From NCBI GenBank assembly GCA_022870745.1, contig CP085323.1, forward strand, positions 2,666,001 to 2,730,000: DNA of 64,000 bases, written 5' to 3'. The notes beneath the pieces were generated by a model. That model saw only the letters and a program-made list of their open reading frames with translations. It ran no database searches and was not told the DNA's origin. The DNA is from Silvibacterium acidisoli. GTDB taxonomy: Bacteria; Acidobacteriota; Terriglobia; Terriglobales; Acidobacteriaceae. Shown here piece by piece: positions 1 through 64,000 of the stretch (position 1 is its first letter; every line of letters begins with the position of its first letter). The translations under genes and the position numbers were made by a program.

Positions 1-1880
<1,880 letters not shown>

Positions 1881-1892
1881 CAAGGGGAAACG

Positions 1893-2321
1893 ATGGCAGA
1901 GTCCTCCACCAATACATTGCGGGTCCGGTTGGTCACCCCTGACCGCATCCTCGTCGACCAGACGGCGGATGCAGTCGAGGTGCCCTCCGAGACCGGCTAC
2001 TTCGAGGTGCTCTACGGAGCCGCTCCGCTGCTCGCCGTTCTCGGCGCGGGCGAAGTGCGCCTGCATGGCGGCGAAGCCGAAGGCCAGCGCTTTCACGTGG
2101 CCCGCGGTTTTGTCGAAGTGCTGCCGGAGCGCGTGACCATCCTGGCGGAAAGCGCGCAGAAGCCGGAAGAGATCGACACCGGCGCCGCGCAGCAGATGCT
2201 CGACCGGGGCCACAAGCTCTGGAACGAGGCCGGCGAAGACGCCGGGAAGTACGCACACGCCGAAGAGGTGATCGAAGAGGCAGAATCCCGCCTCGCGAGC
2301 GCCAAGGGCGGCGCGAAGTAG
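1893..2321 (+). CDS. atpC: ATP synthase F1 subunit epsilon
   Basis: Epsilon subunit of the F1 central stalk, which couples rotation to catalysis and can inhibit ATP hydrolysis. The 142-residue product starts with the beta-sandwich typical of the family (LRVRLVTPDRILVDQ), with the conserved GYFEVLYGAAPLLA region around residues 31-45 and a helical C-terminus rich in Glu and Ala. A clear AAGGGG ribosome-binding site lies just before the ATG. It follows atpD by 12 bp and is the last gene of the operon, since a strong hairpin follows its stop. Confidence 0.95.
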   Translation: MAESSTNTLRVRLVTPDRILVDQTADAVEVPSETGYFEVLYGAAPLLAVLGAGEVRLHGGEAEGQRFHVARGFVEVLPERVTILAESAQKPEEIDTGAAQQMLDRGHKLWNEAGEDAGKYAHAEEVIEEAESRLASAKGGAK

Positions 2322-2330
2322 GCCTTCACC

Positions 2331-2379
2331 ATTCAACACAAAAGGGCTGACCATTGCGGTCAGCCCTTTTGTGTTGAAT
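2331..2379. terminator. bidirectional intrinsic terminator after atpC
   Basis: A perfect 22-bp inverted repeat (arms 2331-2352 and 2358-2379) with a 5-nt loop ATTGC. The arms contain AAAAGGGC and GCCCTTTT, giving a GC-rich upper stem with A/T tracts on both sides. It sits between the convergent atpC and the aspartyl-protease-like gene, so it can end transcription from both directions. Confidence 0.9.
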
Positions 2380-2386
2380 GGGTACT

Positions 2387-4093
2387 TTAGCGAATGTGTT
2401 GATAGCCGCGGTCTGCCTGGTATTCGAAATCCATCAGTCCGTCGCGATAGTCGATCTTCAGCACCAGGAAGTGCAGAATATCGAAGCCAATGAAGCCCGA
2501 GATTTCCGTGTTCATATTCCGGCTGATCTCGGGTATGGCGAATGAAGTGATATCGTCAAACTCCTGATTAAAGTGGGAAAAACGGAAGGTGATCTTGTCG
2601 GCATCGAAGACCTCGTTCACCTCGCCGGATACGCCTTTGACCTGGATGCGGTCGTCGCGGTGGACCTTGGTGACCTCGCGCGCTGCCCACGGGGCAATCG
2701 ATGTGCGCCAAGCACCGGTATCGACGATGAAGAGGCGAGTGGTTTTGGCATTTAGCAGCACTGGGACGATCAGCATGTGGCCCTGCCGGTAGACACGGTC
2801 CCAGCTTTGCATTTCGGGTGCGATGTACCGGTTGTGCGGCCCACTTGAGACGACTCTCTTCGCGGCAGTCGTCTTGCTGTCTCCCGCCTTTTCATCGTCG
2901 CTCTTCCCGTCTTTGGATGCGGTTGTCTCGGTTCCACCGGCCGGGCTTTCCTGCTGAGTATTCAGGCTGGCGGGCGTGGCAGCTGGAGCGTCCGGATAGG
3001 GCGGCAGCGGTCCGAGCGTCATTTTGTGCCAGGGGAAGTCGAGGGTGACGAGGAAGTTCGAAAAGACATCCATTCCGATCAGGCCGTCGGTGCCGACGAC
3101 ATTTCGCCGGTCGCTTACTTCAACGAGGCAGTTCTGAAACTCCAGGCTGCCGATCTTGATCGATTTTGCAAATGCCGTGTAACCGCTTTGCCTGCCCTTG
3201 TCGCCGATGCCGCCAGTATCCGAGGTAGTGATCGGTTTCAGGTCGGCGCGCTCCGCTACCGAGCGGCTAATGTAAAGACCGTCTGCGCCGGTATCGACGG
3301 TGAGGTGCGAGTTCTTGTCGTTGAAGCGTACGTCCAGCCCCCAGCCGCTGATATGTGTCGGGTCGATCATCAGCGGGGTGAAGGGTATCTCAGTGTTTGT
3401 GACTTCTGACACCAAATGGCAGCCAGCCTGGTTGTTCTCCATCTGGGAGATGTGATCTTCAAGCACCGCAACTTCGTGCTTCATCCAACGCAGGGAATCC
3501 GCATCTCCGCTACCATCGCCGATCAGCTTTTTGAGCTCCTCGATTCGCTGGCGGATGGGCAGAGTCTGGATCCACTCGCGCCGGATATTGGGATCGTAGG
3601 GATCGAGCTGGTGTGCCAGCTTGAGTTCGCTCGCGGCAGAGGCCCAATACGAGGTGAAGCGAAAATAGTGCGCCATCGCCAGGTGAGCCGGCGGATAACA
3701 GGGATCGCTCATATAGGCGAGCGTCAGCGTTTTCTGAGCGTCCCACGGCGTGCCCTTGCGATGCTGGACCCTGTACATCGCGGTAAGGATCGGGGCCGAA
3801 TGGGGTGCGTTCTGCAACGCGGCTTTGGCCGTCGATTCAGCTTCGTCGATTTTTTGCTCGTCCAACAGCACATCGATCAGGCCGGCGATGGCGACAGGAT
3901 CTTTAGTCTTGACGATCTCCTCGCGGTAGAGAGACTCCGCGACGCTGTAGTTGCCGATGATGGAGGCTGTCTGCGCTGGTGTAAGCGGATGCGGGCCGGC
4001 GATCTTACATTCGGCAGCGTGAGAGGTTTGGCAGAGAAAGGCAGGCACAACAAATGCCAGCAGAACAAAGAGCGTACGAACACGGGTACACAT
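2387..4093 (-). CDS. secreted protein with two retropepsin-like aspartyl protease domains
   Basis: A 568-residue protein. The ATG at 4093 is chosen because it starts a signal peptide (MCTRVRTLFVLLAFVVPAFL, then CQTSHA). Residues about 45-180 read as helical TPR-like repeats. Two retropepsin-like domains follow, each with the active-site signature: VDTGAD at about 266-271 and VDTGAW at about 457-462. A Ser/Thr/Lys-rich linker (about 375-415) separates them. Two DTG domains in one chain could pair into a pseudo-dimeric active site, since retropepsins act as dimers; that is inference. Likely exported to the periplasm or outer membrane. Substrate unknown. It stands alone on the minus strand, facing atpC. 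Confidence 0.75.
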   Translation of the reverse strand: MCTRVRTLFVLLAFVVPAFLCQTSHAAECKIAGPHPLTPAQTASIIGNYSVAESLYREEIVKTKDPVAIAGLIDVLLDEQKIDEAESTAKAALQNAPHSAPILTAMYRVQHRKGTPWDAQKTLTLAYMSDPCYPPAHLAMAHYFRFTSYWASAASELKLAHQLDPYDPNIRREWIQTLPIRQRIEELKKLIGDGSGDADSLRWMKHEVAVLEDHISQMENNQAGCHLVSEVTNTEIPFTPLMIDPTHISGWGLDVRFNDKNSHLTVDTGADGLYISRSVAERADLKPITTSDTGGIGDKGRQSGYTAFAKSIKIGSLEFQNCLVEVSDRRNVVGTDGLIGMDVFSNFLVTLDFPWHKMTLGPLPPYPDAPAATPASLNTQQESPAGGTETTASKDGKSDDEKAGDSKTTAAKRVVSSGPHNRYIAPEMQSWDRVYRQGHMLIVPVLLNAKTTRLFIVDTGAWRTSIAPWAAREVTKVHRDDRIQVKGVSGEVNEVFDADKITFRFSHFNQEFDDITSFAIPEISRNMNTEISGFIGFDILHFLVLKIDYRDGLMDFEYQADRGYQHIR

Positions 4094-4235
4094 AAGTTTT
4101 TGGCCCACGATATCGCGAAAGTTGCCGGGGAGCAAGAGAATGCTGAAAGCTCAGAAAAATCTTTCTCGGAATGGGAAGTAGTCACCAACCCCGCCGCCGA
4201 AACGTGTATCTTTGACGACGGTGCACTCGGTTTCG

Positions 4236-4994
4236 ATGACGCAGCTGGTATATCTACAATCCGCGGGCCTGACAGATATTGGCATGGTGCGGCGCAGCAA
4301 TGAGGATGCCTTTGGAATCGTTTCCGAAGCGGGCATCTTCGTCGTCTGCGATGGAATGGGCGGCGCTGCCGGCGGGGAAATCGCCAGCCACCTGGCCGTT
4401 GAGGTAGCCACGGAAAAACTCTGCGGCTCTGGAGCCGATAACCTGCGCGCCGGCATGGAAGCGGCGATCGCAGCGGCCAACCGCCAGGTCTACAGCCGTG
4501 CTTCGTCCGATGCCTCCCTGCACGGCATGGGAACTACCCTGGTAGCCGCCATCGTGCAACGGACATGCGCCATGATCGCGCATGTGGGAGACAGCCGATG
4601 CTATCTCTTCCGCGCCGGAGAGCTCACTCGCCAGACAAAGGACCACTCTCTTGTCGACGAGCAGGTCAGAATGGGGCAGATCACCGAAGACGAAGCCGAA
4701 CGGTCTCCTCTGCGCAACGTGATCACTCGCGCCATTGGAACGCAGCGCTCGGTCTCGCCGGAGATCTCCGAGCTCGCGCTCGAACCTGGAGACATTCTCC
4801 TGCTTTGCTCCGATGGGTTGACCCGCGAACTGCCCGATGAGCAGATCGCGGCGGTCATTGCCCACGGCCGCAGCCTTGAGGAAACCTGCCATGACCTGAT
4901 TGAGGCGGCGAAGCAGGTGGGCGGACGAGACAACATCACCTGCGTGCTGGCCAAGGTCACGTCCGGTGAGGAATCGTTGCCGGAATTTTCCTAG
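4236..4994 (+). CDS. PP2C-family protein serine/threonine phosphatase
   Basis: Metal-dependent phosphatase of the PrpC/Stp1 type that removes phosphate from Ser/Thr in proteins. Motifs occur in family order: GLTDIGMVRRSNEDA at the N-terminus, VCDGMGG (metal-binding Asp), GTTLVAA, AHVGDSRCYL, DHSLVDEQ, LLCSDGLT and GGRDNITCVL. At about 252 residues it has the usual single-domain length with no membrane segment. The ATG at 4236 is chosen because the conserved fold begins just after it; an in-frame TTG at 4212 is an alternative, and neither has a strong ribosome-binding site. No Hanks-type kinase lies next to it, so its partner kinase must be elsewhere. Confidence 0.9.
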   Translation: MTQLVYLQSAGLTDIGMVRRSNEDAFGIVSEAGIFVVCDGMGGAAGGEIASHLAVEVATEKLCGSGADNLRAGMEAAIAAANRQVYSRASSDASLHGMGTTLVAAIVQRTCAMIAHVGDSRCYLFRAGELTRQTKDHSLVDEQVRMGQITEDEAERSPLRNVITRAIGTQRSVSPEISELALEPGDILLLCSDGLTRELPDEQIAAVIAHGRSLEETCHDLIEAAKQVGGRDNITCVLAKVTSGEESLPEFS

Positions 4995-5002
4995 CTTTAC
5001 TA

Positions 5003-5033
5003 AGCTTGTCATCCCGACGAAGGTGAAGGATGC
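5003..5033 (+). repeat. diverged copy of a dispersed extragenic repeat
   Basis: The stretch GTCATCCCGACGAAGGTGAA, followed by GGATGCC, resembles the elements at 6634-6670 and 12872-12905 (core TCATTCCGAACGAAGTGAGG). It lies in the short gap after the phosphatase gene. Degenerate elements of this kind are, from memory, common between genes in Acidobacteriota and other phyla; their role is unknown. Confidence 0.45.
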
Positions 5034-5137
5034 CATTTACTGAGTCAGCTCCCTGATTTCAGCCGGTTGTGTCCCAGGATGGTTCCTGCCGGGGCTTTCA
5101 GTCTTCCTTCCACACGCGAGAAGCGTATTCTTACAAA

Positions 5138-6058
5138 ATGGTAAAGATGACGGTATTGGCCAGCGGTTCCAAGGGCAATTGCACCGTTGTCTCCAGCTCA
5201 CGCACCCGCATCCTGGTCGATGCCGGCGTTTCCTGCCGCGAGATCTTCAAGCGCATGCGTGCGGCGGAGGAAGATCCCTCCACGCTGGATGCCATCCTGA
5301 TTACTCACGAGCACCAGGATCACGTGCAGGGGCTGGCTGTGACCGCCCGCAAGCTGGGTATTCCGGTGTACTTTACCGAGCCCACCCATCGTGCCTGGGT
5401 CCGCTGCGTCACTCCTCGCAAGAAAATGACTTATGCCGAATGGCTCGAGGAGCGGAAGCGGCAGGCGGCTGCGCCATCGAATCCTGAGATCGATGAACGC
5501 GAGGCCTTCGAAGAGGAACAGGCAGAGCCGGAGAAGGCTAAGGCCGATCCCGCGGCGCTGCCAGGCGTGGAATATTTCTCGGCGGGCGAAGAATTCTGTA
5601 TCGGTGATATTGCGGTGAAGCCCTTCACGATTCCTCACGACGCTGCCGATCCGGTGGGGTTCGTTTTCGAAGCGGAAGGGATCAGGATTGGACTGGCGAC
5701 AGATCTTGGCTACATGCCCTCGCACGCCGCCATGCGGCTGCGCCGCTGCGATGTGCTGATGCTCGAGTCGAACCACGACCTGGATATGCTAAGGGACGGC
5801 CCGTATCCCTGGTCGGTGAAGCAGCGGGTGATGTCGCGCGTCGGACATTTGTCGAACCACGCAGCTGCGGAATTTCTGGAGAAAACGTATGATGGTCAGG
5901 CCGCTTACGTGATTCTTGCTCACCTCTCGGAGAGCAACAATCTTCCTGAATTGGCAAGGGTTGCGGCCGAATACGCACTGCGCGAGCGGATGAACCTGTT
6001 GGGAAACAAGGTCCTGCTTGCGACTCAGGATGTACCCCTGGCATCTATTACGCTATAG
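5138..6058 (+). CDS. MBL-fold metallo-hydrolase, WalJ/YycJ-like
   Basis: A 306-residue metallo-beta-lactamase-fold enzyme of the YycJ/WalJ group, whose studied members are thought to be DNA exonucleases. The start MVKMTVLASGSKGNCTVV matches the group's conserved LASGSxGNC opening. The zinc ligand motif THEHQDH follows near residue 68, with later metal-site candidates at PHDA, ATDLGY and LESNHD. A strongly charged insertion (Glu/Lys/Ala-rich, about residues 104-145) between beta strands is longer than I expect and may be a surface helix. ATG 5138 is preferred over an upstream in-frame start because conservation begins there. It is a single gene with short spacers on both sides. Confidence 0.8.
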   Translation: MVKMTVLASGSKGNCTVVSSSRTRILVDAGVSCREIFKRMRAAEEDPSTLDAILITHEHQDHVQGLAVTARKLGIPVYFTEPTHRAWVRCVTPRKKMTYAEWLEERKRQAAAPSNPEIDEREAFEEEQAEPEKAKADPAALPGVEYFSAGEEFCIGDIAVKPFTIPHDAADPVGFVFEAEGIRIGLATDLGYMPSHAAMRLRRCDVLMLESNHDLDMLRDGPYPWSVKQRVMSRVGHLSNHAAAEFLEKTYDGQAAYVILAHLSESNNLPELARVAAEYALRERMNLLGNKVLLATQDVPLASITL

Positions 6059-6184
6059 CGCCTTGATATACTGAACGTATCTTTTCGAGTTCGGGTATTT
6101 GAAAAAAATGTTTGATTTTTCTGATACCGCGCTATATTTGCCGACATCGAAAGGGTGAATTGCTCGAGGATTAGGCTTTCATCT

Positions 6185-6613
6185 ATGAAGGAATGCACCG
6201 ATCAGGTTGTAGGAGATATTCTCTCCAGTTGGCGTTACGACATCTCCGGGATCTCGCCCGAGATGCGCACCGACTATGAGAGCCATCTGACGGAGTGCGA
6301 TCACTGCCGGCGGAAGCAGCAGCTTCACCGCATGATCGACGTTGTCCTGATTGGATTGAGCACGGTGTCGGTGCTCGCCTTCCTGTTTGCCATCGCCATC
6401 ATCCACCGCTTCGAGCCGCTCCGGCAGTGGGCACTGGTCATGCACCTTGACCACCGTTCGGTCGCACTGACGCTGCAGATGGGGGCTTTCGCAGGCCTGC
6501 TGGTTTCGATCGTCTGCTGGATTCTGATCGCGATTGCAACGCCCGCCCCGGTTTATTTGACCGGCATGGCGCAGTCGCGGCTGCATGGGCGTTTGCCTCG
6601 CAACGTCGCCTAA
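6185..6613 (+). CDS. anti-sigma-factor-like zinc-finger membrane protein
   Basis: A small protein of about 142 residues. The N-terminal part contains HLTECDHCRRK, which resembles the HxxxCxxC zinc-binding motif of zf-HC2 anti-sigma factors, preceded by a helical ISPEMRTDYESHL segment. Two hydrophobic helices follow (about residues 53-75 and 98-122), so the N-terminus would face the cytoplasm. Classical ZAS anti-sigma factors have one helix and a periplasmic sensor domain; here there is almost none, and no ECF sigma gene is adjacent. The role is therefore uncertain. ATG 6185 is chosen over an upstream in-frame GTG at 6155 because the motif starts soon after it. Confidence 0.6.
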   Translation: MKECTDQVVGDILSSWRYDISGISPEMRTDYESHLTECDHCRRKQQLHRMIDVVLIGLSTVSVLAFLFAIAIIHRFEPLRQWALVMHLDHRSVALTLQMGAFAGLLVSIVCWILIAIATPAPVYLTGMAQSRLHGRLPRNVA

Positions 6614-6633
6614 ACGTTTCCGCTTTAAATAGT

Positions 6634-6745
6634 TCTCATCCCGTACGTAGTGAGGGGCCTGCATTTCTCCCGCACGGGCACCCTTCCTCCCACCCAAGCA
6701 GAGCTTGGATGGGGCACCTATTTTCGTGGCGATCGAAAATAGGTG
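6634..6745. repeat. dispersed repeat element with hairpin
   Basis: Between the anti-sigma-like gene and pyrD lies a composite non-coding element. Its first part (6634-6670) resembles the element at 12872-12905. Further on, CAAGC-AGA-GCTTG forms a short hairpin. The end is a perfect 12-bp inverted repeat, CACCTATTTTCG (6715-6726) and CGAAAATAGGTG (6734-6745), which abuts the pyrD stop codon. The last hairpin could stop pyrD transcription but lacks a T-run. The look is that of a mobile or REP-like extragenic sequence. Confidence 0.5.
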
Positions 6746-7672
6746 TCAGCCGCGTGTCGTATCCAGCTTGCCGGTAAGATCCGCGGCACGCTCGACGTGG
6801 TGCCGTGCGCACCAGTGCTCCAGGCCACGGGCGATGCGCTCGACGGCGCGGGGATCGGCGTAGCTGGCTGTTCCCACCTGTACTGCTGTCGCTCCTGCCA
6901 ATAAAAACTCCACCGCATCCTCCGCCGAGGTGATTCCTCCTAGTCCCAGGATGGGAATCTTCACCGTCTTCGCTGCTTCCCAGACCATCCTGACCGCGAT
7001 GGGCTTGATCGCCGGGCCGGATAGTCCCGCCGTGACATTCGCGATGCGCGGACGGCGCGTTTCGATATCGATGGCCAGCGAGACGAAGGTGTTTACCAGC
7101 GAGATGGCGTCGGCTCCGGCGGTCTGGCAGCAGGCGGCCATGGTCGGGATCGAGGTGACGTTGGGAGAGAGCTTCACGATCAGCGGGCGGGTCGCAATGG
7201 CCTTGGTCGCGGTGACCAGCTCGTCGAGCGAGGCGGGATCGGTGCCGAAGGTCATGCCTCCGTGATTGGTGTTGGGGCAGGACGCGTTGATTTCGTAGGC
7301 GGCGATGCCGGGCGCGTCATTGAGCTGGCGGATCACTTCCACGTAATCCGAAACCTGGTAGCCGAAGACGTTCACGATGACGGCGCAGGTGGGGTAGCGG
7401 CTGAGGCCGGGCAGCTTCTTCTCGATGAAGGCCTTGACGCCGATGTTCTGGAGCCCGATGGCGTTCATCATGCCGGCTGGCGTTTCGATGATGCGGGGCG
7501 CCTGGTTACCGGCCATCGGTTCGAGCGAGACGCCTTTGCTGACGAAGCCGCCGATCTTGTCGAGCGAGACGATCTCCTCGAACTCGATGCCGTAACCGAA
7601 GGTTCCGCTGGCCGCGAGGACCGGGCTTACCAGCTCGATGCCGCAGAAGGTAACCCGTTGATCGCTCTTCAC
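6746..7672 (-). CDS. pyrD: dihydroorotate dehydrogenase, class 1B catalytic subunit
   Basis: Oxidises dihydroorotate to orotate in pyrimidine synthesis, with FMN as cofactor. The 308-residue product has the class 1 fold, and the catalytic base is the cysteine of INASCPNT (Cys132), typical of class 1 enzymes. FMN-binding segments ASGTFGYG, VNVFGY, LIVKLSPN, GLGGITSAEDA and GATAVQVGTA are all visible. The GTG start at 7672 overlaps the stop of the upstream phosphatase gene by 4 bp (GTGA), so the two are translationally coupled. Class 1B enzymes normally need PyrK to pass electrons to NAD; no pyrK lies next to it here, so it must be elsewhere or replaced. Confidence 0.93.
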   Translation of the reverse strand: MKSDQRVTFCGIELVSPVLAASGTFGYGIEFEEIVSLDKIGGFVSKGVSLEPMAGNQAPRIIETPAGMMNAIGLQNIGVKAFIEKKLPGLSRYPTCAVIVNVFGYQVSDYVEVIRQLNDAPGIAAYEINASCPNTNHGGMTFGTDPASLDELVTATKAIATRPLIVKLSPNVTSIPTMAACCQTAGADAISLVNTFVSLAIDIETRRPRIANVTAGLSGPAIKPIAVRMVWEAAKTVKIPILGLGGITSAEDAVEFLLAGATAVQVGTASYADPRAVERIARGLEHWCARHHVERAADLTGKLDTTRG

Positions 7673-9411
7673 TTCTGCGTCCCTGAGGCGGCCGCGGCCT
7701 TCTTGCGGACGGTGGTGTGAGTGGTGCGGCGACCGCGCTCCGGCGCGGGCTTGGGATAGGTCACAGCCGAGTCCGGCTTCATGGCCTGCGTGAGAATGTG
7801 CCCGACCGAGGCAGAAGGCTGGTTCAAGCCCAGCAGCGACGCGAAGGTCGCGGCGATATCGACCGGCTCGACGCGTCCGTGATAGATGCCGGGATTGAAC
7901 GGCGCGCCGTAGAGCGCCAAAGGCACATGACGGTCGTAGGAATAGGGCGTGTAGTGATTGGTGCCGGTCCCTGTCGCCGACGCTGCCATCTGGAAGGCCT
8001 GTGGAACGACCATGACGTACCAACCGCCGTTCGGGGTATAGCTGTTGCCCAGGATTTCGCCGAAGGGTGTCGAGGGATAAAGTCCTTCAGCCATCTGCTG
8101 GCGGGTGTAGCTGCGAAAGAGATGCGGCTGCGGCGGCAGCTTGCCCATCGACGGAGCGTTGCTGTCCGCGGGCTTGGCCATACCCTCAAAAGCCGGCTGC
8201 AGGAAATTCTGGACTGCCGTTTCCGCCTCCTGCTCGTTGATGCCAGCGCGCTCGAAGGCGGGCTGGTTGAGCGCAAGGTAGGGCAGCGACTGATGGCTCA
8301 GCATGTACTCGACCTTCTCGCCCGGAGAGAATTTTTGATTCAGCGAGAAGTTCAGGTCGTCGGTCAGCTTCTTCATGTCGATGGTGGCGGCGTTCAGGCC
8401 CATGCGTGCGGCATTGAGCGGTACGGGCGCGATACCGTGGTCGGCGGTAAGCGCGATCCAGACGTTGCCGAGTCCGCCTTCGACGTTTTTATCGAGCCAT
8501 GTAAAGAAGCCGTCGAGGTCGGTATCGACAGCATCGACCATCTGGCGCTGCTCGTCGGAATCGGGGCCGACGCGATGGCCGAGGATGTCGGTCGAGGAGA
8601 TGCTCAGCGTGAGCATGTCAGTGGTTTCGTGCTTGCCGAGCTGCGCGCCGGTGATCAGGGCCTCGGCGAAGTCGATTTCATAGCTGACAGCGGCGGGTGT
8701 TCCGCCTACCTCGTTGTAGAAGTTCTTGGTATTGGGCACGCCTGCTTCCTGCTCGGCCTGCGCGATACGCGGGCCGTCGTCGAAGGCCTGCACGTAGTCG
8801 GGCAGCTGCTGCATGTAGTAGCTCGACGTGATGAAGCGGCCTGAGGTCTGGTCGATCCAGAAGGCACCGTTTGCGGTCGCTCCGGCAGGCAGGATGGATG
8901 CACGATCCTTGAGAGAGACGCCGTAGACCAGCGAATCGCCACCGGTATCGAGGCGAAGCTCGTCACCGACTGTCGAAGCCAGCAGGTTGCGTGGCGAAGA
9001 GCCGGGCGAGGTCTTGCCGCCCTGCGGCACACCTACCAGTGCGTAACGCTCGTCTTCGACCGAGGTGATGGGGCGCTCCTTGTTACGCTTCAAATCCCAC
9101 CACTCATTGCTGCCGATGCCGTGCCCGTCGGTGTAGGCGCCGGTGCCGATGGTGGAGTGGCCGGGAGCAGTCTCGGTATTGGCGTATTTGTAGTAGCAGT
9201 CGGGGAAATCCGCTCCGTGCTCCAGGAAGAGATTGAAGCCTTTGCCCTTGAAGTCTGTGCGGTAGCGCTCGAGATAGTCTGCGCGGAACTGGTCAAGCAC
9301 CAGGATGACTACCAGCTTGGGGTGCGCGTCGTAGGCCTCGGCGTGAAGCGGTGGGGCAGAGGCAATTGCAAGCGAGCAGGCAACCAGGGAGGCGGCAAAG
9401 CGTCTGAGCAT
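7669..9411 (-). CDS. PafA-like alkaline phosphatase family protein, secreted
   Basis: A 580-residue exported hydrolase of the alkaline phosphatase superfamily. After a signal peptide (MLRRFAASLVACSLAIASA, PPLHA) come the first metal-binding segment (ILVLDQFRADYLERY) and the probable nucleophile region ANTETAPGHSTIGTG, where a Thr takes the role of Ser as in PafA and the phosphodiesterase/NPP branch. Later metal sites include STDILGHRVGPDS and ALTADHGIAPVP. It likely releases phosphate from periplasmic monoesters, but the diester alternative cannot be excluded. ATG 9411 is preferred because AAAGGG is about 9 nt upstream; ATG 9417 is only 3 nt from it. The 3' end overlaps pyrD by 4 bp. The C-terminus is Lys/Ala-rich. 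Confidence 0.8.
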   Translation of the reverse strand: MLRRFAASLVACSLAIASAPPLHAEAYDAHPKLVVILVLDQFRADYLERYRTDFKGKGFNLFLEHGADFPDCYYKYANTETAPGHSTIGTGAYTDGHGIGSNEWWDLKRNKERPITSVEDERYALVGVPQGGKTSPGSSPRNLLASTVGDELRLDTGGDSLVYGVSLKDRASILPAGATANGAFWIDQTSGRFITSSYYMQQLPDYVQAFDDGPRIAQAEQEAGVPNTKNFYNEVGGTPAAVSYEIDFAEALITGAQLGKHETTDMLTLSISSTDILGHRVGPDSDEQRQMVDAVDTDLDGFFTWLDKNVEGGLGNVWIALTADHGIAPVPLNAARMGLNAATIDMKKLTDDLNFSLNQKFSPGEKVEYMLSHQSLPYLALNQPAFERAGINEQEAETAVQNFLQPAFEGMAKPADSNAPSMGKLPPQPHLFRSYTRQQMAEGLYPSTPFGEILGNSYTPNGGWYVMVVPQAFQMAASATGTGTNHYTPYSYDRHVPLALYGAPFNPGIYHGRVEPVDIAATFASLLGLNQPSASVGHILTQAMKPDSAVTYPKPAPERGRRTTHTTVRKKAAAASGTQK

Positions 9412-9462
9412 GTGCATGGCCCTTTCAGTATCGCAAAGATTGCGTGCTGGGAGGATGAACGG

Positions 9463-9873
9463 CTATTCCGCCCAGTTTTCGATCACGAGCGGTAGCGTGA
9501 TGCGGCTGTAATGGCGAGTGTTGTTGGTGACAAGGATTGCGCCCGCGGCCATCGCGTGCGCGGCGATCATTATGTCCAACTCGCCGATGAGATTGCCACT
9601 GACGGTAAGGGCGTGCCGAATCTCAGCGTAGTGACCGGCTGCGCCGGAACCCCAATCGAGGACGCGCACTGCATTGAGAAAGTACGGCACCTCGAGCTGT
9701 AGACGATGACCATGCGGCAGGCTTCGAATGCCAAAGAGCAGTTCGGCGCGGGTCACTACCGAGAGACAGATAGACCCGGGTAGTATGTGTCGAAATTTCT
9801 CGTCAAGCTGACGGCTGCGCTTCTTGATGAGATAGCTGGCAATGTCGGTGTCCAGCATGTAGAGGTGGCTCAC
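9463..9873 (-). CDS. vapC: VapC-family PIN-domain ribonuclease toxin
   Basis: A 136-residue PIN-domain protein. VapC toxins are Mg-dependent RNases that block translation, often by cutting tRNA or rRNA. Active-site acidic residues are visible in order: MLDTD at the N-terminus (Asp8), the Glu of TRAELLFG, and the Asp of [11 protein letters not shown]. Near the C-terminus is VTNNTRHY, the typical final motif, here with Asn rather than Asp. It starts with GTG at 9873, overlapping the vapB stop by 4 bp (GTGA), as expected for a coupled toxin-antitoxin pair. The GTG start would help keep toxin below antitoxin. It looks intact. Confidence 0.92.
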
Positions 9874-10148
9874 TTGCCAAGCTCGTCATCGAAAACACCG
9901 GACCGGTCAGGGATACGATTCATGGGGCGTTCTGTCATGAAGTCCTCGGGTGGCTGGGCTGCACGAAAGCGCTCAAAGAGATCGTCCCAGAAATCGGCGG
10001 AGCTGGCAGTGGCGCTGAGGGTCACATTGCCGGTAACCTCGTCGCGGGTCGCGTAGATTTCCTTCCCCTGAAAACGGAAGTCGGCAGGAAGACGTACCGC
10101 CTGACTGGCTCCGTTCTGAAAGAGACGAACTTTCCGAGTCTGGGTCAT
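9870..10148 (-). CDS. vapB: VapB-family antitoxin, AbrB/SpoVT-type
   Basis: A 92-residue antitoxin. The N-terminal half is a swapped-hairpin AbrB/MazE-type DNA-binding domain: [21 protein letters not shown], with the NGxSQAVRLP signature. The acidic, flexible C-terminal half (about residues 50-92) should wrap the toxin. A good GGAGG ribosome-binding site sits 6 nt before the ATG. It is the first gene of the pair, and a perfect inverted repeat 14-46 bp upstream is the likely autoregulatory operator. Confidence 0.92.
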
Positions 10149-10161
10149 GGGTGCCTCCAGT

Positions 10162-10194
10162 TACACAGTATATATGCCCTGTCTATACTGTGTA
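10162..10194. promoter_or_regulatory. VapB operator overlapping divergent promoters
   Basis: A perfect 11-bp inverted repeat, TACACAGTATA (10162-10172) and TATACTGTGTA (10184-10194), with an 11-bp spacer. VapB-type antitoxins bind such repeats to repress their own operon. Each arm contains TATACT (minus strand 10172-10167, plus strand 10184-10189), which could serve as a -10 box for vapBC on one side and for serS on the other. The plus-strand box would put the serS start site near 10196, about 20 nt before its ATG. Confidence 0.8.
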
Positions 10195-10214
10195 GCCTAG
10201 TATTCTGGAACTCT

Positions 10215-11543
10215 ATGCTCGATCTGTCATTTGTACGCGCCAACCTGGAAACGGTGGAGGCAAAGCTTCGTGATCGCGGTCAGGATCCCGCTGTTCTTCT
10301 GGGCGATTTTCGCACCCTGGACCAGACCCGCCGTGAGCGCATCACCGAGGTGGAACAGCTCAAGGCTCAGCGCAATCGGCTGAGCGAGCAGGTGGGACAG
10401 CTGAAGAAATCCGGGCAGGATGCTTCGGCGGTGATGGAAGAGACGCGCGCGCTGAAGCAGAAGATGGACGAGCTTGAGGCTGCCGCGACCGAGTCGGAGA
10501 ACGAGCTGCGCGCTATCCTGACGCGGATTCCGAACCTGCCGCTGGAAGATGTGCCTGTGGGCAAGTCCGAGCTCGACAATATCGAGATCAAGCGCTGGGG
10601 AGATCAGCCGCAGTTCAGCTTTGAACCGAAGCCTCACTGGGAGATCGGTGAAGCGCTGGGCATTCTCGACTTCGAGCGGGCCGCGAAGCTTTCCGGTGCG
10701 CGCTTCGTCGTTTACTGGGCCGAAGGCGCGCGTCTGGAGCGGGCGCTGGCGAACTTCATGCTCGACATGCACACCCGCGAGCATGGCTATACCGAGGTTC
10801 TGCCGCCGGTGATGGTCAACAGCAAGAGCCTTTATGGAACCGGCCAGCTGCCGAAGTTTGCCGAAGATCTCTTCCGCTGCGAGGACGAGCAGGGCTATGA
10901 GCCTGGAGTCTTCCGCGATAACGATCACTGGCTGATTCCGACGGCCGAGGTTCCGGTGACGAACCTTTATCGCGACGAGACGCTTGATGAAACGGAGCTG
11001 CCGATTTCTCTCTCCGCTTACACGCCCTGCTTCCGCTCCGAGGCGGGTTCGTACGGAAAGGATGTGCGCGGCATCATCCGTCAGCACCAGTTTCAAAAGG
11101 TCGAGATGGTGAAGTTCACCCGTCCCGAGGAGAGCGAAGCCGAGCACGAGAAGCTGACGCGCAACGCCGAAGCAATTCTTGAAAGGCTGGGCCTGCCGTA
11201 TCGCCGCATGCTCCTCTGCACCGGCGATATGGGTTTCAGCTCGGCTAAGACCTACGACCTTGAAGTCTGGCTGCCGGGGCAGAACGTTTACCGTGAGATT
11301 TCCTCCTGCTCGAACTTCGGCGACTTCCAGGCGCGGCGGGCGAATATCCGCTACAAGCCGAAGGGGCAGGCGAAGAGCGCGTTTCTTCACACCCTCAATG
11401 GCAGCGGTCTGGCCGTGGGGCGCACCTGGCTGGCGATTCTCGAGAACTACCAGCAGATCGACGGCACTGTCCGGGTGCCCGAGGCACTGATACCCTATAT
11501 GGGCGGGATTACCACCATCCGCGCGAAAGGGCAGTCGGCATGA
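10215..11543 (+). CDS. serS: seryl-tRNA synthetase
   Basis: Charges tRNA-Ser (and tRNA-Sec where present) with serine. The 442-residue product has the standard layout: an N-terminal long coiled-coil arm (about residues 28-105, Gln/Lys/Glu-rich) that grips the tRNA, then a class II catalytic core. The substrate loop [12 protein letters not shown], motif 2 (CFRSEAG, then [13 protein letters not shown]) and motif 3 ([16 protein letters not shown]) are present. Start ATG 10215 gives the conserved [10 protein letters not shown] opening; the ribosome-binding site is weak. It is divergent from vapBC, and its stop overlaps the next gene by 4 bp. Confidence 0.97.
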
Positions 11544-11893
11544 AGTTGCTGCGCAGCTATTTTTTCTGGACGTACGAGCGGGGCAGCCTTCACTACGACG
11601 TCATGGTCACGCTGATTCTGGCGTTTATCTTCCTGACTCCACGCATCTGGAACTACGGCGATCACCCGCAGCCAGACAAGAGCGCGCGGGGCAACGTGCT
11701 GGTCAACGTCGATGGCCCCGGCCAGCTTAGTTACGAGGTGCCGGCTTCGCGCATTCAGCCTGGCGACACGGTGGATAAACAGCTGGAGCAGAGTATCCAG
11801 GCAATCTCCGGTCCCGTCACCATGGATCGTTACCAGGTTCTGCAGGAACCGCGCGGCAAGGTCACCGGTTATCGCGTCTGGGCTCACCGTTAA
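11540..11893 (+). CDS. conserved small membrane protein of unknown function
   Basis: A 117-residue protein whose ATG overlaps the serS stop (ATGA), indicating translational coupling. One hydrophobic helix is visible near residues 20-36 ([17 protein letters not shown]); the rest (about 40-117) is polar and probably outside the cytoplasm, with a compact domain rich in Gln, Val and Pro. The tight link to serS is probably organisational rather than functional. I do not recognise a family with known activity. Confidence 0.75.
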
Positions 11894-11962
11894 AGTTCTC
11901 AGACGCATCTCACAGACTGCATGAGTTTTCAGCCATCCCGAGAGTCGATACGGATAAACCTT

Positions 11963-12646
11963 ATGAAGAGAATCACCGGGCTGCGCACATGGGTCGCGGC
12001 CGCTATGCTCGTTGCGCCTCTAGCGCTGACTGCACAGAATGCCGATCTGCAAAAGGTTCTGGGTGACATGGATTCCGCCTCGGCGCGCTTTCAGAGCGCG
12101 TCGGCTGATTTTGCCTGGGACCAGTACACCGCCGTCGTCCAGAGTCACGACACCCAGAAGGGAAACATTGCCTTCCGGCGCGTGGGCAAGACCACGGAAA
12201 TGATCGCGAATGTGAAGACGGACGAGGGCCAGCCTTCGCCCAAGGATGTTCTGTATAAAGGTGGCGAGCTCGACTTTTACGAGCCGAACCTGAAGCGCGA
12301 AACCATCCTCAATGCCGGAACGAATTATGAGAAGTATCTGACGCTCGGCTTCGGCGGCAGCGGCAAGGATCTTTCCGCGAACTGGGATATCGACTATCAG
12401 GGCAAGGAGACGATCGACGGCGTGGAGACGGCCAAGCTCGACCTGAAGCCGAAGCAGCCGAGCGACCAGTTTTCGCACATCACGGTCTGGATCGACCCCA
12501 AGCGCTCAATCTCGCTCAAGCAGCAGATTTTTCAGGCGAGCGGCGATTCGCGCACGGCGATGTATACCAACGTTAAGCTGAACTCGGTTCCGGAGAGTGC
12601 GTTCACGCTGCAGCTGGCGCCGGGTACTCAGAAGGTTCGGAAGTAG
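11963..12646 (+). CDS. LolA-like outer-membrane lipoprotein carrier domain protein
   Basis: A 227-residue exported protein. The ATG at 11963 gives a proper signal peptide ([20 protein letters not shown], then ALTAQ); upstream starts would extend it unnaturally. The mature part has the LolA/LolB-like order: an N-terminal helix ([20 protein letters not shown]), then strands such as [57 protein letters not shown] and a C-terminal [13 protein letters not shown]. LolA moves lipoproteins across the periplasm; LolA-like folds also occur in proteins of other roles, so the exact job is not certain. It follows the small membrane gene by 69 bp on the same strand and is closed by a terminator. Confidence 0.7.
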
Positions 12647-12682
12647 CTTCACGGCAAGAGCTTCACCGCAAAGACGCAAAGG

Positions 12683-12726
12683 AAAAGCCACCAGGGTCTG
12701 CAAAGGGCCTGGCGGCTTTTTCTTTT
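12683..12726 (+). terminator. intrinsic terminator after the LolA-like gene
   Basis: Stem AAAAGCCACCAGG (12683-12695) against CCTGGCGGCTTTT (12708-12720) with one mismatch, then a T-rich run TTTTTCTTTT. It lies 37 bp past the stop of the LolA-like gene. Part of the left side (TTCACCGCAAAGACGCAAAG) belongs to a dispersed repeat family. Confidence 0.8.
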
Positions 12727-12751
12727 GTCTTTGCTCGGACGGGATGTTTGA

Positions 12752-12854
12752 TTCACCACAGAGGATGCAGAGAGCACGGAGGGATTCTTCTTGTGCCGTT
12801 GGTGTTCGCTTCGATTGGGATGCCTCTGTGTTCTCTGTGCTCTCCGTGGTGCAA
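12752..12854. repeat. inverted-repeat extragenic element
   Basis: Two imperfect inverted arms, 12752-12783 (TTCACCACAGAGGATGCAGA, then GAGCACGGAG) and 12821-12854 (CCTCTGTGTTCTCTGTGCTC, then TCCGTGGTGCAA), with a spacer of about 37 bp. The upstream piece TTCACCGCAAAGACGCAAAG (near 12661-12680) is a third, related copy. Such 'ACCACGGAGAGCACAGAG' elements are, as I recall, widespread between genes in several phyla. No gene is visible in this stretch. Confidence 0.55.
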
Positions 12855-12871
12855 CGCATTTTGCGTGCGAA

Positions 12872-12905
12872 AGCAGGTTCCTCACTTCGTTCGGAATGAC
12901 AAAGG
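12872..12905 (-). repeat. dispersed extragenic repeat forming the 3' end of a gene
   Basis: On the minus strand this reads TGTCATTCCGAACGAAGTGA followed by GGAACCTGCTTTCGC, a repeat core also seen in diverged form at 5003-5033 and 6634-6670. The TGA of the repeat is the stop codon of the GT39-type gene, whose last residues (PLSFRTK) are thus encoded by the repeat. Confidence 0.6.
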
Positions 12906-14258
12906 TTCGGGAGTGATGGCTTTTCTGCCAGATAAGGCGATTGCTCCGAGTGCGATGATCATGGGGAAGCATTCGAGTGTGTAGCGTGGCTCCGGCGCTT
13001 CGATGGTCGCCAGCAGGGCGCAGCGCAGCAGGATGAACAGCACGAAGGCCGCGGCCAGCGGCGGATTCTTACGCAGGCCGAACAATCCCAGCACAAGATA
13101 GAACAGGTTCAGCGCGGCGTAGGCGATGGCGAAGCGCGTCTCTGCGTGATGTTTTCCGTACTGCCACCAGCGCAGCTCGATCCACAGCAGTTCCGTGCGC
13201 GGACGCAGCCACATATCGGCGACGCGTACCAGCGGTAGCACCACATAATAGCGCAGCGGATTGCGCTCGATGCGCTGGGCGGCGAGTTCGCCGAAGCGAT
13301 CGTCGAGCGCGGGCGTGAGCGAGGTGCTCTTGTTGTAGTCGGCCAGCAGCTGCTCGGTTGCAGTTCGTTCGGCAGGCGTATCGAAAGCTCGCGAGGGCAG
13401 GGTCTTGGGATCGACGACATCGCTGTCGATGTTCCAGTAGATCTCCCAGGTGCAGGTCAGGTCGGCGCAGACGGTCTTCGTCCAGCGTTGGAAGCCTGGA
13501 TTGGTGTCCTCGCCCGGATCGGTCGCGTAGCGCGGAGCCAGCGGCTGGACGACGTGAAACGTCCGCCAGTTGCGGATAGCCCACGGCACGAAGGGCAGTA
13601 CGGACAGAGTTCCCACCGCGAACGCGTATCGAAGCATGCGCGCCACGCCCCAGCGCTTGCGTCCATACCAGATTACTGCCGGGAAGAGCGCCACGGCCAG
13701 CAGCGCGCCATCGGGACGCAGCAGCGCGGCATAGCTCCAGCCGAGCGCAGAGACGGCGGCCCACAGCTTCCCCGGATGCTCGAGAAAGCGAACCAGTGCG
13801 TACACCGACACGGCGATAGAGAAGAGCTCCAGCGTCTCTGTCAGCGGAGTAGCTGCGTAGTTTGCAGTAAAAGGGCAGAGGACGGCGAGCCACAGTGCCC
13901 ACCACGCGGCGCGTTCGCTCCAGATCCGGCGCGTGAAGGCGGCGATGAGCAGGCAGGTGCCGAGGTCGATGGCCGTTTGTGCGTACATCACGGCGTGGTA
14001 GTGCTCCATGCCGAAGAGCCGGAAGCAGAGCATGAGAAAGAGCGGATAGCCGGGGAGGCGGATCAGCGTCGGCAGCAGCGATCCGCTCGTGGTGGTGCCA
14101 TACACGCCGTGCAGCATCCAGTTTTTGGCAATGCTGCCGTAGACCAGCGGATCGCCCTGCACTTCAGGATAGGAATGGATGAACCAGAGACGCAGCGTTG
14201 CGCCGGCGATCAGGGCCAGTAAAACCATCCACCAATTGCGAGGCAGCGCTCTTTGCAT
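12882..14258 (-). CDS. GT39-type polyprenol-sugar glycosyltransferase, multi-pass membrane protein
   Basis: A 458-residue integral membrane protein of the ArnT/PMT-like superfamily, which transfers a sugar from a polyprenyl-phosphate donor on the outer face of the membrane. The first helix (WWMVLLALIAGATLRLWF) is followed by a loop with the acidic EVQGDPLVYGSIAKNWM, where the catalytic Asp of this superfamily normally lies. About ten further hydrophobic helices follow, with a C-terminal soluble part interrupted by helices (FYLVLGLFGLR, AAFVLFILLRC). The acceptor is not predictable. The C-terminal seven residues and stop come from an extragenic repeat. It resembles the tandem pair at 52-55 kb in general plan. 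No strong ribosome-binding site precedes the ATG. Confidence 0.75.
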   Translation of the reverse strand: MQRALPRNWWMVLLALIAGATLRLWFIHSYPEVQGDPLVYGSIAKNWMLHGVYGTTTSGSLLPTLIRLPGYPLFLMLCFRLFGMEHYHAVMYAQTAIDLGTCLLIAAFTRRIWSERAAWWALWLAVLCPFTANYAATPLTETLELFSIAVSVYALVRFLEHPGKLWAAVSALGWSYAALLRPDGALLAVALFPAVIWYGRKRWGVARMLRYAFAVGTLSVLPFVPWAIRNWRTFHVVQPLAPRYATDPGEDTNPGFQRWTKTVCADLTCTWEIYWNIDSDVVDPKTLPSRAFDTPAERTATEQLLADYNKSTSLTPALDDRFGELAAQRIERNPLRYYVVLPLVRVADMWLRPRTELLWIELRWWQYGKHHAETRFAIAYAALNLFYLVLGLFGLRKNPPLAAAFVLFILLRCALLATIEAPEPRYTLECFPMIIALGAIALSGRKAITPEPLSFRTK

Positions 14259-14355
14259 GAAAAAGAATCATACAAGGATTGCCGGCGGATGATGGCTGCA
14301 AGCAAAAGACGCAAAGTTTTTATAAAGTGTAGCTTGGAGCAGACCGAACGTCCTG

Positions 14356-17300
14356 ATGAAGCAGATCTTTTACGATCCCGATCGCAAGCGGTGGAAGCGT
14401 CTTCGCCGCGTTATGGATGTTGTCGCCGTCAGCTCGACAGTGATTCTGATCCTGTTTTTCCTGAACGTAGTCCGGCGCCAGACCTTGCCGGAACTGCTAT
14501 TGCCGGCTCAAAAACGCAACTATAAGGCGTTACGGCAGCCTGTACAAAATGATGCGTTGCATCGCGCTTTGCAGCGTCCGGCGCGGCGGCACACGCATCG
14601 CCGCCCTTCGGAGATTCCTTTCAACGGTGACGAAGGGCTGCGTGCCGCGTTCTACACGAATGACGAGCCCAGCTATTCAGCGCTGAAGCAGCATGTTCAC
14701 CAGATCGACATGCTCTTTCCCGACTGGCTGCATGTCATCTCGCCGGACGGCAACCTGATCGCCGCGACCTCGCTTTACCCGGTGAACCTTTATCGCGTGG
14801 TCGATGACAAGAATGTCGTGCACGGCATCGATCCTCAGAACAAGGTTCACAGGGTGATTGCTGCCGCGAAGGAAGATACCGAAGTCTTCCCGATGCTCAG
14901 CGATCTGAATCCCGCGAATTCAGAATGGCATGGCGAAATCATTGGGCAAATGCTTGAGAACCCGGCAGCCCGCCACAACCTGCATGTGCAGATCGACAAG
15001 CTGCTGGCTTCGAGCTCGAACTATCGCGGCATCTGCCTCGACTTCGAAGAAATTCCCGAAGAGGATCTGAAGCTCTATGCCGAATGGGTCGGCGCGCTGC
15101 AGCAGGACCTGCACGCCAAGAACCTGCGTGTATACGTGAATGTGCAGGCGAGTGCGCCGGACTGGTTCCTGAAGGCTCTCGGCAAACAATCTGACGGCGT
15201 CATACTGATGAACTATGACGAGCACGAGGACCAGAGCGAGCCTGGGCCGGTTGCTTCACAGGACTGGTTCGAGGCGAACCTGAACCGTGCTCTCAAATCC
15301 ATCCCCAAGCAGAAGCTGATCTGCGGTATTGGGAACTATGGGTACGACTGGACGCAGCCCTTGCCAGTAAAGGGCCAGAAGCCTTCGAACAAGGTGCTCG
15401 ATTCCACGGATTTCAGCGTGCAGGAAGCCTGGCAGCGCGCGACGGATTCTGACGCGGATGTGCACCTCGAAGGCGACGAGCTGAATCCGCACTTTGTTTA
15501 TGACGATGAAGACGCCCATGTGCGTCACCAGGTGTGGTTCCTCGATGCCGTAACAGCATTGAATGAAATGCGTGCCTCGCGCCAGCTTGGCATCAACACC
15601 TTCGGCCTGTGGCGGCTGGGTGAAGAAGATGGATCGCTATGGGCGGTATGGGATCATCCCAGCGCCAAAGACGCCCCGCAGGCGCTGACGAATGTACCGC
15701 CGGGCAACGACGTCGATACGGAAGGTGAAGGCGATATCCTGCGCGTGATCGCGCGGCCGCAGCTTGGCCATCGCACCATCGATATGGATGCGGACAACTT
15801 CACCATCACCGACGAGCGCATGGTGTCGCTGCCCCGCTCGTACACGCTCGAGCAGTATGGCTACAACCCGAAGAAGCTGGCGCTGAGCTTCGACGATGGC
15901 CCCGATCCGGTGTGGACGCCGAAGATTCTCGACATCCTGAAGAAGTACAAGGTCAAGGGCACGTTTCTTGTGATCGGCGAAGAGGCCCAGGACAATGTCG
16001 GGCTGCTCCGGCGTTATATCGCCGAAGGCCACGAGATTGGGAATCACACCTATACGCATCCCGACATCAGCGAAATCTCTGACCAGCAGATTCGACTTGA
16101 GCTGAACCTGACCGAGCGGCTCTTCGCGGCCAAGCTCGGTATCCAGCCGCTCTACTTCCGACCGCCGTATTCGATCGACCAGGAGCCGGATACGAATGAC
16201 GAAGCTGCTCCGGCCGATCGTATTCAGCAGATGGGTTACACCATCATCGGCAACAAGATCGACACCGATGACTGGAACGAGCATCCGCGCAAGACGCCGC
16301 AGGAGATCACCGACGGCGTGCTGGCGCAGCTCGAGCTGATGAAGACGCGTCCGGGCTTTCGCGGCAGCATCATCCTGATGCACGATGGCGGCGGCGACCG
16401 TTCAGCAACGGTCAACGCGCTGCCGTTGCTGATTACCACGCTGCGCGCCAGGGGATATGAGTTAGTTCCTGTATCGGAGCTGATGGGCAAGACGACGGCA
16501 GAGGTGATGCCGCCCATTTCGCCCCAGCTGCGCTGGCAGGCGCGTATTGATTCGGTTGCCTTCTTCTTCTTTGCCTTCTTCAGCCACTTTGTGGTCGATG
16601 TGTTCTTTCTCGGCGACGTGCTGATGAGTGCGCGGCTTATTTTCATCGGTATCTTTGCGCTGATCGATCGCATTCGCCGTCGTCATCCGCCGGCGAGCGA
16701 TGAGACGCCGCGTGTCGCGGTCATCATTCCTGCATACAACGAAGAGAAGGTGATCGCGCGTACGATTCGTTCGGTCCTCAACTCGGATTACCCGAACCTG
16801 CACGTGATTGTGATTGACGACGGCTCGAAGGATAAGACCTTCGAAGTCGCGCAGGCCGCGTATCCCGATGAGATCGCCTCGGGCCGGCTGCTGGTGCTGA
16901 CGAAGCCGAATGCGGGCAAGGCCGAGGCTCTGAATTACGCCCTGAACTACACGGAAGAAGAGATCTACGTCGGCATCGATGCGGATACGGTAATCGCTTC
17001 CGACGCAGTATCGAAGCTGGTCACGCACTTCTCCGATCCGCGAGTAGGAGCCGTCGCGGGAAATGCCAAGGTCGGCAATCGAGTGAACCTTTGGACACGC
17101 TGGCAGGCGCTCGAATACATCACCAGCCAGAACTTTGAGCGGCGAGCGCTCGATCTGTTCAACGTGGTCACGGTTGTGCCTGGGGCGATTGGCGCGTGGC
17201 GCACCGGCCCGGTTCGCGCAGCAGGCGGCTACCCTATCAACACGGTTGCCGAAGATGCCGATCTCACCATGAACCTGCTCGAGCATGGCTACAAGGTGAT

Positions 17301-17862
17301 CTACGAAGACCGTGCGCTGGCCTTTACCGAGGCTCCGACGACGGCGAATGGCCTGATGCGCCAGCGCTTCCGCTGGTCATTCGGAACGCTGCAGGCGATC
17401 TTCAAGCACAAGCAGGCCTTCCGTACGAACCGCGCCATGGGCTTGTTCGCGCTGCCGAACATTCTGATCTTCCAGCTCATGCTGCCGCTGGTGTCTCCGT
17501 TCATCGACCTGATGTTTGTCGCCGGGGTGATCCATTACTTCGTCGACCGCTATTTCCATCCCGAGGCCGCAAGCGCTGCCAGCTTTGAGAAGCTGCTCAC
17601 GTACTTCCTCACGTTTCTCATCATCGACTTCGTTACGTCGGCGCTCGCATTTTCGCTCGAGAGAAAGCATCCGGCGAATAAGGGCGATAAATGGCTGCTT
17701 TTTCACATATGGTTGCAGCGCTTTGCTTATCGCCAGGTTTTTTCTATCGTTCTCTTCAGAACAATGAAACGCGCGATTGACGGGCGTCCTTTTGCATGGG
17801 ATAAGTTAGAGAGGACGGCAAAAATGTCCAGCCAGACGGAGCGAATCACGGCCGGTCAATAA
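14356..17862 (+). CDS. trimodular GH18-like / NodB deacetylase / GT2 glycosyltransferase fusion
   Basis: A 1168-residue membrane protein with three enzyme modules. A cytoplasmic Arg/Lys-rich start and one helix (about residues 24-41) lead to a GH18-like domain (about 90-440) with GICLDFEEIP near 225-234, a variant of the family's DxxDxDxE motif. A NodB-type deacetylase follows (about 505-720) with SFDDGPD near 513, GNHTYTHPD, YFRPPYS and LMHDGGGDRS. Two or three helices lead to a GT2 domain (about 785-1030) with VIIPAYNEE, VIDDGS, GIDADT, AEDADL and the QRFRW product-binding motif, then C-terminal helices. This resembles PgaC/IcaA-type synthases joined to their processing enzymes. It may make, trim and deacetylate a GlcNAc polymer; substrate and polarity are inference. 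Start ATG 14356 lacks a strong ribosome-binding site. Confidence 0.85.
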   Translation: MKQIFYDPDRKRWKRLRRVMDVVAVSSTVILILFFLNVVRRQTLPELLLPAQKRNYKALRQPVQNDALHRALQRPARRHTHRRPSEIPFNGDEGLRAAFYTNDEPSYSALKQHVHQIDMLFPDWLHVISPDGNLIAATSLYPVNLYRVVDDKNVVHGIDPQNKVHRVIAAAKEDTEVFPMLSDLNPANSEWHGEIIGQMLENPAARHNLHVQIDKLLASSSNYRGICLDFEEIPEEDLKLYAEWVGALQQDLHAKNLRVYVNVQASAPDWFLKALGKQSDGVILMNYDEHEDQSEPGPVASQDWFEANLNRALKSIPKQKLICGIGNYGYDWTQPLPVKGQKPSNKVLDSTDFSVQEAWQRATDSDADVHLEGDELNPHFVYDDEDAHVRHQVWFLDAVTALNEMRASRQLGINTFGLWRLGEEDGSLWAVWDHPSAKDAPQALTNVPPGNDVDTEGEGDILRVIARPQLGHRTIDMDADNFTITDERMVSLPRSYTLEQYGYNPKKLALSFDDGPDPVWTPKILDILKKYKVKGTFLVIGEEAQDNVGLLRRYIAEGHEIGNHTYTHPDISEISDQQIRLELNLTERLFAAKLGIQPLYFRPPYSIDQEPDTNDEAAPADRIQQMGYTIIGNKIDTDDWNEHPRKTPQEITDGVLAQLELMKTRPGFRGSIILMHDGGGDRSATVNALPLLITTLRARGYELVPVSELMGKTTAEVMPPISPQLRWQARIDSVAFFFFAFFSHFVVDVFFLGDVLMSARLIFIGIFALIDRIRRRHPPASDETPRVAVIIPAYNEEKVIARTIRSVLNSDYPNLHVIVIDDGSKDKTFEVAQAAYPDEIASGRLLVLTKPNAGKAEALNYALNYTEEEIYVGIDADTVIASDAVSKLVTHFSDPRVGAVAGNAKVGNRVNLWTRWQALEYITSQNFERRALDLFNVVTVVPGAIGAWRTGPVRAAGGYPINTVAEDADLTMNLLEHGYKVIYEDRALAFTEAPTTANGLMRQRFRWSFGTLQAIFKHKQAFRTNRAMGLFALPNILIFQLMLPLVSPFIDLMFVAGVIHYFVDRYFHPEAASAASFEKLLTYFLTFLIIDFVTSALAFSLERKHPANKGDKWLLFHIWLQRFAYRQVFSIVLFRTMKRAIDGRPFAWDKLERTAKMSSQTERITAGQ

Positions 17863-18099
17863 CGGCTCGCGCTTCGAATATACAAAAAAGCATCAGTCGA
17901 TAAAGTCAAGTTAAACGATTCCTGCATTGATCTTTTGCATCTCGATCGCCATTACCTTGGTTTAGAGAAAACAGTGACTGAAGTGCTTTTTAGTAACCTT
18001 TACCACTAAAAAATAGTGCATATTGGTATTCGACGACCTACCAAGTCTTCGTACGACCGCATCGCCCGTACGCCCAAACCACATTCAAGGACTTAACCC
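17863..18099. other. AT-rich intergenic region with inverted repeat
   Basis: 237 bp upstream of the outer-membrane protein gene with lower GC than the surroundings. It holds an 8-bp inverted repeat TTTTTAGT (17987-17994) and ACTAAAAA (18005-18012) with a 10-nt spacer. No gene is visible. It probably contains the promoter of the downstream gene; the repeat might be a protein-binding site. Confidence 0.45.
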
Positions 18100-19026
18100 A
18101 TGCTCTCCCCGCTCCGGACAGTCGCCGCTCTGATTGTTTCGCTACCGTTAACAACATGTTGTTTCGCTCAACATTCAGGAAATGCAGCAGTTACGGCTGG
18201 TGTCGATGCTGCCCCAGCTGCCCAGGTCAGTTTCTCGTCGAGCCGCAGCGCGTTGCTGGCTCTGGACGCCGCGGATGGGATGGGTGAGGGAGCAGCAGCG
18301 CCTGCCCCGGCTGCCGGCGCAGGCGGGCATGCGCCCGTTCTTGCCACTGCTGGCGATGATTCATGGTTCTTTAAGAAGTTTGCCTTCGGGGCAACGGTCA
18401 GTCCGCTGGGCATAAGCGTCGGTTCGGCGACGTCGCTCACCCGCGGGGTGAATATGCGGGTCCAGGGAAACTTTTTCAACTACAGCTTCAACCAGTCGAT
18501 TTCCGGCGTGAATTTCGATGCAACGGCCAGCCTGCGTTCGATCCAGGGACAGTTCGACTGGTTCCCGTTCCAGCGCAGCAGCTTCCATGTGAGCCCGGGC
18601 GTGCTGTTCTATAACCAGAACGAGATCACCGGCAACGGGCTTGTGACCCAGAACGAGTCGATCACCTTCAACGACACGGACTACTACAGCCAGAGCACCG
18701 ACCCGCTTCATGGCACGGGCGGAGTCTTCTTCCGCAAGACTTCACCGATGCTGACGGTGGGCTGGGGCAACTGGGTACCGCGCCGCCGCGAAAAGCACCT
18801 GACATTTCCTATCGATGTAGGCTTCGCCTACGTTGGCGACCCGAAGATCGACATCACCATGGCAGGCTCGGTATGCCAGGGAGCGCATGACTTCGAGTGC
18901 GGTCCGGTTCAGACCGATCCCAGCTTCCAGTCAAACCTGAATGCGCAGATCGCGAAGTACCGGCAGGATCTGAACGTCATCCGCTTCTACCCGGTCATCT
19001 CAACGGGAATTGTTTACAAGTTTTAA
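18100..19026 (+). CDS. outer-membrane beta-barrel-like protein of unknown function
   Basis: A 308-residue exported protein. A signal peptide (MLSPLRTVAALIVSLPLTTC, CFAQ) is followed by an Ala/Gly/Pro-rich linker (about 60-85) and a region of alternating hydrophobic and polar residues typical of beta strands (ATVSPLGISVGSATSL, RVQGNFFNYSF, GQFDWFPF, HVSPGVLFYN). It ends in a strand finishing with Phe (VISTGIVYKF), as expected for outer-membrane insertion. AAGGA lies 8 nt before the ATG. It is 237 bp downstream of the GH18-NodB-GT2 fusion on the same strand, so a role in polymer export is possible but unproven. A strong terminator follows. Confidence 0.65.
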   Translation: MLSPLRTVAALIVSLPLTTCCFAQHSGNAAVTAGVDAAPAAQVSFSSSRSALLALDAADGMGEGAAAPAPAAGAGGHAPVLATAGDDSWFFKKFAFGATVSPLGISVGSATSLTRGVNMRVQGNFFNYSFNQSISGVNFDATASLRSIQGQFDWFPFQRSSFHVSPGVLFYNQNEITGNGLVTQNESITFNDTDYYSQSTDPLHGTGGVFFRKTSPMLTVGWGNWVPRRREKHLTFPIDVGFAYVGDPKIDITMAGSVCQGAHDFECGPVQTDPSFQSNLNAQIAKYRQDLNVIRFYPVISTGIVYKF

Positions 19027-19044
19027 CGCTCCACCGCCTCAACG

Positions 19045-19078
19045 CACCGCAGACCGAACCTGGTCTGCGGTGTTTTTT
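19045..19078 (+). terminator. intrinsic terminator
   Basis: Perfect 11-bp stem CACCGCAGACC (19045-19055) and GGTCTGCGGTG (19062-19072), loop GAACCT, followed by TTTTTT. It lies 18 bp after the outer-membrane protein stop. Confidence 0.92.
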
Positions 19079-19194
19079 CTGCAGGGCATCTTTCTCCATG
19101 TCGGAACTCTTTCCCGGCAAATCTTCGACATTTCCGGCCGATGTCATTGTTCCGTGCGGCGTTTTCGTGCATGGAGGGGGTAGACTGTTCTGTT

Positions 19195-20796
19195 ATGGCC
19201 ACTATCGAACAGCCCACCGTTATTTTGCCGCGCTCTCCCCAGGGAGCTTTTCAGAACGAGCCATTCACCGACTTTACGCACGATGAAAACATTCGTGACA
19301 TGCAGGAAGCCCTGGTACGCGTGGGTGACCAGCTTGGCCTGGAATACGAGCTGGTGATCGGCGGCGAACGCGTTCGCACCTCGGCGAAGATCGAATCGCG
19401 CAATCCGGCGCATCCGAGCCAGGTTGTGGGGATTCACCAGAAGGCTGGGGTAGAGCACGCCGAACCGGCGATGCAGGCTGCTCTGAAAGCCTATGCTACC
19501 TGGCAGTACACGCCGGTTGAAACTCGCGCTTCGCTGCTGCTTGCGGCCGCCGATCTGATTCGGCAGAGGAAGTTCGATTTCTGCGCGTGGCTGACCTATG
19601 AGGTCGGAAAGAACTGGGCCGAGGCTGATGCCGACGTGGGCGAGACGATTGACTTCCTGGAGTTCTATGCGCGGGAAGCACTGCGGCTCGATGCGGCGAC
19701 CACTCCCATTCAGTATCCGGGTGAGAAGAATGTTCTGCGCTACATTCCGCTTGGCGTGGGCGCGGTCATTCCACCGTGGAATTTCGCGTTTGCCATCATG
19801 GCTGGCATGACGGCCGCCGCCATCGTTACGGGCAATACCGTGATCCTGAAGCCCTCGAGCGACTCGCCGACGATCGCCGCCAAGTTCGTGGAGATTCTCG
19901 AAGAAGCAGGCATGCCGGGCGGGGTGGTGAATTTCTGCCCGGGTTCGGGGGCTACCTTCGGCAATGCGATTGTCGAGCATCCGAAGACGCGCTTTATCGC
20001 CTTCACCGGCTCCAAGGAAGTCGGCCTCGATATCCATGAGCGCTCTGCGAAGACGCAGCCCGGCCAGATCTGGATCAAGCGCACGATCCTGGAAATGGGC
20101 GGCAAAGATTCGATTATCGTTTCGGCGGATGCGGAATTTGAGCGTGCGGTCGACGGCGTGGTCGCTTCAGCCTTCGGATTCAGCGGGCAGAAATGCTCGG
20201 CGTGCTCGCGCGTGATCGTGGAAGAGCCGCTCTACGATGTGTTTCTGGAGCGGTTGCGGGAGAAGGTTGAAGAGTGGACGGTCGGAGACCCGGTTAAGAA
20301 TCCCAAAATGGGACCAGTGGTGAACGAAGGATCTCTGAAGACGATTCTCGAATACATCGAGATCGGCAAGAAGGAAGGCAGGTTGCTTACTGGCGGCAAC
20401 GCCGTGCAGACGCCCGAGAACGGCTACTACGTCGAGCCGACCGTCTTTGCCGATATTGCTCCCGATGCCCGCCTGGCGCAGGAAGAGATCTTCGGTCCTG
20501 TACTTGCCGTGATTAAGGCAAAGGACTTCGACGATGCGCTGGCGATTGCGAATAACACCGAGTTCGGTTTGACCGGCGCGATTTATTCGAACGACCGGCG
20601 CAAGCTGGAGCGTGCCAGCGCCGAGTTCCATGTCGGCAATCTCTATCTGAACCGGAAATGCACTGGCGCGATGGTGGGTGCGCATCCCTTTGGCGGCTTT
20701 AATATGTCGGGGACGGATTCGAAGGCGGGCGGACCAGACTATCTGCTCCTGTTTACCCAGGCTAAGTCTATTGCGGAAAAAAAGGAAAATCTCTAA
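19195..20796 (+). CDS. pruA: L-glutamate gamma-semialdehyde (P5C) dehydrogenase
   Basis: NAD-dependent aldehyde dehydrogenase for the second step of proline breakdown, oxidising glutamate-semialdehyde to glutamate. The 533-residue product has the length and segments of stand-alone P5C dehydrogenases: an N-terminal extension (NEPFTDF), ESRNPAHPSQVVG, the cofactor strand PPWNFAFAI, LKPSSDSP, FTGSKEVG, the general base Glu300 in LEMGGKD, and the nucleophile Cys334 in SGQKCSACSR. The C-terminal GGFNMSGTDSKAGGPDYLLLF is typical of the P5CDH branch. ATG 19195 is used because conservation starts there and GGAGGGGG lies upstream, although spaced somewhat long. No proline dehydrogenase is adjacent. 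Ahead of it is a strong terminator, so it has its own promoter. Confidence 0.92.
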   Translation: MATIEQPTVILPRSPQGAFQNEPFTDFTHDENIRDMQEALVRVGDQLGLEYELVIGGERVRTSAKIESRNPAHPSQVVGIHQKAGVEHAEPAMQAALKAYATWQYTPVETRASLLLAAADLIRQRKFDFCAWLTYEVGKNWAEADADVGETIDFLEFYAREALRLDAATTPIQYPGEKNVLRYIPLGVGAVIPPWNFAFAIMAGMTAAAIVTGNTVILKPSSDSPTIAAKFVEILEEAGMPGGVVNFCPGSGATFGNAIVEHPKTRFIAFTGSKEVGLDIHERSAKTQPGQIWIKRTILEMGGKDSIIVSADAEFERAVDGVVASAFGFSGQKCSACSRVIVEEPLYDVFLERLREKVEEWTVGDPVKNPKMGPVVNEGSLKTILEYIEIGKKEGRLLTGGNAVQTPENGYYVEPTVFADIAPDARLAQEEIFGPVLAVIKAKDFDDALAIANNTEFGLTGAIYSNDRRKLERASAEFHVGNLYLNRKCTGAMVGAHPFGGFNMSGTDSKAGGPDYLLLFTQAKSIAEKKENL

Positions 20797-20888
20797 ACCT
20801 AGACTATGTGTACCGTTAACCGGGACGTAAAACTTTGACAGATCCCTGTGGTACGCAGAAGAATGTCTCGAATCAAGGGGAGCACTTG

Positions 20889-21278
20889 GTGAGGAAGGTC
20901 CTTTGCGTTGACGACGATCCCGGAGTCATCCAGCTAAAGCGGTCGATCCTGGAAAAAGCCGGTTATGAAGTAACTGCCTGTAACTCCGCGGAAGAGGCCA
21001 TTCGGGAATTAGACCGGGTTGTGTACGACGCGGTTGTAACCGACTGGCGGCTTGGTCCTGATAGCGGAAGGGCAGTTGTGGAAGCTGCAAAGGGAAAGAC
21101 GCGGGCTGTCGTGGTGGTATCCGGATATGTGGCCGAAGCCTTTCAGGCTGCGGAGCCGATGGCAGACATTTATCTTGAAAAGCCTGCGCATCCCGGGGAG
21201 TTAGTGCAGATATTGAAAATCCTTCTGGAGTCGGGAGAGAAGTCACAGAAAGATTTCCCCGTCCAGGAAACAGCCTGA
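20889..21278 (+). CDS. single-domain response regulator
   Basis: A stand-alone receiver domain of about 129 residues. The acidic pocket (VDDDPG near residues 8-12), the phosphoacceptor Asp in VVTDWRLGPDSG, the switch Ser in VVVVSGY and the Lys in LEKPAHPGE are all present, so it should be phosphorylatable. No output domain follows; single-domain receivers act as phosphate sinks or bind targets directly. GTG 20889 is chosen because AAGGGGAG lies about 5 nt before it; a TTG at 20835 would add 18 residues without a good site. It lies 92 bp after the P5CDH gene. The nearest histidine kinase is about 2.7 kb downstream. Confidence 0.82.
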   Translation: MRKVLCVDDDPGVIQLKRSILEKAGYEVTACNSAEEAIRELDRVVYDAVVTDWRLGPDSGRAVVEAAKGKTRAVVVVSGYVAEAFQAAEPMADIYLEKPAHPGELVQILKILLESGEKSQKDFPVQETA

Positions 21279-21354
21279 TTTTGCAGACAAGATTTAGAAC
21301 AAGTAGAAGCATGACTGCGCGCTGGAGTTACCAGCGCGCAGTTTCATTCTGGCA

Positions 21355-22011
21355 CTACTGAGCCTGCAGGATGAGGTCGCCTGCGGCAGCCGCAGCTTCT
21401 GCGAGCATGCGGTGATGGATGGTAAAGAGCGCGAGCTCGAGCCGGTCGGAGACACCGGTCTTGTCGTAGATGCTGCGCAGGTAGTTCTTGATCACCTGTT
21501 CCGTCGTGGTCAGGCGCATGGCGATTTCCTTATTTTTGCAGCCCTGCACGATAAGCGCGACGATCTTCATTTCCTTGGGTGTGAGCCGATCACGGACGCG
21601 CGCGCCTACCAGATCCTCTTCCTGGAACCCATGTCCTGCTCCGGAAACCTGCACATCACGCTCACCGCGAACCACGCGGCGCAGGCAATCGATGAGTGCC
21701 GGGCCGGTCACGGAACGGTGTACAGCACCCTGGACGCCAGCCGAGAGATACGAACTTGTGGATTCGCTGTTCTCGGCAATCACGACACACAGGCTGCCTT
21801 GCGCGCGCGCTTTTTCAAGCAGCGACAGCAGGTTGAGTTTCAAAGCGGAAGCGAAGACGACGGTCGCCCCACGGAAGGTTTCGAGTACCTGATACAGGCG
21901 TTCCGCGTCGCCGCACTGGGCGATGATGCGGAAGTCATCCTCCATCGTAAGCACTTTGGCGGTGCCTGCACGATAGATAGCCTGATTGTCTGCCAGGATG
22001 ATTTTGTTCAT
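21355..22011 (-). CDS. NarL/LuxR-family regulator with degenerate receiver
   Basis: A 218-residue DNA-binding regulator. The C-terminal LuxR-type helix-turn-helix (about 142-197) is clear: LTPKEMKIVALIVQGCKNKE, IAMRL, VIKNYLRSIYDKTGVSDRLEL. The N-terminal domain has the receiver fold, but the phosphoacceptor site reads VVFASALK, with Ala54/Ser55 where Asp is expected; one residue of the acidic pair is Asn (LADNQ), and the conserved Lys is replaced (VHRSVTG). It is therefore probably not controlled by aspartyl phosphorylation, a known feature of atypical receivers that sense ligands or protein partners. ATG 22011 starts at the conserved MNKIILADN. It diverges from the receiver/reductase gene and may control it. 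Confidence 0.8.
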   Translation of the reverse strand: MNKIILADNQAIYRAGTAKVLTMEDDFRIIAQCGDAERLYQVLETFRGATVVFASALKLNLLSLLEKARAQGSLCVVIAENSESTSSYLSAGVQGAVHRSVTGPALIDCLRRVVRGERDVQVSGAGHGFQEEDLVGARVRDRLTPKEMKIVALIVQGCKNKEIAMRLTTTEQVIKNYLRSIYDKTGVSDRLELALFTIHHRMLAEAAAAAGDLILQAQ

Positions 22012-22326
22012 GGTTCCTGTCCGTACCTGTGTTTCTGCCAATAACTCAGGTACTTTCCTCTTAGGGTTGAATTGCTGATTACCCGTACACACAACCTATC
22101 GACCAAGGAGAGGCCCTAAACCCTGTGTCCTTTACTGAGACACAGAGAAAGTTCAAAACGTAGACCTGAAACACAGGAATGCGCTTGAAGGACATCAAAA
22201 TTCTTTTGGTGAAGATGTAAGCAGACTATCCGAGAAATTCGGCTTTGGATACAAAAATCTCTCACAAAGTTTGATTTTTTATATTGCGAAATCGCCGGGG
22301 AAGTAGAGCACGACTACACTGAATTT
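22012..22326. promoter_or_regulatory. divergent intergenic region with two inverted-repeat pairs
   Basis: 315 bp between the degenerate NarL-type regulator and the receiver/reductase operon. It contains CCTGTGTTTC (22026-22035) and its exact reverse complement GAAACACAGG (22168-22177), and a nearer pair CTGTGTC (22123-22129) with GACACAG (22139-22145). All share the word CTGTGT/ACACAG and could bind a dimeric regulator, perhaps the adjacent LuxR-type protein. An AT-rich stretch near 22265-22285 may hold the promoter of the downstream operon. No gene is visible here. Confidence 0.5.
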
Positions 22327-23979
22327 ATGGGTAAGCCGGTCATTCTCGCGGTTGACGATGACGTAAGTGTTCTGGAAGCAGTGGTTCAAGACCTGCGCCG
22401 GAAATATGGCGCCGAGTACCGCATCCTGCGCGCCGCCTCCGGCCAGGCTGCGCTTGATACCTGTCAACAGTTGCAGCAGCGGGGCGATGCCGTCGCTTTG
22501 TTTCTGTCGGATCAACGCATGCCGGGAATGTCCGGCGTGGACTTCCTGGAGAAGTCGCAGCAGATCTATCCGGAGGCGAAGCGCGCGCTGTTGACGGCGT
22601 ACGCCGATACCGAGGCTGCGATCCGCGCAATCAATACGGCAAAGATCCACTACTACCTGACCAAGCCGTGGGATCCGCCGGAAGAACAGCTCTATCCGGT
22701 ACTGGACGATCTGCTGGAAAACTGGACCGAGAAATACCGGCCGATTTTCGAAGGGATCCGGGTGGTCGGGCCACGGTGGTCAGCGCTGGATTTCCAGGTG
22801 AGAGACTTTCTTTCGCGCAACCAGGTGCCCTACGAGTGGCTCGATCCTGAGCGCGACAGCAAGGCGTTTGAGCTGCTGAACCGCTATCAGCTTGACGATC
22901 GTAAGCTGCCGGCGGTGTTGTTTGCCGATGGAAGCTCGCTGGTGCAGCCGAGTCAGACAGCACTGGCGGAGAAGGTCGGCCTTCGGACGCATGCGGAGAG
23001 GGACTTTTACGACCTGGTAGTGGTCGGAGCGGGGCCGGCAGGTCTGGCTGCCGCCGTATACGCGACCTCGGAGGGGCTGCGCACGCTTGTGGTCGAGCCG
23101 GAGGCGCCGGGCGGCCAAGCAGGCTCGAGTTCAAGGATTGAGAACTATCTCGGTTTTCCGTCTGGCCTTAGCGGGGCGGACCTGGCGCGGCGCGCCTATG
23201 TACAGGCATCGCGCTTCGGCGCGGAGTTCCTGACCCAGTGCGTGACCGGCCTCCGCGCGGAGAACCAGTACCGCCTGGTTCGCACCAGCGACAACCGGGA
23301 GATCTCCTGCAACGTATGCCTGCTGTCGGTCGGCGTGAACTATCGCCGGCTGAATGCTCCGGGCATTGACCGGCTCACGGGTGCCGGGGTTTATTACGGC
23401 GCGGCGCTGGTAGAGGCCCGATCCTGCGGAGATGAGGAGGTTTTCATCGTCGGCGGGGCCAATTCGGCCGGCCAGGCGGCGATGCACTTCTCAAAATATG
23501 CCCGGAAAGTGACGATGTTGGTACGTGCGGAGTCGCTTGTCCAGAGCATGTCAAAATATTTGATCGATCAGATCGCTGACACATCGAATATTGTGGTGGA
23601 GACCTGCGCCGAGGTGGTTGAGGCCATCGGTGAGGGCCGTCTGGAGGCAATCAGGATCAGGACCGACGAGGGCGAACAGACCCGAGCGGCCTCCGGATTG
23701 TTTATCTTTATTGGCGCTGCTCCTTCGATTCACTGGTTGCCGGAGACACTGATGCGCGATCCGAATGGGTTTGTGCTGACAGGAAACGACTTAAAGGTCG
23801 ACGGCAAGCTGCCGCGCTGCTGGAAGGAAGATCGAGAGCCCTATCTTCTCGAAACCAGCATGCCGGGGGTGTTCGCTGCCGGGGATATCCGGCACGGATC
23901 GGTGAAGAGGGTGGCATCGGCAGTAGGCGAGGGCTCGATCTCGGTCCAGTTTATGCATCAATATTTGGCACGTTTTTAG
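22327..23979 (+). CDS. response regulator fused to thioredoxin-reductase-like flavoprotein
   Basis: A 550-residue fusion. Residues about 5-130 are an intact receiver: VDDD (10-12), phosphoacceptor Asp62 in FLSDQRMPGMSG, and LTKPWDP with the conserved Lys. Residues about 140-215 look like a thioredoxin/glutaredoxin-fold insert (VVGPRWSALDFQVRDFLSRN, VPYEWLDPERD) without a CxxC. Residues about 228-550 are a class II thioredoxin-reductase-type flavoprotein with FAD loop GAGPAG (234-239), GGQAGSSSRIENYLGFP, NAD(P)H loop GGANSAGQ (376-383) and MPGVFAAGDIR. The redox CxxC of true TrxR is replaced by YYGAALVEA (356-364). It may thus be a phosphorylation-controlled NAD(P)H oxidoreductase or redox sensor. 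The kinase gene starts 17 bp later. Confidence 0.85.
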   Translation: MGKPVILAVDDDVSVLEAVVQDLRRKYGAEYRILRAASGQAALDTCQQLQQRGDAVALFLSDQRMPGMSGVDFLEKSQQIYPEAKRALLTAYADTEAAIRAINTAKIHYYLTKPWDPPEEQLYPVLDDLLENWTEKYRPIFEGIRVVGPRWSALDFQVRDFLSRNQVPYEWLDPERDSKAFELLNRYQLDDRKLPAVLFADGSSLVQPSQTALAEKVGLRTHAERDFYDLVVVGAGPAGLAAAVYATSEGLRTLVVEPEAPGGQAGSSSRIENYLGFPSGLSGADLARRAYVQASRFGAEFLTQCVTGLRAENQYRLVRTSDNREISCNVCLLSVGVNYRRLNAPGIDRLTGAGVYYGAALVEARSCGDEEVFIVGGANSAGQAAMHFSKYARKVTMLVRAESLVQSMSKYLIDQIADTSNIVVETCAEVVEAIGEGRLEAIRIRTDEGEQTRAASGLFIFIGAAPSIHWLPETLMRDPNGFVLTGNDLKVDGKLPRCWKEDREPYLLETSMPGVFAAGDIRHGSVKRVASAVGEGSISVQFMHQYLARF

Positions 23980-23996
23980 TCGAAGAAGAGCGATAG

Positions 23997-25436
23997 ATGG
24001 CAGAAAACACGATTTCGCTGGACGTTCAGAAAGTTTCCGCTCGCGAGCTGCTTGCGGAATTCCGTCAGATCCCTATTTTTCAACACGTGAAAGAACAGGA
24101 TCTCGAATGTCTGGGCGAAATAGATATCGTCCACGTTGCAGCAGACACAGTGGTGATCGAGCCGGGGACTCCGGAACTTTATTTCTGGATACTGCTGGAA
24201 GGCGAAGTTCGCGTCAACAAACCGGAAGCAGATGGTGGAGACACCCTGCTCGGCACGCTGAAGCACGGTGACACCTCCGGCGAAGTGGCCCTGCTGACAG
24301 GCGCGACGGCGACTTCGGTGCGTGCGGTTGCGCTGATGCCAGCGCGCGCCATCCGCATGAGCGCCTCAAGCTTCTGGAGCCTGATGGGGACCTGCCCCAC
24401 GGTTCGTTCGGGGATTCTGTCGAACATGGGCCGCCGCCTTGAGGCCTACCAGATGATCACGCTGCACAGGGAGAAGCTGATCTCACTGGGCACCCTGGCC
24501 GCCGGACTGATGCATGAGCTGAACAATCCAGGAACCGCTGCGAAACGGGCAGCGTCGCAGCTTCGGGAGAACCTGACCCGGCTGCAGGAGATCAGCCTGC
24601 GATTTACCCGCATGGCGTTGACTCCGGAGCAGAAAGACTGCATGCGGAACCTGCAGCAGGAGGTGCTGCGGTCGTGCAGGTTTGCCACGATCAGCACCCT
24701 GGACCAGGCGGACGCAGAGGACGAGCTGGCCGACTGGCTGGATAGCATTGGAGTTGTGAACGCCTGGCAACTGGCTCCGACCCTGGTTGCAATCGGCTGG
24801 AAACGCGAAGATATCGAATGCGCCCACGCCGCTTTCCCTGCAGAGATTCTCAGCGACACCCTCAACTGGCTTACCTCCCTTATCTCCAGCATTCAGCTTG
24901 TCGGCACTGTGGAAGAGAGCATCACCCGGGTTACAGACCTGGTGGTCGCGGTAAAGAAGTACGCCTATGACGACAAGAGCCGCCAGCGCGAAATCGACGT
25001 GCATGAAAGCATCATCAGCACGCTGACTATCCTTGCGCATAAGTTCCGGCATAAAGGGATCGCCATCGAGAAGAAGTTTTCGCCGGATATGGCGAAGGTG
25101 AAGTCGTCGGGTACCGGCCTGAGCCAGGTGTGGACGAACATTCTCGACAATGCGATCGACGCGGCGCCGGAAGGCGGGAAGATTGTCATTCGCACGTGGA
25201 TGGAAGGCAGCGAGGTGCTGGTCGGTATTTGTGACAATGGACCGGGCATTTCCATGGAAGACCGGCAGAAGATTTTCGAGCCCTTCTTTACGACCAAGGC
25301 GGTCGGCGTAGGCACGGGGCTTGGACTTGATATCGCGCATCGTGTCGTGGTGGGCCAGTTCAATGGCGACATCACCTTTAACTCCGAGCCGGGGTCGACG
25401 GAATTCATCGTTCGGCTGCCATCGGAAAAGAAGTAG
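23997..25436 (+). CDS. histidine kinase with N-terminal cyclic-nucleotide-binding-like domain
   Basis: A 479-residue soluble sensor kinase. Residues about 25-140 form a cNMP-binding-type beta-roll (FQHVKEQDLECL, GEVRVNKPEADGG, GEVALLTGATATSVRAV); the phosphate-binding cassette is short, so ligand binding is uncertain. A helix leads to the HisKA-like motif SLGTLAAGLMHELNNPGT with phosphoacceptor His173, followed by an unusually long helical region (about 180-330). The HATPase domain has the N box (VWTNILDNAIDAA), G1 (CDNGPGI), F box (FEPFFTTK) and G2 (GTGLGLDIAHRVV). No membrane segment. It is 17 bp after the receiver/reductase fusion and is very likely its cognate kinase in a cytoplasmic redox-signalling pair. 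Confidence 0.87.
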   Translation: MAENTISLDVQKVSARELLAEFRQIPIFQHVKEQDLECLGEIDIVHVAADTVVIEPGTPELYFWILLEGEVRVNKPEADGGDTLLGTLKHGDTSGEVALLTGATATSVRAVALMPARAIRMSASSFWSLMGTCPTVRSGILSNMGRRLEAYQMITLHREKLISLGTLAAGLMHELNNPGTAAKRAASQLRENLTRLQEISLRFTRMALTPEQKDCMRNLQQEVLRSCRFATISTLDQADAEDELADWLDSIGVVNAWQLAPTLVAIGWKREDIECAHAAFPAEILSDTLNWLTSLISSIQLVGTVEESITRVTDLVVAVKKYAYDDKSRQREIDVHESIISTLTILAHKFRHKGIAIEKKFSPDMAKVKSSGTGLSQVWTNILDNAIDAAPEGGKIVIRTWMEGSEVLVGICDNGPGISMEDRQKIFEPFFTTKAVGVGTGLGLDIAHRVVVGQFNGDITFNSEPGSTEFIVRLPSEKK

Positions 25437-25594
25437 GCTCCCGGCGCTCGCCAGGAGCCTCGTTTTCTTGAGCCTGTCCAGCATTTATTCCCTTTCCCCT
25501 TTCCGCCGATAACCCTCTTAGCTGAACAACCGGGCCCTGTGGAACCCGTCTCCTGTTGCGGGGGCAGTATTGAGGGCTTTGAGGCGGGTGGGTC

Positions 25595-26479
25595 ATGTTT
25601 GCGATCGTTGGCATTCTGCTGGTCTTCGGGGCAGTTATCGGTGGCTTTCTCATGGAGAAGGGGCATCTTGCTGTTCTGCTGCAACCGGCCGAGTTTCTGA
25701 TTATTGCCGGCTCCGCAGCCGGCACTCTGTTGATTGCGAACCCGATGCACGTCGTGAAGAAAATCCTGTCGGGCACATTCAGCATTTTTGGCAAGGCGCC
25801 TTTCGGCAAGGAACGCTACATCAGCACCCTCAGGATGATGTATGAGCTGCTGAATAAGGCCAGGCGCGGAGGCATGCTGTCTATCGAGGACGACATCGAG
25901 AAGCCGGCAGAGAGCGTGCTCTTTCACCCCTATCCGCAGTTTCTGCGTGACGAACACATCCGTGACTTTGTATGCGACACGATGCGCATGGCTGTAACGG
26001 GTGGCGTAGAGCCATTCGACGTGGACCAGATGATGGACCTGGACATGGAAGTACGGCATCGGGAGACGAATCAGCCCGTCCATGCGCTGACGGCGGTTGC
26101 CGAGTCGCTGCCGGGGCTGGGCATTATTGCGGCGGTGCTGGGTGTCGTTATCACCATGGGCGCACTGGGCGGGCCTCCCGATGCGATCGGGCACAAGGTG
26201 GCTGCGGCGCTGGTAGGTACGTTTCTTGGCATCCTGCTCTGCTATGGGCTGGTGGGGCCTATCGGCGCGTACATGGGTAAGGCCGCGGAGGATGAGCATG
26301 CCTTCCTGTATGTGCTGCGGGTGCTGATGGCGTCCTTTATTAAGGGAAATCCCCCGGTGCAGGCGGTGGAGATCGCGCGGAGGGCGATTCCGCTGCATGT
26401 GCGGCCGAGCTTTGAAGAGGTAGAGGCAGCCTGCCGTGGAGAGCAGTCGGGCGCGAGGATGCAAGAGGAGGCTGCGTAG
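25595..26479 (+). CDS. motA: flagellar motor stator protein MotA
   Basis: Stator subunit of the proton-driven flagellar motor. The 294-residue length is typical for MotA. It starts with the MotA signature (MFAIVGILLVFGAVIGGFLM) and PAEFLIIAGSAAGTLLIANP, then a cytoplasmic loop (about 65-170) with RRGGMLSIEDDIEKP, and the last two helices LPGLGIIAAVLGVVITMG and VGTFLGILLCYGLVGPIG. The conserved Pro before the third helix and the Gly-rich fourth helix are present. motB follows by 9 bp. No other flagellar gene is nearby in the window, so the rest of the motor must be encoded elsewhere. Confidence 0.95.
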   Translation: MFAIVGILLVFGAVIGGFLMEKGHLAVLLQPAEFLIIAGSAAGTLLIANPMHVVKKILSGTFSIFGKAPFGKERYISTLRMMYELLNKARRGGMLSIEDDIEKPAESVLFHPYPQFLRDEHIRDFVCDTMRMAVTGGVEPFDVDQMMDLDMEVRHRETNQPVHALTAVAESLPGLGIIAAVLGVVITMGALGGPPDAIGHKVAAALVGTFLGILLCYGLVGPIGAYMGKAAEDEHAFLYVLRVLMASFIKGNPPVQAVEIARRAIPLHVRPSFEEVEAACRGEQSGARMQEEAA

Positions 26480-26488
26480 CGCATCGGC

Positions 26489-27394
26489 ATGGCGAAGAGG
26501 AAAACCACCATCCTGATCAAGAAGGTCCAGCCGCAGGCGGTCCGGCACAGTGGTGCGTGGAAGGTCGCCTACGCTGATTTTGTAACCGCACTGATGGCGC
26601 TTTTCATCGTGTTGTGGCTGATGAATACGAGCGACCAGGTGCGCAAGCTGGTCGCGGGTTATTTCAATGACCCTATGGGCAGAGCATCGGTTACGGGCAC
26701 CGATCGCTCCGGCTCAGCGGACAACCTGCCGCTGACGAAGAGCAATGTAAAGCAGTTGAAGCAGCGCCTGGAGCACGCGATTGAGCAGATGGCCGATCTG
26801 AAGGCGCTTGCGAAGCAGATCGAGATCACGGTGACGCCTGAAGGACTTCGGATCGAGCTGATGGAGACGAAGAACGGCGCTTTTTTCGAGACCGGGAGCA
26901 CGGCGCTGAATGCCAGTGGCCGGGAGCTGCTGGGTTTGATTGCAAAAGAGCTTGGCGACATTCCCAACAACATTTCCATCGAAGGACACACGGACGCTCA
27001 GCCTTATTCCGACCCTGGGGGGTATGGAAACTGGGAGCTGTCGACAGACAGGGCCAATGCGGCGCGCAGGCTGATGCAGAGTACGGGGCTCCGTACCAAC
27101 CAGGTTTCCCAGGTTCGCGGCTATGCGGACCAGAAGCTGCGCCTGCCGGAGCACCCGCTTGATCCGTCGAACCGGCGAATTTCCCTGATCGTTCAGTACA
27201 TGGAGCGCTTGCCGGCTCCAGCCGCCGCTCCCATAGCCGTGACCGTTTCAAAGCCAGCTGGGGAAATGCCGGGCGCCTCCCAGGCATCTGCAGCCAAAAC
27301 CGCGGCGCCGATGGTTGCTGCTGAGCCGGCCAAGCCTGCTTCACCGGCGGCCCGGATTGCGGAACAATTGTTGGCCCGGCTGCATCGACATTGA
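26489..27394 (+). CDS. motB: flagellar motor stator protein MotB
   Basis: Peptidoglycan-anchoring stator subunit. The 301-residue protein starts with a basic cytoplasmic tail (KRKTTILIKKV), then the single helix with the essential proton-carrying Asp (WKVAYADFVTALMALFIVLW). A plug/linker region follows, then an OmpA-like domain (about 125-235: FFETGSTALNASGREL, ISIEGHTDAQP, ANAARRLMQSTG) that binds the cell wall. The C-terminal tail (about 240-301) is an Ala/Pro-rich extension, probably disordered. It forms an operon with motA, with 9 bp between them. Confidence 0.95.
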   Translation: MAKRKTTILIKKVQPQAVRHSGAWKVAYADFVTALMALFIVLWLMNTSDQVRKLVAGYFNDPMGRASVTGTDRSGSADNLPLTKSNVKQLKQRLEHAIEQMADLKALAKQIEITVTPEGLRIELMETKNGAFFETGSTALNASGRELLGLIAKELGDIPNNISIEGHTDAQPYSDPGGYGNWELSTDRANAARRLMQSTGLRTNQVSQVRGYADQKLRLPEHPLDPSNRRISLIVQYMERLPAPAAAPIAVTVSKPAGEMPGASQASAAKTAAPMVAAEPAKPASPAARIAEQLLARLHRH

Positions 27395-27679
27395 GTAAGC
27401 GCCACAATTTAAAGGGCGATTGTGCTATTGTTGGCTTCGAACCTTCTCTAAAAATCTGCTTTTGTGGACTGCGATCTCCCGCTTTCGGGGTATCCAAGCT
27501 CATTCCATAGGCATTTAATAATAAGAGGAGATTCGGCCGCTATTCCGCCCCGCTTGAAGAGAGGAGGAAAGCCGGTTGCACGTATCTGTTCGCCTTACCC
27601 CGCGGCGTAATCCTTTTGCGCCTGCATTGTTGATGCCAGGGAGCTCGCCCCGAGAGCAGCCCCTGAGCCGTTCGACATT
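27395..27679. other. intergenic leader upstream of the cellulose synthase fusion
   Basis: 285 bp without a clear gene. A strong Shine-Dalgarno-like AGGAGGAAA (27562-27570) sits 5 nt before a TTG (27576) that opens a 97-codon frame running into, and out of phase with, the downstream synthase gene. This could be a leader peptide, a fortuitous match, or a sign that the annotated start is wrong. I did not recognise a c-di-GMP riboswitch. Confidence 0.35.
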
Positions 27680-30600
27680 ATGGATGGCAGGCGGATGCCG
27701 AAGAGAATTACCCGTTATCTTGTATCGCTTTTTACACTTTTTGTTCTGTGTCAATTCATCAGCATCTATCTCAGCTGGCCCAAGCAGTTCATTCTTGGCG
27801 GCGTCAGCGTCGTCCTGGCCATTGCTCTCAACAGGCTCAATAAATCGCGCATTACCACGATCGCCCTGATGTTTCTTTCGATCGGGGCCACGCTCCGCTA
27901 TGGATGGTGGCGTGTGCGTTCGATCATTGAATTCTTTTCGAACGAGGCGAATACCCGCGTCGGCATCGATGCCTTCCTGATGCTGTTGCTGCTTTCAGCG
28001 GAAGCTTACACGCTGGTCATCATGGTGCTGGGCTACATGCAGACGGCGTGGCCGCTGCATCGCGAGCCCATTCCGTTGCCTGCCGACGAAGAAGAGTGGC
28101 CGCATGTCGACGTCCTTATCCCGACATACAATGAACCGCTGTCTCTGGTTCGCTATACGGCGCTCGCCGCGGTCAACATCGACTATCCGCCGGAAAAGCT
28201 GCATGTCTACATCCTTGACGACGGCACTCGCGCGGACTTCCGCCAGTTTGCGGAAGAGGCCGGCATTGGCTACGTGGTGCGCGAGAAGCACAACCATGCG
28301 AAGGCAGGGAACATCAATCATGCGCTGACGCAGATGTCGTCGCCGCTGGTGGCGATCTTCGATTGCGATCACGTGCCCACGCGCAGCTTTCTGCAGGTCA
28401 CGGCGGGATGGTTTCTTGCCGATCCGAAGCTGGGCATGCTGCAGACTCCGCACCATTTCTATTCGCCGGACCCTTTCGAGCGAAACCTGACGCGCTACAA
28501 GACGATTCCGAATGAAGGCGAGCTCTTTTACGGGCTCATCCAGGATGGCAACGACTTCTGGAATGCCACGTTCTTCTGCGGCTCCTGCGCGGTGCTGCGG
28601 CGTACTGCTCTGAACGATGTTGGCGGTGTCGCGGTCGAAACCGTCACCGAGGACGCGCATACCTCGTTGAAGATGCAGAAGCGCGGCTGGAACACTGCAT
28701 ACATCAATATTCCGCAGGCTGCGGGGCTGGCGACGGAGACACTGTCGGCGCACGTGGGGCAGCGTATCCGCTGGGCGCGCGGCATGATTCAAATCATGCG
28801 TGTCGACAACCCGTTGCTGGCGCGGGGACTCAAGTTTACGCAGCGGCTCTGCTATTTCAATGCGATGGCGCATTTTCTTTATGCCGTGCCAAGACTGGTC
28901 TTCCTGTGCGCGCCGCTGGTGTACATGTTGCTGGGCCGCACGATCATTCCCGGCTACTGGGTTGTGATTGTTGCGTATGCGCTGCCGCACCTGGTGCTCT
29001 CGAGCCTTACCAACTCGCGTATCCAGGGCAAATTCCGTCATTCGTTCTGGAACGAAATTTACGAGACGGTGCTTGCGCCTTACATCCTCGCGCCAACGCT
29101 GCTGGCTTTGATCAATCCGAAGCTGGGCAAGTTCAACGTGACGGACAAGGGCAGCACCCTGGCTGAAACGCGTTTCGACCGGCACATCGCAGCTCCGGTG
29201 TCTTGGATGATGTTCCTGAATTTGCTGGGCATGCTGATGGCTCCTTACCGGCTCTTCGTTCTCGATCCTCAGCATCCGGGAACGGTGATTGCCAATCTCT
29301 TCTGGATTGTCTTCAACATGGTGATCCTTGGTGTGTCGGCCGCGGTTGCATACGAGCAGCAGCAGCGGCGCTCCTCGGTGCGCGTGGATGTGAGGATTCC
29401 GGTGAGAATTACATTGCCGGATGGCCACATTCTTGAAGGTACGACGGTCGATATGTCTGTCGGTGGATCGGATATTCGCGTCGCGCGCCCGGAGAATGTC
29501 TCCTATCGCGATGTGCTGCATCTATCTTTCCCGCAACATACCGGCGATGCCGAAGTGCCGGCGCGGGTGGTGGGCATCAAGGGCGAAGGCATGCGGCTGA
29601 AGTTTGAGCCGATGAGCATCGCTGAGCAGGAGACGCTGACGCGTGCCATTTACTCGCGGGCCGATGCGTGGCTCGATTCGCGCCGTACCGGCGAGGTAGA
29701 TCGTCCGCTGCTGAGCCTGGCGCGCGTGATCCGGTTGTCTTTTATCGGCATCAAGCAGGTGGCCAAGAGTGTCGTCACGAAGCAATCCAGCGGCGGCAAA
29801 GAACTGCCGGTGGCGCGAACCGCAAGCACGATCCTGTTATTCCTTCTGCTGTTCGTGCCGGCGCGGCTTACGGCACAGATCACGTCTGTCGATCCTGCTG
29901 CTGAAGCCGCGGTAAAGGCCACCGACAGGACTTATGAGGTCAGCCTGAAGGATATGGGCGCTCCCGGCACGATCGAGATGCATGGTCCGCATTCCTTCTA
30001 CTCGGTACATTTCACGTTGCCTCATGCCCTGGTGCCGGGAAAGGCGTTGCTGAATTTGAACTACCGCTTTGCTCCGGGACTGGCTGCGAATTCCGGGTCG
30101 TTCAAGGTCGCGATCAATAACACGAATTTTGCCACGCTGCAGGCGCCTTCAAGTCCGGGGCAGAGCAACGACTACTCTTTCACGACACTGACCGTTCCTG
30201 AAGACATGCTGGCGCGTGAGAATACGCTGACGTTCGAGTTTAACGGGAGCGGCGTGATGCAGTCGGAGGTCCAGGAGCGCGCGAACGTACTGGGAAGTAT
30301 CGGTGTCTCTTCAACACTGCAGGTAAGCGGGGAAGCGATTCCGATGAGCAACGATCTGAGCCTGCTGCCGCTTCCGTTGCTCGATACTGACCTGCAGACC
30401 TCGACCACTATCCCCTTCGTCTTTCTGACGCAGCCTACCGTCGGCACATTGCAGGCAGCAGGGGTGGTGGCATCGTGGCTTGGTTTGCTCTCCGGTCCGC
30501 GCCCGGTGAAATTTACCGCATCGGTCGGTGTGATTCCTCCCGGCAATGTCGTCGTCTTTTCCAACCTGCCGGCCCAACTGCCTGAATCGCTGCAGTATCC

Positions 30601-32062
30601 TTCGGCGGCCAATGCCTACGTCGCGCTGCGCCGCAATCCTAACGACCCGACCGGCAGCGTGCTTGTTCTTGGCGGGCGAGACGACGGGCAGTTGCTTGCG
30701 GTTGCGCAAAGTCTTGCCCTGAAAGCGAAGGTAAGCCAGGCGGGCGCGCACATGAGTGGGGCACTGCACGGCGATACCTACACGCTGAGTGATTATCGTC
30801 TTCCCGATCCGCGTGAGAACGATGACGCACCTCGCTGGATGCCGACGGACAAGCTTCTGTCGCTGGCAGACTTCGGTGCGCCCGGTTCGCTGGTCAGCGA
30901 CGGATCCGAGTCGCTTCCGGTGTATTTTCGTGTGCCGCCCGATCTGTTCTATGGAGAGATGCAGCAGCTTCATCTGCATGTCGAATATCGTTACAACGCG
31001 CAGGCGCTCGCCGCGGGATCTGCCTTGCGTATTTACCTGAACGGAATGCTGATCAATGAAGCGCCTTTGCCTGCGGGAGAGGGAACGAGCGACCGTAAGC
31101 GTGAGGTGATGGTGCCGGTAACGGAGATGCGTCCGTTCGGAAACACATTGCGCTTTAATTTTGACTTTGTCCCGCGTGATCGCAGCCACATCGGAGAGAA
31201 TGCCGCTTCTACGTTGCACGGAGAGGTGTTGCCGGCTTCGACGCTCGACATCCGCGGATTCAGCAACTGGGCGAAGATGCCTGACATCGAGCTGTTCTCA
31301 AATGCCGGTTTCCCTTTTACGCAGAAGGCCGATCTTTCCGAGACGACCGCCGTGCTGCCTGCGGCGCCCAGTCCTGATGAGATCGCACTCTACCTGCAGA
31401 TGATGGCGCACTTCGGCACGCAGACAGGTTATCCGGTGCTGAGGGTGACCGTGGCGGGTCCGGATACATCCATCGCGAGCGATCGCGATTACCTGATTCT
31501 CGGAACAGTGGCAGACCAGCCTGCGTTCCATTCGCTTGCCCCTTATCTGCCGGTTACATTCGACGTGAACGGGATACATATCAAGGAGATCAGCAAGCTG
31601 CTCTCGCCCTTTCAGGCACTGTGGAACAAGATCGACGGAGAGTTTGAGGAACCTCATTATCCTTCGAGCCGGGGCGGAATGCCCGATGCGATGATCGAAG
31701 GCTTTGAATCTCCGTACGCCTCCGGCAGATCGGTGGTCCTGGTGGCGCTTAAGGATGATGCATCGAGGAAAGACTTTGTAGGGGCCTTCCTTGAGCGCTA
31801 CCAGTCAAGCGATATTGCGCACACGGTCAGCCTGTTGCGTGGCGGACACTTTACGTCCTACGACGCGAAGACGACGGTCTACCACGTAGGCAATATCTCC
31901 TGGTACACGCGCTTGCGTATCTGGCTTACCCAGTACTTCTGGGTGCTGCTGCTGGCAGGAGGAGCTTTGAGCCTGCTGGTTGCGTCATGGACCAATGACT
32001 ACCTTGCAGATCGAGCCAGAAGGCGGATTGGCGTGGCCGAACTGCGCAAGGCTATGAGTTAG
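27680..32062 (+). CDS. cellulose synthase BcsA-BcsB fusion
   Basis: A 1460-residue inner-membrane synthase with both subunits of bacterial cellulose synthase in one chain. The BcsA half has N-terminal helices, a GT2 domain with LDDG (about 178-181), FDCDH, TEDAH (about 322-326) and GQRIRWARG (QxxRW, about 359-367), further helices, and a PilZ domain (about 560-680) with QQRRSSVR and DMSVGG, the signature for c-di-GMP binding. A hydrophobic linker near 715-735 (TILLFLLLFVPARLTAQ) may act as an internal export signal. The BcsB half (about 740-1420) is periplasmic, and a final helix (FWVLLLAGGALSLLVA) anchors it. The start may be ATG 27680 or 27695. No bcsC or bcsZ follows; the next gene is convergent and overlaps its 3' end by 11 bp. 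Confidence 0.92.
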   Translation: MDGRRMPKRITRYLVSLFTLFVLCQFISIYLSWPKQFILGGVSVVLAIALNRLNKSRITTIALMFLSIGATLRYGWWRVRSIIEFFSNEANTRVGIDAFLMLLLLSAEAYTLVIMVLGYMQTAWPLHREPIPLPADEEEWPHVDVLIPTYNEPLSLVRYTALAAVNIDYPPEKLHVYILDDGTRADFRQFAEEAGIGYVVREKHNHAKAGNINHALTQMSSPLVAIFDCDHVPTRSFLQVTAGWFLADPKLGMLQTPHHFYSPDPFERNLTRYKTIPNEGELFYGLIQDGNDFWNATFFCGSCAVLRRTALNDVGGVAVETVTEDAHTSLKMQKRGWNTAYINIPQAAGLATETLSAHVGQRIRWARGMIQIMRVDNPLLARGLKFTQRLCYFNAMAHFLYAVPRLVFLCAPLVYMLLGRTIIPGYWVVIVAYALPHLVLSSLTNSRIQGKFRHSFWNEIYETVLAPYILAPTLLALINPKLGKFNVTDKGSTLAETRFDRHIAAPVSWMMFLNLLGMLMAPYRLFVLDPQHPGTVIANLFWIVFNMVILGVSAAVAYEQQQRRSSVRVDVRIPVRITLPDGHILEGTTVDMSVGGSDIRVARPENVSYRDVLHLSFPQHTGDAEVPARVVGIKGEGMRLKFEPMSIAEQETLTRAIYSRADAWLDSRRTGEVDRPLLSLARVIRLSFIGIKQVAKSVVTKQSSGGKELPVARTASTILLFLLLFVPARLTAQITSVDPAAEAAVKATDRTYEVSLKDMGAPGTIEMHGPHSFYSVHFTLPHALVPGKALLNLNYRFAPGLAANSGSFKVAINNTNFATLQAPSSPGQSNDYSFTTLTVPEDMLARENTLTFEFNGSGVMQSEVQERANVLGSIGVSSTLQVSGEAIPMSNDLSLLPLPLLDTDLQTSTTIPFVFLTQPTVGTLQAAGVVASWLGLLSGPRPVKFTASVGVIPPGNVVVFSNLPAQLPESLQYPSAANAYVALRRNPNDPTGSVLVLGGRDDGQLLAVAQSLALKAKVSQAGAHMSGALHGDTYTLSDYRLPDPRENDDAPRWMPTDKLLSLADFGAPGSLVSDGSESLPVYFRVPPDLFYGEMQQLHLHVEYRYNAQALAAGSALRIYLNGMLINEAPLPAGEGTSDRKREVMVPVTEMRPFGNTLRFNFDFVPRDRSHIGENAASTLHGEVLPASTLDIRGFSNWAKMPDIELFSNAGFPFTQKADLSETTAVLPAAPSPDEIALYLQMMAHFGTQTGYPVLRVTVAGPDTSIASDRDYLILGTVADQPAFHSLAPYLPVTFDVNGIHIKEISKLLSPFQALWNKIDGEFEEPHYPSSRGGMPDAMIEGFESPYASGRSVVLVALKDDASRKDFVGAFLERYQSSDIAHTVSLLRGGHFTSYDAKTTVYHVGNISWYTRLRIWLTQYFWVLLLAGGALSLLVASWTNDYLADRARRRIGVAELRKAMS

Positions 32063-32627
32063 CCGGAACTGACTCCGCGTCCGGTATGGGCGTGACCGGG
32101 ACTTCCAACGCACTTACGAACCTCGGAAAGAACTCAAAGGCTGCTGCTACGGCAGTGAGTTCGATCATCTGCGCGTCGGTGAAGAAGTTTTTTGCTGCGG
32201 CATAGGCTGCGTCGTCGATGGCGTGCGTGTCCTTGTGGAGCCTGTCTGCATAGCGGAAGCCCGCCTTTTCGGCATCGGTGAATGGCCCAGCTTCAAAGTT
32301 CTTCATACCCTCGACCTGTTCGGGGCGTGCGCCTGCCAGCTTCGCGAGGTGGGTGTGAGAAGAGATGCAGTATTCGCAGTCGTTGAGATAGGCCACGCGT
32401 GCAGCGATGAGCTCCTTGTACCAGCACTCGAGTGAGCGCGTTTCCATGAGCGGTTTGAGGAATGCTGCAAAGCCCAGCGCAAGCTCCGGTACATTGGCGA
32501 CCGTCTTGAACATGTTGGGAACAACGCCGCGTTCGGCGAGAAGCTTGTCGTAGAGAGGGGTAAGTTCAGCGGCGACTTCATCGCGTTCGAGCATGCGGAT
32601 GCGCCCTTGTTGTGTGTTGCTGCTCAT
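32052..32627 (-). CDS. AhpD-like carboxymuconolactone decarboxylase family protein
   Basis: A 191-residue all-helical protein of the AhpD/CMD superfamily. The redox motif is visible as CEYCISSHTH (CxxC with the trailing His), which in AhpD-type proteins carries peroxidase or alkylhydroperoxide-reductase activity. The Glu preceding the motif (ARVAYLND region) is less clear. The length fits the 'peroxidase-related' branch rather than the short CMD enzymes. AGGAG lies just before the ATG. It is last in a minus-strand run cupin-SDR-this gene, starting 12 bp after the SDR stop. Its 3' end overlaps the convergent cellulose synthase gene by 11 bp. Substrate unknown. Confidence 0.78.
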   Translation of the reverse strand: MSSNTQQGRIRMLERDEVAAELTPLYDKLLAERGVVPNMFKTVANVPELALGFAAFLKPLMETRSLECWYKELIAARVAYLNDCEYCISSHTHLAKLAGARPEQVEGMKNFEAGPFTDAEKAGFRYADRLHKDTHAIDDAAYAAAKNFFTDAQMIELTAVAAAFEFFPRFVSALEVPVTPIPDAESVPANS

Positions 32628-32639
32628 GGAAATCTCCTG

Positions 32640-33428
32640 TTAAAGGCCTTTGTAGAGTCCGCCATCGACGAGCAAGGTCTGCCCGGTGATGAAGGATGCG
32701 CGATCGGAAGCAAGCCAGACAATGGCGTCGGCAACTTCATCGGCTTCGCCTACCCGTTGCAGTGCTGTCTGGCTGCCGAGGCGCTTGAAAAAGTCGTCTT
32801 CACTGATGCCTTCTTCGGCGGCGCGGTTCTGTACCAGATGCTTCAGGCGGCTGGTCGCCGTATAGCCGGGGCCAACATTGTTTACGGTAATTCCGTCTCT
32901 GCCGAACTCGTTCGAAAGACTTTTCACCAGGCCGAGCACACCTGCGCGTACCGCGTTCGAGTAGACGAGTTCATAGACAGGTTGGCGCGTTGCAACTGAT
33001 GTGAGGGTGACAATGCGGCCCCAGTGTTTTTTCCGCATCCATGGGATCACTGCGTGAGCAAAGTAGACCACGCTCATAAAGTTCAACTCTATGGCCCTAT
33101 GCCATTCCTCGGTATTCGTCGAAAGAAACATCTTCGGCGGAGGGCCGCCAGCATTGGTGACACAGATATCGATTCCGCCGAATTGCGCCGCTACCCTGGC
33201 AACGAAGTCGTTGACATCTTTTTCCGAGGTCACGTCGAGTGGGTAGGCAAAGACTTCAGCGCCATGATTGTTACGAATTTCGTCGGCGGCTGCGCGCAGC
33301 TTCTTTTCGTCGCGTGAACACATAGCTACGCGTGCGCCTTCCTGCGCGAATTTTCCTGCCGCGGCGCGGGCGATACCATCACTCGAAGCGCAGACGATGA
33401 CGCTGCGGCCTTTCAGTCCCAGATCCAC
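32640..33428 (-). CDS. SDR-family oxidoreductase lacking the standard catalytic Lys
   Basis: A 262-residue protein with the short-chain dehydrogenase fold: a Rossmann start (GRSVIVCASSDGIA), LDVTSEKDV, TNAGGPPP (NAG motif), and the C-terminal SFITGQTLLVDGG. The cofactor motif is atypical (ASSDGIA in place of TGxxxGIG). The catalytic tetrad is altered: Ser144 and Tyr156 are present (TLTSV, YSNAV), but the Lys expected at 160 is Val. These features match the 'BKR-like' SDR subgroup, known to deviate from both motifs. It may therefore be a non-standard reductase or dehydrogenase. GTG start 33428 follows a clear AAGGAG site. It sits between cupin and AhpD-like genes in one operon. Confidence 0.82.
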   Translation of the reverse strand: MDLGLKGRSVIVCASSDGIARAAAGKFAQEGARVAMCSRDEKKLRAAADEIRNNHGAEVFAYPLDVTSEKDVNDFVARVAAQFGGIDICVTNAGGPPPKMFLSTNTEEWHRAIELNFMSVVYFAHAVIPWMRKKHWGRIVTLTSVATRQPVYELVYSNAVRAGVLGLVKSLSNEFGRDGITVNNVGPGYTATSRLKHLVQNRAAEEGISEDDFFKRLGSQTALQRVGEADEVADAIVWLASDRASFITGQTLLVDGGLYKGL

Positions 33429-33431
33429 CTG

Positions 33432-33818
33432 CTACTCCTTGGTTGCAACGCTTTGGTGACGAAGATAGGCATCGTTGCCAGAGATCCAGTCCTGGCGCGG
33501 CGGATCGAAGATGTCTAGGTCCACGGTGTCTTCGAGGGCAAAGGCTTCGTGCGGAACGTTCGGAGGAATGCAGAGCACTTCGCCTGCGCTGACAATGATG
33601 TCCTTGCCTGCGACAACGAAGCGCAATGCCCCCTCCAGGATGTACGAGACCTGCTCGTTTGCATGGCTGTGTTCGGGAACGTGTGCGCCTTTCTTCAGAA
33701 GGACACGTGCGAGCATGACATTGGTCCCGACGATGAAGTGGCGATCCAGGGTGTCGTTCATTTTTTCGACGGGAAGATCATTCCATTTTGTGAGAGTGAC
33801 GCCATTCTCGGTGCTCAA
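33432..33818 (-). CDS. cupin-domain protein
   Basis: A 128-residue single-domain cupin. Metal ligands are recognisable in motif 1 (PEHSHANEQVSYILEG: two His and a Glu) and motif 2 (PPNVPHEAFA: His). Such small cupins act as isomerases, dioxygenases or sugar-acid epimerases, or bind small molecules. It starts with TTG at 33818, preceded by GGAGGAA at good spacing, and ends 3 bp before the SDR gene, so it heads a three-gene operon. In this sugar-gene setting a role in uronate or keto-sugar conversion is plausible but unproven. Confidence 0.8.
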   Translation of the reverse strand: MSTENGVTLTKWNDLPVEKMNDTLDRHFIVGTNVMLARVLLKKGAHVPEHSHANEQVSYILEGALRFVVAGKDIIVSAGEVLCIPPNVPHEAFALEDTVDLDIFDPPRQDWISGNDAYLRHQSVATKE

Positions 33819-33953
33819 GTTTCCTCCGCGATACGTTTTTGCGCACTTCCACGATAACGCGGGAAGGCAGATCTGTCAGGCGAGGCAATTCGCAATTGTG
33901 TGGCATTCTACCTACGTGGTTTGACGGGTATGTTTTCTGTCGTGGAGGAAACC

Positions 33954-34979
33954 TTGCGGGTTGGAATGATCGGCACCGGCGCTATCGCAGCCAAGCATGC
34001 GCAGGCATACCGGAATATCGGTTATGAGATCGTCGCGTGCACGAATACGACCGAGTCGCGCGGCAGGGAGTTCGCGGCTGCGACGGGAGCTGAGTTTTTT
34101 GCGACAGCGGAAGAGGTTTGCAACGATCCTCGAGTCGATTTCGTGGATGTGTGCACGATGCCCGACTATCGGCTGCAGGTCATCGAGATGTGCGCGCGCA
34201 ACGGTAAGCATGTGCTGGTGCAGAAGCCGATGGCGATCGCGCTCGATACTGCGGAACGGATGATCCTGCTTGCTCAGGATGCGGATATTACGCTTGGTGT
34301 CGTCAGCCAGCATCGCTTCGATGATTCGGCGATCTTCCTGCGCAAGGCTATTGCCGAGGGCAGGCTTGGCGAAATCCTCCAGGCAGATGCTTATGTGAAG
34401 TGGTATCGCTCCGCGGAATATTACAGCCGGCCGATCAAGGGCAGCTGGGCGGTTGAGGGAGGCGGCGCTCTCATCAACCAGGGGATTCACCAGGTGGACC
34501 TGTTGCTGTATCTTGCTGGAGCGGTCGATGAGGTCTCCGGCTACTGGAAGCTCGGTGCGCTGCATCGCATCGAGTCGGAAGATTTAGTGACCGCGGTCAT
34601 GCACTACGCTTCTGGTGCGATTGGCGTGATCCAGGCGGCGACGGCTATCTGGCCGGGTTATCCTGAGCGCATTGAGATTCATGGCACGAAAGGTTCGGCG
34701 ATCATCACGGGTGACAGGCTTACGACCTGGGATGTGAAGGACGATAGCGGAGAGCCTGCGCCTGTTGTGGGGGCAGGCGCATCGGGTGCTTCCGATCCCA
34801 TGGCGATTTCGCTTGTGCCATTCGAGCGGCAGTTGAAAGATTTCGGCGATGCCTGCACGCAGCGCCGTCCGCCTGCCTGCTCCGGCGTCGACGGCTACCG
34901 TGCATTGCAGCTTGTGCAAAGCATTTACACCTCGTGCCGTGAGGCGCGAAGGGTTTCCATTCCCGCTGTTCACTTTTAG
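33954..34979 (+). CDS. Gfo/Idh/MocA-family oxidoreductase
   Basis: NAD(P)-dependent sugar/inositol dehydrogenase family member of about 341 residues. The N-terminal Rossmann motif is [17 protein letters not shown]; the family's EKP motif appears as VQKPMAI, where Gln replaces Glu before Lys-Pro. The C-terminal domain has [16 protein letters not shown], with the catalytic-region His. The TTG at 33954 is preferred because GGAGG lies 5 nt before it and the fold begins immediately; ATG 33930 would add 8 residues. It is divergent from the cupin operon. The next gene starts 7 bp after its stop, so they form an operon. Substrate unknown; likely a sugar, sugar acid, inositol or glycoside. Confidence 0.85.
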
Positions 34980-34986
34980 GAGAGAT

Positions 34987-35484
34987 ATGCCGATTGCTGA
35001 TGACCTTGCGAAGATTGCGGTACAGGAGTCGGAGCTTGTTTTCCCAAGCTTCGATGCGGAGCGCGCGTGGAAGCTCGGTTCGAAGCTGCGGCAGTTTGCC
35101 ACGGAACGCAATCACAAGGTAGCGATCGATGTGCGGCGCTTCGGGCAGCAGCTGTTCTTCACCGCGCTTGCCAATACGACCCCGGACAATTCCGAGTGGG
35201 TGCGGCGCAAGAGCAACGTGGTGGCGCGATTCCTGCGCAGCTCCTATGCCGTTGGTCTGCAGCTACAACAGAAGAATAGCGACATGATGCAGAAGTATGG
35301 ATTACCGCTCTCGGACTATGCTTCGCATGGCGGGAGCTTTCCTCTGCATGTCCGTGGAGCGGGGGTGATCGGTGCTGTGACCGTATCGGGACTCGCGCAG
35401 CGCGAAGACCATGGCCTGGTGGTCGAGGCACTCTGTGCTCTGCTCGGCAGAGATCACAACGAGTTTCGCCTGCCCGTCGAATAA
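34987..35484 (+). CDS. GlcG/HbpS-like (UPF0303) heme-degrading-domain protein
   Basis: A 165-residue protein of the GlcG/HbpS fold (heme-degrading domain, UPF0303 branch). Visible features are a helical N-terminal part ([20 protein letters not shown]), the strand [37 protein letters not shown], and the C-terminal [16 protein letters not shown], the conserved Gly-rich strand. Biochemical roles in the family are poorly known; some members bind heme or cobalamin and others are linked to sugar-acid operons such as glc. AGGAGAG precedes the ATG. It overlaps nothing and follows the Gfo/Idh/MocA gene by 7 bp, so a shared pathway is likely. Confidence 0.78.
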
Positions 35485-35486
35485 GG

Positions 35487-35514
35487 ATCGGCCCGCCGTG
35501 CATGGCGGGCCGAT
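35487..35514. terminator. bidirectional hairpin between convergent genes
   Basis: Perfect 11-bp stem ATCGGCCCGCC (35487-35497) and GGCGGGCCGAT (35504-35514) with loop GTGCAT, just after the GlcG-like stop and before the stop of the convergent TIM-barrel gene. There is no T-run, so it may terminate weakly or act as a barrier. Confidence 0.6.
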
Positions 35515-35519
35515 GAGGA

Positions 35520-36401
35520 TTAGCAGTCGAGGCCGGCGTTCTTCAGTGCGGCCTTCATGTCCTGCATGCTCTTGCGCGTGGAGGCCTCGGGAGTTCCCGC
35601 CCCGCGCCAGTGCGTTTCAAGGCTTACGGCGTAGTGGTAGCCGTCGCGCTTGAGTGCGCGGAACTGACCGACCCAGTCAACAACGCCGGTGCCTACGGGC
35701 TGCCAGTCGAATTTGCCGCCTTCCCTGCGTGTTGCGTTCTTGCAGTGGCAGTGCCCGATGCGGTCGAAGGGAATGGCCTTGTAGTCGTCCGGGTAGGGCA
35801 CGTCGCCTGCAAAGGTAGCCGAGTTGCCCGGGTCCCAGTTGAGCATGAAGTTCTTGTTGGTGATTTCTTTCAGCAACTCCGCCGCTTCCTTGCCGCTGCC
35901 GGTGTTACAGGCCATTTCATTTTCGAGCAGCAGGATGACGTTGTGCTTTGCGCATTTGTCAGCGGCTTCGCGAAGCTTGTCATTCATGGCGGCGCGATAG
36001 GGCTTCGGGTCTTCGAGACGCCAGAAGTCGAAGCAGCGCAGGCGATCGGTCTGGAAGGCCTTGGTCAGCTCCAGGCAGCGTTCGAGGAGAATGTCCTGCT
36101 GCTTGAAGTCGAAGTCGGCGTGGAACTGGTCGCGATGCGGGCTCTCTTTCGAGATAGGAGCGCCGGGCCAGTCGGTCTTGAAGAGCGGACTGGCGATGTC
36201 GGTCACGCGCAGCTTGTACTTTTCGAGAATGCGGCGCGCTTCGGCGATCTCCTTCGAGTCGAGATCGGTGATGTTCTTGTTCCACATGCCGCGAAGCTCG
36301 ATCCACTGAAGACCGAAGTCGTTTGCTGCGACAGAGCAGGCGTGATCGAAGTCCTGACTGATTTCATCGTTGATGACGGCGACACGAAACTGGCAGCTCA
36401 T
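35520..36401 (-). CDS. sugar phosphate isomerase/epimerase-like TIM-barrel protein
   Basis: A 293-residue protein of the xylose-isomerase-like TIM-barrel superfamily (AP-endonuclease 2 fold). Typical features are WIELRG near the first strands, LLLENEMACNTG in the middle, MLNWDPGNS (metal-ligand Asp), IGHCHCKNA (His) and a late VSLETHWRG with a Glu. Family members isomerise or epimerise sugars and inosose-type compounds using a divalent metal. It has no signal peptide, unlike its neighbour. Its ATG overlaps the stop of the upstream TIM-barrel gene by 4 bp (ATGA). It is last in a long minus-strand operon of sugar genes. Exact substrate unknown. Confidence 0.83.
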   Translation of the reverse strand: MSCQFRVAVINDEISQDFDHACSVAANDFGLQWIELRGMWNKNITDLDSKEIAEARRILEKYKLRVTDIASPLFKTDWPGAPISKESPHRDQFHADFDFKQQDILLERCLELTKAFQTDRLRCFDFWRLEDPKPYRAAMNDKLREAADKCAKHNVILLLENEMACNTGSGKEAAELLKEITNKNFMLNWDPGNSATFAGDVPYPDDYKAIPFDRIGHCHCKNATRREGGKFDWQPVGTGVVDWVGQFRALKRDGYHYAVSLETHWRGAGTPEASTRKSMQDMKAALKNAGLDC

Positions 36402-37354
36402 ACGCGGATTCCGATCTTCTCTTCGAGGTATTTCTTGCTGATTTCAGCGGACTCTTTCGGTGTGCGATCGATGCCGGGACGTTCTCCGTCGAGCTCGATG
36501 ATGCCCCAGCCGCGGAAGTGGACCTCGTTGAGTGCCTTGAAGATTGCGGGGAAGTCGACGCGGCCTTGTCCCAGCTCGGCGAACTGGTAGCCGCCCTTTG
36601 CGGCAGAGCTTGGTGTTGTGTCCTTGAGGTGCAGGAAGAGCAGGCGGCCTGCGTACTTGTGAATCGCCTTTACGGGATCGCCGCCGCCCTGCACATAGTG
36701 GCCGGTGTCGAGCTCAAGCTTCACGTAGCGCGGGTCGGAGGCTTCGAGGATCGCGTCTACCGCTTCTGGCGGCTGACCGATCGAATCCATGTGATTGTGG
36801 AAGCCCAACTGAATGCCGTAATCGGAGATGCGTTTGCCGACTTCAGTGAGGAATGCGGCCTCGGTCTTGTAATCGGCGGCATTGTAGGTGCGGCCTTTTT
36901 CGAAAGAGCCGACGAGCTGCAGATACTTTCCGCCTGCGGCTTTCAAATACTTTGCGTGCTCGACGTGCGTGGCGATGAGCTTGTCGTGCTCGGAGGGAGA
37001 AAGCGTCGCATTGCCGCTTGAGAATGCTACAAAGGTGAGCTTGTGCTGGGCGAGCAGATCTTTCACCTTTACGGGGTCGGGCATTTCCTTCAGCAGGTTC
37101 GATCTGAGCTGAATGCCGGGATAGCCGACGGCGGAAATGTCTTCAATCGCCTGCTCATCGTGGCCGTCCCAGGTGATGGCCGCATAGCCGATCTTGATAT
37201 TCGATGGTCCGTGATGGATGGGCGTGTCGAAGTAAGCGAGATCCATCGGCGGATAGAGGGGTGGCGGCGCTGCGGCCAGCGCAGTCGATGGGAGCTTGGC
37301 GACGACTCCCGCTGCGGCCAGGCCTAAGAGAAATTCACGGCGTGAGGCGGACAT
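36398..37354 (-). CDS. exported TIM-barrel sugar isomerase/epimerase-like protein, Tat leader
   Basis: A 318-residue protein. ATG 37354 is used because AGGAGG lies 7 nt before it and it begins a twin-arginine leader (SRREFLLGLAAAGVVA, cleaved near STALAAAPP); a longer frame upstream has no such support. The mature part is a xylose-isomerase-like TIM barrel with IKIGYAAITW, YPGIQLRS, GFHNHMD, VKLELDTGHYVQGG and LLFLHLKDTTPSS. Tat export means it folds, probably with its metal, before moving to the periplasm. It overlaps the following TIM-barrel gene by 4 bp. Three TIM barrels in one operon, one exported, suggest compartmented steps. Confidence 0.83.
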   Translation of the reverse strand: MSASRREFLLGLAAAGVVAKLPSTALAAAPPPLYPPMDLAYFDTPIHHGPSNIKIGYAAITWDGHDEQAIEDISAVGYPGIQLRSNLLKEMPDPVKVKDLLAQHKLTFVAFSSGNATLSPSEHDKLIATHVEHAKYLKAAGGKYLQLVGSFEKGRTYNAADYKTEAAFLTEVGKRISDYGIQLGFHNHMDSIGQPPEAVDAILEASDPRYVKLELDTGHYVQGGGDPVKAIHKYAGRLLFLHLKDTTPSSAAKGGYQFAELGQGRVDFPAIFKALNEVHFRGWGIIELDGERPGIDRTPKESAEISKKYLEEKIGIRV

Positions 37355-37489
37355 CAAAGTTCCTCCTGGTTCGGAAGACGGATTCGTGGCCGCAGAGGCC
37401 GCCACGAACGCTAGAAATTTTCGCAGATATAGTTCTATGCCACAACAATCTGCTCTGTCCAGCGCGCCGGTTCGGCGGCTGGATTGAGC

Positions 37490-38626
37490 TTAGCTCTGTA
37501 AGCGGGCCCGGATAAGGATGTTCAGGACAATCATGAGCACGGCGGAGCAGGGGATTACCATGAGCGCTGTGCGCAGGCGCTTCGGGTCACCCCCGGCGAT
37601 TCCGCCGATAACGCGTGAGCTGACGGCGAGGCCCGCCCATCCACAGGTGATGACGAAGCCGAGGGCGGTGCCGGTCATGGCCGGGAAGGCGTCGCCTACG
37701 ATGGCCAGCGTGGTGGGAAATACTGGAGCCATGGCCACGCCTGCGAGACCGACCCAGACAGTGGCCATGAGCGGGCTGCTGGTGCGCAGCATCAGGAATG
37801 TTGTCACCGCCATGGTTACAGATGCGAGCAGCGTCACGGTCACGGCGGGGACGTGGATGAGGATCGGCGAGACGGCGAGGCGCCCGACCAGCAGGCCGAG
37901 AGCGAAGCCGAGCGAGAGGATGGTCAGCGCCTTCGATTCGGGGATGCCCTGCGCGATCAGGTGGCGCGGCAGCCAGTTCCAGACACCGACTTCACAGGTG
38001 ATGTAGAGGAAGAGAAAGAGGCCGAGCATGAGCAGCAGCGGATTCTGCAGCAGGGTGCCGAGGCCTGCCCATTGCACGCTGTGTTCGCCGGTGGGTCCGG
38101 GCATTTTCGTCAGGAACTCAAAGACGAGAGTGAGCACGGTGAAGCCGGCTATGGCGTAGCAGAGCTTGACCCAGTTCTTGCCGAAAACTCTTGCCGTAAT
38201 CAGCGGCGTAACGAGTCCGCCGAGTCCGAAGAAGAGGTTCACCAGGTTCAGCTCTGTGCCGCGATGCGCTCCGCCGAGATCGCTGGCGAGGGCGTTGGCG
38301 CTCGTGATTAAGATGCCTCCACCTACGCCGAGCAGGAAGAGCAGCCCGAGGATGCTCTTGTATCCCGTTGACTTAGGCAGTGCGAAGAGCGCTGCAGAGA
38401 TCAGCGCGAGGCCGAGCACCAGGCCGATCTTTTTGCCTTCGGCATCGAGCAGCGGGCCGACGGCGAGCGAGGCGAGGATGAGGCCGAGAGCTTGTGCAAA
38501 GGCGACGCTGCCGTTCTGGCCGGGTGTGAGCGAGAAGCGGTCCGAGAGGCCGGGCAGAATGCTCCCCAGTGTCGCGGCGATCATTCCATAAACGAAGATG
38601 GCGAGGATTACGGCGAGGATCAGCAC
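37490..38626 (-). CDS. MFS transporter
   Basis: A 378-residue major facilitator permease with about 12 hydrophobic helices. The loop between helices 2 and 3 reads GPLLDAEGKKIGLVLG, a variant of the family's GxxxDxxGR(K/R) motif. It resembles the sugar/fucose-type MFS branch (LGSILPGLSDRF, GGLVTPLITARVF). The GTG start at 38626 is preceded by AAAGG. It lies 25 bp after the Gfo/Idh/MocA gene in the minus-strand operon. It probably imports the sugar or derivative processed by the operon; direction and substrate are inference. Confidence 0.85.
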   Translation of the reverse strand: MLILAVILAIFVYGMIAATLGSILPGLSDRFSLTPGQNGSVAFAQALGLILASLAVGPLLDAEGKKIGLVLGLALISAALFALPKSTGYKSILGLLFLLGVGGGILITSANALASDLGGAHRGTELNLVNLFFGLGGLVTPLITARVFGKNWVKLCYAIAGFTVLTLVFEFLTKMPGPTGEHSVQWAGLGTLLQNPLLLMLGLFLFLYITCEVGVWNWLPRHLIAQGIPESKALTILSLGFALGLLVGRLAVSPILIHVPAVTVTLLASVTMAVTTFLMLRTSSPLMATVWVGLAGVAMAPVFPTTLAIVGDAFPAMTGTALGFVITCGWAGLAVSSRVIGGIAGGDPKRLRTALMVIPCSAVLMIVLNILIRARLQS

Positions 38627-38651
38627 CGGGGAACCTTTCTTGCGACGAACG

Positions 38652-39791
38652 TTATTTTGCTACATCCACCCATGCGCGGGTGCGGTTGCTCTCGGACTCG
38701 GCATGCATGATCTTCATGCCGCGCAGTCCGTCGGCGAACTGCGGATAATCGGCAGGCGCGGAGGGATCGGCGATGGATGCGTAGAAGCGGCGGAAGATCT
38801 GCTTGAAGGTGTCGTCGTAGCCTTCGCTGTGTCCGCCGGGCAGGTCGGCGTAGAGGCTGGCGGCGGGCTTCATGAGGCCGGGGTCTTTGATGTAAATGCT
38901 GTTGGCGGTGTCGCGATGACCGACCCAGAGCTCGTCGGGGCGTTCCTGGCTCCATGCGACGGAGGCCTTCGAGCCGCAGACTTCGATCATGAGGCCGTTC
39001 TTGCGTCCGGCTGCGAGCTGGCTGGCTGCCATGGTTCCGCGCGCGCGGTCGCCCATGTGGAAGATGACGCTCCCGTAGTCTTCGGTGCTGACCGGTGTAT
39101 CAACGCCGGGCGTTGCCGACTGTGTGAAGGTCTGTACGGAGCCTGTCGGGCGCTTGCGTGTCTTGTGGAAGGTCTGCAGATCGCAGCAGAGCGAGCTGAC
39201 ACGCAGTCCGGTGAGGTGTTCGGCGAGGTCGAACCAGTGTGAGCCGATGTCGCCCATGGTGCGCAGTTCGCCTCCCGCGGCTTCTTCAATGCGCCAGTTC
39301 CAGTCGGTGGGAAAGAGCAGCCAATCCTGAAAGTAGCGGCCCTGAACGGCGAGTACGTCGCCGAGGTCTCCGTCTTCGATCATGCGGCGCATCTGCTGCA
39401 CCATCGGGTAGAAGCGCAGATTGTGGCAGATGGCGTTGCGCAGCTTGCGCTCGGCGGCGAGGTCTACGATTTCCTTCGAGGCCTCGACACTCGTTGCCAG
39501 CGGCTTCTCGCAGAGCACGTGCTTGTTGGCGAGCAGCGCATCCTTCGACATCTGGTAGTGCAAGGCATTGGGCGTGCAGACGTGGACGGCGTCGATTTCA
39601 GGATCGGCCAGCAGTTCGTGATAATCGGTGACGGCCTTGGGAACGTCGAAGCCCGAGGCCAGCTTCTGCGCGGCTTCGAGGGTGCGTCCGGCGATGCCGG
39701 CGACTTCTACGTTCGCGGTGCGCCGCAGTCCTTCAAGATGCACGCGGCCCATGAAGCCGGTGCCGAGAATCGCTACTTTGATTTTTTTCAT
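38652..39791 (-). CDS. Gfo/Idh/MocA-family oxidoreductase
   Basis: A 379-residue NAD(P)-dependent dehydrogenase family member. It starts with the Rossmann motif KVAILGTGFMGRVHLEGL, has VHVCTPNALHY, the catalytic-region motif CEKPLATS (EKP intact), and the C-terminal domain motif GGELRTMGDIGSHWFDLAEH, where the His is the usual active-site residue. The ATG at 39791 opens the conserved MKKIKVAIL. It starts 8 bp after the TIM-barrel gene and ends 25 bp before the MFS gene, so the three are co-transcribed. Likely oxidises or reduces a sugar hydroxyl/keto group; partner isomerases are the TIM-barrel products. Confidence 0.87.
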   Translation of the reverse strand: MKKIKVAILGTGFMGRVHLEGLRRTANVEVAGIAGRTLEAAQKLASGFDVPKAVTDYHELLADPEIDAVHVCTPNALHYQMSKDALLANKHVLCEKPLATSVEASKEIVDLAAERKLRNAICHNLRFYPMVQQMRRMIEDGDLGDVLAVQGRYFQDWLLFPTDWNWRIEEAAGGELRTMGDIGSHWFDLAEHLTGLRVSSLCCDLQTFHKTRKRPTGSVQTFTQSATPGVDTPVSTEDYGSVIFHMGDRARGTMAASQLAAGRKNGLMIEVCGSKASVAWSQERPDELWVGHRDTANSIYIKDPGLMKPAASLYADLPGGHSEGYDDTFKQIFRRFYASIADPSAPADYPQFADGLRGMKIMHAESESNRTRAWVDVAK

Positions 39792-39799
39792 ATCTGTCT

Positions 39800-40759
39800 T
39801 TAAACCCACCACGCCGCTGCTGGCTTTTCTTTGATGACGATGCCGTTCAGGAAGTGCGCCGCCTTGGCGAGACCTTCTTCTGGTGACATCAGGCTGTCTT
39901 CGTGTTCGATGGAGAGCGCGCCATCGTAGCCGAACATGCGCAGCGTGGAGACGAACTCCTTCCACCAGCCGGCGTCGTGGCCGTAGCCGCAGGTGCGGAA
40001 GATCCATCCGCGATTCGGCTCGTCGGTGTAGGGCTTGGTGTCGAGCACGCCGGTCTTTGGCAGGTTGGTGGTGTAGATCTGCGTGTCCTTGGCGTGGACG
40101 TGGAAGATCGCGTCGCCCAGCACGCGGACAGCGGCGATGGGATCGATGCTCTGCCAGAACATGTGGCTGGGGTCGTAGTTGCAACCGAGCGACGGGCCGG
40201 CGATGGAACGCAGGCGCAGCAGCGTCTCAGGGCTGTAGGCCAGGAAGCCGGGATGCATCTCGATGGCGATCTTCACGCCGTGGTCGGCGGCGAACTTTGC
40301 GTGCTCGGTCCAGTAGGGCGTGGCGATCTCGTCCCACTGCCACTTGAGGACGTCGAGATATTCAGGCGGCCAGGGGCAGGTGACCCAGTTGGGAGCCTTC
40401 GCGGTCGGCGAGTCGCCGGGGCATCCGGAGAAGTCGACGATGGTGGAGACGCCGAGTTTTTCGGCTAACAGGATCGTCTTGCGGCTGGTTTCGTGCGCCT
40501 TGGCGGCGACTGCCTTGTCTGGGTGCAGCGCGTTGCCGTGGCAGCTGAGGGCGCTGATGCTGAAGCCGTACTTGTCGAGGGTCTTCTGGAACGTATCGAG
40601 CTCGCTCTTGTTATCGAGCATGGAGAGCTTGCAGTGGGCGTCGCCGGGATAATTGCCGGTGCCGAGCTCGACGGTCTGGATACCGAGCGATTGCAGTTTC
40701 TCGAGGACAGCTTCGAGCGATAGCTGCGCAAGCAGCGGGGTGAATACTCCAACGCGCAT
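39800..40759 (-). CDS. sugar phosphate isomerase/epimerase-like TIM-barrel protein
   Basis: A 319-residue xylose-isomerase-like TIM barrel. Motifs include VELGTGNYPGD, ALSCHGNALHP, VSTIVDFSGCPGD, KIAIEMHPGF (metal-ligand Glu), LGCNYDPSHMFWQ (Asp), FHVHAKDT and ALSIEHEDS (late Glu), the order of 2-keto-myo-inositol dehydratase/epimerase-like members. No leader peptide, so cytoplasmic. A GAGGAAA site precedes the ATG. It is followed 8 bp later by the Gfo/Idh/MocA gene. The pairing of these two families is typical of inositol and keto-glycoside pathways. Confidence 0.87.
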   Translation of the reverse strand: MRVGVFTPLLAQLSLEAVLEKLQSLGIQTVELGTGNYPGDAHCKLSMLDNKSELDTFQKTLDKYGFSISALSCHGNALHPDKAVAAKAHETSRKTILLAEKLGVSTIVDFSGCPGDSPTAKAPNWVTCPWPPEYLDVLKWQWDEIATPYWTEHAKFAADHGVKIAIEMHPGFLAYSPETLLRLRSIAGPSLGCNYDPSHMFWQSIDPIAAVRVLGDAIFHVHAKDTQIYTTNLPKTGVLDTKPYTDEPNRGWIFRTCGYGHDAGWWKEFVSTLRMFGYDGALSIEHEDSLMSPEEGLAKAAHFLNGIVIKEKPAAAWWV

Positions 40760-40798
40760 GTTTTCCTCAGTGCCGGTTTGTTGTGGATCAGGTTTCGC

Positions 40799-40884
40799 GA
40801 CAGGCGGATGGGCCTGTCACTCTGCAAAGGAAGATTAAAGCATTTCGCCTGATGCTGTGTAGTCGCAGGATGGCCTGCGACTAC
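40799..40884. repeat. two perfect hairpins between the aldo/keto reductase and TIM-barrel genes
   Basis: Hairpin 1: GACAGGC (40799-40805) and GCCTGTC (40812-40818), loop GGATGG. Hairpin 2: GTAGTCGCAGG (40859-40869) and CCTGCGACTAC (40874-40884), loop ATGG. They lie in a 138-bp gap inside an otherwise tight minus-strand run. They may attenuate transcription between the upstream pair and the TIM-barrel operon, or protect mRNA ends. No T-run follows on the minus strand. Confidence 0.55.
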
Positions 40885-40897
40885 CGGAGAATGAGAT

Positions 40898-41776
40898 TCA
40901 GCGTAGGCTGAAGGGCTTGGGAACCACCGCGCCCAGCTCGGCAAATTCGGCGTCGCTGAGTTCGAACGATGCCGCGCCGACGTTTTCTTCGAGATGTGCT
41001 GCCGAAGATGTTCCGGGGATGGGCAGCATCGCCGGCGAGCGGCGTAAGAGCCATGCCAGCGAAACGACGATGGGCGAAACTCCGCGAGCCCCGGCGATCT
41101 TTTCGACGACTTCGTTGGCCTTGCGATTTTGCGCCAGCGGACTCCACGGCAGGAAGGCGATGCCGTTCGCTTCGCAGTGATCGAGGAGGTAATCCCACTC
41201 GCGGTCGGCGAAGCTGTAGCGGTTCTGCACGGAGACGATGGGCACGATCTTGCGGGCGCGTTCGAGGTGTTCCTGCGTGACGTTTGAGAGTCCGACGAGA
41301 TGAACCTTCCCCTGCTCGCGCATCTTCGCGATGGCTTCCATCGAGGCATCGAAGGAGACGGCCGGATCGGGAACGTGCAACTGGTAGAGCGCGATGCGGT
41401 CGAGTTTCAGCCGCTTCAGGCTGCCTTCGACGGCTTCGGCGAGATGCTTCGGGCTGGCGTTGTGCAGCCATTGGCCGGGGCCTACGCGTGTCCATCCTCC
41501 TTTGGTGGCGATGACTAAGTCTTTGGGATAGGGATGGAGAGCCTCGGCGATGAGATTTTCTGAGACTTCAGGGCCGTAGGAATCGGCCGTGTCGATGAAG
41601 TTGATGCCCAACTCAACAGTGCGGCGAAGTGTGGCGAGAGCAGCCTCGCGGTCGGCGGGAGGTCCCCAGACGCCCTGGCCGGTGATGCGCATGGCTCCGA
41701 AGCCGAGGCGATCGACGGTGACTTCGCCGCCAAGCTGGATCGTTCCAGCGTTGGCGGCTGAGGGATTCGTTGCCAT
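40898..41776 (-). CDS. aldo/keto reductase
   Basis: A 292-residue (alpha/beta)8 NADPH-dependent oxidoreductase. The catalytic residues are visible: Asp and Tyr in FIDTADSYGPEVSE, Lys in VIATKGGW, and the His in LYQLHVPDP; the cofactor-binding end has IPGTSSAAHLEENVGAA. It resembles the AKR branch often found in sugar gene clusters. A GGAGAA site precedes the ATG. It lies 45 bp downstream of the Tat-exported Gfo/Idh/MocA gene and 138 bp upstream of the TIM-barrel operon. Likely reduces or oxidises a sugar carbonyl; substrate unknown. Confidence 0.9.
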   Translation of the reverse strand: MATNPSAANAGTIQLGGEVTVDRLGFGAMRITGQGVWGPPADREAALATLRRTVELGINFIDTADSYGPEVSENLIAEALHPYPKDLVIATKGGWTRVGPGQWLHNASPKHLAEAVEGSLKRLKLDRIALYQLHVPDPAVSFDASMEAIAKMREQGKVHLVGLSNVTQEHLERARKIVPIVSVQNRYSFADREWDYLLDHCEANGIAFLPWSPLAQNRKANEVVEKIAGARGVSPIVVSLAWLLRRSPAMLPIPGTSSAAHLEENVGAASFELSDAEFAELGAVVPKPFSLR

Positions 41777-41821
41777 TTGAATTTTTCTCCGGAGCAGTGA
41801 GGCGGGATGCAGGGTGAAGGT

Positions 41822-43141
41822 CTAGACCTTCACCTCCCAGCCTTTTTCGTATTCGCGATCCCAGTACTTCATCGCTTCAGGATCGTTCTTGATGTGCGCC
41901 GTCTGGGTGTCGATCGAGAGCTGGCGACCGACGAAGTAGGAGATGTTGGTGAGCAGCAGTGACATGACGCTGACCGCTCCGACCTGGATGGGAGAGTTGA
42001 GCTTTTCTCCGGACTTGATGCCGGCGATGAAGTTGGCGAAGTGATCGTCGGTCATCTGGTCGGAGCCGAGCAGATCGTTGGTCGAGGTCTGGTGTCCCGT
42101 CGCGAACTCGTCGGTCTTCTTGCCCTTCCAGTCGTAGACCTCGTAGCCGTCGCGATCGAGGATGACCGAACCCTTCGTGCCGTGGATCACCATGCCGCGT
42201 TCGCGATTGTAGAGACGCATGCCATTGCAGCTGCGGCCCTCCCAGGAGATGGTCTTGCCGGAGTATTGGAAGCTGGTCACCAGCGTGTCGTAGAACTGCC
42301 AGTCGTCCTTGAACTGGTAGCGTCCGCCGGTTGCGTTGACGGACTCGGGATGCTCAACCTGCAGCGCCCAGCGGCAGATGTCGAACTCATGCGTGCCGTT
42401 GTTGAGCGCTTCGCCTGTGCCGAAGCGGCGCAGCCAGTGCCAGTTGTAGGGATGGATATTGTCCTTGTAATCGCTGCGCGGAACCGGTCCCTGCCAGAGA
42501 TCCCAGTCGAGCGTGGCCGGCACAGGCACTGGCTTGCCGATGCCCATGGACTGGCGCGTGTTCACGTACCAGCACTTGGCCATGTAGGTTTCGCCGATGA
42601 GGCCGTCGTGAATCTGCCCGATGATCTTGATGGTGTGCTTCGAGGAGCGCTGCTGGTCGCCCATCTGGATGAGCTTGCCGTGCTTCTGCTGCGCGGCGAC
42701 GATCAGTTCGGCTTCGCGGGGATTGTGGCTGCAGGGTTTTTCGACGTAAACGTTTTTGCCGGCCTTCACGCCGAGCACCGCCATGGGCGTGTGCCAGTGG
42801 TCGGGAGCGGCGATGGTGATGGCGTCTACGTCCTTTGCGGCGAGGATTTCCCGGAAATCCTTCGTAGCGGCGGGCTTATAGCCGAGCACCTGCTCGGTCT
42901 TGTTCACATACTTCTCGCGGATGGTCGTATCGACGTCGCAGACGTGCGTGACGCGGACAGAGGAGCTGTTGGCATGCATACCGGCGAGGTGCGCGTAGGC
43001 GCGGCTGTTAAGACCGATGATCGCGAAGTTCAGCTTGTCGTTTGAGCCCATGATCTGGGCATAGCTTTTGGCCGTGGAACGGATCGCCGCGCTGGCGGCG
43101 GTGACTGCCATGCCGTCCAGGAAGGTACGTCGAGAGATCAT
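41822..43141 (-). CDS. Tat-exported Gfo/Idh/MocA-family oxidoreductase
   Basis: A 439-residue protein starting with a twin-arginine leader (ISRRTFLDGMAVTAASAAIR). The mature part has a Rossmann motif in divergent form (NFAIIGLNSRAYAHLAG), ITIAAPDHWHTPMA, the EKP motif (VYVEKPCSHNP), and the long C-terminal domain seen in GH109-like and glycoside-oxidising members (NWHWLRRFGTGEALNNGTHE, FDICRWAL). Periplasmic members carry a tightly bound cofactor and can oxidise glycosides. GGAGG precedes the ATG by 5 nt. It is the first gene of the minus-strand run, divergent from the ROK repressor. Confidence 0.87.
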   Translation of the reverse strand: MISRRTFLDGMAVTAASAAIRSTAKSYAQIMGSNDKLNFAIIGLNSRAYAHLAGMHANSSSVRVTHVCDVDTTIREKYVNKTEQVLGYKPAATKDFREILAAKDVDAITIAAPDHWHTPMAVLGVKAGKNVYVEKPCSHNPREAELIVAAQQKHGKLIQMGDQQRSSKHTIKIIGQIHDGLIGETYMAKCWYVNTRQSMGIGKPVPVPATLDWDLWQGPVPRSDYKDNIHPYNWHWLRRFGTGEALNNGTHEFDICRWALQVEHPESVNATGGRYQFKDDWQFYDTLVTSFQYSGKTISWEGRSCNGMRLYNRERGMVIHGTKGSVILDRDGYEVYDWKGKKTDEFATGHQTSTNDLLGSDQMTDDHFANFIAGIKSGEKLNSPIQVGAVSVMSLLLTNISYFVGRQLSIDTQTAHIKNDPEAMKYWDREYEKGWEVKV

Positions 43142-43361
43142 ACTGCCTCCACCTTTTGTCCTTCTCCAGTGGGCGAGGATCCGGAACGGTATCCCTTATA
43201 CACGATTTAGTTGCAGGTTGAAACCAACACGCGATACCGTGGCCTTCCCTGCAATCGGCGTGAGCCTCACCACGGGATGCGATACTGTTGCACAAACGCG
43301 AGCGGACGAAAGCCGTTGCAGGCAGGCACAAAACCGCAATTCCGGAGGCAGGTGCTCAACC
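43142..43361. promoter_or_regulatory. divergent control region between the sugar operon and ROK repressor
   Basis: 220 bp holding the promoters of both directions. The half-site GCGATAC occurs at 43231-43237 and 43279-43285, and a related CGGTATC at 43187-43193. The same half-site forms the perfect palindrome ahead of the MFS transporter at 44548-44567. GGAGG (43344-43348) lies 13 nt before the ROK ATG, somewhat far. No gene seen. Confidence 0.5.
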
Positions 43362-44531
43362 ATGCGGCGAGTTGATCTTGCAAATATTGAAACGGCATCG
43401 AATGAGACCACGCGAAATATCAATCGCAACCTGGCGCTGAACCTGATTCGCGCAAGGCAGCCGATTTCGCGTGCCGAACTGGCGCGGCTTTCCGGCCTGC
43501 AGCGCAGCACGGTCTCGCTGATCGTGGAGCAGCTGATTCGCGAGAAGTGGGTTGTTGAGGGAGCGCGGGGCAGATTGCCGCGCGGCCGGCGGCCTACCTT
43601 TCTGAAGCTGAATGAGCTGCGTGCCATCATCGTGGCCGATGTCCACCCGGGCAGCGCGATTCTTGCGCTGGCCGATGTGAGCGGCAACCTGCAGTGGCAG
43701 GAGACGATTGCCCTGTCTCAAGATCCCAAGGCAGGCGTGAAGCAGATTGTCACGGCGATCAAGGCGCTGGTGAAGCGGCATCCCGATCGCATCTTCGAGG
43801 GCATCGGCATTAGCGTGCCCGGCGGTGTGGATGACAAGCAGCAACTGATCTTCGCACCCAACCTGAAGTGGACGAACTTTGACATCCGCAGCGCGCTGGA
43901 GCGGGGAACCGGCCTGCACGTCGAGCTTGAGAATGCCGCGAACACATGCGTGCTGGGAGAGATCTGGTTTGGGCAGACCAGCGGTGTGAGTCACATGGCG
44001 GTGGTCGCCGTGGCGGAGGGCATCGGCGTGGGCGTCATCAGTAATGGACACCTGGTGCGGGGGCTGCATGGCATGGCCGGTGAGTTCGGCCATGTGTCCA
44101 TGGATCCTAACGGTCCGCTCTGCCAGTGCGGCGCTCGCGGCTGCTGGGAGATGTTCGCCTCGAACCGGGCGGCTGAGCGCTACTATCAGAAGGCCAGCAG
44201 GAAGTCCTCGGGACCGTCGTTTGCAGAGATTATGCAACTTACGGACAAGGGCGATGCGCTTGCACAGAAGGCGCTGGAGCAGATGGCGGTTCACCTTGGC
44301 CTTGGCCTGCGCATGATCGTGGCGGCTTATGCGCCGGAGACGATCATGATCAGCGGTGAATTCGCAAAGCAGTGGCATCGCTACGGAACCCTCCTCGAAG
44401 AGTCGCTGCGCGTGCACATTCTTGCCGGTGCGCCGCCACGGCTTATTCCGTCACGCGATGGCGCACTCAGCCGGTTGCGCGGAGGCATAGCACTGGTGTT
44501 ACAGCGCTATTCCTCGCTGTCGCATAAATGA
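43362..44531 (+). CDS. ROK-family transcriptional repressor
   Basis: A 389-residue sugar-sensing regulator. The N-terminus is a winged helix-turn-helix (RNLALNLIRARQPISRAELA, RLSGLQRSTVSLIVEQLI). The sugar-kinase-like body has GIGISVPGGVD, AVVAVAEGIGVGVISNG, GEFGHVSMDP and the zinc motif CQCGARGCWE (Cys254, Cys256, Cys261), all typical of NagC/Mlc/XylR-type ROK repressors. Such proteins release DNA when a sugar or sugar phosphate binds. ATG 43362 is chosen since the HTH follows soon after. It lies between two divergent sets of sugar genes and is the prime candidate to control them. Confidence 0.92.
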   Translation: MRRVDLANIETASNETTRNINRNLALNLIRARQPISRAELARLSGLQRSTVSLIVEQLIREKWVVEGARGRLPRGRRPTFLKLNELRAIIVADVHPGSAILALADVSGNLQWQETIALSQDPKAGVKQIVTAIKALVKRHPDRIFEGIGISVPGGVDDKQQLIFAPNLKWTNFDIRSALERGTGLHVELENAANTCVLGEIWFGQTSGVSHMAVVAVAEGIGVGVISNGHLVRGLHGMAGEFGHVSMDPNGPLCQCGARGCWEMFASNRAAERYYQKASRKSSGPSFAEIMQLTDKGDALAQKALEQMAVHLGLGLRMIVAAYAPETIMISGEFAKQWHRYGTLLEESLRVHILAGAPPRLIPSRDGALSRLRGGIALVLQRYSSLSHK

Positions 44532-44547
44532 TGGATTGAAGCCAACC

Positions 44548-44567
44548 GTGTATCGCACGCGATACAC
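44548..44567. promoter_or_regulatory. 20-bp perfect palindromic operator before the MFS transporter
   Basis: GTGTATCGCACGCGATACAC: arms GTGTATCG and CGATACAC around CACG. It is 16 bp after the ROK stop and 41 bp before the MFS start. It looks like a repressor operator, probably for the adjacent ROK protein or a LacI-type regulator. Confidence 0.72.
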
Positions 44568-44608
44568 TGCGGTTCTCACAACTTCCGCAGGAATCAGGAG
44601 CGTCAGGC

Positions 44609-45898
44609 TTGCAGGCAGAACTCAGCGCCAGTCCATCACTTCGCAAAGTCGGCAAGGTGCGATGGACGATATGCGGCATGCTCTTCTTTGCCACGTCCAT
44701 CAACTACATGGACAGGCAGGTGCTGAGCATTCTTGCTCCCATGCTGCAAAAGAGCATCGGCTGGACAGACCTGCAGTACAGCTACATCGTTGGCGGGTTT
44801 CAATTTGCCTACGCGCTCGGGCTGATGCTGGCAGGCCGCATGGTCGACAAACTGGGAACGCGCATCGGCTACGCGGTCATCATGGGCATCTGGAGCCTGT
44901 CGGCGATGAGCCATGCGCTTGCGCGCACGGTTTTCGAGTTCGCCGCGGCGCGCTTCTCCCTCGGAATCGGCGAGTCGGGCAATTTTCCTGCTGCCATAAA
45001 GACGACGGCGGAATGGTTTCCGCAGAACGAGCGAGCGCTGGCTACGGGTATCTTCAATTCCGGAACGAGTGTGGGCGCGATCCTGGCCCCGGCGATCGTG
45101 CCGTGGGTCGCCCTGCGATATGGCTGGCAGGCGGCATTTCTCATCACAGGAGTATTCAGTGCAAGCTGGATCGGGCTGTGGCTCGTCTTCTATCGCACGC
45201 CAACCAAACACCGTACGCTCACCCCGGAAGAGTACGCCTACATCCACAGTAACGTCGCCGAGGCCGGGCCTTCGGTTCCGTGGAAGAAGCTGATCGGCTA
45301 CCGGCAGACCTGGGCCTTTGCACTCGCAAAATTTGTGACTGACCCCATCTGGTGGTTTTATCTTTACTGGCTGCCGTTGTTTCTTACGCGGCGTTTTCAC
45401 CTCGGGCTGGGGCAGTTGAGTTTGCCGCTGATCGCGGTCTACAACGTCGCGACCATTGGCAGCATCGGCGGCGGATGGCTTCCCGCGTTACTCAATCGCG
45501 CGGGAATGACGATGACTCGTGCGCGCATCACGACGATGCTGATGTGTGCGATCGCTGTTACGCCAATCTTCTTCGTAAGCCGGGTTTCAAATGAGTGGAC
45601 AGCCATTGCCCTGATCAGCCTGGCTGCCGCTGCGCACCAGGGATGGTCGGCAAACCTCTTCACCACTGCCTCGGATATGTTTCCGAGATCCGCGGTAGGC
45701 AGCGTGGTCGGCATCGGAGGAACGCTGGGCTCGGCTGGAGGCGTTCTCTTCTCACTCAGCACGGGTTGGGTTCTCGAGATTACACACAGTTACGCTTCGC
45801 TGTTTGTGATCTCTGCATGTGCTTACCTGCTCGGGCTGGGCATCCTGCAGACACTTGCTCCGGGATTGCGCCGCGCTGATGTTGTTGAGACCGCCTAG
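44609..45898 (+). CDS. MFS transporter, ACS/hexuronate-type
   Basis: A 429-residue permease with 12 hydrophobic helices. It resembles the anion:cation symporter (ACS) branch used for hexuronates and related sugar acids: CGMLFFATSINYMDRQVLSI in helix 1, AGRMVDKLGTRIGYA, FSLGIGESGNFPAAIKTTAE (the conserved GxxExxxFP motif), and WYxxTP-like linker (VFYRTPTKHRTL). TTG start 44609 is preceded by CAGGAG at 8 nt spacing; no ATG nearby fits. A perfect palindrome lies just upstream. It probably imports a sugar acid feeding the neighbouring operon. A hairpin follows the stop. Confidence 0.88.
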   Translation: MQAELSASPSLRKVGKVRWTICGMLFFATSINYMDRQVLSILAPMLQKSIGWTDLQYSYIVGGFQFAYALGLMLAGRMVDKLGTRIGYAVIMGIWSLSAMSHALARTVFEFAAARFSLGIGESGNFPAAIKTTAEWFPQNERALATGIFNSGTSVGAILAPAIVPWVALRYGWQAAFLITGVFSASWIGLWLVFYRTPTKHRTLTPEEYAYIHSNVAEAGPSVPWKKLIGYRQTWAFALAKFVTDPIWWFYLYWLPLFLTRRFHLGLGQLSLPLIAVYNVATIGSIGGGWLPALLNRAGMTMTRARITTMLMCAIAVTPIFFVSRVSNEWTAIALISLAAAAHQGWSANLFTTASDMFPRSAVGSVVGIGGTLGSAGGVLFSLSTGWVLEITHSYASLFVISACAYLLGLGILQTLAPGLRRADVVETA

Positions 45899-45910
45899 GC
45901 ATTCCTTTTA

Positions 45911-45946
45911 GCTCACGGCGATGGATCGGGATCCACCGCCGTGAGC
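45911..45946. terminator. hairpin between convergent MFS and beta-helix genes
   Basis: Stem GCTCACGGCG (45911-45920) and CGCCGTGAGC (45937-45946), extended inside by TGGATC/GATCCA with an A-C mismatch, loop GG. AT-rich on the minus-strand exit (TAAAAGG). Likely terminates transcription of one or both convergent genes. Confidence 0.7.
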
Positions 45947-45972
45947 GCGAAAACTACCATCAAGTCACCAGG

Positions 45973-47382
45973 CTACCAGCGAATCCTGGTATCGAAATGC
46001 TCGGTAAGAGCCGGTGAGGATGTGACCTGATACTGAACGCCGTTCACCGGGCCGCCGGGGTTAAGGATCGACCGGCAATTCGCGGAGGCTCCGGTTGGGC
46101 AGCCCCACCAGTTGTAGCTGGCGTCGAGCGAGAACAGGCTAGGTTGGCCGCTGAAGGGGTCTTGGGTTCCGATGTAGGAGATTCCGACTCCGCGGTCGTC
46201 TCCGAGATCATTGAATTGATTGAAGAGAAAGCTCCCTGCCGGGACCGCGTAGGCGATATCGGTCGCTTCTTTGCTGAATTCATTTTCCTGGATGACGGCG
46301 AAGGCCTGACCCGCAGCGTGGACGCTGATGCCGGTGGAACTCGACGAGGCCGGGTTACTCCTATCCGGTCCATTGCCGTGAATGCGATTGTTAATGATCT
46401 GATTGTTGCCAAAGACCGCGATGAAGTAGAGGCTTGCCACATTGTTGTGCATGACCAGGCCGGGGCCAGCGTTCTCTCCCAGGTCGTTATACGATGCAGT
46501 GATCTGGAAAGCATTGTTTCCTGAGCCAAGAGCGAAGATGCCGATGCCTGCACCTGTGCCTGACCGCGTGCCATTGTGATAGGACTGGTTACGATCAACG
46601 GTGACGGTGTAAACCAGGTACACATAACTTTTTCCTGGCTTGTAAGTGCTCAATGGCGCAGGAGGATTACTTGCGATGGCAATGCCGGAGCCGTACCCGT
46701 TATCGTGGACGATATTGTTTGTGATCTGGTCATAACTTGACTGTTGCGTATCGTCGCTCAGAAGGATGCCGCTGGCATTGTTCTCCACGACATTGCCGAA
46801 GACCGAGGATTGATACGCTCCCATCAGGTGAATGCCTCCGCCGCAGTCCTGCTGCTCATTTGTCTCGATCTCGGTGTTAAGGCCGGGACAGGTGCCAGCT
46901 GATGGATCGAGCGCCTTATCGTTATCGTGCACATAGTTCTGGAGCAAGGTCACGAGCGAGACGTTCACAGCGAGAATGCCTTCAAACTGCGCATTCTCGA
47001 CCTCGAATCCCTGAACTGCAACGTTGGATACGGTCTGAATGGAGGGATCCGTCGAAGTGACCGGAGCATGGCGGGGAAAGCCAATCACGATGCCGTTCGG
47101 TTTACCGGTGGCGTCGATGATGGGTCGCGAGTTCGGTGCCGCCTGCAGCGTGATGGATTTGGTGATCGAGACAGGGCCGATGTAGGTGCCCTGCCGCACC
47201 TGGATGACATCGCCGTTTACAGCCGCGATGAGTGCATTATCGATGCTGGTGTAGCAGCCCGTAGTGGGAGTGGCGCTGACGCACCGGGTGATTGCAGTGA
47301 GCCTATCCGCGGGAGCGAGCAGAACGAGGGCGGGCAAGACATAGAGCAGGATGCGGAGCGAACTTCTGGAAGCGGATCTCAT
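45973..47382 (-). CDS. secreted right-handed parallel beta-helix protein
   Basis: A 469-residue exported protein. ATG 47382 is chosen because AGGAGAC lies 4 nt before it and a signal peptide follows (MRSASRSSLRILLYVLPALV, LLAPADRLTA). The mature part is a parallel beta-helix of the pectate-lyase/NosD type, with successive rungs such as VAVQGFEVENAQFEGILAVN, GGGIHLMGAYQSSVFGNVVE, SGILLSDDTQ and AGIGIFALGSGNNAFQ. An N-terminal GDVIQVRQGTYIGPVSITKS segment is the typical cap region of DUF1565-like proteins. Cys residues may form disulfides. It could bind or cleave polysaccharide; no catalytic site is recognisable. It is a clear paralogue of the next gene upstream on the same strand. Confidence 0.8.
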   Translation of the reverse strand: MRSASRSSLRILLYVLPALVLLAPADRLTAITRCVSATPTTGCYTSIDNALIAAVNGDVIQVRQGTYIGPVSITKSITLQAAPNSRPIIDATGKPNGIVIGFPRHAPVTSTDPSIQTVSNVAVQGFEVENAQFEGILAVNVSLVTLLQNYVHDNDKALDPSAGTCPGLNTEIETNEQQDCGGGIHLMGAYQSSVFGNVVENNASGILLSDDTQQSSYDQITNNIVHDNGYGSGIAIASNPPAPLSTYKPGKSYVYLVYTVTVDRNQSYHNGTRSGTGAGIGIFALGSGNNAFQITASYNDLGENAGPGLVMHNNVASLYFIAVFGNNQIINNRIHGNGPDRSNPASSSSTGISVHAAGQAFAVIQENEFSKEATDIAYAVPAGSFLFNQFNDLGDDRGVGISYIGTQDPFSGQPSLFSLDASYNWWGCPTGASANCRSILNPGGPVNGVQYQVTSSPALTEHFDTRIRW

Positions 47383-47417
47383 AACGTCTCCTGTGCAAGG
47401 TGACTGGGCTGATGTGC

Positions 47418-48731
47418 TCAGCGGAGCTTCAGGTCGAGGGGGTCGGTGAGGGCGGGCGCGACGATGGTCGTGCCAACATCTGATCCGCCGCCTCTGAGCA
47501 GATATCTGCAGCCAAAAGAGGAGCCAACGGGACAGCCCCACCAGTTATAAGTTCCATTCAGGACAGAAGTCGCTCCGCTGCCGGGCCAGGAGATTCCGAC
47601 ACCGCGGTCGTCGCCAAAGTCATTGAACTGTATTGGCACCGTGCTGCCGTCGGTTGCGAGGAAGGCGATATCGATGGCTTCGTCTGCGAATTGGTTTCGT
47701 TGGATCGAGAAGACGTTAACGAAGAAGGCTTCGTGAATGTTGATTCCAGTGGAGCCCGACGTCGCGAAGGCACCGGTATCAGGGCCGTTGCCGGAAAAAT
47801 AGTTGCCGAGGATATCTCCACCGACTGGCACGGAAAACTCGTCGGCGCTTCCGTTGGACAGTTGGTGAAATGCGACTCCCGGGCCGCTGTTTTCTCTCAG
47901 GTCGTTGTACGAGATGGAATTGAAAAGGTTAAAGCCGTCCAGGTTCGGGCTGAAGAGGAGGATGCCGGCGCCGCCGCTCTTTCCAATCGTTCCATTGTGA
48001 TAGCACCTGTTCCTCTCAATGGCGCTATATGAAACGCTATGGAAGGGAGGGTAAGTCGCGAAGAGAATCCCGTCATAAGAGTTATCCCGGACCAGGTTAC
48101 CGGCGATTCGAACGGCGCCGGAGGCGACAGTTTCATCGGTGACAAGTATGCCGACGGCGTTGTCCTCGACAAGGTTGCGCAATACCGACGAAACGTTTGC
48201 TCCGATAAGGTGAATGCCTCCGCCGCAGTTTGCCTGTTCGTTGGGTTCGAGCGTCGTGTTCAGGCCTGGGCAAGTGCCGGTGGATACATCCAGCGCCTGA
48301 TCGTTTGAATGCACGTAATTGTCGAGGATGACGACACCGAATGCGTTGATGACGAGGATGCCTTCGAAGAGGGCGTTCTTCACTTCGAAGCCCTGGACGG
48401 CGCCACTCCAGGTCCACTCGGTCGTATTAGGGGAGAAGATGTTGACGACGATGCCGTTGGGCCGGCCGTTGGCATCGATAACGGGCTTGGCTCCCGGTGC
48501 TGCTTGCAGGGTCAAAGATTTGGTAAGGCTGATGGCGCCCGGATAGGTGCCTTGCCTGACCTGGACGATATCGCCCGGCGAGGCGGCGGCGATGGCAGCG
48601 GGAATGGTCGAGTAGCAGCCCTTTGCACCATGCGGATCGACGCATAAGGTGGCGGCCTGAAGGCTGACCGCAAGGATGAAAGGCAAAAGAGCGGGTAGGC
48701 TGCGTAAGACAGCGCGGCAATTATCCCTCAT
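47418..48731 (-). CDS. secreted right-handed parallel beta-helix protein (paralogue)
   Basis: A 437-residue protein with a signal peptide (MRDNCRAVLRSLPALLPFIL, AVSLQA). The fold and order match the neighbouring gene: GDIVQVRQGTYPGAISLTKS, NAL FEGILVINAFGVVILDNYVH, CPGLNTTLEPNEQANCGGGI, and NGTYNWWGCPVGSSFGCR near the C-terminus. Shared blocks show they arose by tandem duplication. AAGGAG precedes the ATG. The other copy starts 35 bp after its stop, so they are probably co-transcribed. Role unknown; a carbohydrate-active or adhesive function is plausible. Confidence 0.8.
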   Translation of the reverse strand: MRDNCRAVLRSLPALLPFILAVSLQAATLCVDPHGAKGCYSTIPAAIAAASPGDIVQVRQGTYPGAISLTKSLTLQAAPGAKPVIDANGRPNGIVVNIFSPNTTEWTWSGAVQGFEVKNALFEGILVINAFGVVILDNYVHSNDQALDVSTGTCPGLNTTLEPNEQANCGGGIHLIGANVSSVLRNLVEDNAVGILVTDETVASGAVRIAGNLVRDNSYDGILFATYPPFHSVSYSAIERNRCYHNGTIGKSGGAGILLFSPNLDGFNLFNSISYNDLRENSGPGVAFHQLSNGSADEFSVPVGGDILGNYFSGNGPDTGAFATSGSTGINIHEAFFVNVFSIQRNQFADEAIDIAFLATDGSTVPIQFNDFGDDRGVGISWPGSGATSVLNGTYNWWGCPVGSSFGCRYLLRGGGSDVGTTIVAPALTDPLDLKLR

Positions 48732-48989
48732 ATCATCTCCTTGTAGTCAAAGTTAGGAGAGATCGATAGAGCGGTAACTTTGGCCGCGCCCGATTCTAGG
48801 CCCGGACGGGTAGCATGGCAATGAAATTCGCGAGAATTATTCGGTGAATGGGACTATAAAACATTGCCTGGAGGTTGCCGGGATAAGTTGAAGGCATCTA
48901 CTTATTCCTAACATATTAAGTAGTTGGGAACTATGCAGGGAAGGTCATACGAAGCCGGCTTCGAGCATCTTCATGGAATAGTTCCGATC
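48732..48989. other. intergenic region, no gene recognised
   Basis: About 260 bp (319 bp to the next stop, including the terminator) upstream of the beta-helix pair and downstream of htrA. It should hold the promoter of the beta-helix genes. It is AT-rich near 48895-48925. I saw no further structure. Confidence 0.4.
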
Positions 48990-49022
48990 ATAAAAAGCGC
49001 CGCTTGGCGCGGCGCTTTTTAT
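48990..49022. terminator. bidirectional intrinsic terminator after htrA
   Basis: Perfect 14-bp stem ATAAAAAGCGCCGC (48990-49003) and GCGGCGCTTTTTAT (49009-49022), loop TTGGC, with A/T tracts at both bases. It lies 28 bp past the htrA stop on the minus strand. Confidence 0.92.
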
Positions 49023-49050
49023 GGGGTTATTCCGGGGCTGTGAAGGGGAT

Positions 49051-50640
49051 TTACATACCATCCTGGTCGCCGGAGCCGTTGTTGTTATTGTTGTTTTCCG
49101 GATGAATGATGCGGTAGCTTGAACCTCCCTGTGACCATACGAGCAGCAGAAGGTCTTTGCCGGAAGGGCTGCCGTGAACTTTGTCTACGAAGTCCTGTGC
49201 TGAGGTCGTCGGCTTGCGGTCTACTTCCTCGATCACATCGCCCGGTGAAAGTCCGGCATCTTCTGCCGGGCTGCCGGGACGGACATTCTGGATAGCTACG
49301 CCATGGACCTGATCAGGCAGGTTGAGCTGTTGGCGCACGTCGGGCGTGATGTTCGCTACAGCCAGGCCAAGCTTGCCGCGCTGGCTGGGACCATCGCCGT
49401 TCTTCGCGACTTCAGTGTTTGCGTGGTATTCGCCAACCTTTACATTGACAGTCTTTTCACTGCCGTTGCGAAGGATGCCAAGTGTAATTGAGGTTCCTGG
49501 TGCGATCTGGCTTACTGCAACCTGCAGGGCGCTGCTGTTGATGATGGGCTCGCCATTGAGCTTGCGAATGACATCGCCGCGCTCCACGCCCGCAGTGCCT
49601 GCCGGCGAGTCGGGAGTGACCTGGGCAACGATCGCGCCGTCCGCGTCTTTGAGGTTGAAGAAGCTGGCGTTCTCAGGCGAGACGTCGTTCATCGAGATAC
49701 CGAGATAGCCATGGTGTGCTGCTCCGGTCTTGATGATGGATTCGGCCGTCGAACGCACGATCTGTACCGGAATCGCGAAGCCTGCGCCGGCGAAAGAGTC
49801 GCTGCCGCTGGAGATGATCCAGGTGTTGATACCGATCAGTTCGCCGTGAGCATTCACCAGCGGTCCGCCCGAGTTGCCGGGGTTGATGGCTGCATCGGTC
49901 TGGATGTATCCGCCGGGCTTACGCGGATCGTTGCTGAACGGATTGGGACGGTTGAGCGCGCTGATGATGCCGCGCGTGACCGAGAACTGGAAGTAGCCGA
50001 ATGGGCTGCCGAAGGCGAGCACGGTCTGCCCCGGCTTGAGCAGCGTCGAGTCGCCCCAGGCGATGCTGGGCAGGTTATTCGCGTCGACCTTGATGACGGC
50101 GAGATCGGTGAGCTTGTCCACGCCGACGACCTTCGCATTCAGCACGCGGCGATCGTGAAGCGTGACGCGAATCTGCATGGCTCCGTTGACGACGTGATTG
50201 TTGGTGACGATATAGCCGTCGGGCGAGATGATAATGCCGCTGCCGATGCCGTGCTCGATCTGAGGCTGCTGCGGACGCATCATCGGTCCCTGCGGGCCAA
50301 AGAACTGGGCAAAACCCGGTGGCAGCTGCTGCTGTTGCTCGCCCTGCTGACCGTCCTGCTGATCGTCTTCCTGCCCATCTCCGGGAGTCGCTTTCGCCGT
50401 GACCGCGACGTTGACGACAGCAGGAGTGACCTTGGCGGCAACCGCCTCCACCGCGTCATCGAGAGCAGTCAGGGACGAAACGCTCGAATCAGGCAGAGGT
50501 GCAGCGCCGTTGCCAGCCGCCATGACTGCGGCGCTGTGGTGAAAATAAGAGGCTCCGCCGGCAACCAGCGAGGCCGCCAGAACGGCCGGAAGTGCGTACT
50601 TCTTAGCTCTTGCTACTAATTGATTAGTTGATTCGTTCAT
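49051..50640 (-). CDS. Do/HtrA-type periplasmic serine protease with two PDZ domains
   Basis: A 529-residue envelope-stress protease/chaperone. ATG 50640 follows AAGGAG by 5 nt. One N-terminal hydrophobic helix (about 16-33) exports or anchors it. A Gln-rich linker (about 88-128) precedes the trypsin-like domain with the full triad: His149 (TNNHVVN), Asp179 (TDLAVIK), Ser257 (NPGNSGGP). Two PDZ domains follow (about 335-420: GYLGISMNDVSPE, GDVIRKLNGEPI; and about 440-520: AIQNVRPGSPAEDAGLSPGD, VIEEVDRK). The C-terminus is Asn/Gly-rich. It starts 31 bp after the BlaR1-like gene, so blaI-blaR1-htrA may be one transcript. A palindrome identical in its arms to the blaI operator lies over codons 4-9. 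Confidence 0.93.
   Translation of the reverse strand: MNESTNQLVARAKKYALPAVLAASLVAGGASYFHHSAAVMAAGNGAAPLPDSSVSSLTALDDAVEAVAAKVTPAVVNVAVTAKATPGDGQEDDQQDGQQGEQQQQLPPGFAQFFGPQGPMMRPQQPQIEHGIGSGIIISPDGYIVTNNHVVNGAMQIRVTLHDRRVLNAKVVGVDKLTDLAVIKVDANNLPSIAWGDSTLLKPGQTVLAFGSPFGYFQFSVTRGIISALNRPNPFSNDPRKPGGYIQTDAAINPGNSGGPLVNAHGELIGINTWIISSGSDSFAGAGFAIPVQIVRSTAESIIKTGAAHHGYLGISMNDVSPENASFFNLKDADGAIVAQVTPDSPAGTAGVERGDVIRKLNGEPIINSSALQVAVSQIAPGTSITLGILRNGSEKTVNVKVGEYHANTEVAKNGDGPSQRGKLGLAVANITPDVRQQLNLPDQVHGVAIQNVRPGSPAEDAGLSPGDVIEEVDRKPTTSAQDFVDKVHGSPSGKDLLLLVWSQGGSSYRIIHPENNNNNNGSGDQDGM
50614..50629. promoter_or_regulatory. blaI-type palindrome within the first codons of htrA
   Basis: Minus-strand sequence AACTAATCAATTAGTA. 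Its core ACTAAT-CA-ATTAGT is a perfect inverted repeat and matches the site upstream of blaI (AACTAATGGATTAGTT) except at the centre and last base. It lies 11 nt inside the htrA coding region and forces AT-rich codons such as TTA and GTA that look unusual for this GC-rich genome. Probably a BlaI-type operator that blocks transcription start or elongation. Confidence 0.72.
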
Positions 50641-50671
50641 GCTGCTCCTTCTTTCGTGCAGAAAACGGTGA

Positions 50672-51973
50672 TTAAAGTTGAATGACGAGCCAGCCCGCGG
50701 GGGTTGGCAATGCGTAAGTCGTAAACTCGGCGCGTTCGCTGCGGGTGGTCGTGATTGCAAGCGTGGGAGCGTCGGATTCCCAGGAGGTCATCACGATCCA
50801 GTGCTGCTGAGCACGTGGCTCCGTGATTCTGGCCTTCAGCATCTGTGGCTGCTGGGGCCGGACCTTCTTTCTCACAACCGGCTTTGCAGCCTTCGGGGCG
50901 GGAACTGTGGCCTTCAGCAACTCTGCGTGCAGAGGCGACTGCTTTGGATGAAAGACCACGGGCCGCATCGCTGCCTTCATGTCATTCGCGGTTGCCACCT
51001 CGGCGGTCCAGCTTGGCGCATCGGGCTGCGGGGCGGTGAAGGCTACCAGCTGGCGGCAGCGCGAAAGCCCGGCTGCTCCGCCAAGCAGCGACAGCAGCAG
51101 CGCGGACATGACTATACGTGCCTGCAGCGGGCTCATGCCAGGGCCGCGTTTCAGGATGCTGTAGACGCGCTGCGCCAGTTCGGACTTGCGTCCCCATGCT
51201 CCCAGTGTGAGCGCGAGCGAGCGGCGCTCGAGGCGATGCTCGGCCAGGCGAGTCAGGCAGGTGGCGTAACTCTTCGGCGCACCGGTGCGGTTGAGCACGT
51301 CGTCATCGCAGGCAATTTCACGTTCGAGGCAGAGTCTGCGCTCCACCCAGACCAGCGCGGGGTTTAGCGGAAAGAGAACGAGGCCGATTTTCTGGAGCAG
51401 GTTCAGCCAGTCGTCGCCGCGATTGAGGTGGCCCATCTCATGCAGCACTACCTGATCCATCTCTTCGGGTGTGAGCTTTTTGAGCAGCCAATCGGGAATG
51501 AGGATCCGGGGCGAGAAGAATCCGATCACGCTGGGACGGTCGACCTCAGACGAGGTGCAAAGCATGACCCTGCGGAAACCGCTGCGCAGCTCGGGAGCGT
51601 CTTCGACTGGCTTTGCGCTGCGATGCACGGCGCGCAGGCGAATGGCTCCGTGGAGCAGTTGTCCGGCGCGCACCAGCGAGCAGAGCGCCCACACTGCGGC
51701 GATGCCGAGGCTCCAGCGTGTGTCCGCGTGAACGAATGCGCTGGTTGTGCTGCGATGTGTTGCGGTAGAGAACGAGTGCAGCAGCGGAAGAATTCCGATG
51801 AGCGCAAAGACCGCTGCCCAGACCGCGAAGCGCATCCGCGCGGTAGTGCGAGGCAGCCACTGCAGGCAGAGCCCGACGCCGGCTGCAAGCACAAGGCCCT
51901 GCCAGATATCCGTGACGAGAGATCCCGCGGCTGCCTGTGCGAATTCAGTCCAGCATGTCATCAGGGGCATCAC
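50672..51973 (-). CDS. BlaR1/MecR1-like M56 membrane metallopeptidase
   Basis: A 433-residue membrane sensor-protease. Four hydrophobic helices are visible (about 24-40, 48-66, 88-102 and 308-325). The zinc-protease motif HEMGH is at 178-182, with the third ligand region EREIACDDDVL near 217-227. In BlaR1 and MecR1 such peptidases are activated by an outside signal and trigger loss of the BlaI repressor. Here the C-terminal part (about 330-433) lacks a penicillin-binding sensor domain; instead it is a Lys/Pro/Ala-rich extracytoplasmic region. The signal is therefore unknown. It starts with GTG at 51973, overlapping the blaI stop by 4 bp. Confidence 0.88.
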   Translation of the reverse strand: MMPLMTCWTEFAQAAAGSLVTDIWQGLVLAAGVGLCLQWLPRTTARMRFAVWAAVFALIGILPLLHSFSTATHRSTTSAFVHADTRWSLGIAAVWALCSLVRAGQLLHGAIRLRAVHRSAKPVEDAPELRSGFRRVMLCTSSEVDRPSVIGFFSPRILIPDWLLKKLTPEEMDQVVLHEMGHLNRGDDWLNLLQKIGLVLFPLNPALVWVERRLCLEREIACDDDVLNRTGAPKSYATCLTRLAEHRLERRSLALTLGAWGRKSELAQRVYSILKRGPGMSPLQARIVMSALLLSLLGGAAGLSRCRQLVAFTAPQPDAPSWTAEVATANDMKAAMRPVVFHPKQSPLHAELLKATVPAPKAAKPVVRKKVRPQQPQMLKARITEPRAQQHWIVMTSWESDAPTLAITTTRSERAEFTTYALPTPAGWLVIQL

Positions 51974-52374
51974 TTGCGTCCCTCTATCGGAGCATCATCC
52001 GCTGCTTCGGCAATTGCCGCTTTCAGCCGAGCCAGCTCTTCCGGCGTAACGTCGCCATCTCCAAGCAGCGAGAGCAGCAACCGCTCGCGCGAGTTGCCGA
52101 AGAAGCGCTGCAGGGTGTTGCGAATTTCAGACCGGCTGGCCTCGTGCTCCCCGACGCAGGGCGTGTAGAGGTAAGCGCGACCCTCCTGCCGATGCTGGAC
52201 GTAGCCCTTTTGCTCCAGGATGCGAACGGTCGTCAGGATCGAGTTGTACGCCAGCTCCTCGCCTTCCGGCATGGCGGCAACCAGGTCGCCCACGGCGGAC
52301 TCGCCGCGATGCCACAGGATCTTCATCAGCCTGAGCTCGGCTTCGGTCAACGTGTTGGACTTCTTCGGAGGCAT
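51970..52374 (-). CDS. BlaI/MecI-family transcriptional repressor
   Basis: A 134-residue winged-helix repressor. The N-terminal DNA-binding domain reads LTEAELRLMKILWHRGESAV with YNSILTTVRILEQKGYVQHR, the conserved recognition segment that includes the usual cleavage-site region. The C-terminal dimerisation helix set ends in EELARLKAAIAEAA. It overlaps the BlaR1-like gene by 4 bp (GTGA). The palindrome 23 bp upstream is its probable own operator. BlaI-type proteins control beta-lactamase, penicillin-binding proteins or, in other species, unrelated stress genes; the partner here seems to be HtrA. Confidence 0.92.
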   Translation of the reverse strand: MPPKKSNTLTEAELRLMKILWHRGESAVGDLVAAMPEGEELAYNSILTTVRILEQKGYVQHRQEGRAYLYTPCVGEHEASRSEIRNTLQRFFGNSRERLLLSLLGDGDVTPEELARLKAAIAEAADDAPIEGRK

Positions 52375-52396
52375 GGGGTCACTCGTTCAGACGATC

Positions 52397-52412
52397 AACT
52401 AATCCATTAGTT
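52397..52412. promoter_or_regulatory. BlaI-type operator upstream of blaI
   Basis: AACTAATCCATTAGTT, a 16-bp palindrome (7-bp arms, 2-bp centre), located 23 bp before the blaI ATG on the minus strand. The inner 12 bp recur at the start of htrA. Its position fits autorepression. Confidence 0.78.
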
Positions 52413-52428
52413 AGCAGGAGCAAAATTT

Positions 52429-53712
52429 TTATGCAAGCGGCTTCTGTCTGCGCGGACGCGCTGACTGGAAAAGATACACGGAAAATATCGCGATCAAGGG
52501 TTCGAGTGGATGCCTGAATCGGGCCGCAACTGTAACAAAATAATAGGTTAGTGGCAAAAGCAGGAAGGCCCAGGCGAAGAGCCCCGACGCGGGAATGCGA
52601 TTTTTGAGCGACAGCAGCAGTCCAAGGACGCCTGTGATGCTGACAAAGCAAAAGCTCAACTCGCGTCCGAACTCTGCCAGCGCGGAGTGCTCGACCGGGT
52701 GCGGGACGCTGGCCCAGTAGAAGTAGAAGCGTTTGAGGGAAATCTCCGCGAAGTGCCGATGATGCGTCTTCAGATAGGCATCGGCCTTCTCGCCCTGTTC
52801 GCGAACGTATTCGACTTCGCCCAGCGTGCGATACCGGATAGTTTCAGGATCGCGCTCGACAAGGGGAAGCGTTGCCATGAATGCGAAGCCATTCGATCCA
52901 GGACCATTGCCCACATACATCTCGGCGCCCATGTTGCCGCGGATAGGAACGAAGACGTGGAAGACCTGCCAGTTGCGGACGATCCACGGAGTGAGAAATG
53001 CAAGGAAGACCACGCCGGCCAATGCTGCCTGGCTGATTGCTCTGCCCGGTTGCCGTGCACCCAGCAGGATCCAGATGCCGCACACCGGCAGGAAGAGCAG
53101 TACCGTCGCGTTCGACAGGGCGATCATGCCCCACAATGCTCCGAAGAGTACCCAGCGGCCGGCGGTCTGCTTCGGCTCGTCGCCGCCAATGCCGCGCATG
53201 CGCAGGGCGAGTACCAGCACCCATGTGAAAAGCATCGCCGTGAGCGACATCTCCCAGACCCAGTGCACGGCGTATTGCATTGCCGCTGGATACAGGGCCC
53301 ACAGCCAGCCCGACCATTTCGCCACACGCTGGTTGTAGCAGCGCGCGCCGATCTCATAAACAAAGAGGGCGGTGGCTGCAGAGAAGACGCTGTTCAGCGC
53401 CAGAATGACCCAAGCCGAGGCCGCCGAATACACGCCGAAGATCTTGAAAACGCCGGCGAGCAGCAGCGGGTACAACGGAGGCACCCACGCGGTGGGGCCG
53501 GTGTGCCCTACGAAGGGATCGGAATAGCCATAGCCGGTTGCCAGCGCGCGTGCGATGCGGCCCATCTCCCAGCCGAACTGGAAGTGATCCTGAAAAGTCC
53601 GGATGTGGTAGGTGTGCGCAATCGTCACGTACGCGATGCGCACAATCAGGGCGGTCCAGAAGATTACTAACGGAGCCTTGAACTGCTTCGAGATGGATTC
53701 AGGGGATGGCAA
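52429..53712 (-). CDS. GT39-type membrane glycosyltransferase (copy 1)
   Basis: A 427-residue multi-pass membrane protein of the ArnT/PMT-like superfamily that uses polyprenyl-linked sugars. Helix 1 (PLVIFWTALIVRIAYVTIAH) is followed by an outward loop (QDHFQFGWEMGRIARALATG, YGYSDPFVGHTGPTAWVPPL), which resembles the catalytic loop region of the superfamily. About ten helices follow, with a soluble segment (about 245-300) between late helices. TTG at 53712 is used as start; no good ribosome-binding site was found and no ATG is near. Its paralogue lies 14 bp upstream, so the two are probably co-transcribed. Confidence 0.78.
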   Translation of the reverse strand: MPSPESISKQFKAPLVIFWTALIVRIAYVTIAHTYHIRTFQDHFQFGWEMGRIARALATGYGYSDPFVGHTGPTAWVPPLYPLLLAGVFKIFGVYSAASAWVILALNSVFSAATALFVYEIGARCYNQRVAKWSGWLWALYPAAMQYAVHWVWEMSLTAMLFTWVLVLALRMRGIGGDEPKQTAGRWVLFGALWGMIALSNATVLLFLPVCGIWILLGARQPGRAISQAALAGVVFLAFLTPWIVRNWQVFHVFVPIRGNMGAEMYVGNGPGSNGFAFMATLPLVERDPETIRYRTLGEVEYVREQGEKADAYLKTHHRHFAEISLKRFYFYWASVPHPVEHSALAEFGRELSFCFVSITGVLGLLLSLKNRIPASGLFAWAFLLLPLTYYFVTVAARFRHPLEPLIAIFSVYLFQSARPRRQKPLA

Positions 53713-53726
53713 GGTCTATCGCGAGT

Positions 53727-55004
53727 TTAGCTTAGAGCTGCAGTCTTTTTCGGCGTGGCTGACTGAAACAGGTAAACAGAGAAGATGACGATCAGCGGCT
53801 CCAGCGGATGCCGGAATCGTGCCTCTACGGTTACAAAATAGTACGTGAGAGGGAGCAGAACGAAGGCCCATCCAAGCAGCCCGGCAGCAGGCACCCTACG
53901 CCGCAAAGCCAGCAGCAGGCCGAGTATCCCGGTGATGCTGGGAAGGCAGAAGTTGAGCTGCCGCACAATATCGAGGAAATCATGCTTCTGAGTAGGGTGC
54001 GGTACGCTTGCCCAGAAGAAGTAAATGCGATTGAGCGTGAGCACCAGGAAATGCCGCGGGTGCGCTTTGATGTATGCCTTGGCCAGCAGGCCGCGTTCAT
54101 GCACGTACGCTACTTCACCAAGCTTAGTGTAGAGCTGGTGCTGAGGGTCGCGTTCAGGCAGGCCGATCAACACGCCGTAGCGGAAGCCGTAAGAGCCGGG
54201 TCCGTTGCCCGCGTAGAGCTCGGCGCCGAAGTTGTCGCGCATAGGAATAAAGGTGTGAAAGACGCGCCAGTTGCGGATGACCCACGGCGATATGCAGGCG
54301 ATGAAAAGAATTCCGGCCAGAGTGGCCTGTACGAGGCCGCGTGCGAAATTGCGATGGCCTGTGAGCAGCCACAATCCGCAGACAGGTAGAAAGAGCAGCA
54401 GCGCGGGGTTCGACAGCGCAACCATGCCCCAGAGCAGCCCGAAGAGCAGCCAGTGCCCGGTGGTTTGCTGTGTTTCGCTTTCGTGCTCTCCGATGCCTCG
54501 CATGCGCATTGCGAGTAGGAGGATCGCCATGAGCAGAAAAACCGAGAGCGTCGTCTCCCAGATCCAACGCACGCCGTACTGCAGCGCCGCGGGATACAGC
54601 GCCCAAATCCATCCCGACCAGTTGGCGACCCTGGGGTTGAAACAACGCCAGGCAATTTCGTACACGCACATCGCTGTGGCCGCCGAGAACGCGCTGTTCA
54701 TCACCAGCAGCACCCATGCGGCCTTGAGCGAGTACACGCCGAACAGCTTGAAGGCGGCGGCGATCAGCAGGGGATAGAGCGGCGGTAGCCAGGCGGTGGG
54801 GCCGGTGTGTCCGTTGAAGGGGTCGGAGTAGCCAAAGCCAGTGACGAGAGCGCGGGCGATACGGCCCATCTCGTAGGCATAGGTGAAGTGATCTTCAAAG
54901 GGCCGGAATCGATAGGTGTGGGCGACGGTGATGTAGACCACGCGTACCAGCCAGCCTGCCCAGAAAAGTATCCATGGCGCACGGAACGAGGGGCGGATCT
55001 TCAC
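53727..55004 (-). CDS. GT39-type membrane glycosyltransferase (copy 2)
   Basis: A 425-residue paralogue of the following gene with the same helix plan and shared blocks: HTYRFRPFEDHFTYAYEMGR, SDPFNGHTGPTAWLPPLYPL, NSAFSAATAMCVYEIAWRCF, WSGWIWALYPAALQYGVRW, and GNGPGSYGF in the soluble segment. These conserved blocks show an old tandem duplication rather than a recent copy. It starts with GTG at 55004. Donor and acceptor are not predictable; glycosylation of lipids, polysaccharide or protein on the outer face of the inner membrane is possible. Confidence 0.8.
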   Translation of the reverse strand: MKIRPSFRAPWILFWAGWLVRVVYITVAHTYRFRPFEDHFTYAYEMGRIARALVTGFGYSDPFNGHTGPTAWLPPLYPLLIAAAFKLFGVYSLKAAWVLLVMNSAFSAATAMCVYEIAWRCFNPRVANWSGWIWALYPAALQYGVRWIWETTLSVFLLMAILLLAMRMRGIGEHESETQQTTGHWLLFGLLWGMVALSNPALLLFLPVCGLWLLTGHRNFARGLVQATLAGILFIACISPWVIRNWRVFHTFIPMRDNFGAELYAGNGPGSYGFRYGVLIGLPERDPQHQLYTKLGEVAYVHERGLLAKAYIKAHPRHFLVLTLNRIYFFWASVPHPTQKHDFLDIVRQLNFCLPSITGILGLLLALRRRVPAAGLLGWAFVLLPLTYYFVTVEARFRHPLEPLIVIFSVYLFQSATPKKTAALS

Positions 55005-55065
55005 AGGCTCGGGCGCCCCTCGGAGGGTGGGAACAGTGCGGTCTTCACACTGTTATCTTACGGTT

Positions 55066-55179
55066 TCATTCGCGACTTTTGCGCAGGCTGTCCAGCTTGA
55101 TGCGCAATCTTTTGCGAAGGCGTTCTACTCGGTCTGCATGGCCTGTGGGCTGCGGCGTAGACGCGGCATCAGCTGCCAT
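55066..55179 (-). CDS. possible 37-residue basic protein
   Basis: A short frame coding a Lys/Arg-rich helix (VERLRKRLRIKLDSLRKSRE) after a polar N-terminus. An AAGGAAA site lies 7 nt before the ATG. Its start overlaps the 3' end of the upstream small gene by 11 bp. It could be a real coupled small protein, but length makes it uncertain. Confidence 0.35.
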   Translation of the reverse strand: MAADAASTPQPTGHADRVERLRKRLRIKLDSLRKSRE

Positions 55180-55402
55180 AGTGTTTTCCTTCCGCGGCGC
55201 CTTCCCAGGGGTAAGTCTGAAACGGCAGGAAGGTTCGCTGAAAAAACTCGTCGTCAACCACATAGCATTCGCCGTCCTCGCCGCGCACAATCCACTCGCC
55301 CTTTTTCACGTGCCGGAAGCCCATGTCCGTGGTGATGGTCTGCGCTTCCTTGCACTGCGTTGCGTCTACGAGTAACGGCCTGCTTGTTCGAAAGGTGCCC
55401 AT
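55169..55402 (-). CDS. small protein of unknown function, PGDYG-like
   Basis: A 77-residue protein. The middle segment KKGEWIVRGEDGECYVVDDE, then FFQRTF, resembles the short 'GDYxVxGxxGExYxVxxxxFxxTY' motif of PGDYG-type domains found in phage-related and bacterial small proteins. ATG 55402 follows GAGGAAAT closely. No catalytic residues are evident. It lies upstream of the GT39-type pair on the same strand, separated by about 165 bp. Confidence 0.55.
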   Translation of the reverse strand: MGTFRTSRPLLVDATQCKEAQTITTDMGFRHVKKGEWIVRGEDGECYVVDDEFFQRTFLPFQTYPWEGAAEGKHYGS

Positions 55403-55544
55403 ATTTCCTCCGCCGGTCCTCACCGGCAGTTCCTATTTCATGCGCGAAGCCGTAAAGAAGCCTGAAAGTTGCCATAAGGAAACCGTTAAGTCCCGCAAGT
55501 GATTGAAGGCGAAGAAGAATCGAAAATCGCCGTACAATACCCAG

Positions 55545-58500
55545 ATGCAGCAGTCGTTCACCATCCCGGAGACCCTCGACTGGGCTCATCCGGTGGTGCA
55601 GGAGTGGTTCGTGAGCCGCTTCGGCACGCCTACCGAACCGCAGGAGCAGGGCTGGCCGCATATCCTCTCCGGCAAGCCAACGCTGATCTCCGCACCAACC
55701 GGTTCGGGCAAGACGCTTTCGGCATTTCTCGTGGCAATCGACTCGCTGCTGCGCCAGGCGGTCGAGGGCCGTCTCGAAGCCCGCACGCAGGTGGTGTATG
55801 TCTCGCCGCTCAAGGCGCTGTCGAACGACATTCAGAAGAATCTCGAAATGCCCCTGCGCGAGATTCAGCAGCTTGCTCTCGAACGTGGCTATCTCTGTCC
55901 TCCCATACGCGCCGCAGTGCGTACCGGGGATTCGCTGCCTGCCGAGCGGCGCAAGATGCTCACGAATCCGCCGCACATTCTCGTGACCACGCCCGAGTCG
56001 CTTTACATCCTGGTCACCTCGGAGAAGAGCCGGCAAAATTTGCGTGCCGTGCGCACGGTAATCGTCGATGAAATCCACGCGGTTGCTGACGATAAGCGCG
56101 GCTCGCACCTGGCGCTAACACTCGAAAGACTCGATGCGCTGGTGGCCGGTGAGAACCGGTTAACGCCGGGCGATTGGATCACTGGTCACGTTGCTCCGCA
56201 GCGCATTGGGTTATCCGCAACGCAGAATCCCATCGAACTGGTGGGCGCGTTTCTTGCGGGCAGCCGCGAGGCAGAGGTTGAGATTGTCCAGACCGGGACG
56301 CGACGCCGGATGGATCTTGAGATTGAGATACCCGACGACGAGCTTGGCGCTGTGGCTTCGCAGGCTGTGTGGGACAGCATTCATACGCGGCTGGTCGCGC
56401 TCGCCGAGCAGCATCGCTCCACGCTCGTCTTTGTGAACACGCGCCGCATGGCCGAACGGCTGGCCTTTGCGCTTGGCGAACGCGTCGGTGCTGAGAATGT
56501 AGCAGCGCATCATGGAAGTCTCTCGCGAAAGCTGCGTCTGGAAGCGGAGCGGCGTTTGAAGGATGGAGAGATCCGCATCCTCGTGGCTACGGCTTCGCTG
56601 GAGCTCGGTATCGACATCGGTACGGTGGACCTTGTCTGCCAGATCAATTCGCCGCGAGCCATTGCTACGGCGATGCAGCGCGTGGGCCGCGCCGGTCACT
56701 GGCGCGGAGCCATCCCCAAGGGACGCCTCTTCGCGACGACACGCGATGACCTTCTCGAACACGCCGCGTTGGTGCGCGCCATGCGCAGCGGCACGCTCGA
56801 TCGGCTGGAGATACCGTCCGCGCCCATCGATGTGCTGATGCAGCAGATCGTCGCCGCCTGCGCTGCAGAGCCCTGGCATGAGCGGGATCTGTATGAACTG
56901 TTTCGTCGCGCGCATCCTTATCGTGACCTGACGTGGACTGCTTTCGAAGAGGCGCTCTGCCTGCTTGCGGAAGGGATCGAATCCAGCCGTGGACGTTTCG
57001 GTGCGTATATCCTCCGTGATCGCGTGCAGGGGCGGCTGCAGGCGAGACGCGGCGCGCGGCTCACGGCGGTGACCAATGGCGGCACCATACCGGACACGCC
57101 GCTTTTTCCCGTGATCATGCAACCGGAGGGCGTGCAGATTGCCACGCTCGATGAGCACTTCGCGGTCGACTCTTCTCCGGGCGATGTGATCCTGCTCGGT
57201 AACACCAGCTGGCGCATTCAGAAAGTTGAGTCGGCTGGTCGCGTGCTGGTGGAAGACGCTCACGGCGAGCCGCCGAGCCTGCCATTCTGGACAGGAGAGG
57301 CTCCGCAGCGCACGCGCGAGCTGTCGGAGTTCGTTTCCGATCTGCGCCTGGAGCTCGATCGCCGGACCAAAGGCATGATGCCTGGGCATCTTTCCCAGAC
57401 ATATCCCGTAGTTGCTGAAACCGTCGCGTGGTTGAAGGAAGAATGCGCACTCAATGACTCCGCGGCGGAACAGCTGATTGCTTACATCGTCGCCGGCCGT
57501 GCAGTGCTTGGGACAGTCCCATCTGTAACTACCGTGGTTGCAGAAAGGTTTTTTGATGAAGGCGGAGGCATGCAGTTGATTCTGCATGCGCCATTTGGCG
57601 GGCGGATCAACAAGGCCTGGGGACTCGCCCTGCGCAAACGCTTCTGCCGGGGATTCAACTTCGAGCTGCAGGCAGCGGCTACCGATAACGGCCTCAACAT
57701 TTCTCTCGCCGAGCAGCACAGCTTTCCGCTCAGCGACGTCTTTCACTTCCTCACGGTTGAGACGGTGACGGAGCTGCTACAGCAGGCGTCGCTGACGTCG
57801 CCGATCTTCAAGGCACGATGGCGCTGGGATGCGGCACGAAGCCTGCAGCTGCTGCGCTTTCAGAAAGGCAGGAAGGTTCCGCCGCAGATTCAGCGCATGC
57901 GTTCGGATGATCTGCTTGCCGGGGTCTTTCCGCAGGTAGCGGCCTGCCAGGAAAATATCGAAGGCGATATCGAGATTCCCGACCATCCGCTGGTGCGCGA
58001 GGTGATGCGCGATGTGCTCGGCGAGGCGATGGATCTCGATGGACTGAAGGCTGTGATCGATGCCATGCACTCGGGGCGTATCCAGTGCCTTGCGGTGGAT
58101 ACCACGACGCCTTCTGTGTTTTCGCACGAGCTGCTCAATGCCAATCCCAATGCATTTCTCGATGAAGCAGGCCTTGAAGAGCGGCGTGCGCGCGCTGTGG
58201 CCATGCGCGGCAAGCTTCCGGATGAACTGCTTGGCGAAGCGGGAAGGCTCTCGCCCGATGCCATCAGCGATCTGCGCAGGCAGGTCTGGCCTGACCCTCG
58301 CGATGAGCATGAGCTGCACGATCTTCTCTGCGCCCTCGTTATCGTTCCGATTGAGACGATCCCCGCAGCGTGGCGAGGGTATCTTGCACCGCTCGAACGG
58401 CACCAGCGTGTCGAGATGGTAAGCCGCAGCGGACGCGAGTATCTTGTCGCTGCTGAGCGTGTGGAAGATTTGCGCCTGTTATGGCCTGACATCGCTATGG

Positions 58501-59951
58501 CCGCGTCGCCGATCCCGGCAAGTCTGCCGAATGCGGACGATGTTCTGCGCAAGGCTGTGCAGCAGTGGATGACGATCCTTGGCCCTGTCACCTCGCGCAG
58601 CCTCGGCGATCGTTTAGGAGTGGTGGCGAGCGAGATCTGGAAGCAGATGCTGCGGCTGGAGATGGCCGGGCTTATTCTGCGTGGGCGTTTTGAAATCTAT
58701 GAGCCGGCGCCAGCCGAGGATCAGGACATTGAATGGTGCGAGCGGCGCCTGCTGCAGCGCATTCATAAGAACACGTTGCAATCGCTGCGCAAGCAGGTGG
58801 AGCCCGTCACTCCCAATGTGTATATGCGCTTCCTGCTCGACTGGCAGCACCTCGGTCCGCAGCGGCAACTCACGGGCGAGCAGGGAGTCATCGAGGCGAT
58901 TCGTGGACTTGAGGGCTTCGAGGCTCCGGCGGTCGAATGGGAGCGGTCGCTGCTGCCGCAGCGGGTCGCGAACTATGATCCGCGCTGGCTCGATTCGCTT
59001 ACGCTCACCGGCGTCATCGGCTGGGGTCGTATCTCGCCGCATCCTGCGTTCAGTTCGGCGGAGAGCGGCGGCCCGAAGCGTGTGATTCCCACTGGCATGG
59101 CACCGATCACGTTTTTCCTGCGCGAGGAATCACTGTGGATGGATTTGTGCCTCGAACAGCGACAAATTCCCGAGGCCAGCCTGGAAGCTTCGCTGAGTCC
59201 GCTGGCTAATCGCCTGCGGAGACTTTTCGTGGAGCGCGGGGCGATCTTCCCGGCAGATCTTGTTCGCACGATGGGCGCGAGTGCGGACGAGGTGAACCAC
59301 GCCCTGTGGGAGCTGGTAGCTGCAGGACTGGTGACAGCCGACGGCTTTGACAGCCTGCGTGTGTTGGTCGATCCTCGGCGAAAGCAGATGTTTGCGACTC
59401 CGTCGCGCGTGAAGCCGGCAGCGCAGCGCCGCAACACGACAGGCCGATGGGGGCTGCTGTGTTCTCACCACGATGACATCATGAGCGCGGGTGAGCGCGC
59501 CGCCTTGCACGAGGCGCGCATCGAGTCCGCATGCCAGACGCTGTTGCGCCGGTATGGCGTCGTCTTCCGCGACCTGATGGAGCGCGAGTCTGCGATGCCG
59601 CCGTGGCGGGAGCTGCTGCCCTTGCTTCGCCGGCTGGAATCGCGTGGCGTGGTGCGTGGCGGGCGCTTCGTTTCAGGTCTTGGAGGGGAGCAGTTCGCGT
59701 TGCCCGAGGCGCTGGAGTCGTTGCGCGAGCTGCGCCGCCGGGGTCATGACACCGTGGAAGTTACATATTCGGCTGCCGACCCGATGAACCTGATTGGTAT
59801 CGTGATTTCGGGCGAGCGGCCTCCGTCGATTCCCGGGCGCACGGTGACCTGGCCTCAGCCGCAGGTATCTCCGCAACCGGTGGAAGAGCCTGCTCTGCAT
59901 GCGGCGAGCCTCTTTCAGTCGCTTGGCGTTGAAGGAAGTGCTCTTGCCTGA
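55545..59951 (+). CDS. lhr: Lhr-family large DEAD/DEAH-box helicase
   Basis: A 1468-residue ATP-dependent helicase of the Lhr type, thought to act in DNA repair. The N-terminal motor has motif I APTGSGKT (50-57), SPLKALSND, TPESLYIL, motif II VDEIHAV, GLSATQNPIE, LVFVNTRRMAERLA, ATASLELGIDIG and motif VI QRVGRAGHW. A winged helix and the long Lhr C-terminal region fill the rest, giving the full family length. The ATG at 55545 is preferred; a TACAAT box at 55534-55539 lies so close that the mRNA may be leaderless. A TTG at 55503 is an alternative. The next small gene overlaps its end by 8 bp. Confidence 0.93.
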   Translation: MQQSFTIPETLDWAHPVVQEWFVSRFGTPTEPQEQGWPHILSGKPTLISAPTGSGKTLSAFLVAIDSLLRQAVEGRLEARTQVVYVSPLKALSNDIQKNLEMPLREIQQLALERGYLCPPIRAAVRTGDSLPAERRKMLTNPPHILVTTPESLYILVTSEKSRQNLRAVRTVIVDEIHAVADDKRGSHLALTLERLDALVAGENRLTPGDWITGHVAPQRIGLSATQNPIELVGAFLAGSREAEVEIVQTGTRRRMDLEIEIPDDELGAVASQAVWDSIHTRLVALAEQHRSTLVFVNTRRMAERLAFALGERVGAENVAAHHGSLSRKLRLEAERRLKDGEIRILVATASLELGIDIGTVDLVCQINSPRAIATAMQRVGRAGHWRGAIPKGRLFATTRDDLLEHAALVRAMRSGTLDRLEIPSAPIDVLMQQIVAACAAEPWHERDLYELFRRAHPYRDLTWTAFEEALCLLAEGIESSRGRFGAYILRDRVQGRLQARRGARLTAVTNGGTIPDTPLFPVIMQPEGVQIATLDEHFAVDSSPGDVILLGNTSWRIQKVESAGRVLVEDAHGEPPSLPFWTGEAPQRTRELSEFVSDLRLELDRRTKGMMPGHLSQTYPVVAETVAWLKEECALNDSAAEQLIAYIVAGRAVLGTVPSVTTVVAERFFDEGGGMQLILHAPFGGRINKAWGLALRKRFCRGFNFELQAAATDNGLNISLAEQHSFPLSDVFHFLTVETVTELLQQASLTSPIFKARWRWDAARSLQLLRFQKGRKVPPQIQRMRSDDLLAGVFPQVAACQENIEGDIEIPDHPLVREVMRDVLGEAMDLDGLKAVIDAMHSGRIQCLAVDTTTPSVFSHELLNANPNAFLDEAGLEERRARAVAMRGKLPDELLGEAGRLSPDAISDLRRQVWPDPRDEHELHDLLCALVIVPIETIPAAWRGYLAPLERHQRVEMVSRSGREYLVAAERVEDLRLLWPDIAMAASPIPASLPNADDVLRKAVQQWMTILGPVTSRSLGDRLGVVASEIWKQMLRLEMAGLILRGRFEIYEPAPAEDQDIEWCERRLLQRIHKNTLQSLRKQVEPVTPNVYMRFLLDWQHLGPQRQLTGEQGVIEAIRGLEGFEAPAVEWERSLLPQRVANYDPRWLDSLTLTGVIGWGRISPHPAFSSAESGGPKRVIPTGMAPITFFLREESLWMDLCLEQRQIPEASLEASLSPLANRLRRLFVERGAIFPADLVRTMGASADEVNHALWELVAAGLVTADGFDSLRVLVDPRRKQMFATPSRVKPAAQRRNTTGRWGLLCSHHDDIMSAGERAALHEARIESACQTLLRRYGVVFRDLMERESAMPPWRELLPLLRRLESRGVVRGGRFVSGLGGEQFALPEALESLRELRRRGHDTVEVTYSAADPMNLIGIVISGERPPSIPGRTVTWPQPQVSPQPVEEPALHAASLFQSLGVEGSALA

Positions 59952-60120
59952 GCCATCACAGCCATTGATTGAAGGTGAGGACTATTACATGGATGGTCCT
60001 TATCTCGTATTCACCGAGGCTTACCATCTCAAGCGCGGTGCGTGTTGCAACTCCGGTTGCAGGCATTGCCCTTGGCGCGAGGAGCGCGATGGAGATACCT
60101 CAGGGGCTAAAGCCCCTTGA
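59944..60120 (+). CDS. small cysteine-rich DUF5522-like protein
   Basis: A 58-residue protein with EGEDYYMDGPYLVFTEAYHL followed by KRGACCNSGCRHCPWRE. The four-Cys cluster (CCxxGCxxC) with His looks like a metal site, and the pattern matches small DUF5522-type proteins as I recall them. TTG 59944 is chosen with AAGGAAG about 5 nt upstream, overlapping the lhr stop by 8 bp, which implies translational coupling. The last dozen residues and stop fall in an extragenic repeat, so the natural C-terminus may have been altered. Function unknown. Confidence 0.65.
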   Translation: MPEPSQPLIEGEDYYMDGPYLVFTEAYHLKRGACCNSGCRHCPWREERDGDTSGAKAP

Positions 60121-60155
60121 GGTGTGTGGCTTAATGGCACGGCTGAAGCCGTGCC
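60097..60155. repeat. pair of palindromic extragenic elements
   Basis: Element 1 (60097-60123): ACCTC-A-GGGGCT-AA-AGCCCC-TT-GAGGT. Element 2 (60136-60155): GGCACGGCTGAAGCCGTGCC, arms of 9 bp around GA. Both share the core GGCT(A/G)AAGCC and recall REP-like 'GGCTGAAGCC' elements common in Acidobacteriota. Element 1 covers the stop codon of the small Cys-rich gene. Confidence 0.6.
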
Positions 60156-60232
60156 CTGATACGAAGCGCGGCTTCACTATAGTGTGTTCATCACGAGCTC
60201 AAAGAACAATGGCGCCCGGCATCCGGCTTGAA

Positions 60233-60273
60233 AAGCACAAAGGCGCATCGATAGTCGATGCGCCTTTGTGCTT
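60233..60273 (-). terminator. intrinsic terminator of the VWFA-like gene
   Basis: Perfect 19-bp stem (60233-60251 and 60255-60273), core AAAGGCGCATCGA/TCGATGCGCCTTT, loop TAG. On the minus strand it is followed by TTTT, and it begins 6 bp past the VWFA-like stop. Confidence 0.88.
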
Positions 60274-60278
60274 CTGTA

Positions 60279-62375
60279 TTATTGCCCCGGTGCAGGTGGC
60301 GGAGCGGGTGTCGCCGGTGGTTGTGCTGCCGGTTCGCGAATGAGCACGGCGGTTCGTGGAAAGCTGAAGCTGCCGCCCGCGTCGTCGATCACATTTACCT
60401 GGCAGGTGTACTGTCCGGTTTTCAAGCCCGCCAACGGCACATCGAACTGGAAGGCGATTGCATCGCGCCCCGGAATGTTGATGGCCGTTGCCTCGACCAG
60501 TGGCGTTTCGAATGCCTTGACGTTGCCGTTGAGGAACTCGATGCTGGTCAGCACCTTTACCGGACCCTTCTTCGCATCGCCTGCGTGGGCGGGAGCGTAG
60601 ACCTCGTAGAGGAAATAGAGATGCTGGTCCTGCCGGAATACATGCGGCAGGTTAGGCACGATCTGCTGGCCATCCTGCACCATCGGGCTGTCGACGTGCT
60701 TTGCCGCGGGGATGCGCTGGTTGCCCAGCACGACGGAGCTCATCTTCAGCGGAAGCTTTCGCTGATCGGGAACGTTGATGTCGGCTTCGAACGAACCCAT
60801 GCGGCCCGTCTCGTTTTCTCGCACTACAAACTTCAGGTGATATTTCCCGATCGGCAGGTTGAAGCCGGTGGAATACTGCACGTTCTTCTGCCGCACCTGC
60901 TGTGCCTGATCGATGGAGAGCTTGACGGTGTCGCGTGCCTGGCCGATCTCGTGCCCTGCTGTGTCCTTCACCACGCCGATGATGTCGAGCGTGGCCTTGT
61001 CGCGGTCGCCGCCCTTCACGAAGGGGATCTGCGAGCCCGGCACGACAATCGACACCGGCACATAGTAGTGTGTGTCGTCGGTGCGGAAGTAGAGCGCTTC
61101 GAGGTAGACACTGACGTCGGTTGCAGGCAGGTCGCTCGACAACTCGTCCTCAAGCTCGCGTTCGCGATCTTCGCGGTTCGAGTGTTGGAAGTCAGCCGGT
61201 GCGTAGTAGCCGGGACGAAACTCGAGCTTCAGGTCGTTCCGATTGAGCTTGATCGCAAGCCTGCGATAGCGTCCGTCGCGGCGCGTATCGGTAGAGCGGA
61301 AGCCGATCACGTAATACGCGGAGGTGTCGCGCTGTACGCGTTCGAAGGCGGGAGAGAAGTCGTTGTTATCGAAGAAGGCCTTGCCGCCAGTGTCCGACGA
61401 GAGCGTGGCCATCACTTCCTGCGTGTTGAAGTTCGAGTCGAAGTTGTTCTGGATCGCCGCGCCGTTGTAGCTGTTTGCGCCGCGCAGGCTTCCAGTCGAG
61501 GCATCGCCAAGCGGTGAGATGGCCTGCAGGCCGCGCGTGTCTACACTGTAGATCGAGAGGTTCGCACGCACTGCCGCGTTGATCGCCGAGCGCAGCGAGG
61601 CCTGGTTCTCGATGCCGTCGCGCTGGATACCGCCCGAGAAATACAGCATCGACTTCTTCTCGTTGATATATGCAAGCGACTTCGAGATCGAGGAGATGGC
61701 AAAGAGTTCCCGGTCGGTGTTGAGGTCGTTATATTCGCTTTCGTCGGCGGTGAAGGACGAGGTGTCTTCGGTCTGGTTCGATGTGCTGGTTGCCCCGGGC
61801 TGAAAGCCCTGACCCTGATCGCCGCCGTAGCTGTTCACGGCGTTCAGCAACAGCTGCTTGTTCTGCGTGAAGTCCTGATCGAGTGAGAGGCTGGTGTCGA
61901 GCGACGCTACCGCGACGATGTCTGCCGGCTGCATCTTGCTGTTGATGAAGTTGCGGGCTGCTTCCTGCGAGCGCTCAAGGTCTTCGGGCTGCATCGATGT
62001 CAGGTCGAAGAAGAAAACGATCAGGCGATGGTTACGTAATTCTTCGGGCTTGGCGATGCCGGTCTTTGCGTTGAAGAGACCTTTACCGTTCTGCCCGCTG
62101 ATGGTGGCTTCGTTCAGCGGCGCAGCCTGGTCGACGCTTTCAAAGTCGAAGCTCTCGATGCGCTGCGGCTTGCCGTTTTCGAGCACGGTGAAGTCTTTCG
62201 CGGTGAGTCCGCGTACGACATCGCCGGTTTTCTTGTCGCGCACGACGACGTTGGTGAGGACGATGTCGCTGTTCACCTTGAGGGTGAAGGCCTGCTGATC
62301 ACCAGACTGCTGTGCGGCCAGCGGAGCGGCCATCAGCAGAGCAAGCAGGGAGGCGTGGAGACGGAATTTTGTCAT
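60279..62375 (-). CDS. secreted VWFA-related protein, acidobacterial type
   Basis: A 698-residue exported protein. Signal peptide (MTKFRLHASLLALLMAAPLA, AQQ), then the family's N-terminal block (LKVNSDIVLTNVVVRDKKTG, LTAKDFTVLENGKPQ), and a VWA domain (about 120-400) with the metal-site start FFFDLTSM (D-x-T-S form), DIVAVASLD, MLYFSGGIQ and YSVDTRG. The rest (about 420-680) is made of beta domains (YYVPVSIVVPGSQIP, FNLPIGKYHLKFVVRE) and a Pro/Ala tail. This layout matches the acidobacterial VWFA family (TIGR03436-like), of unknown function, probably in the cell envelope. It lies 9 bp after the TonB-dependent receptor gene on the same strand. Confidence 0.88.
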   Translation of the reverse strand: MTKFRLHASLLALLMAAPLAAQQSGDQQAFTLKVNSDIVLTNVVVRDKKTGDVVRGLTAKDFTVLENGKPQRIESFDFESVDQAAPLNEATISGQNGKGLFNAKTGIAKPEELRNHRLIVFFFDLTSMQPEDLERSQEAARNFINSKMQPADIVAVASLDTSLSLDQDFTQNKQLLLNAVNSYGGDQGQGFQPGATSTSNQTEDTSSFTADESEYNDLNTDRELFAISSISKSLAYINEKKSMLYFSGGIQRDGIENQASLRSAINAAVRANLSIYSVDTRGLQAISPLGDASTGSLRGANSYNGAAIQNNFDSNFNTQEVMATLSSDTGGKAFFDNNDFSPAFERVQRDTSAYYVIGFRSTDTRRDGRYRRLAIKLNRNDLKLEFRPGYYAPADFQHSNREDRERELEDELSSDLPATDVSVYLEALYFRTDDTHYYVPVSIVVPGSQIPFVKGGDRDKATLDIIGVVKDTAGHEIGQARDTVKLSIDQAQQVRQKNVQYSTGFNLPIGKYHLKFVVRENETGRMGSFEADINVPDQRKLPLKMSSVVLGNQRIPAAKHVDSPMVQDGQQIVPNLPHVFRQDQHLYFLYEVYAPAHAGDAKKGPVKVLTSIEFLNGNVKAFETPLVEATAINIPGRDAIAFQFDVPLAGLKTGQYTCQVNVIDDAGGSFSFPRTAVLIREPAAQPPATPAPPPAPGQ

Positions 62376-62384
62376 AGGGTCTCC

Positions 62385-64000
62385 TTAGAACCGGTACCGC
62401 GCGAGGAATGTGAACTGCCGCATGGCCGCGGCGCTTGTCACCTGGCCAAAGGTGCCCGAGCCGTAGATTGTGTCGACACCCGAGTACTGAACGGTGTTGA
62501 AGACGTTGGCGAGGGTGGCGCGCACTTCGAGCGTCTTCATCTGGCTGAAGCGCTGCGTCTTCGAGAGAGACATGTTGTTGGTAATGGTGCCGGGGCCGGG
62601 AATCGAATAGCGCGATGCCGTGCCGTAGACGTTCGCTGCTGTCGTGAAGGCCGCGCGGTTGAACCATGAGCCGGCTGTTCCTCCGCCGGCTGTGAGCGAA
62701 ACACCGGGTACACGGTCGGGACGCAGCGATCCGGTGCTGCCGCGAGCGACGTCGGCCACTGCTGCTTCGACGGTTGGCGTTAAAGGTGAGCCGGTTGCGA
62801 AGGTGAAGGTTCCGGAGACGGAGAGTCCGTTCAATGCTTTCGAGAGCGTGTTGTTGCTGTTCAGGAAATGCTCGTCGGGTCCGAAGGGCAGTTCGAAGAC
62901 ATAATCGCCGGTGACCTTGTGGCGAACGTCGAAGCTCGAGTTCGATTCCTCCGCCTTCAGATCCTGCCAGTTCTGTGCGATACCCGCAGAGGTGCCGCCG
63001 TTGCCGCCGATCGATGTTGCGTTGTCGATGGAGTGCGAGTAGGTATAGGTCGCGCCGAGTGCCACGCCGTTCTGCATGCGCTTGCGTGCGCGCACCGTCA
63101 AGGCGTTGAAGTTCGAGAAGGCGACCGAGTCTTCGTAGTCGTAAAGCACTCCGCTTAAAGACTCGGTAGCGGTGCGGCCCGGTGCATCGACGATATCGAG
63201 GCGCGTGCCCTTGCTGCCGTTGTAGCCTACGTTGAGCACGATGCCGAGCGGGATAGTGCGCTGCACATCGATATTCCACACCTGCACGTAGGGCAGCTTG
63301 TAGTTCTTATTGACGGCGTAGTTGCCGTCTGTTTGCGGAGAAGGGAATCCGTTTGCCAGCGTGTAGGTCGGCAACTGACCGATGGTGTTCTCGTTGGTCT
63401 GCACGTCTGCGAATGGCGGCTGGAAGGCGAAGTCCTGCACGAACTTTACGTACTGGCCGTTCGCAAAGTTGATGCCGTAGCCGGTGCGCACAACGGTATC
63501 CTTCCAGGCTCGCCATGCGATACCGATGCGTGGCGAGAAATCATCCTTCTCAGGATTGACGAGTGTGCGGGGGAACTTGCCGGTGAATTTGCCGATGCTG
63601 TTTGGCGTGACCGTCGCGACCGAAGCGAAGTTGTTGCCCACGTCGAGTGTGGCGAGGCGGTCGTCCTTCTCGGAGTAAGGCGAGAAATATTCCCAGCGAA
63701 GCCCGGCATTGATCGTGAGCGATGATAGCACGCGCCAGTCGTCCTGCGCGTAGGCGTCGATCACGTTCTCTCGCAGGTACGATTTCTGATACGGAGCCTG
63801 CAGCGCGGTCTGCTGCGGAAAGCCGAGTAGAAGATCCGCCATCGAAGATCCGGTTGTCGAAGCGCCGCTGGGCTCGTTCGGATCGGTTCCGGGAGCCTGC
63901 GTGTAGAGGCCGGTAAATGTATAGGTGCCGGTGGAGTTCGTCTGGCCGAGCAGGTCCAGGTGCACGCGGCGTACGTCGCCTCCGAAACGCATGTTGTGCT
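62385..64000 (-). CDS. TonB-dependent receptor, Oar-like, 5' part outside the window
   Basis: C-terminal 538 or so residues of an outer-membrane beta-barrel receptor; the frame stays open to the window edge, so the start, signal peptide, regulatory carboxypeptidase-like domain and plug are not seen. Visible features: HNMRFGGDVRRVHLDL, GSSMADLLLGFPQQTAL, YAQDDWRVLSSLTINAGLRW, SPRIGIAWRAW, WNIDVQRTIPLGIVLNVGYN, SKGTRLD, and a terminal strand ARYRF ending in Phe. These are the standard blocks of acidobacterial Oar-like receptors that take up large substrates. The VWFA-like gene follows 9 bp later, so they are co-transcribed. Confidence 0.92.
   Translation of the reverse strand, partial: HNMRFGGDVRRVHLDLLGQTNSTGTYTFTGLYTQAPGTDPNEPSGASTTGSSMADLLLGFPQQTALQAPYQKSYLRENVIDAYAQDDWRVLSSLTINAGLRWEYFSPYSEKDDRLATLDVGNNFASVATVTPNSIGKFTGKFPRTLVNPEKDDFSPRIGIAWRAWKDTVVRTGYGINFANGQYVKFVQDFAFQPPFADVQTNENTIGQLPTYTLANGFPSPQTDGNYAVNKNYKLPYVQVWNIDVQRTIPLGIVLNVGYNGSKGTRLDIVDAPGRTATESLSGVLYDYEDSVAFSNFNALTVRARKRMQNGVALGATYTYSHSIDNATSIGGNGGTSAGIAQNWQDLKAEESNSSFDVRHKVTGDYVFELPFGPDEHFLNSNNTLSKALNGLSVSGTFTFATGSPLTPTVEAAVADVARGSTGSLRPDRVPGVSLTAGGGTAGSWFNRAAFTTAANVYGTASRYSIPGPGTITNNMSLSKTQRFSQMKTLEVRATLANVFNTVQYSGVDTIYGSGTFGQVTSAAAMRQFTFLARYRF

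Follow-up and report, generated by a model that had tools for sequence, protein, structure and literature searches.

The three-module gene and its distribution

The window analysed here, a stretch of 64,000 nucleotides from the genome of Silvibacterium acidisoli, carries on its forward strand (14356..17862) a gene whose single frame of 1168 residues holds a GH18, a NodB-type CE4 and a GT2 module, with the catalytic residues intact. The coordinates, strand and single open frame of the original prediction proved exact, the domain search that it proposed finds GH18, Polysacc_deac_1 and GT2 families in this order (Pfam), and the motifs that it listed are all present, namely LDFEEIP (D229, E231), SFDDGPD (D513/D514) and HTYTHPD (H564, H568), and, for GT2, DADT (D875, D877), AEDAD (E966, D967) and QRFRW (Q1003, R1006, W1007). 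The gene is the only full-length copy in the genome of 5.36 Mb, and of 44 Acidobacteriaceae genomes, 43 carry the three-module gene; the cultured Silvibacterium bohemicum and Acidipila rosea have relatives of it (L013, L014). The whole protein lies in one frame at 82 of the 93 Acidobacteriaceae loci; ten others end at a contig edge and form one frame as far as they run, and only L060, on a metagenome contig, has a broken frame, the break falling between GH18 and CE4. A frameshift between the modules, which the prediction had named as a finding that could overturn it, is thus unsupported. All the residues listed above are kept in every one of the 82 Acidobacteriaceae homologues of full length. 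The 26 remoter homologues of full length, with 32-43% identity, all keep them too, save that E231 is kept in 25 (Ser in L106); both counts cover full-length homologues only, shortened ones having been removed beforehand. Given this conservation, the motifs are not due to chance. It is hardly conceivable that assembly or annotation fused separate genes, in view of the many whole frames in the Acidobacteriaceae and of the fusion in the 26 distant homologues; what speaks for such an artefact are isolated exceptions, the broken frame of L060 and one Sulfitobacter plasmid with the GT2 on a separate frame.

The GH18-CE4-GT2 order is also found in other Acidobacteriota, Deinococcus, sphingomonads, roseobacters and Prevotella, in line with the earlier statement that similar architectures are known in some phyla. 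Rapid trees of the domains point to a single ancient fusion. They were built from sequence subsets (10 Acidobacteriaceae rows for CE4 and 8 for GT2, with duplicates and the two pieces of the L073 genome dropped), and the PgaC, NodC and own-genome outgroups lie on long branches, with placements that we do not trust; the position of NodC and one own-genome transferase within the three-module GT2 group is probably the result of long-branch attraction. An N-terminal [IVL][FY]xDP motif is common across the phyla and not universal (50 of 62 rows), some of the misses coming from over-long frame starts. Among the matches listed from the open-access literature, no GH18-CE4-GT2 fusion was found in titles or abstract openings, which is a weak negative.

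Catalytic modules and predicted membrane layout

The GH18 module (14641..15690, residues 96-445), of the SleL/YdhD type according to Pfam, the AlphaFold2 model, Foldseek and a motif alignment, matches Glyco_hydro_18 (PF00704) at residues 198-422 barely over the cut-off (30.4 bits versus 29.6). Model and alignment describe a TIM barrel with a catalytic D-x-E, D229-F-E231 (15040-15048), which is matched in the alignment by the DFE of SleL, YdhD and a Chromobacterium chitinase; the module therefore has the catalytic acid whose loss had been envisaged. The classical GH18 motif is DxxDxDxE, and its outer Asp residues are absent here, as they are in the aligned YdhD, SleL and 5jh8. The presence of the spore cortex-lytic SleL and YdhD among the nearest structures could indicate that peptidoglycan, rather than the newly made polymer, is the substrate, and that the module loosens the wall locally to let the chain or an exporter through. 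We consider this rather unlikely, as the closest fold match is a chitinase (5jh8, C. violaceum; TM-score 0.86 over the target, Foldseek) and, since the module is placed between the anchor and the deacetylase in a synthase chain, its own product would be the simpler substrate. Four roseobacter-type homologues have S, S, T and R in place of the catalytic Glu; Asp229 and the CE4 motifs stay in them, and the three of full length among them retain the listed CE4 and GT2 residues. On the basis of this loss in one lineage, the sequences indicate that cleavage is not essential everywhere and that the GH18 step is not universal. The same replacements, together with the faster divergence of GH18 (51-69% versus 71-83% for CE4 over the same 10 Acidobacteriaceae rows), would suit a module that mainly binds or guides, catalysis being secondary; such a role is improbable in the face of a Glu231 kept in 82 of 82 Acidobacteriaceae rows and in 58 of the 61 rows of a wider alignment.

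A strand-rich linker with no Pfam match (15694..15864, residues 447-503; Pfam, model and alignment), recognisably similar among the 11 distant homologues compared, leads to the CE4 module (15865..16491, residues 504-712). The latter matches Polysacc_deac_1 at residues 504-607 with 106 bits, and its D-H-H metal site and catalytic motifs (D513, D514, H564, H568, R602, D639, H676) are present in 61 of 61 rows. The GT2 module (16708..17406, residues 785-1017), matched by GT2 families at residues 785-1010 with 120 bits, has the features of a processive synthase, with the DD (D821/D822), DxD (D875xD877), ED (E966-D967) and QxxRW (QRFRW) motifs and then predicted membrane helices after the core. The modelled modules find GH18 chitinases and SleL, hyaluronan and cellulose synthases and a peptidoglycan GlcNAc deacetylase in Foldseek. 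Among the best 25 of 35 matching NCBIfam models, PgaC_IcaA (TIGR03937) is the best for GT2, with 193.3 bits and below its cut-off of 422.3, and each of these 25 reaches about half its own cut-off or less, so that the family models settle neither donor nor product; NodC (TIGR04242) and NodB (TIGR04243) give 104.3 bits of 550 needed and 117.8 of 240, both below cut-off.

The AlphaFold2 model of the whole protein (pTM 0.63) arranges these elements in the order anchor, GH18 barrel, CE4, one helix, GT2, and two helices with a last helix. The N-terminal membrane anchor follows a positively charged N-terminus (14386..14472, residues 11-39, modelled as a helix of low pLDDT) and coincides with a hydropathy peak at residues 16-44. 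A long helix at residues 723-773 (16522..16674) is predicted from hydropathy and the model to cross the membrane once, from periplasm to cytoplasm. Two C-terminal membrane helices with a short loop between them (17431..17658, residues 1026-1101; hydropathy and model), in which residues 1059-1079 have a pLDDT below 50, are followed by a last helix (17695..17778, residues 1114-1141) that is probably an interface helix as in NodC, judging from the model and the comparison with NodC (PMC4132801). The predicted layout is consequently one in which an anchor at the N-terminus precedes a periplasmic GH18 and CE4, and a single membrane helix leads to the cytoplasmic GT2 and a membrane end like that of NodC. 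The earlier placement of GT2 inside and of the two N-terminal modules outside is backed by this prediction, through the helix between CE4 and GT2 and the basic stretches that precede the first helix and follow helix 723-773. The layout mapped for NodC consists of a transmembrane segment running out-in, the core, segments running in-out and out-in and an interface helix, with the N-terminus outside (PMC4132801), a position that suits a fused CE4 in the periplasm.

Genome context

In the Silvibacterium acidisoli genome PgaD (TIGR03940) has 0 matches, E. coli being the only one of 14 control genomes to match, and neither PgaA (best 38.5 versus 366.65) nor PgaB (best 67.4 versus 321.9) has a match over its cut-off; the PgaB model matches only another gene of the genome, not the three-module gene. 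No outer-membrane exporter was identified. The description of the system as self-contained fits a genome of this content; it has to be tempered by a divergent gene for a GT-C-type membrane glycosyltransferase (PMT_2, Pfam; 12882..14258, reverse strand), which lies 97 bp from the three-module gene and adjoins it in all 43 Acidobacteriaceae loci that are testable, having at least 4.5 kb upstream. Because it is present in every testable locus, the PMT_2 protein may be a partner. It gave no useful structure match and one far NCBIfam match below cut-off, a DUF3131 protein gave no structure match, and a promoter scan of the divergent gap found no promoter-like site. The serS gene, a gene of 117 amino acids and a LolA-like gene occur near by in 29, 29 and 30 of the 43 loci, which we read as ordinary shared gene order. 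The downstream genes were left out as partners since they are seldom kept: where the downstream sequence spans at least 7.5 kb (27 loci), 2 loci have the gene of 308 aa at 18100-19026, and the four genes after it are present in 9, 3, 7 and 8 loci. A defence-related reading was discarded, there being no PADLOC match. Neighbour clustering gave no clear partner in 18 of 29 Pseudomonadota regions, and three sphingomonad copies are grouped with lysyl-phosphatidylglycerol (lysyl-PG) genes.

Proposed function and known systems

We propose, with a probability of about 0.68, that the gene encodes a one-protein machine whose product is a beta-linked polymer of GlcNAc, de-N-acetylated in part. This is the best explanation for one frame with conserved residues, a widely kept fusion, the lack of a PgaD match and of PgaA or PgaB matches over cut-off, and the predicted layout; homology and prediction likewise back the original idea that a membrane synthase of a GlcNAc polymer is joined in one chain with a deacetylase and a hydrolase. 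As to donor, polymer identity, order of action and export route, we infer a course in which the three modules would work on one chain. The cytoplasmic GT2 module would polymerise GlcNAc from UDP-GlcNAc and push the chain through its own membrane helices, in the manner of NodC, HAS or BcsA; in the periplasm, acetyl groups would be taken off by the CE4 module and the chain cut or trimmed by the GH18 module, both fused to the synthase.

The evidence from sequence comparison on the linkage is divided, the synthase motifs being PgaC-like and the deacetylase and hydrolase resembling beta-1,4 enzymes, and two specific forms of the one-protein machine can be considered. The product is quite possibly PNAG (beta-1,6), as with MatB, in which case GH18 would be adapted to beta-1,6 or cut something else. 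The GT2 motifs EDxD ... QRxRW agree with PgaC (TEDID, QRLRW) and not with NodC (GEDRH, QQLRW), PgaC_IcaA is the best family model noted above, and the GT2 core is 47.7% and 46.5% identical to CE4-GT2 proteins of Streptomyces and Kocuria. However, the overall GT2 identity is the same to PgaC and NodC (29%), and the CE4 is not of the PgaB type (17% identity in a poor alignment). GH18 enzymes, moreover, are known for beta-1,4 GlcNAc linkages. It is possible, if somewhat doubtful, that the product is chitin- or chitosan-like (beta-1,4) and cut to chito-oligosaccharides, the protein being a periplasmic NodB-NodC plus chitinase in one chain. This would be consistent with the nearest solved GH18 relatives (a chitinase and the spore enzymes), with a CE4 that shares 37% identity and the order of its motifs with NodB, with the predicted NodC-like layout (PMC4132801), and with Kocuria, where a separate chitinase-annotated gene (GH18, 22.9 bits, below cut-off) adjoins the CE4-GT2 gene; the PgaC- and MatB-like GT2 motifs and the low NodC score argue against it. 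On the other hand, MatB makes beta-1,6 poly-GlcNAc although its CE4 is NodB/PgdA-like (PMC5972031), which favours PNAG. A more remote conjecture, which we hold to be quite unlikely, is that of a single-gene factory for chitosan or chito-oligosaccharides in non-symbiotic soil Acidobacteria, in which a beta-1,4 chain of GlcNAc would be deacetylated and cut in the periplasm and its fragments passed to the always adjacent GT-C protein, which would attach them to an acceptor in the envelope, so that the cell surface bears a cationic glycan; the protein of sphingomonads would, together with the lysyl-phosphatidylglycerol genes, serve a regulated programme raising the positive charge of the envelope.

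If the one-protein reading holds, a widespread family, apparently unstudied, uses one protein to make and process a GlcNAc polymer and does so independently of the known Pga helpers, providing a compact model for the coupling of synthesis, deacetylation and cutting; Acidobacteria would gain a matrix or envelope glycan, and the linkage question (beta-1,6 or beta-1,4) would become directly testable. The lineage whose GH18 has lost its Glu in nature lends itself to testing the purpose of the cutting step.

With regard to known systems, SleL, YdhD and the C. violaceum chitinase resemble the N-terminal module in fold and in the D-x-E motif and, unlike the three-module protein, are without a synthase fusion as solved. 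E. coli PgaABCD likewise combines a GT2 synthase, a deacetylase and a glycoside hydrolase for a GlcNAc polymer, but divides these tasks over PgaC/PgaD and PgaB, with PgaA in the outer membrane, in agreement with the earlier statement that Pga/Ica jobs lie on separate proteins; the hydrolase of PgaB is a GH153 domain (PMC5933820), and PgaB aligns poorly with the CE4 of the three-module protein. Rhizobium NodB and NodC, related at the levels given above (37% for CE4, 29% for GT2) and with a similar membrane layout predicted for the synthase half, are separate proteins, have no GH18 and differ in the NodC motifs EDRH/QQLRW. Fusions of a glycosyltransferase and a deacetylase in one chain, lacking PgaA and PgaD, are reported among divergent Gram-negative pgaB clades (PMC7112194); they are described without a hydrolase domain and with an N-terminal glycosyltransferase, the section on them gives no GH18-CE4-GT2 order, and the main text of that source makes no mention of Acidobacteria. 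A close parallel in layout is offered by Streptomyces MatB, for which the actinobacterial CE4-GT2 proteins L107 and L110 served as stand-ins in sequence. MatB differs in its monoderm host, in the lack of a GH18 module and in requiring MatA, a protein of no known domain with a suggested IcaD-like role (PMC5972031, PMC4391728). It is described as a bifunctional protein with CE4 outside, a transmembrane link and GT2 inside, needed with MatA for PNAG, which the antibody mAb F598 detects and dispersin B removes (PMC5972031). Its external NodB-like CE4, single transmembrane link and internal PgaC-like GT2 (PMC5972031, PMC4391728) agree with the layout predicted for the C-terminal 58% (~490-1168) of the three-module protein.

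A single frame with three intact enzyme modules

The gene at window 14356-17862 (+) is one uninterrupted frame of 1168 residues, exactly where the original prediction placed it, and it was recovered full-length in a single copy from the one-contig, 5.36 Mb genome. Pfam assigns Glyco_hydro_18 (GH18) to residues 198-422 (30.4 bits, cut-off 29.6), Polysacc_deac_1, the CE4 module, to residues 504-607, and GT2 families to residues 785-1010. The closest relatives bearing a name come from the Acidobacteriaceae (Silvibacterium and Acidipila among them), with an identity of up to 81%. A frameshift separating the modules, the fault envisaged beforehand, is not supported: the whole protein lies in a single frame in 82 of the 93 Acidobacteriaceae loci, a contig end truncates the gene in 10, and a single metagenome contig (L060) has it broken between GH18 and CE4.

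The motifs of all three enzymes had been read as intact, which is corroborated by a residue census of 108 full-length homologues (82 Acidobacteriaceae and 26 distant ones at 32-43% identity, cut-short ones dropped). GH18 D229, CE4 D513, D514, H564, H568, R602, D639 and H676, and GT2 D821, D822, D875, D877, E966, D967, Q1003, R1006 and W1007 are present in 108/108, and GH18 E231 in 107, the homologue L106 having Ser. The classical GH18 motif has outer Asp residues that are missing from this module; since the DFE of YdhD, SleL and the C. violaceum chitinase lines up with the D-F-E found here, their absence is normal for this GH18 subgroup, and the catalytic acid, whose lack would have spoken against the module, is in place. 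The top Foldseek match is the C. violaceum chitinase 5jh8 (TM-score of 0.86 over the target).

Distribution, origin and a lineage with an altered GH18

Of the 396 genomes sampled from the phylum, 99 give a match at E <= 1e-30, many through GT2 alone. In the family to which the window belongs (code f1, taken to be Acidobacteriaceae), 43 of 44 genomes match, the miss, G388, being its only member in the kinship-ordered list of misses; outside it, long matches occur in 25 of 352 genomes, plus one partial (G127), in seven families by hand count. The Pseudomonadota sample around the sphingomonad contig L073 gave six matches in 299 genomes at E <= 1e-60: three cover nearly the whole query, two start near residue 217-220, and the last is the centre genome, split over two contig pieces. 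The family of genome G609 has 28 matching genomes out of 197 at E <= 1e-100. The query matches 1171 plasmid records; among the matches listed, at least 20 reach a coverage of 80% or more at a single location (Deinococcus, sphingomonads, Prevotella nigrescens, Sulfitobacter, Limimaricola) and three actinobacterial records span just CE4-GT2. The Deinococcus, P. nigrescens and sphingomonad plasmids agree with the expectation of similar architectures in other phyla.

In the quick tree of CE4 domains, those of the three-module proteins form a single group of 43 rows (support 83); the corresponding 43-row group of the GT2 tree (support 96) comprises 41 three-module proteins and two long-branch intruders. 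Two actinobacterial CE4-GT2 proteins fall outside these groups, and the 11 distant homologues compared show a recognisably similar strand-rich linker joining GH18 to CE4. The simplest reading of these comparisons would be a single old fusion of GH18, CE4 and GT2.

A broader alignment has 61 rows in addition to the query, six of which are Acidobacteriaceae. E231 is Glu in 58 of these rows and is replaced by S in L106, T in L197 and R in L198, and the listed CE4 and GT2 residues are kept in 61/61. The split gene L109, scored apart and checked over the first two CE4 motifs only, also has S for the catalytic Glu. These four roseobacter-type homologues (L106 and L109 recorded as Sulfitobacter) form one group in both quick trees, where L197 and L198 appear as L137 and L138. 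Judged from sequence, the GH18 hydrolase appears to have been lost in this lineage. A DUF3131 gene adjoins L106 and L197 and lies ~2 kb from L198; none was found at the L109 locus.

Neighbouring genes

A divergent PMT_2 gene (GT-C type; window 12882-14258 (-), 97 bp away) accompanies the three-module gene in all 43 Acidobacteriaceae loci whose upstream flank is 4.5 kb or longer. Of L009-L102, 83 loci have 1.3 kb or more of upstream sequence, and PMT_2 is present in 82 of these, L073 being the miss. The association is closer than shared gene order alone would give, because serS and LolA occur in only 29/43 and 30/43 Acidobacteriaceae loci. Among 20 loci of other Acidobacteriota, some with short flanks, PMT_2 lies nearby in five (two divergent, three downstream).

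Three sphingomonad records (L104, L108, L111) were examined, from 11 sphingomonad rows among the matches listed, eight of one genus. Within about 5 kb, in varying arrangement, they carry a VirJ/AcvB-family gene, an MprF-type lysyl-PG synthase (904 bits in L111, cut-off 600) and a response-regulator/histidine-kinase pair. VirJ and MprF were found in 0/29 other Pseudomonadota regions examined, a related response regulator in three and a related kinase in one. AcvB hydrolyses lysyl-PG from LpiA, an MprF homologue, and is important at low pH (PMC13197417). Because of these neighbours and this chemistry, a part for the three-module protein in envelope charge is at most suggested for the sphingomonad group.

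Elsewhere, a GAF-GGDEF diguanylate cyclase gene lies directly 3' of the Deinococcus homologue on the same strand (L103:11594-13129), and a gene annotated as chitinase, with a weak GH18 match, adjoins a two-module CE4-GT2 gene on a Kocuria plasmid (L107:9990-10976). The window itself also encodes a pyridine nucleotide-disulphide oxidoreductase fused with a response-regulator domain (22327-23979), next to which comes a gene encoding cNMP-binding and kinase ATPase domains (23997-25436), and a MotA/MotB-like pair (25595-27394) just before a 1460-aa BcsA-PilZ-BcsB cellulose synthase fusion (27680-32062 (+)); a second match, in a comparably long frame of 1485 aa, lies near 3314731 in the genome.

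Predicted membrane layout, probable polymer and relation to known systems

The structure model (58 sequences, mean pLDDT 79.2, pTM 0.63) orders the protein as helix 11-39, GH18, strand-rich linker, CE4, helix 723-773, GT2 and C-terminal helices (1026-1063, 1076-1101 and, last, 1114-1141). With moderate confidence, it predicts a single crossing at 723-773, which would leave GT2 inside and CE4 outside, in line with the cytoplasmic synthase of the original prediction; block pLDDT is 56-88 around this helix, and the hydropathy of 729-774 is compatible with one or two segments. The C-terminal half resembles the layout mapped for NodC (out-in, core inside, in-out, out-in, interface helix; PMC4132801).

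Model searches of the genome gave no PgaD match, no PgaA match over the cut-off (best 38.5 of 366.65 bits, for a model whose sub-cut-off matches are common, 12 of 14 control genomes matching, one of them over the cut-off) and no PgaB match over the cut-off (sole match another gene, 67.4 of 321.9 bits); the searches thus recovered none of the usual Pga helpers. The GH18-CE4-GT2 order was not found described in the open-access literature, judged by titles and abstract openings, and the five annotated full-length homologues examined are labelled 'glycosyltransferase' or 'glycosyl transferase family 2'. The protein is apparently unstudied; it is ordinary within its group and easy to test.

The best NCBIfam model for GT2 is PgaC_IcaA (193 bits, 422 needed), ahead of NodC (104 bits, 550 needed), at 29% identity to both E. 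coli PgaC and NodC; the query's AEDADLT/QRFRW aligns with TEDIDIS/QRLRW in PgaC and GEDRHLT/QQLRW in NodC. The CE4 module is 37% identical to NodB, whereas PgaB aligns poorly (17%). Beta-1,4 links are the known target of this type of GH18. For the linkage, the balance tips slightly, and provisionally, toward PNAG. The separate halves are already known from MatB, PgaC, NodB and SleL-type GH18. GT-deacetylase fusions without PgaA or PgaD are noted as a class whose product is untested (PMC7112194), and the Streptomyces protein MatB joins a NodB/PgdA-like CE4 to a PgaC-like GT2 able to make PNAG (PMC5972031; PMC4391728).
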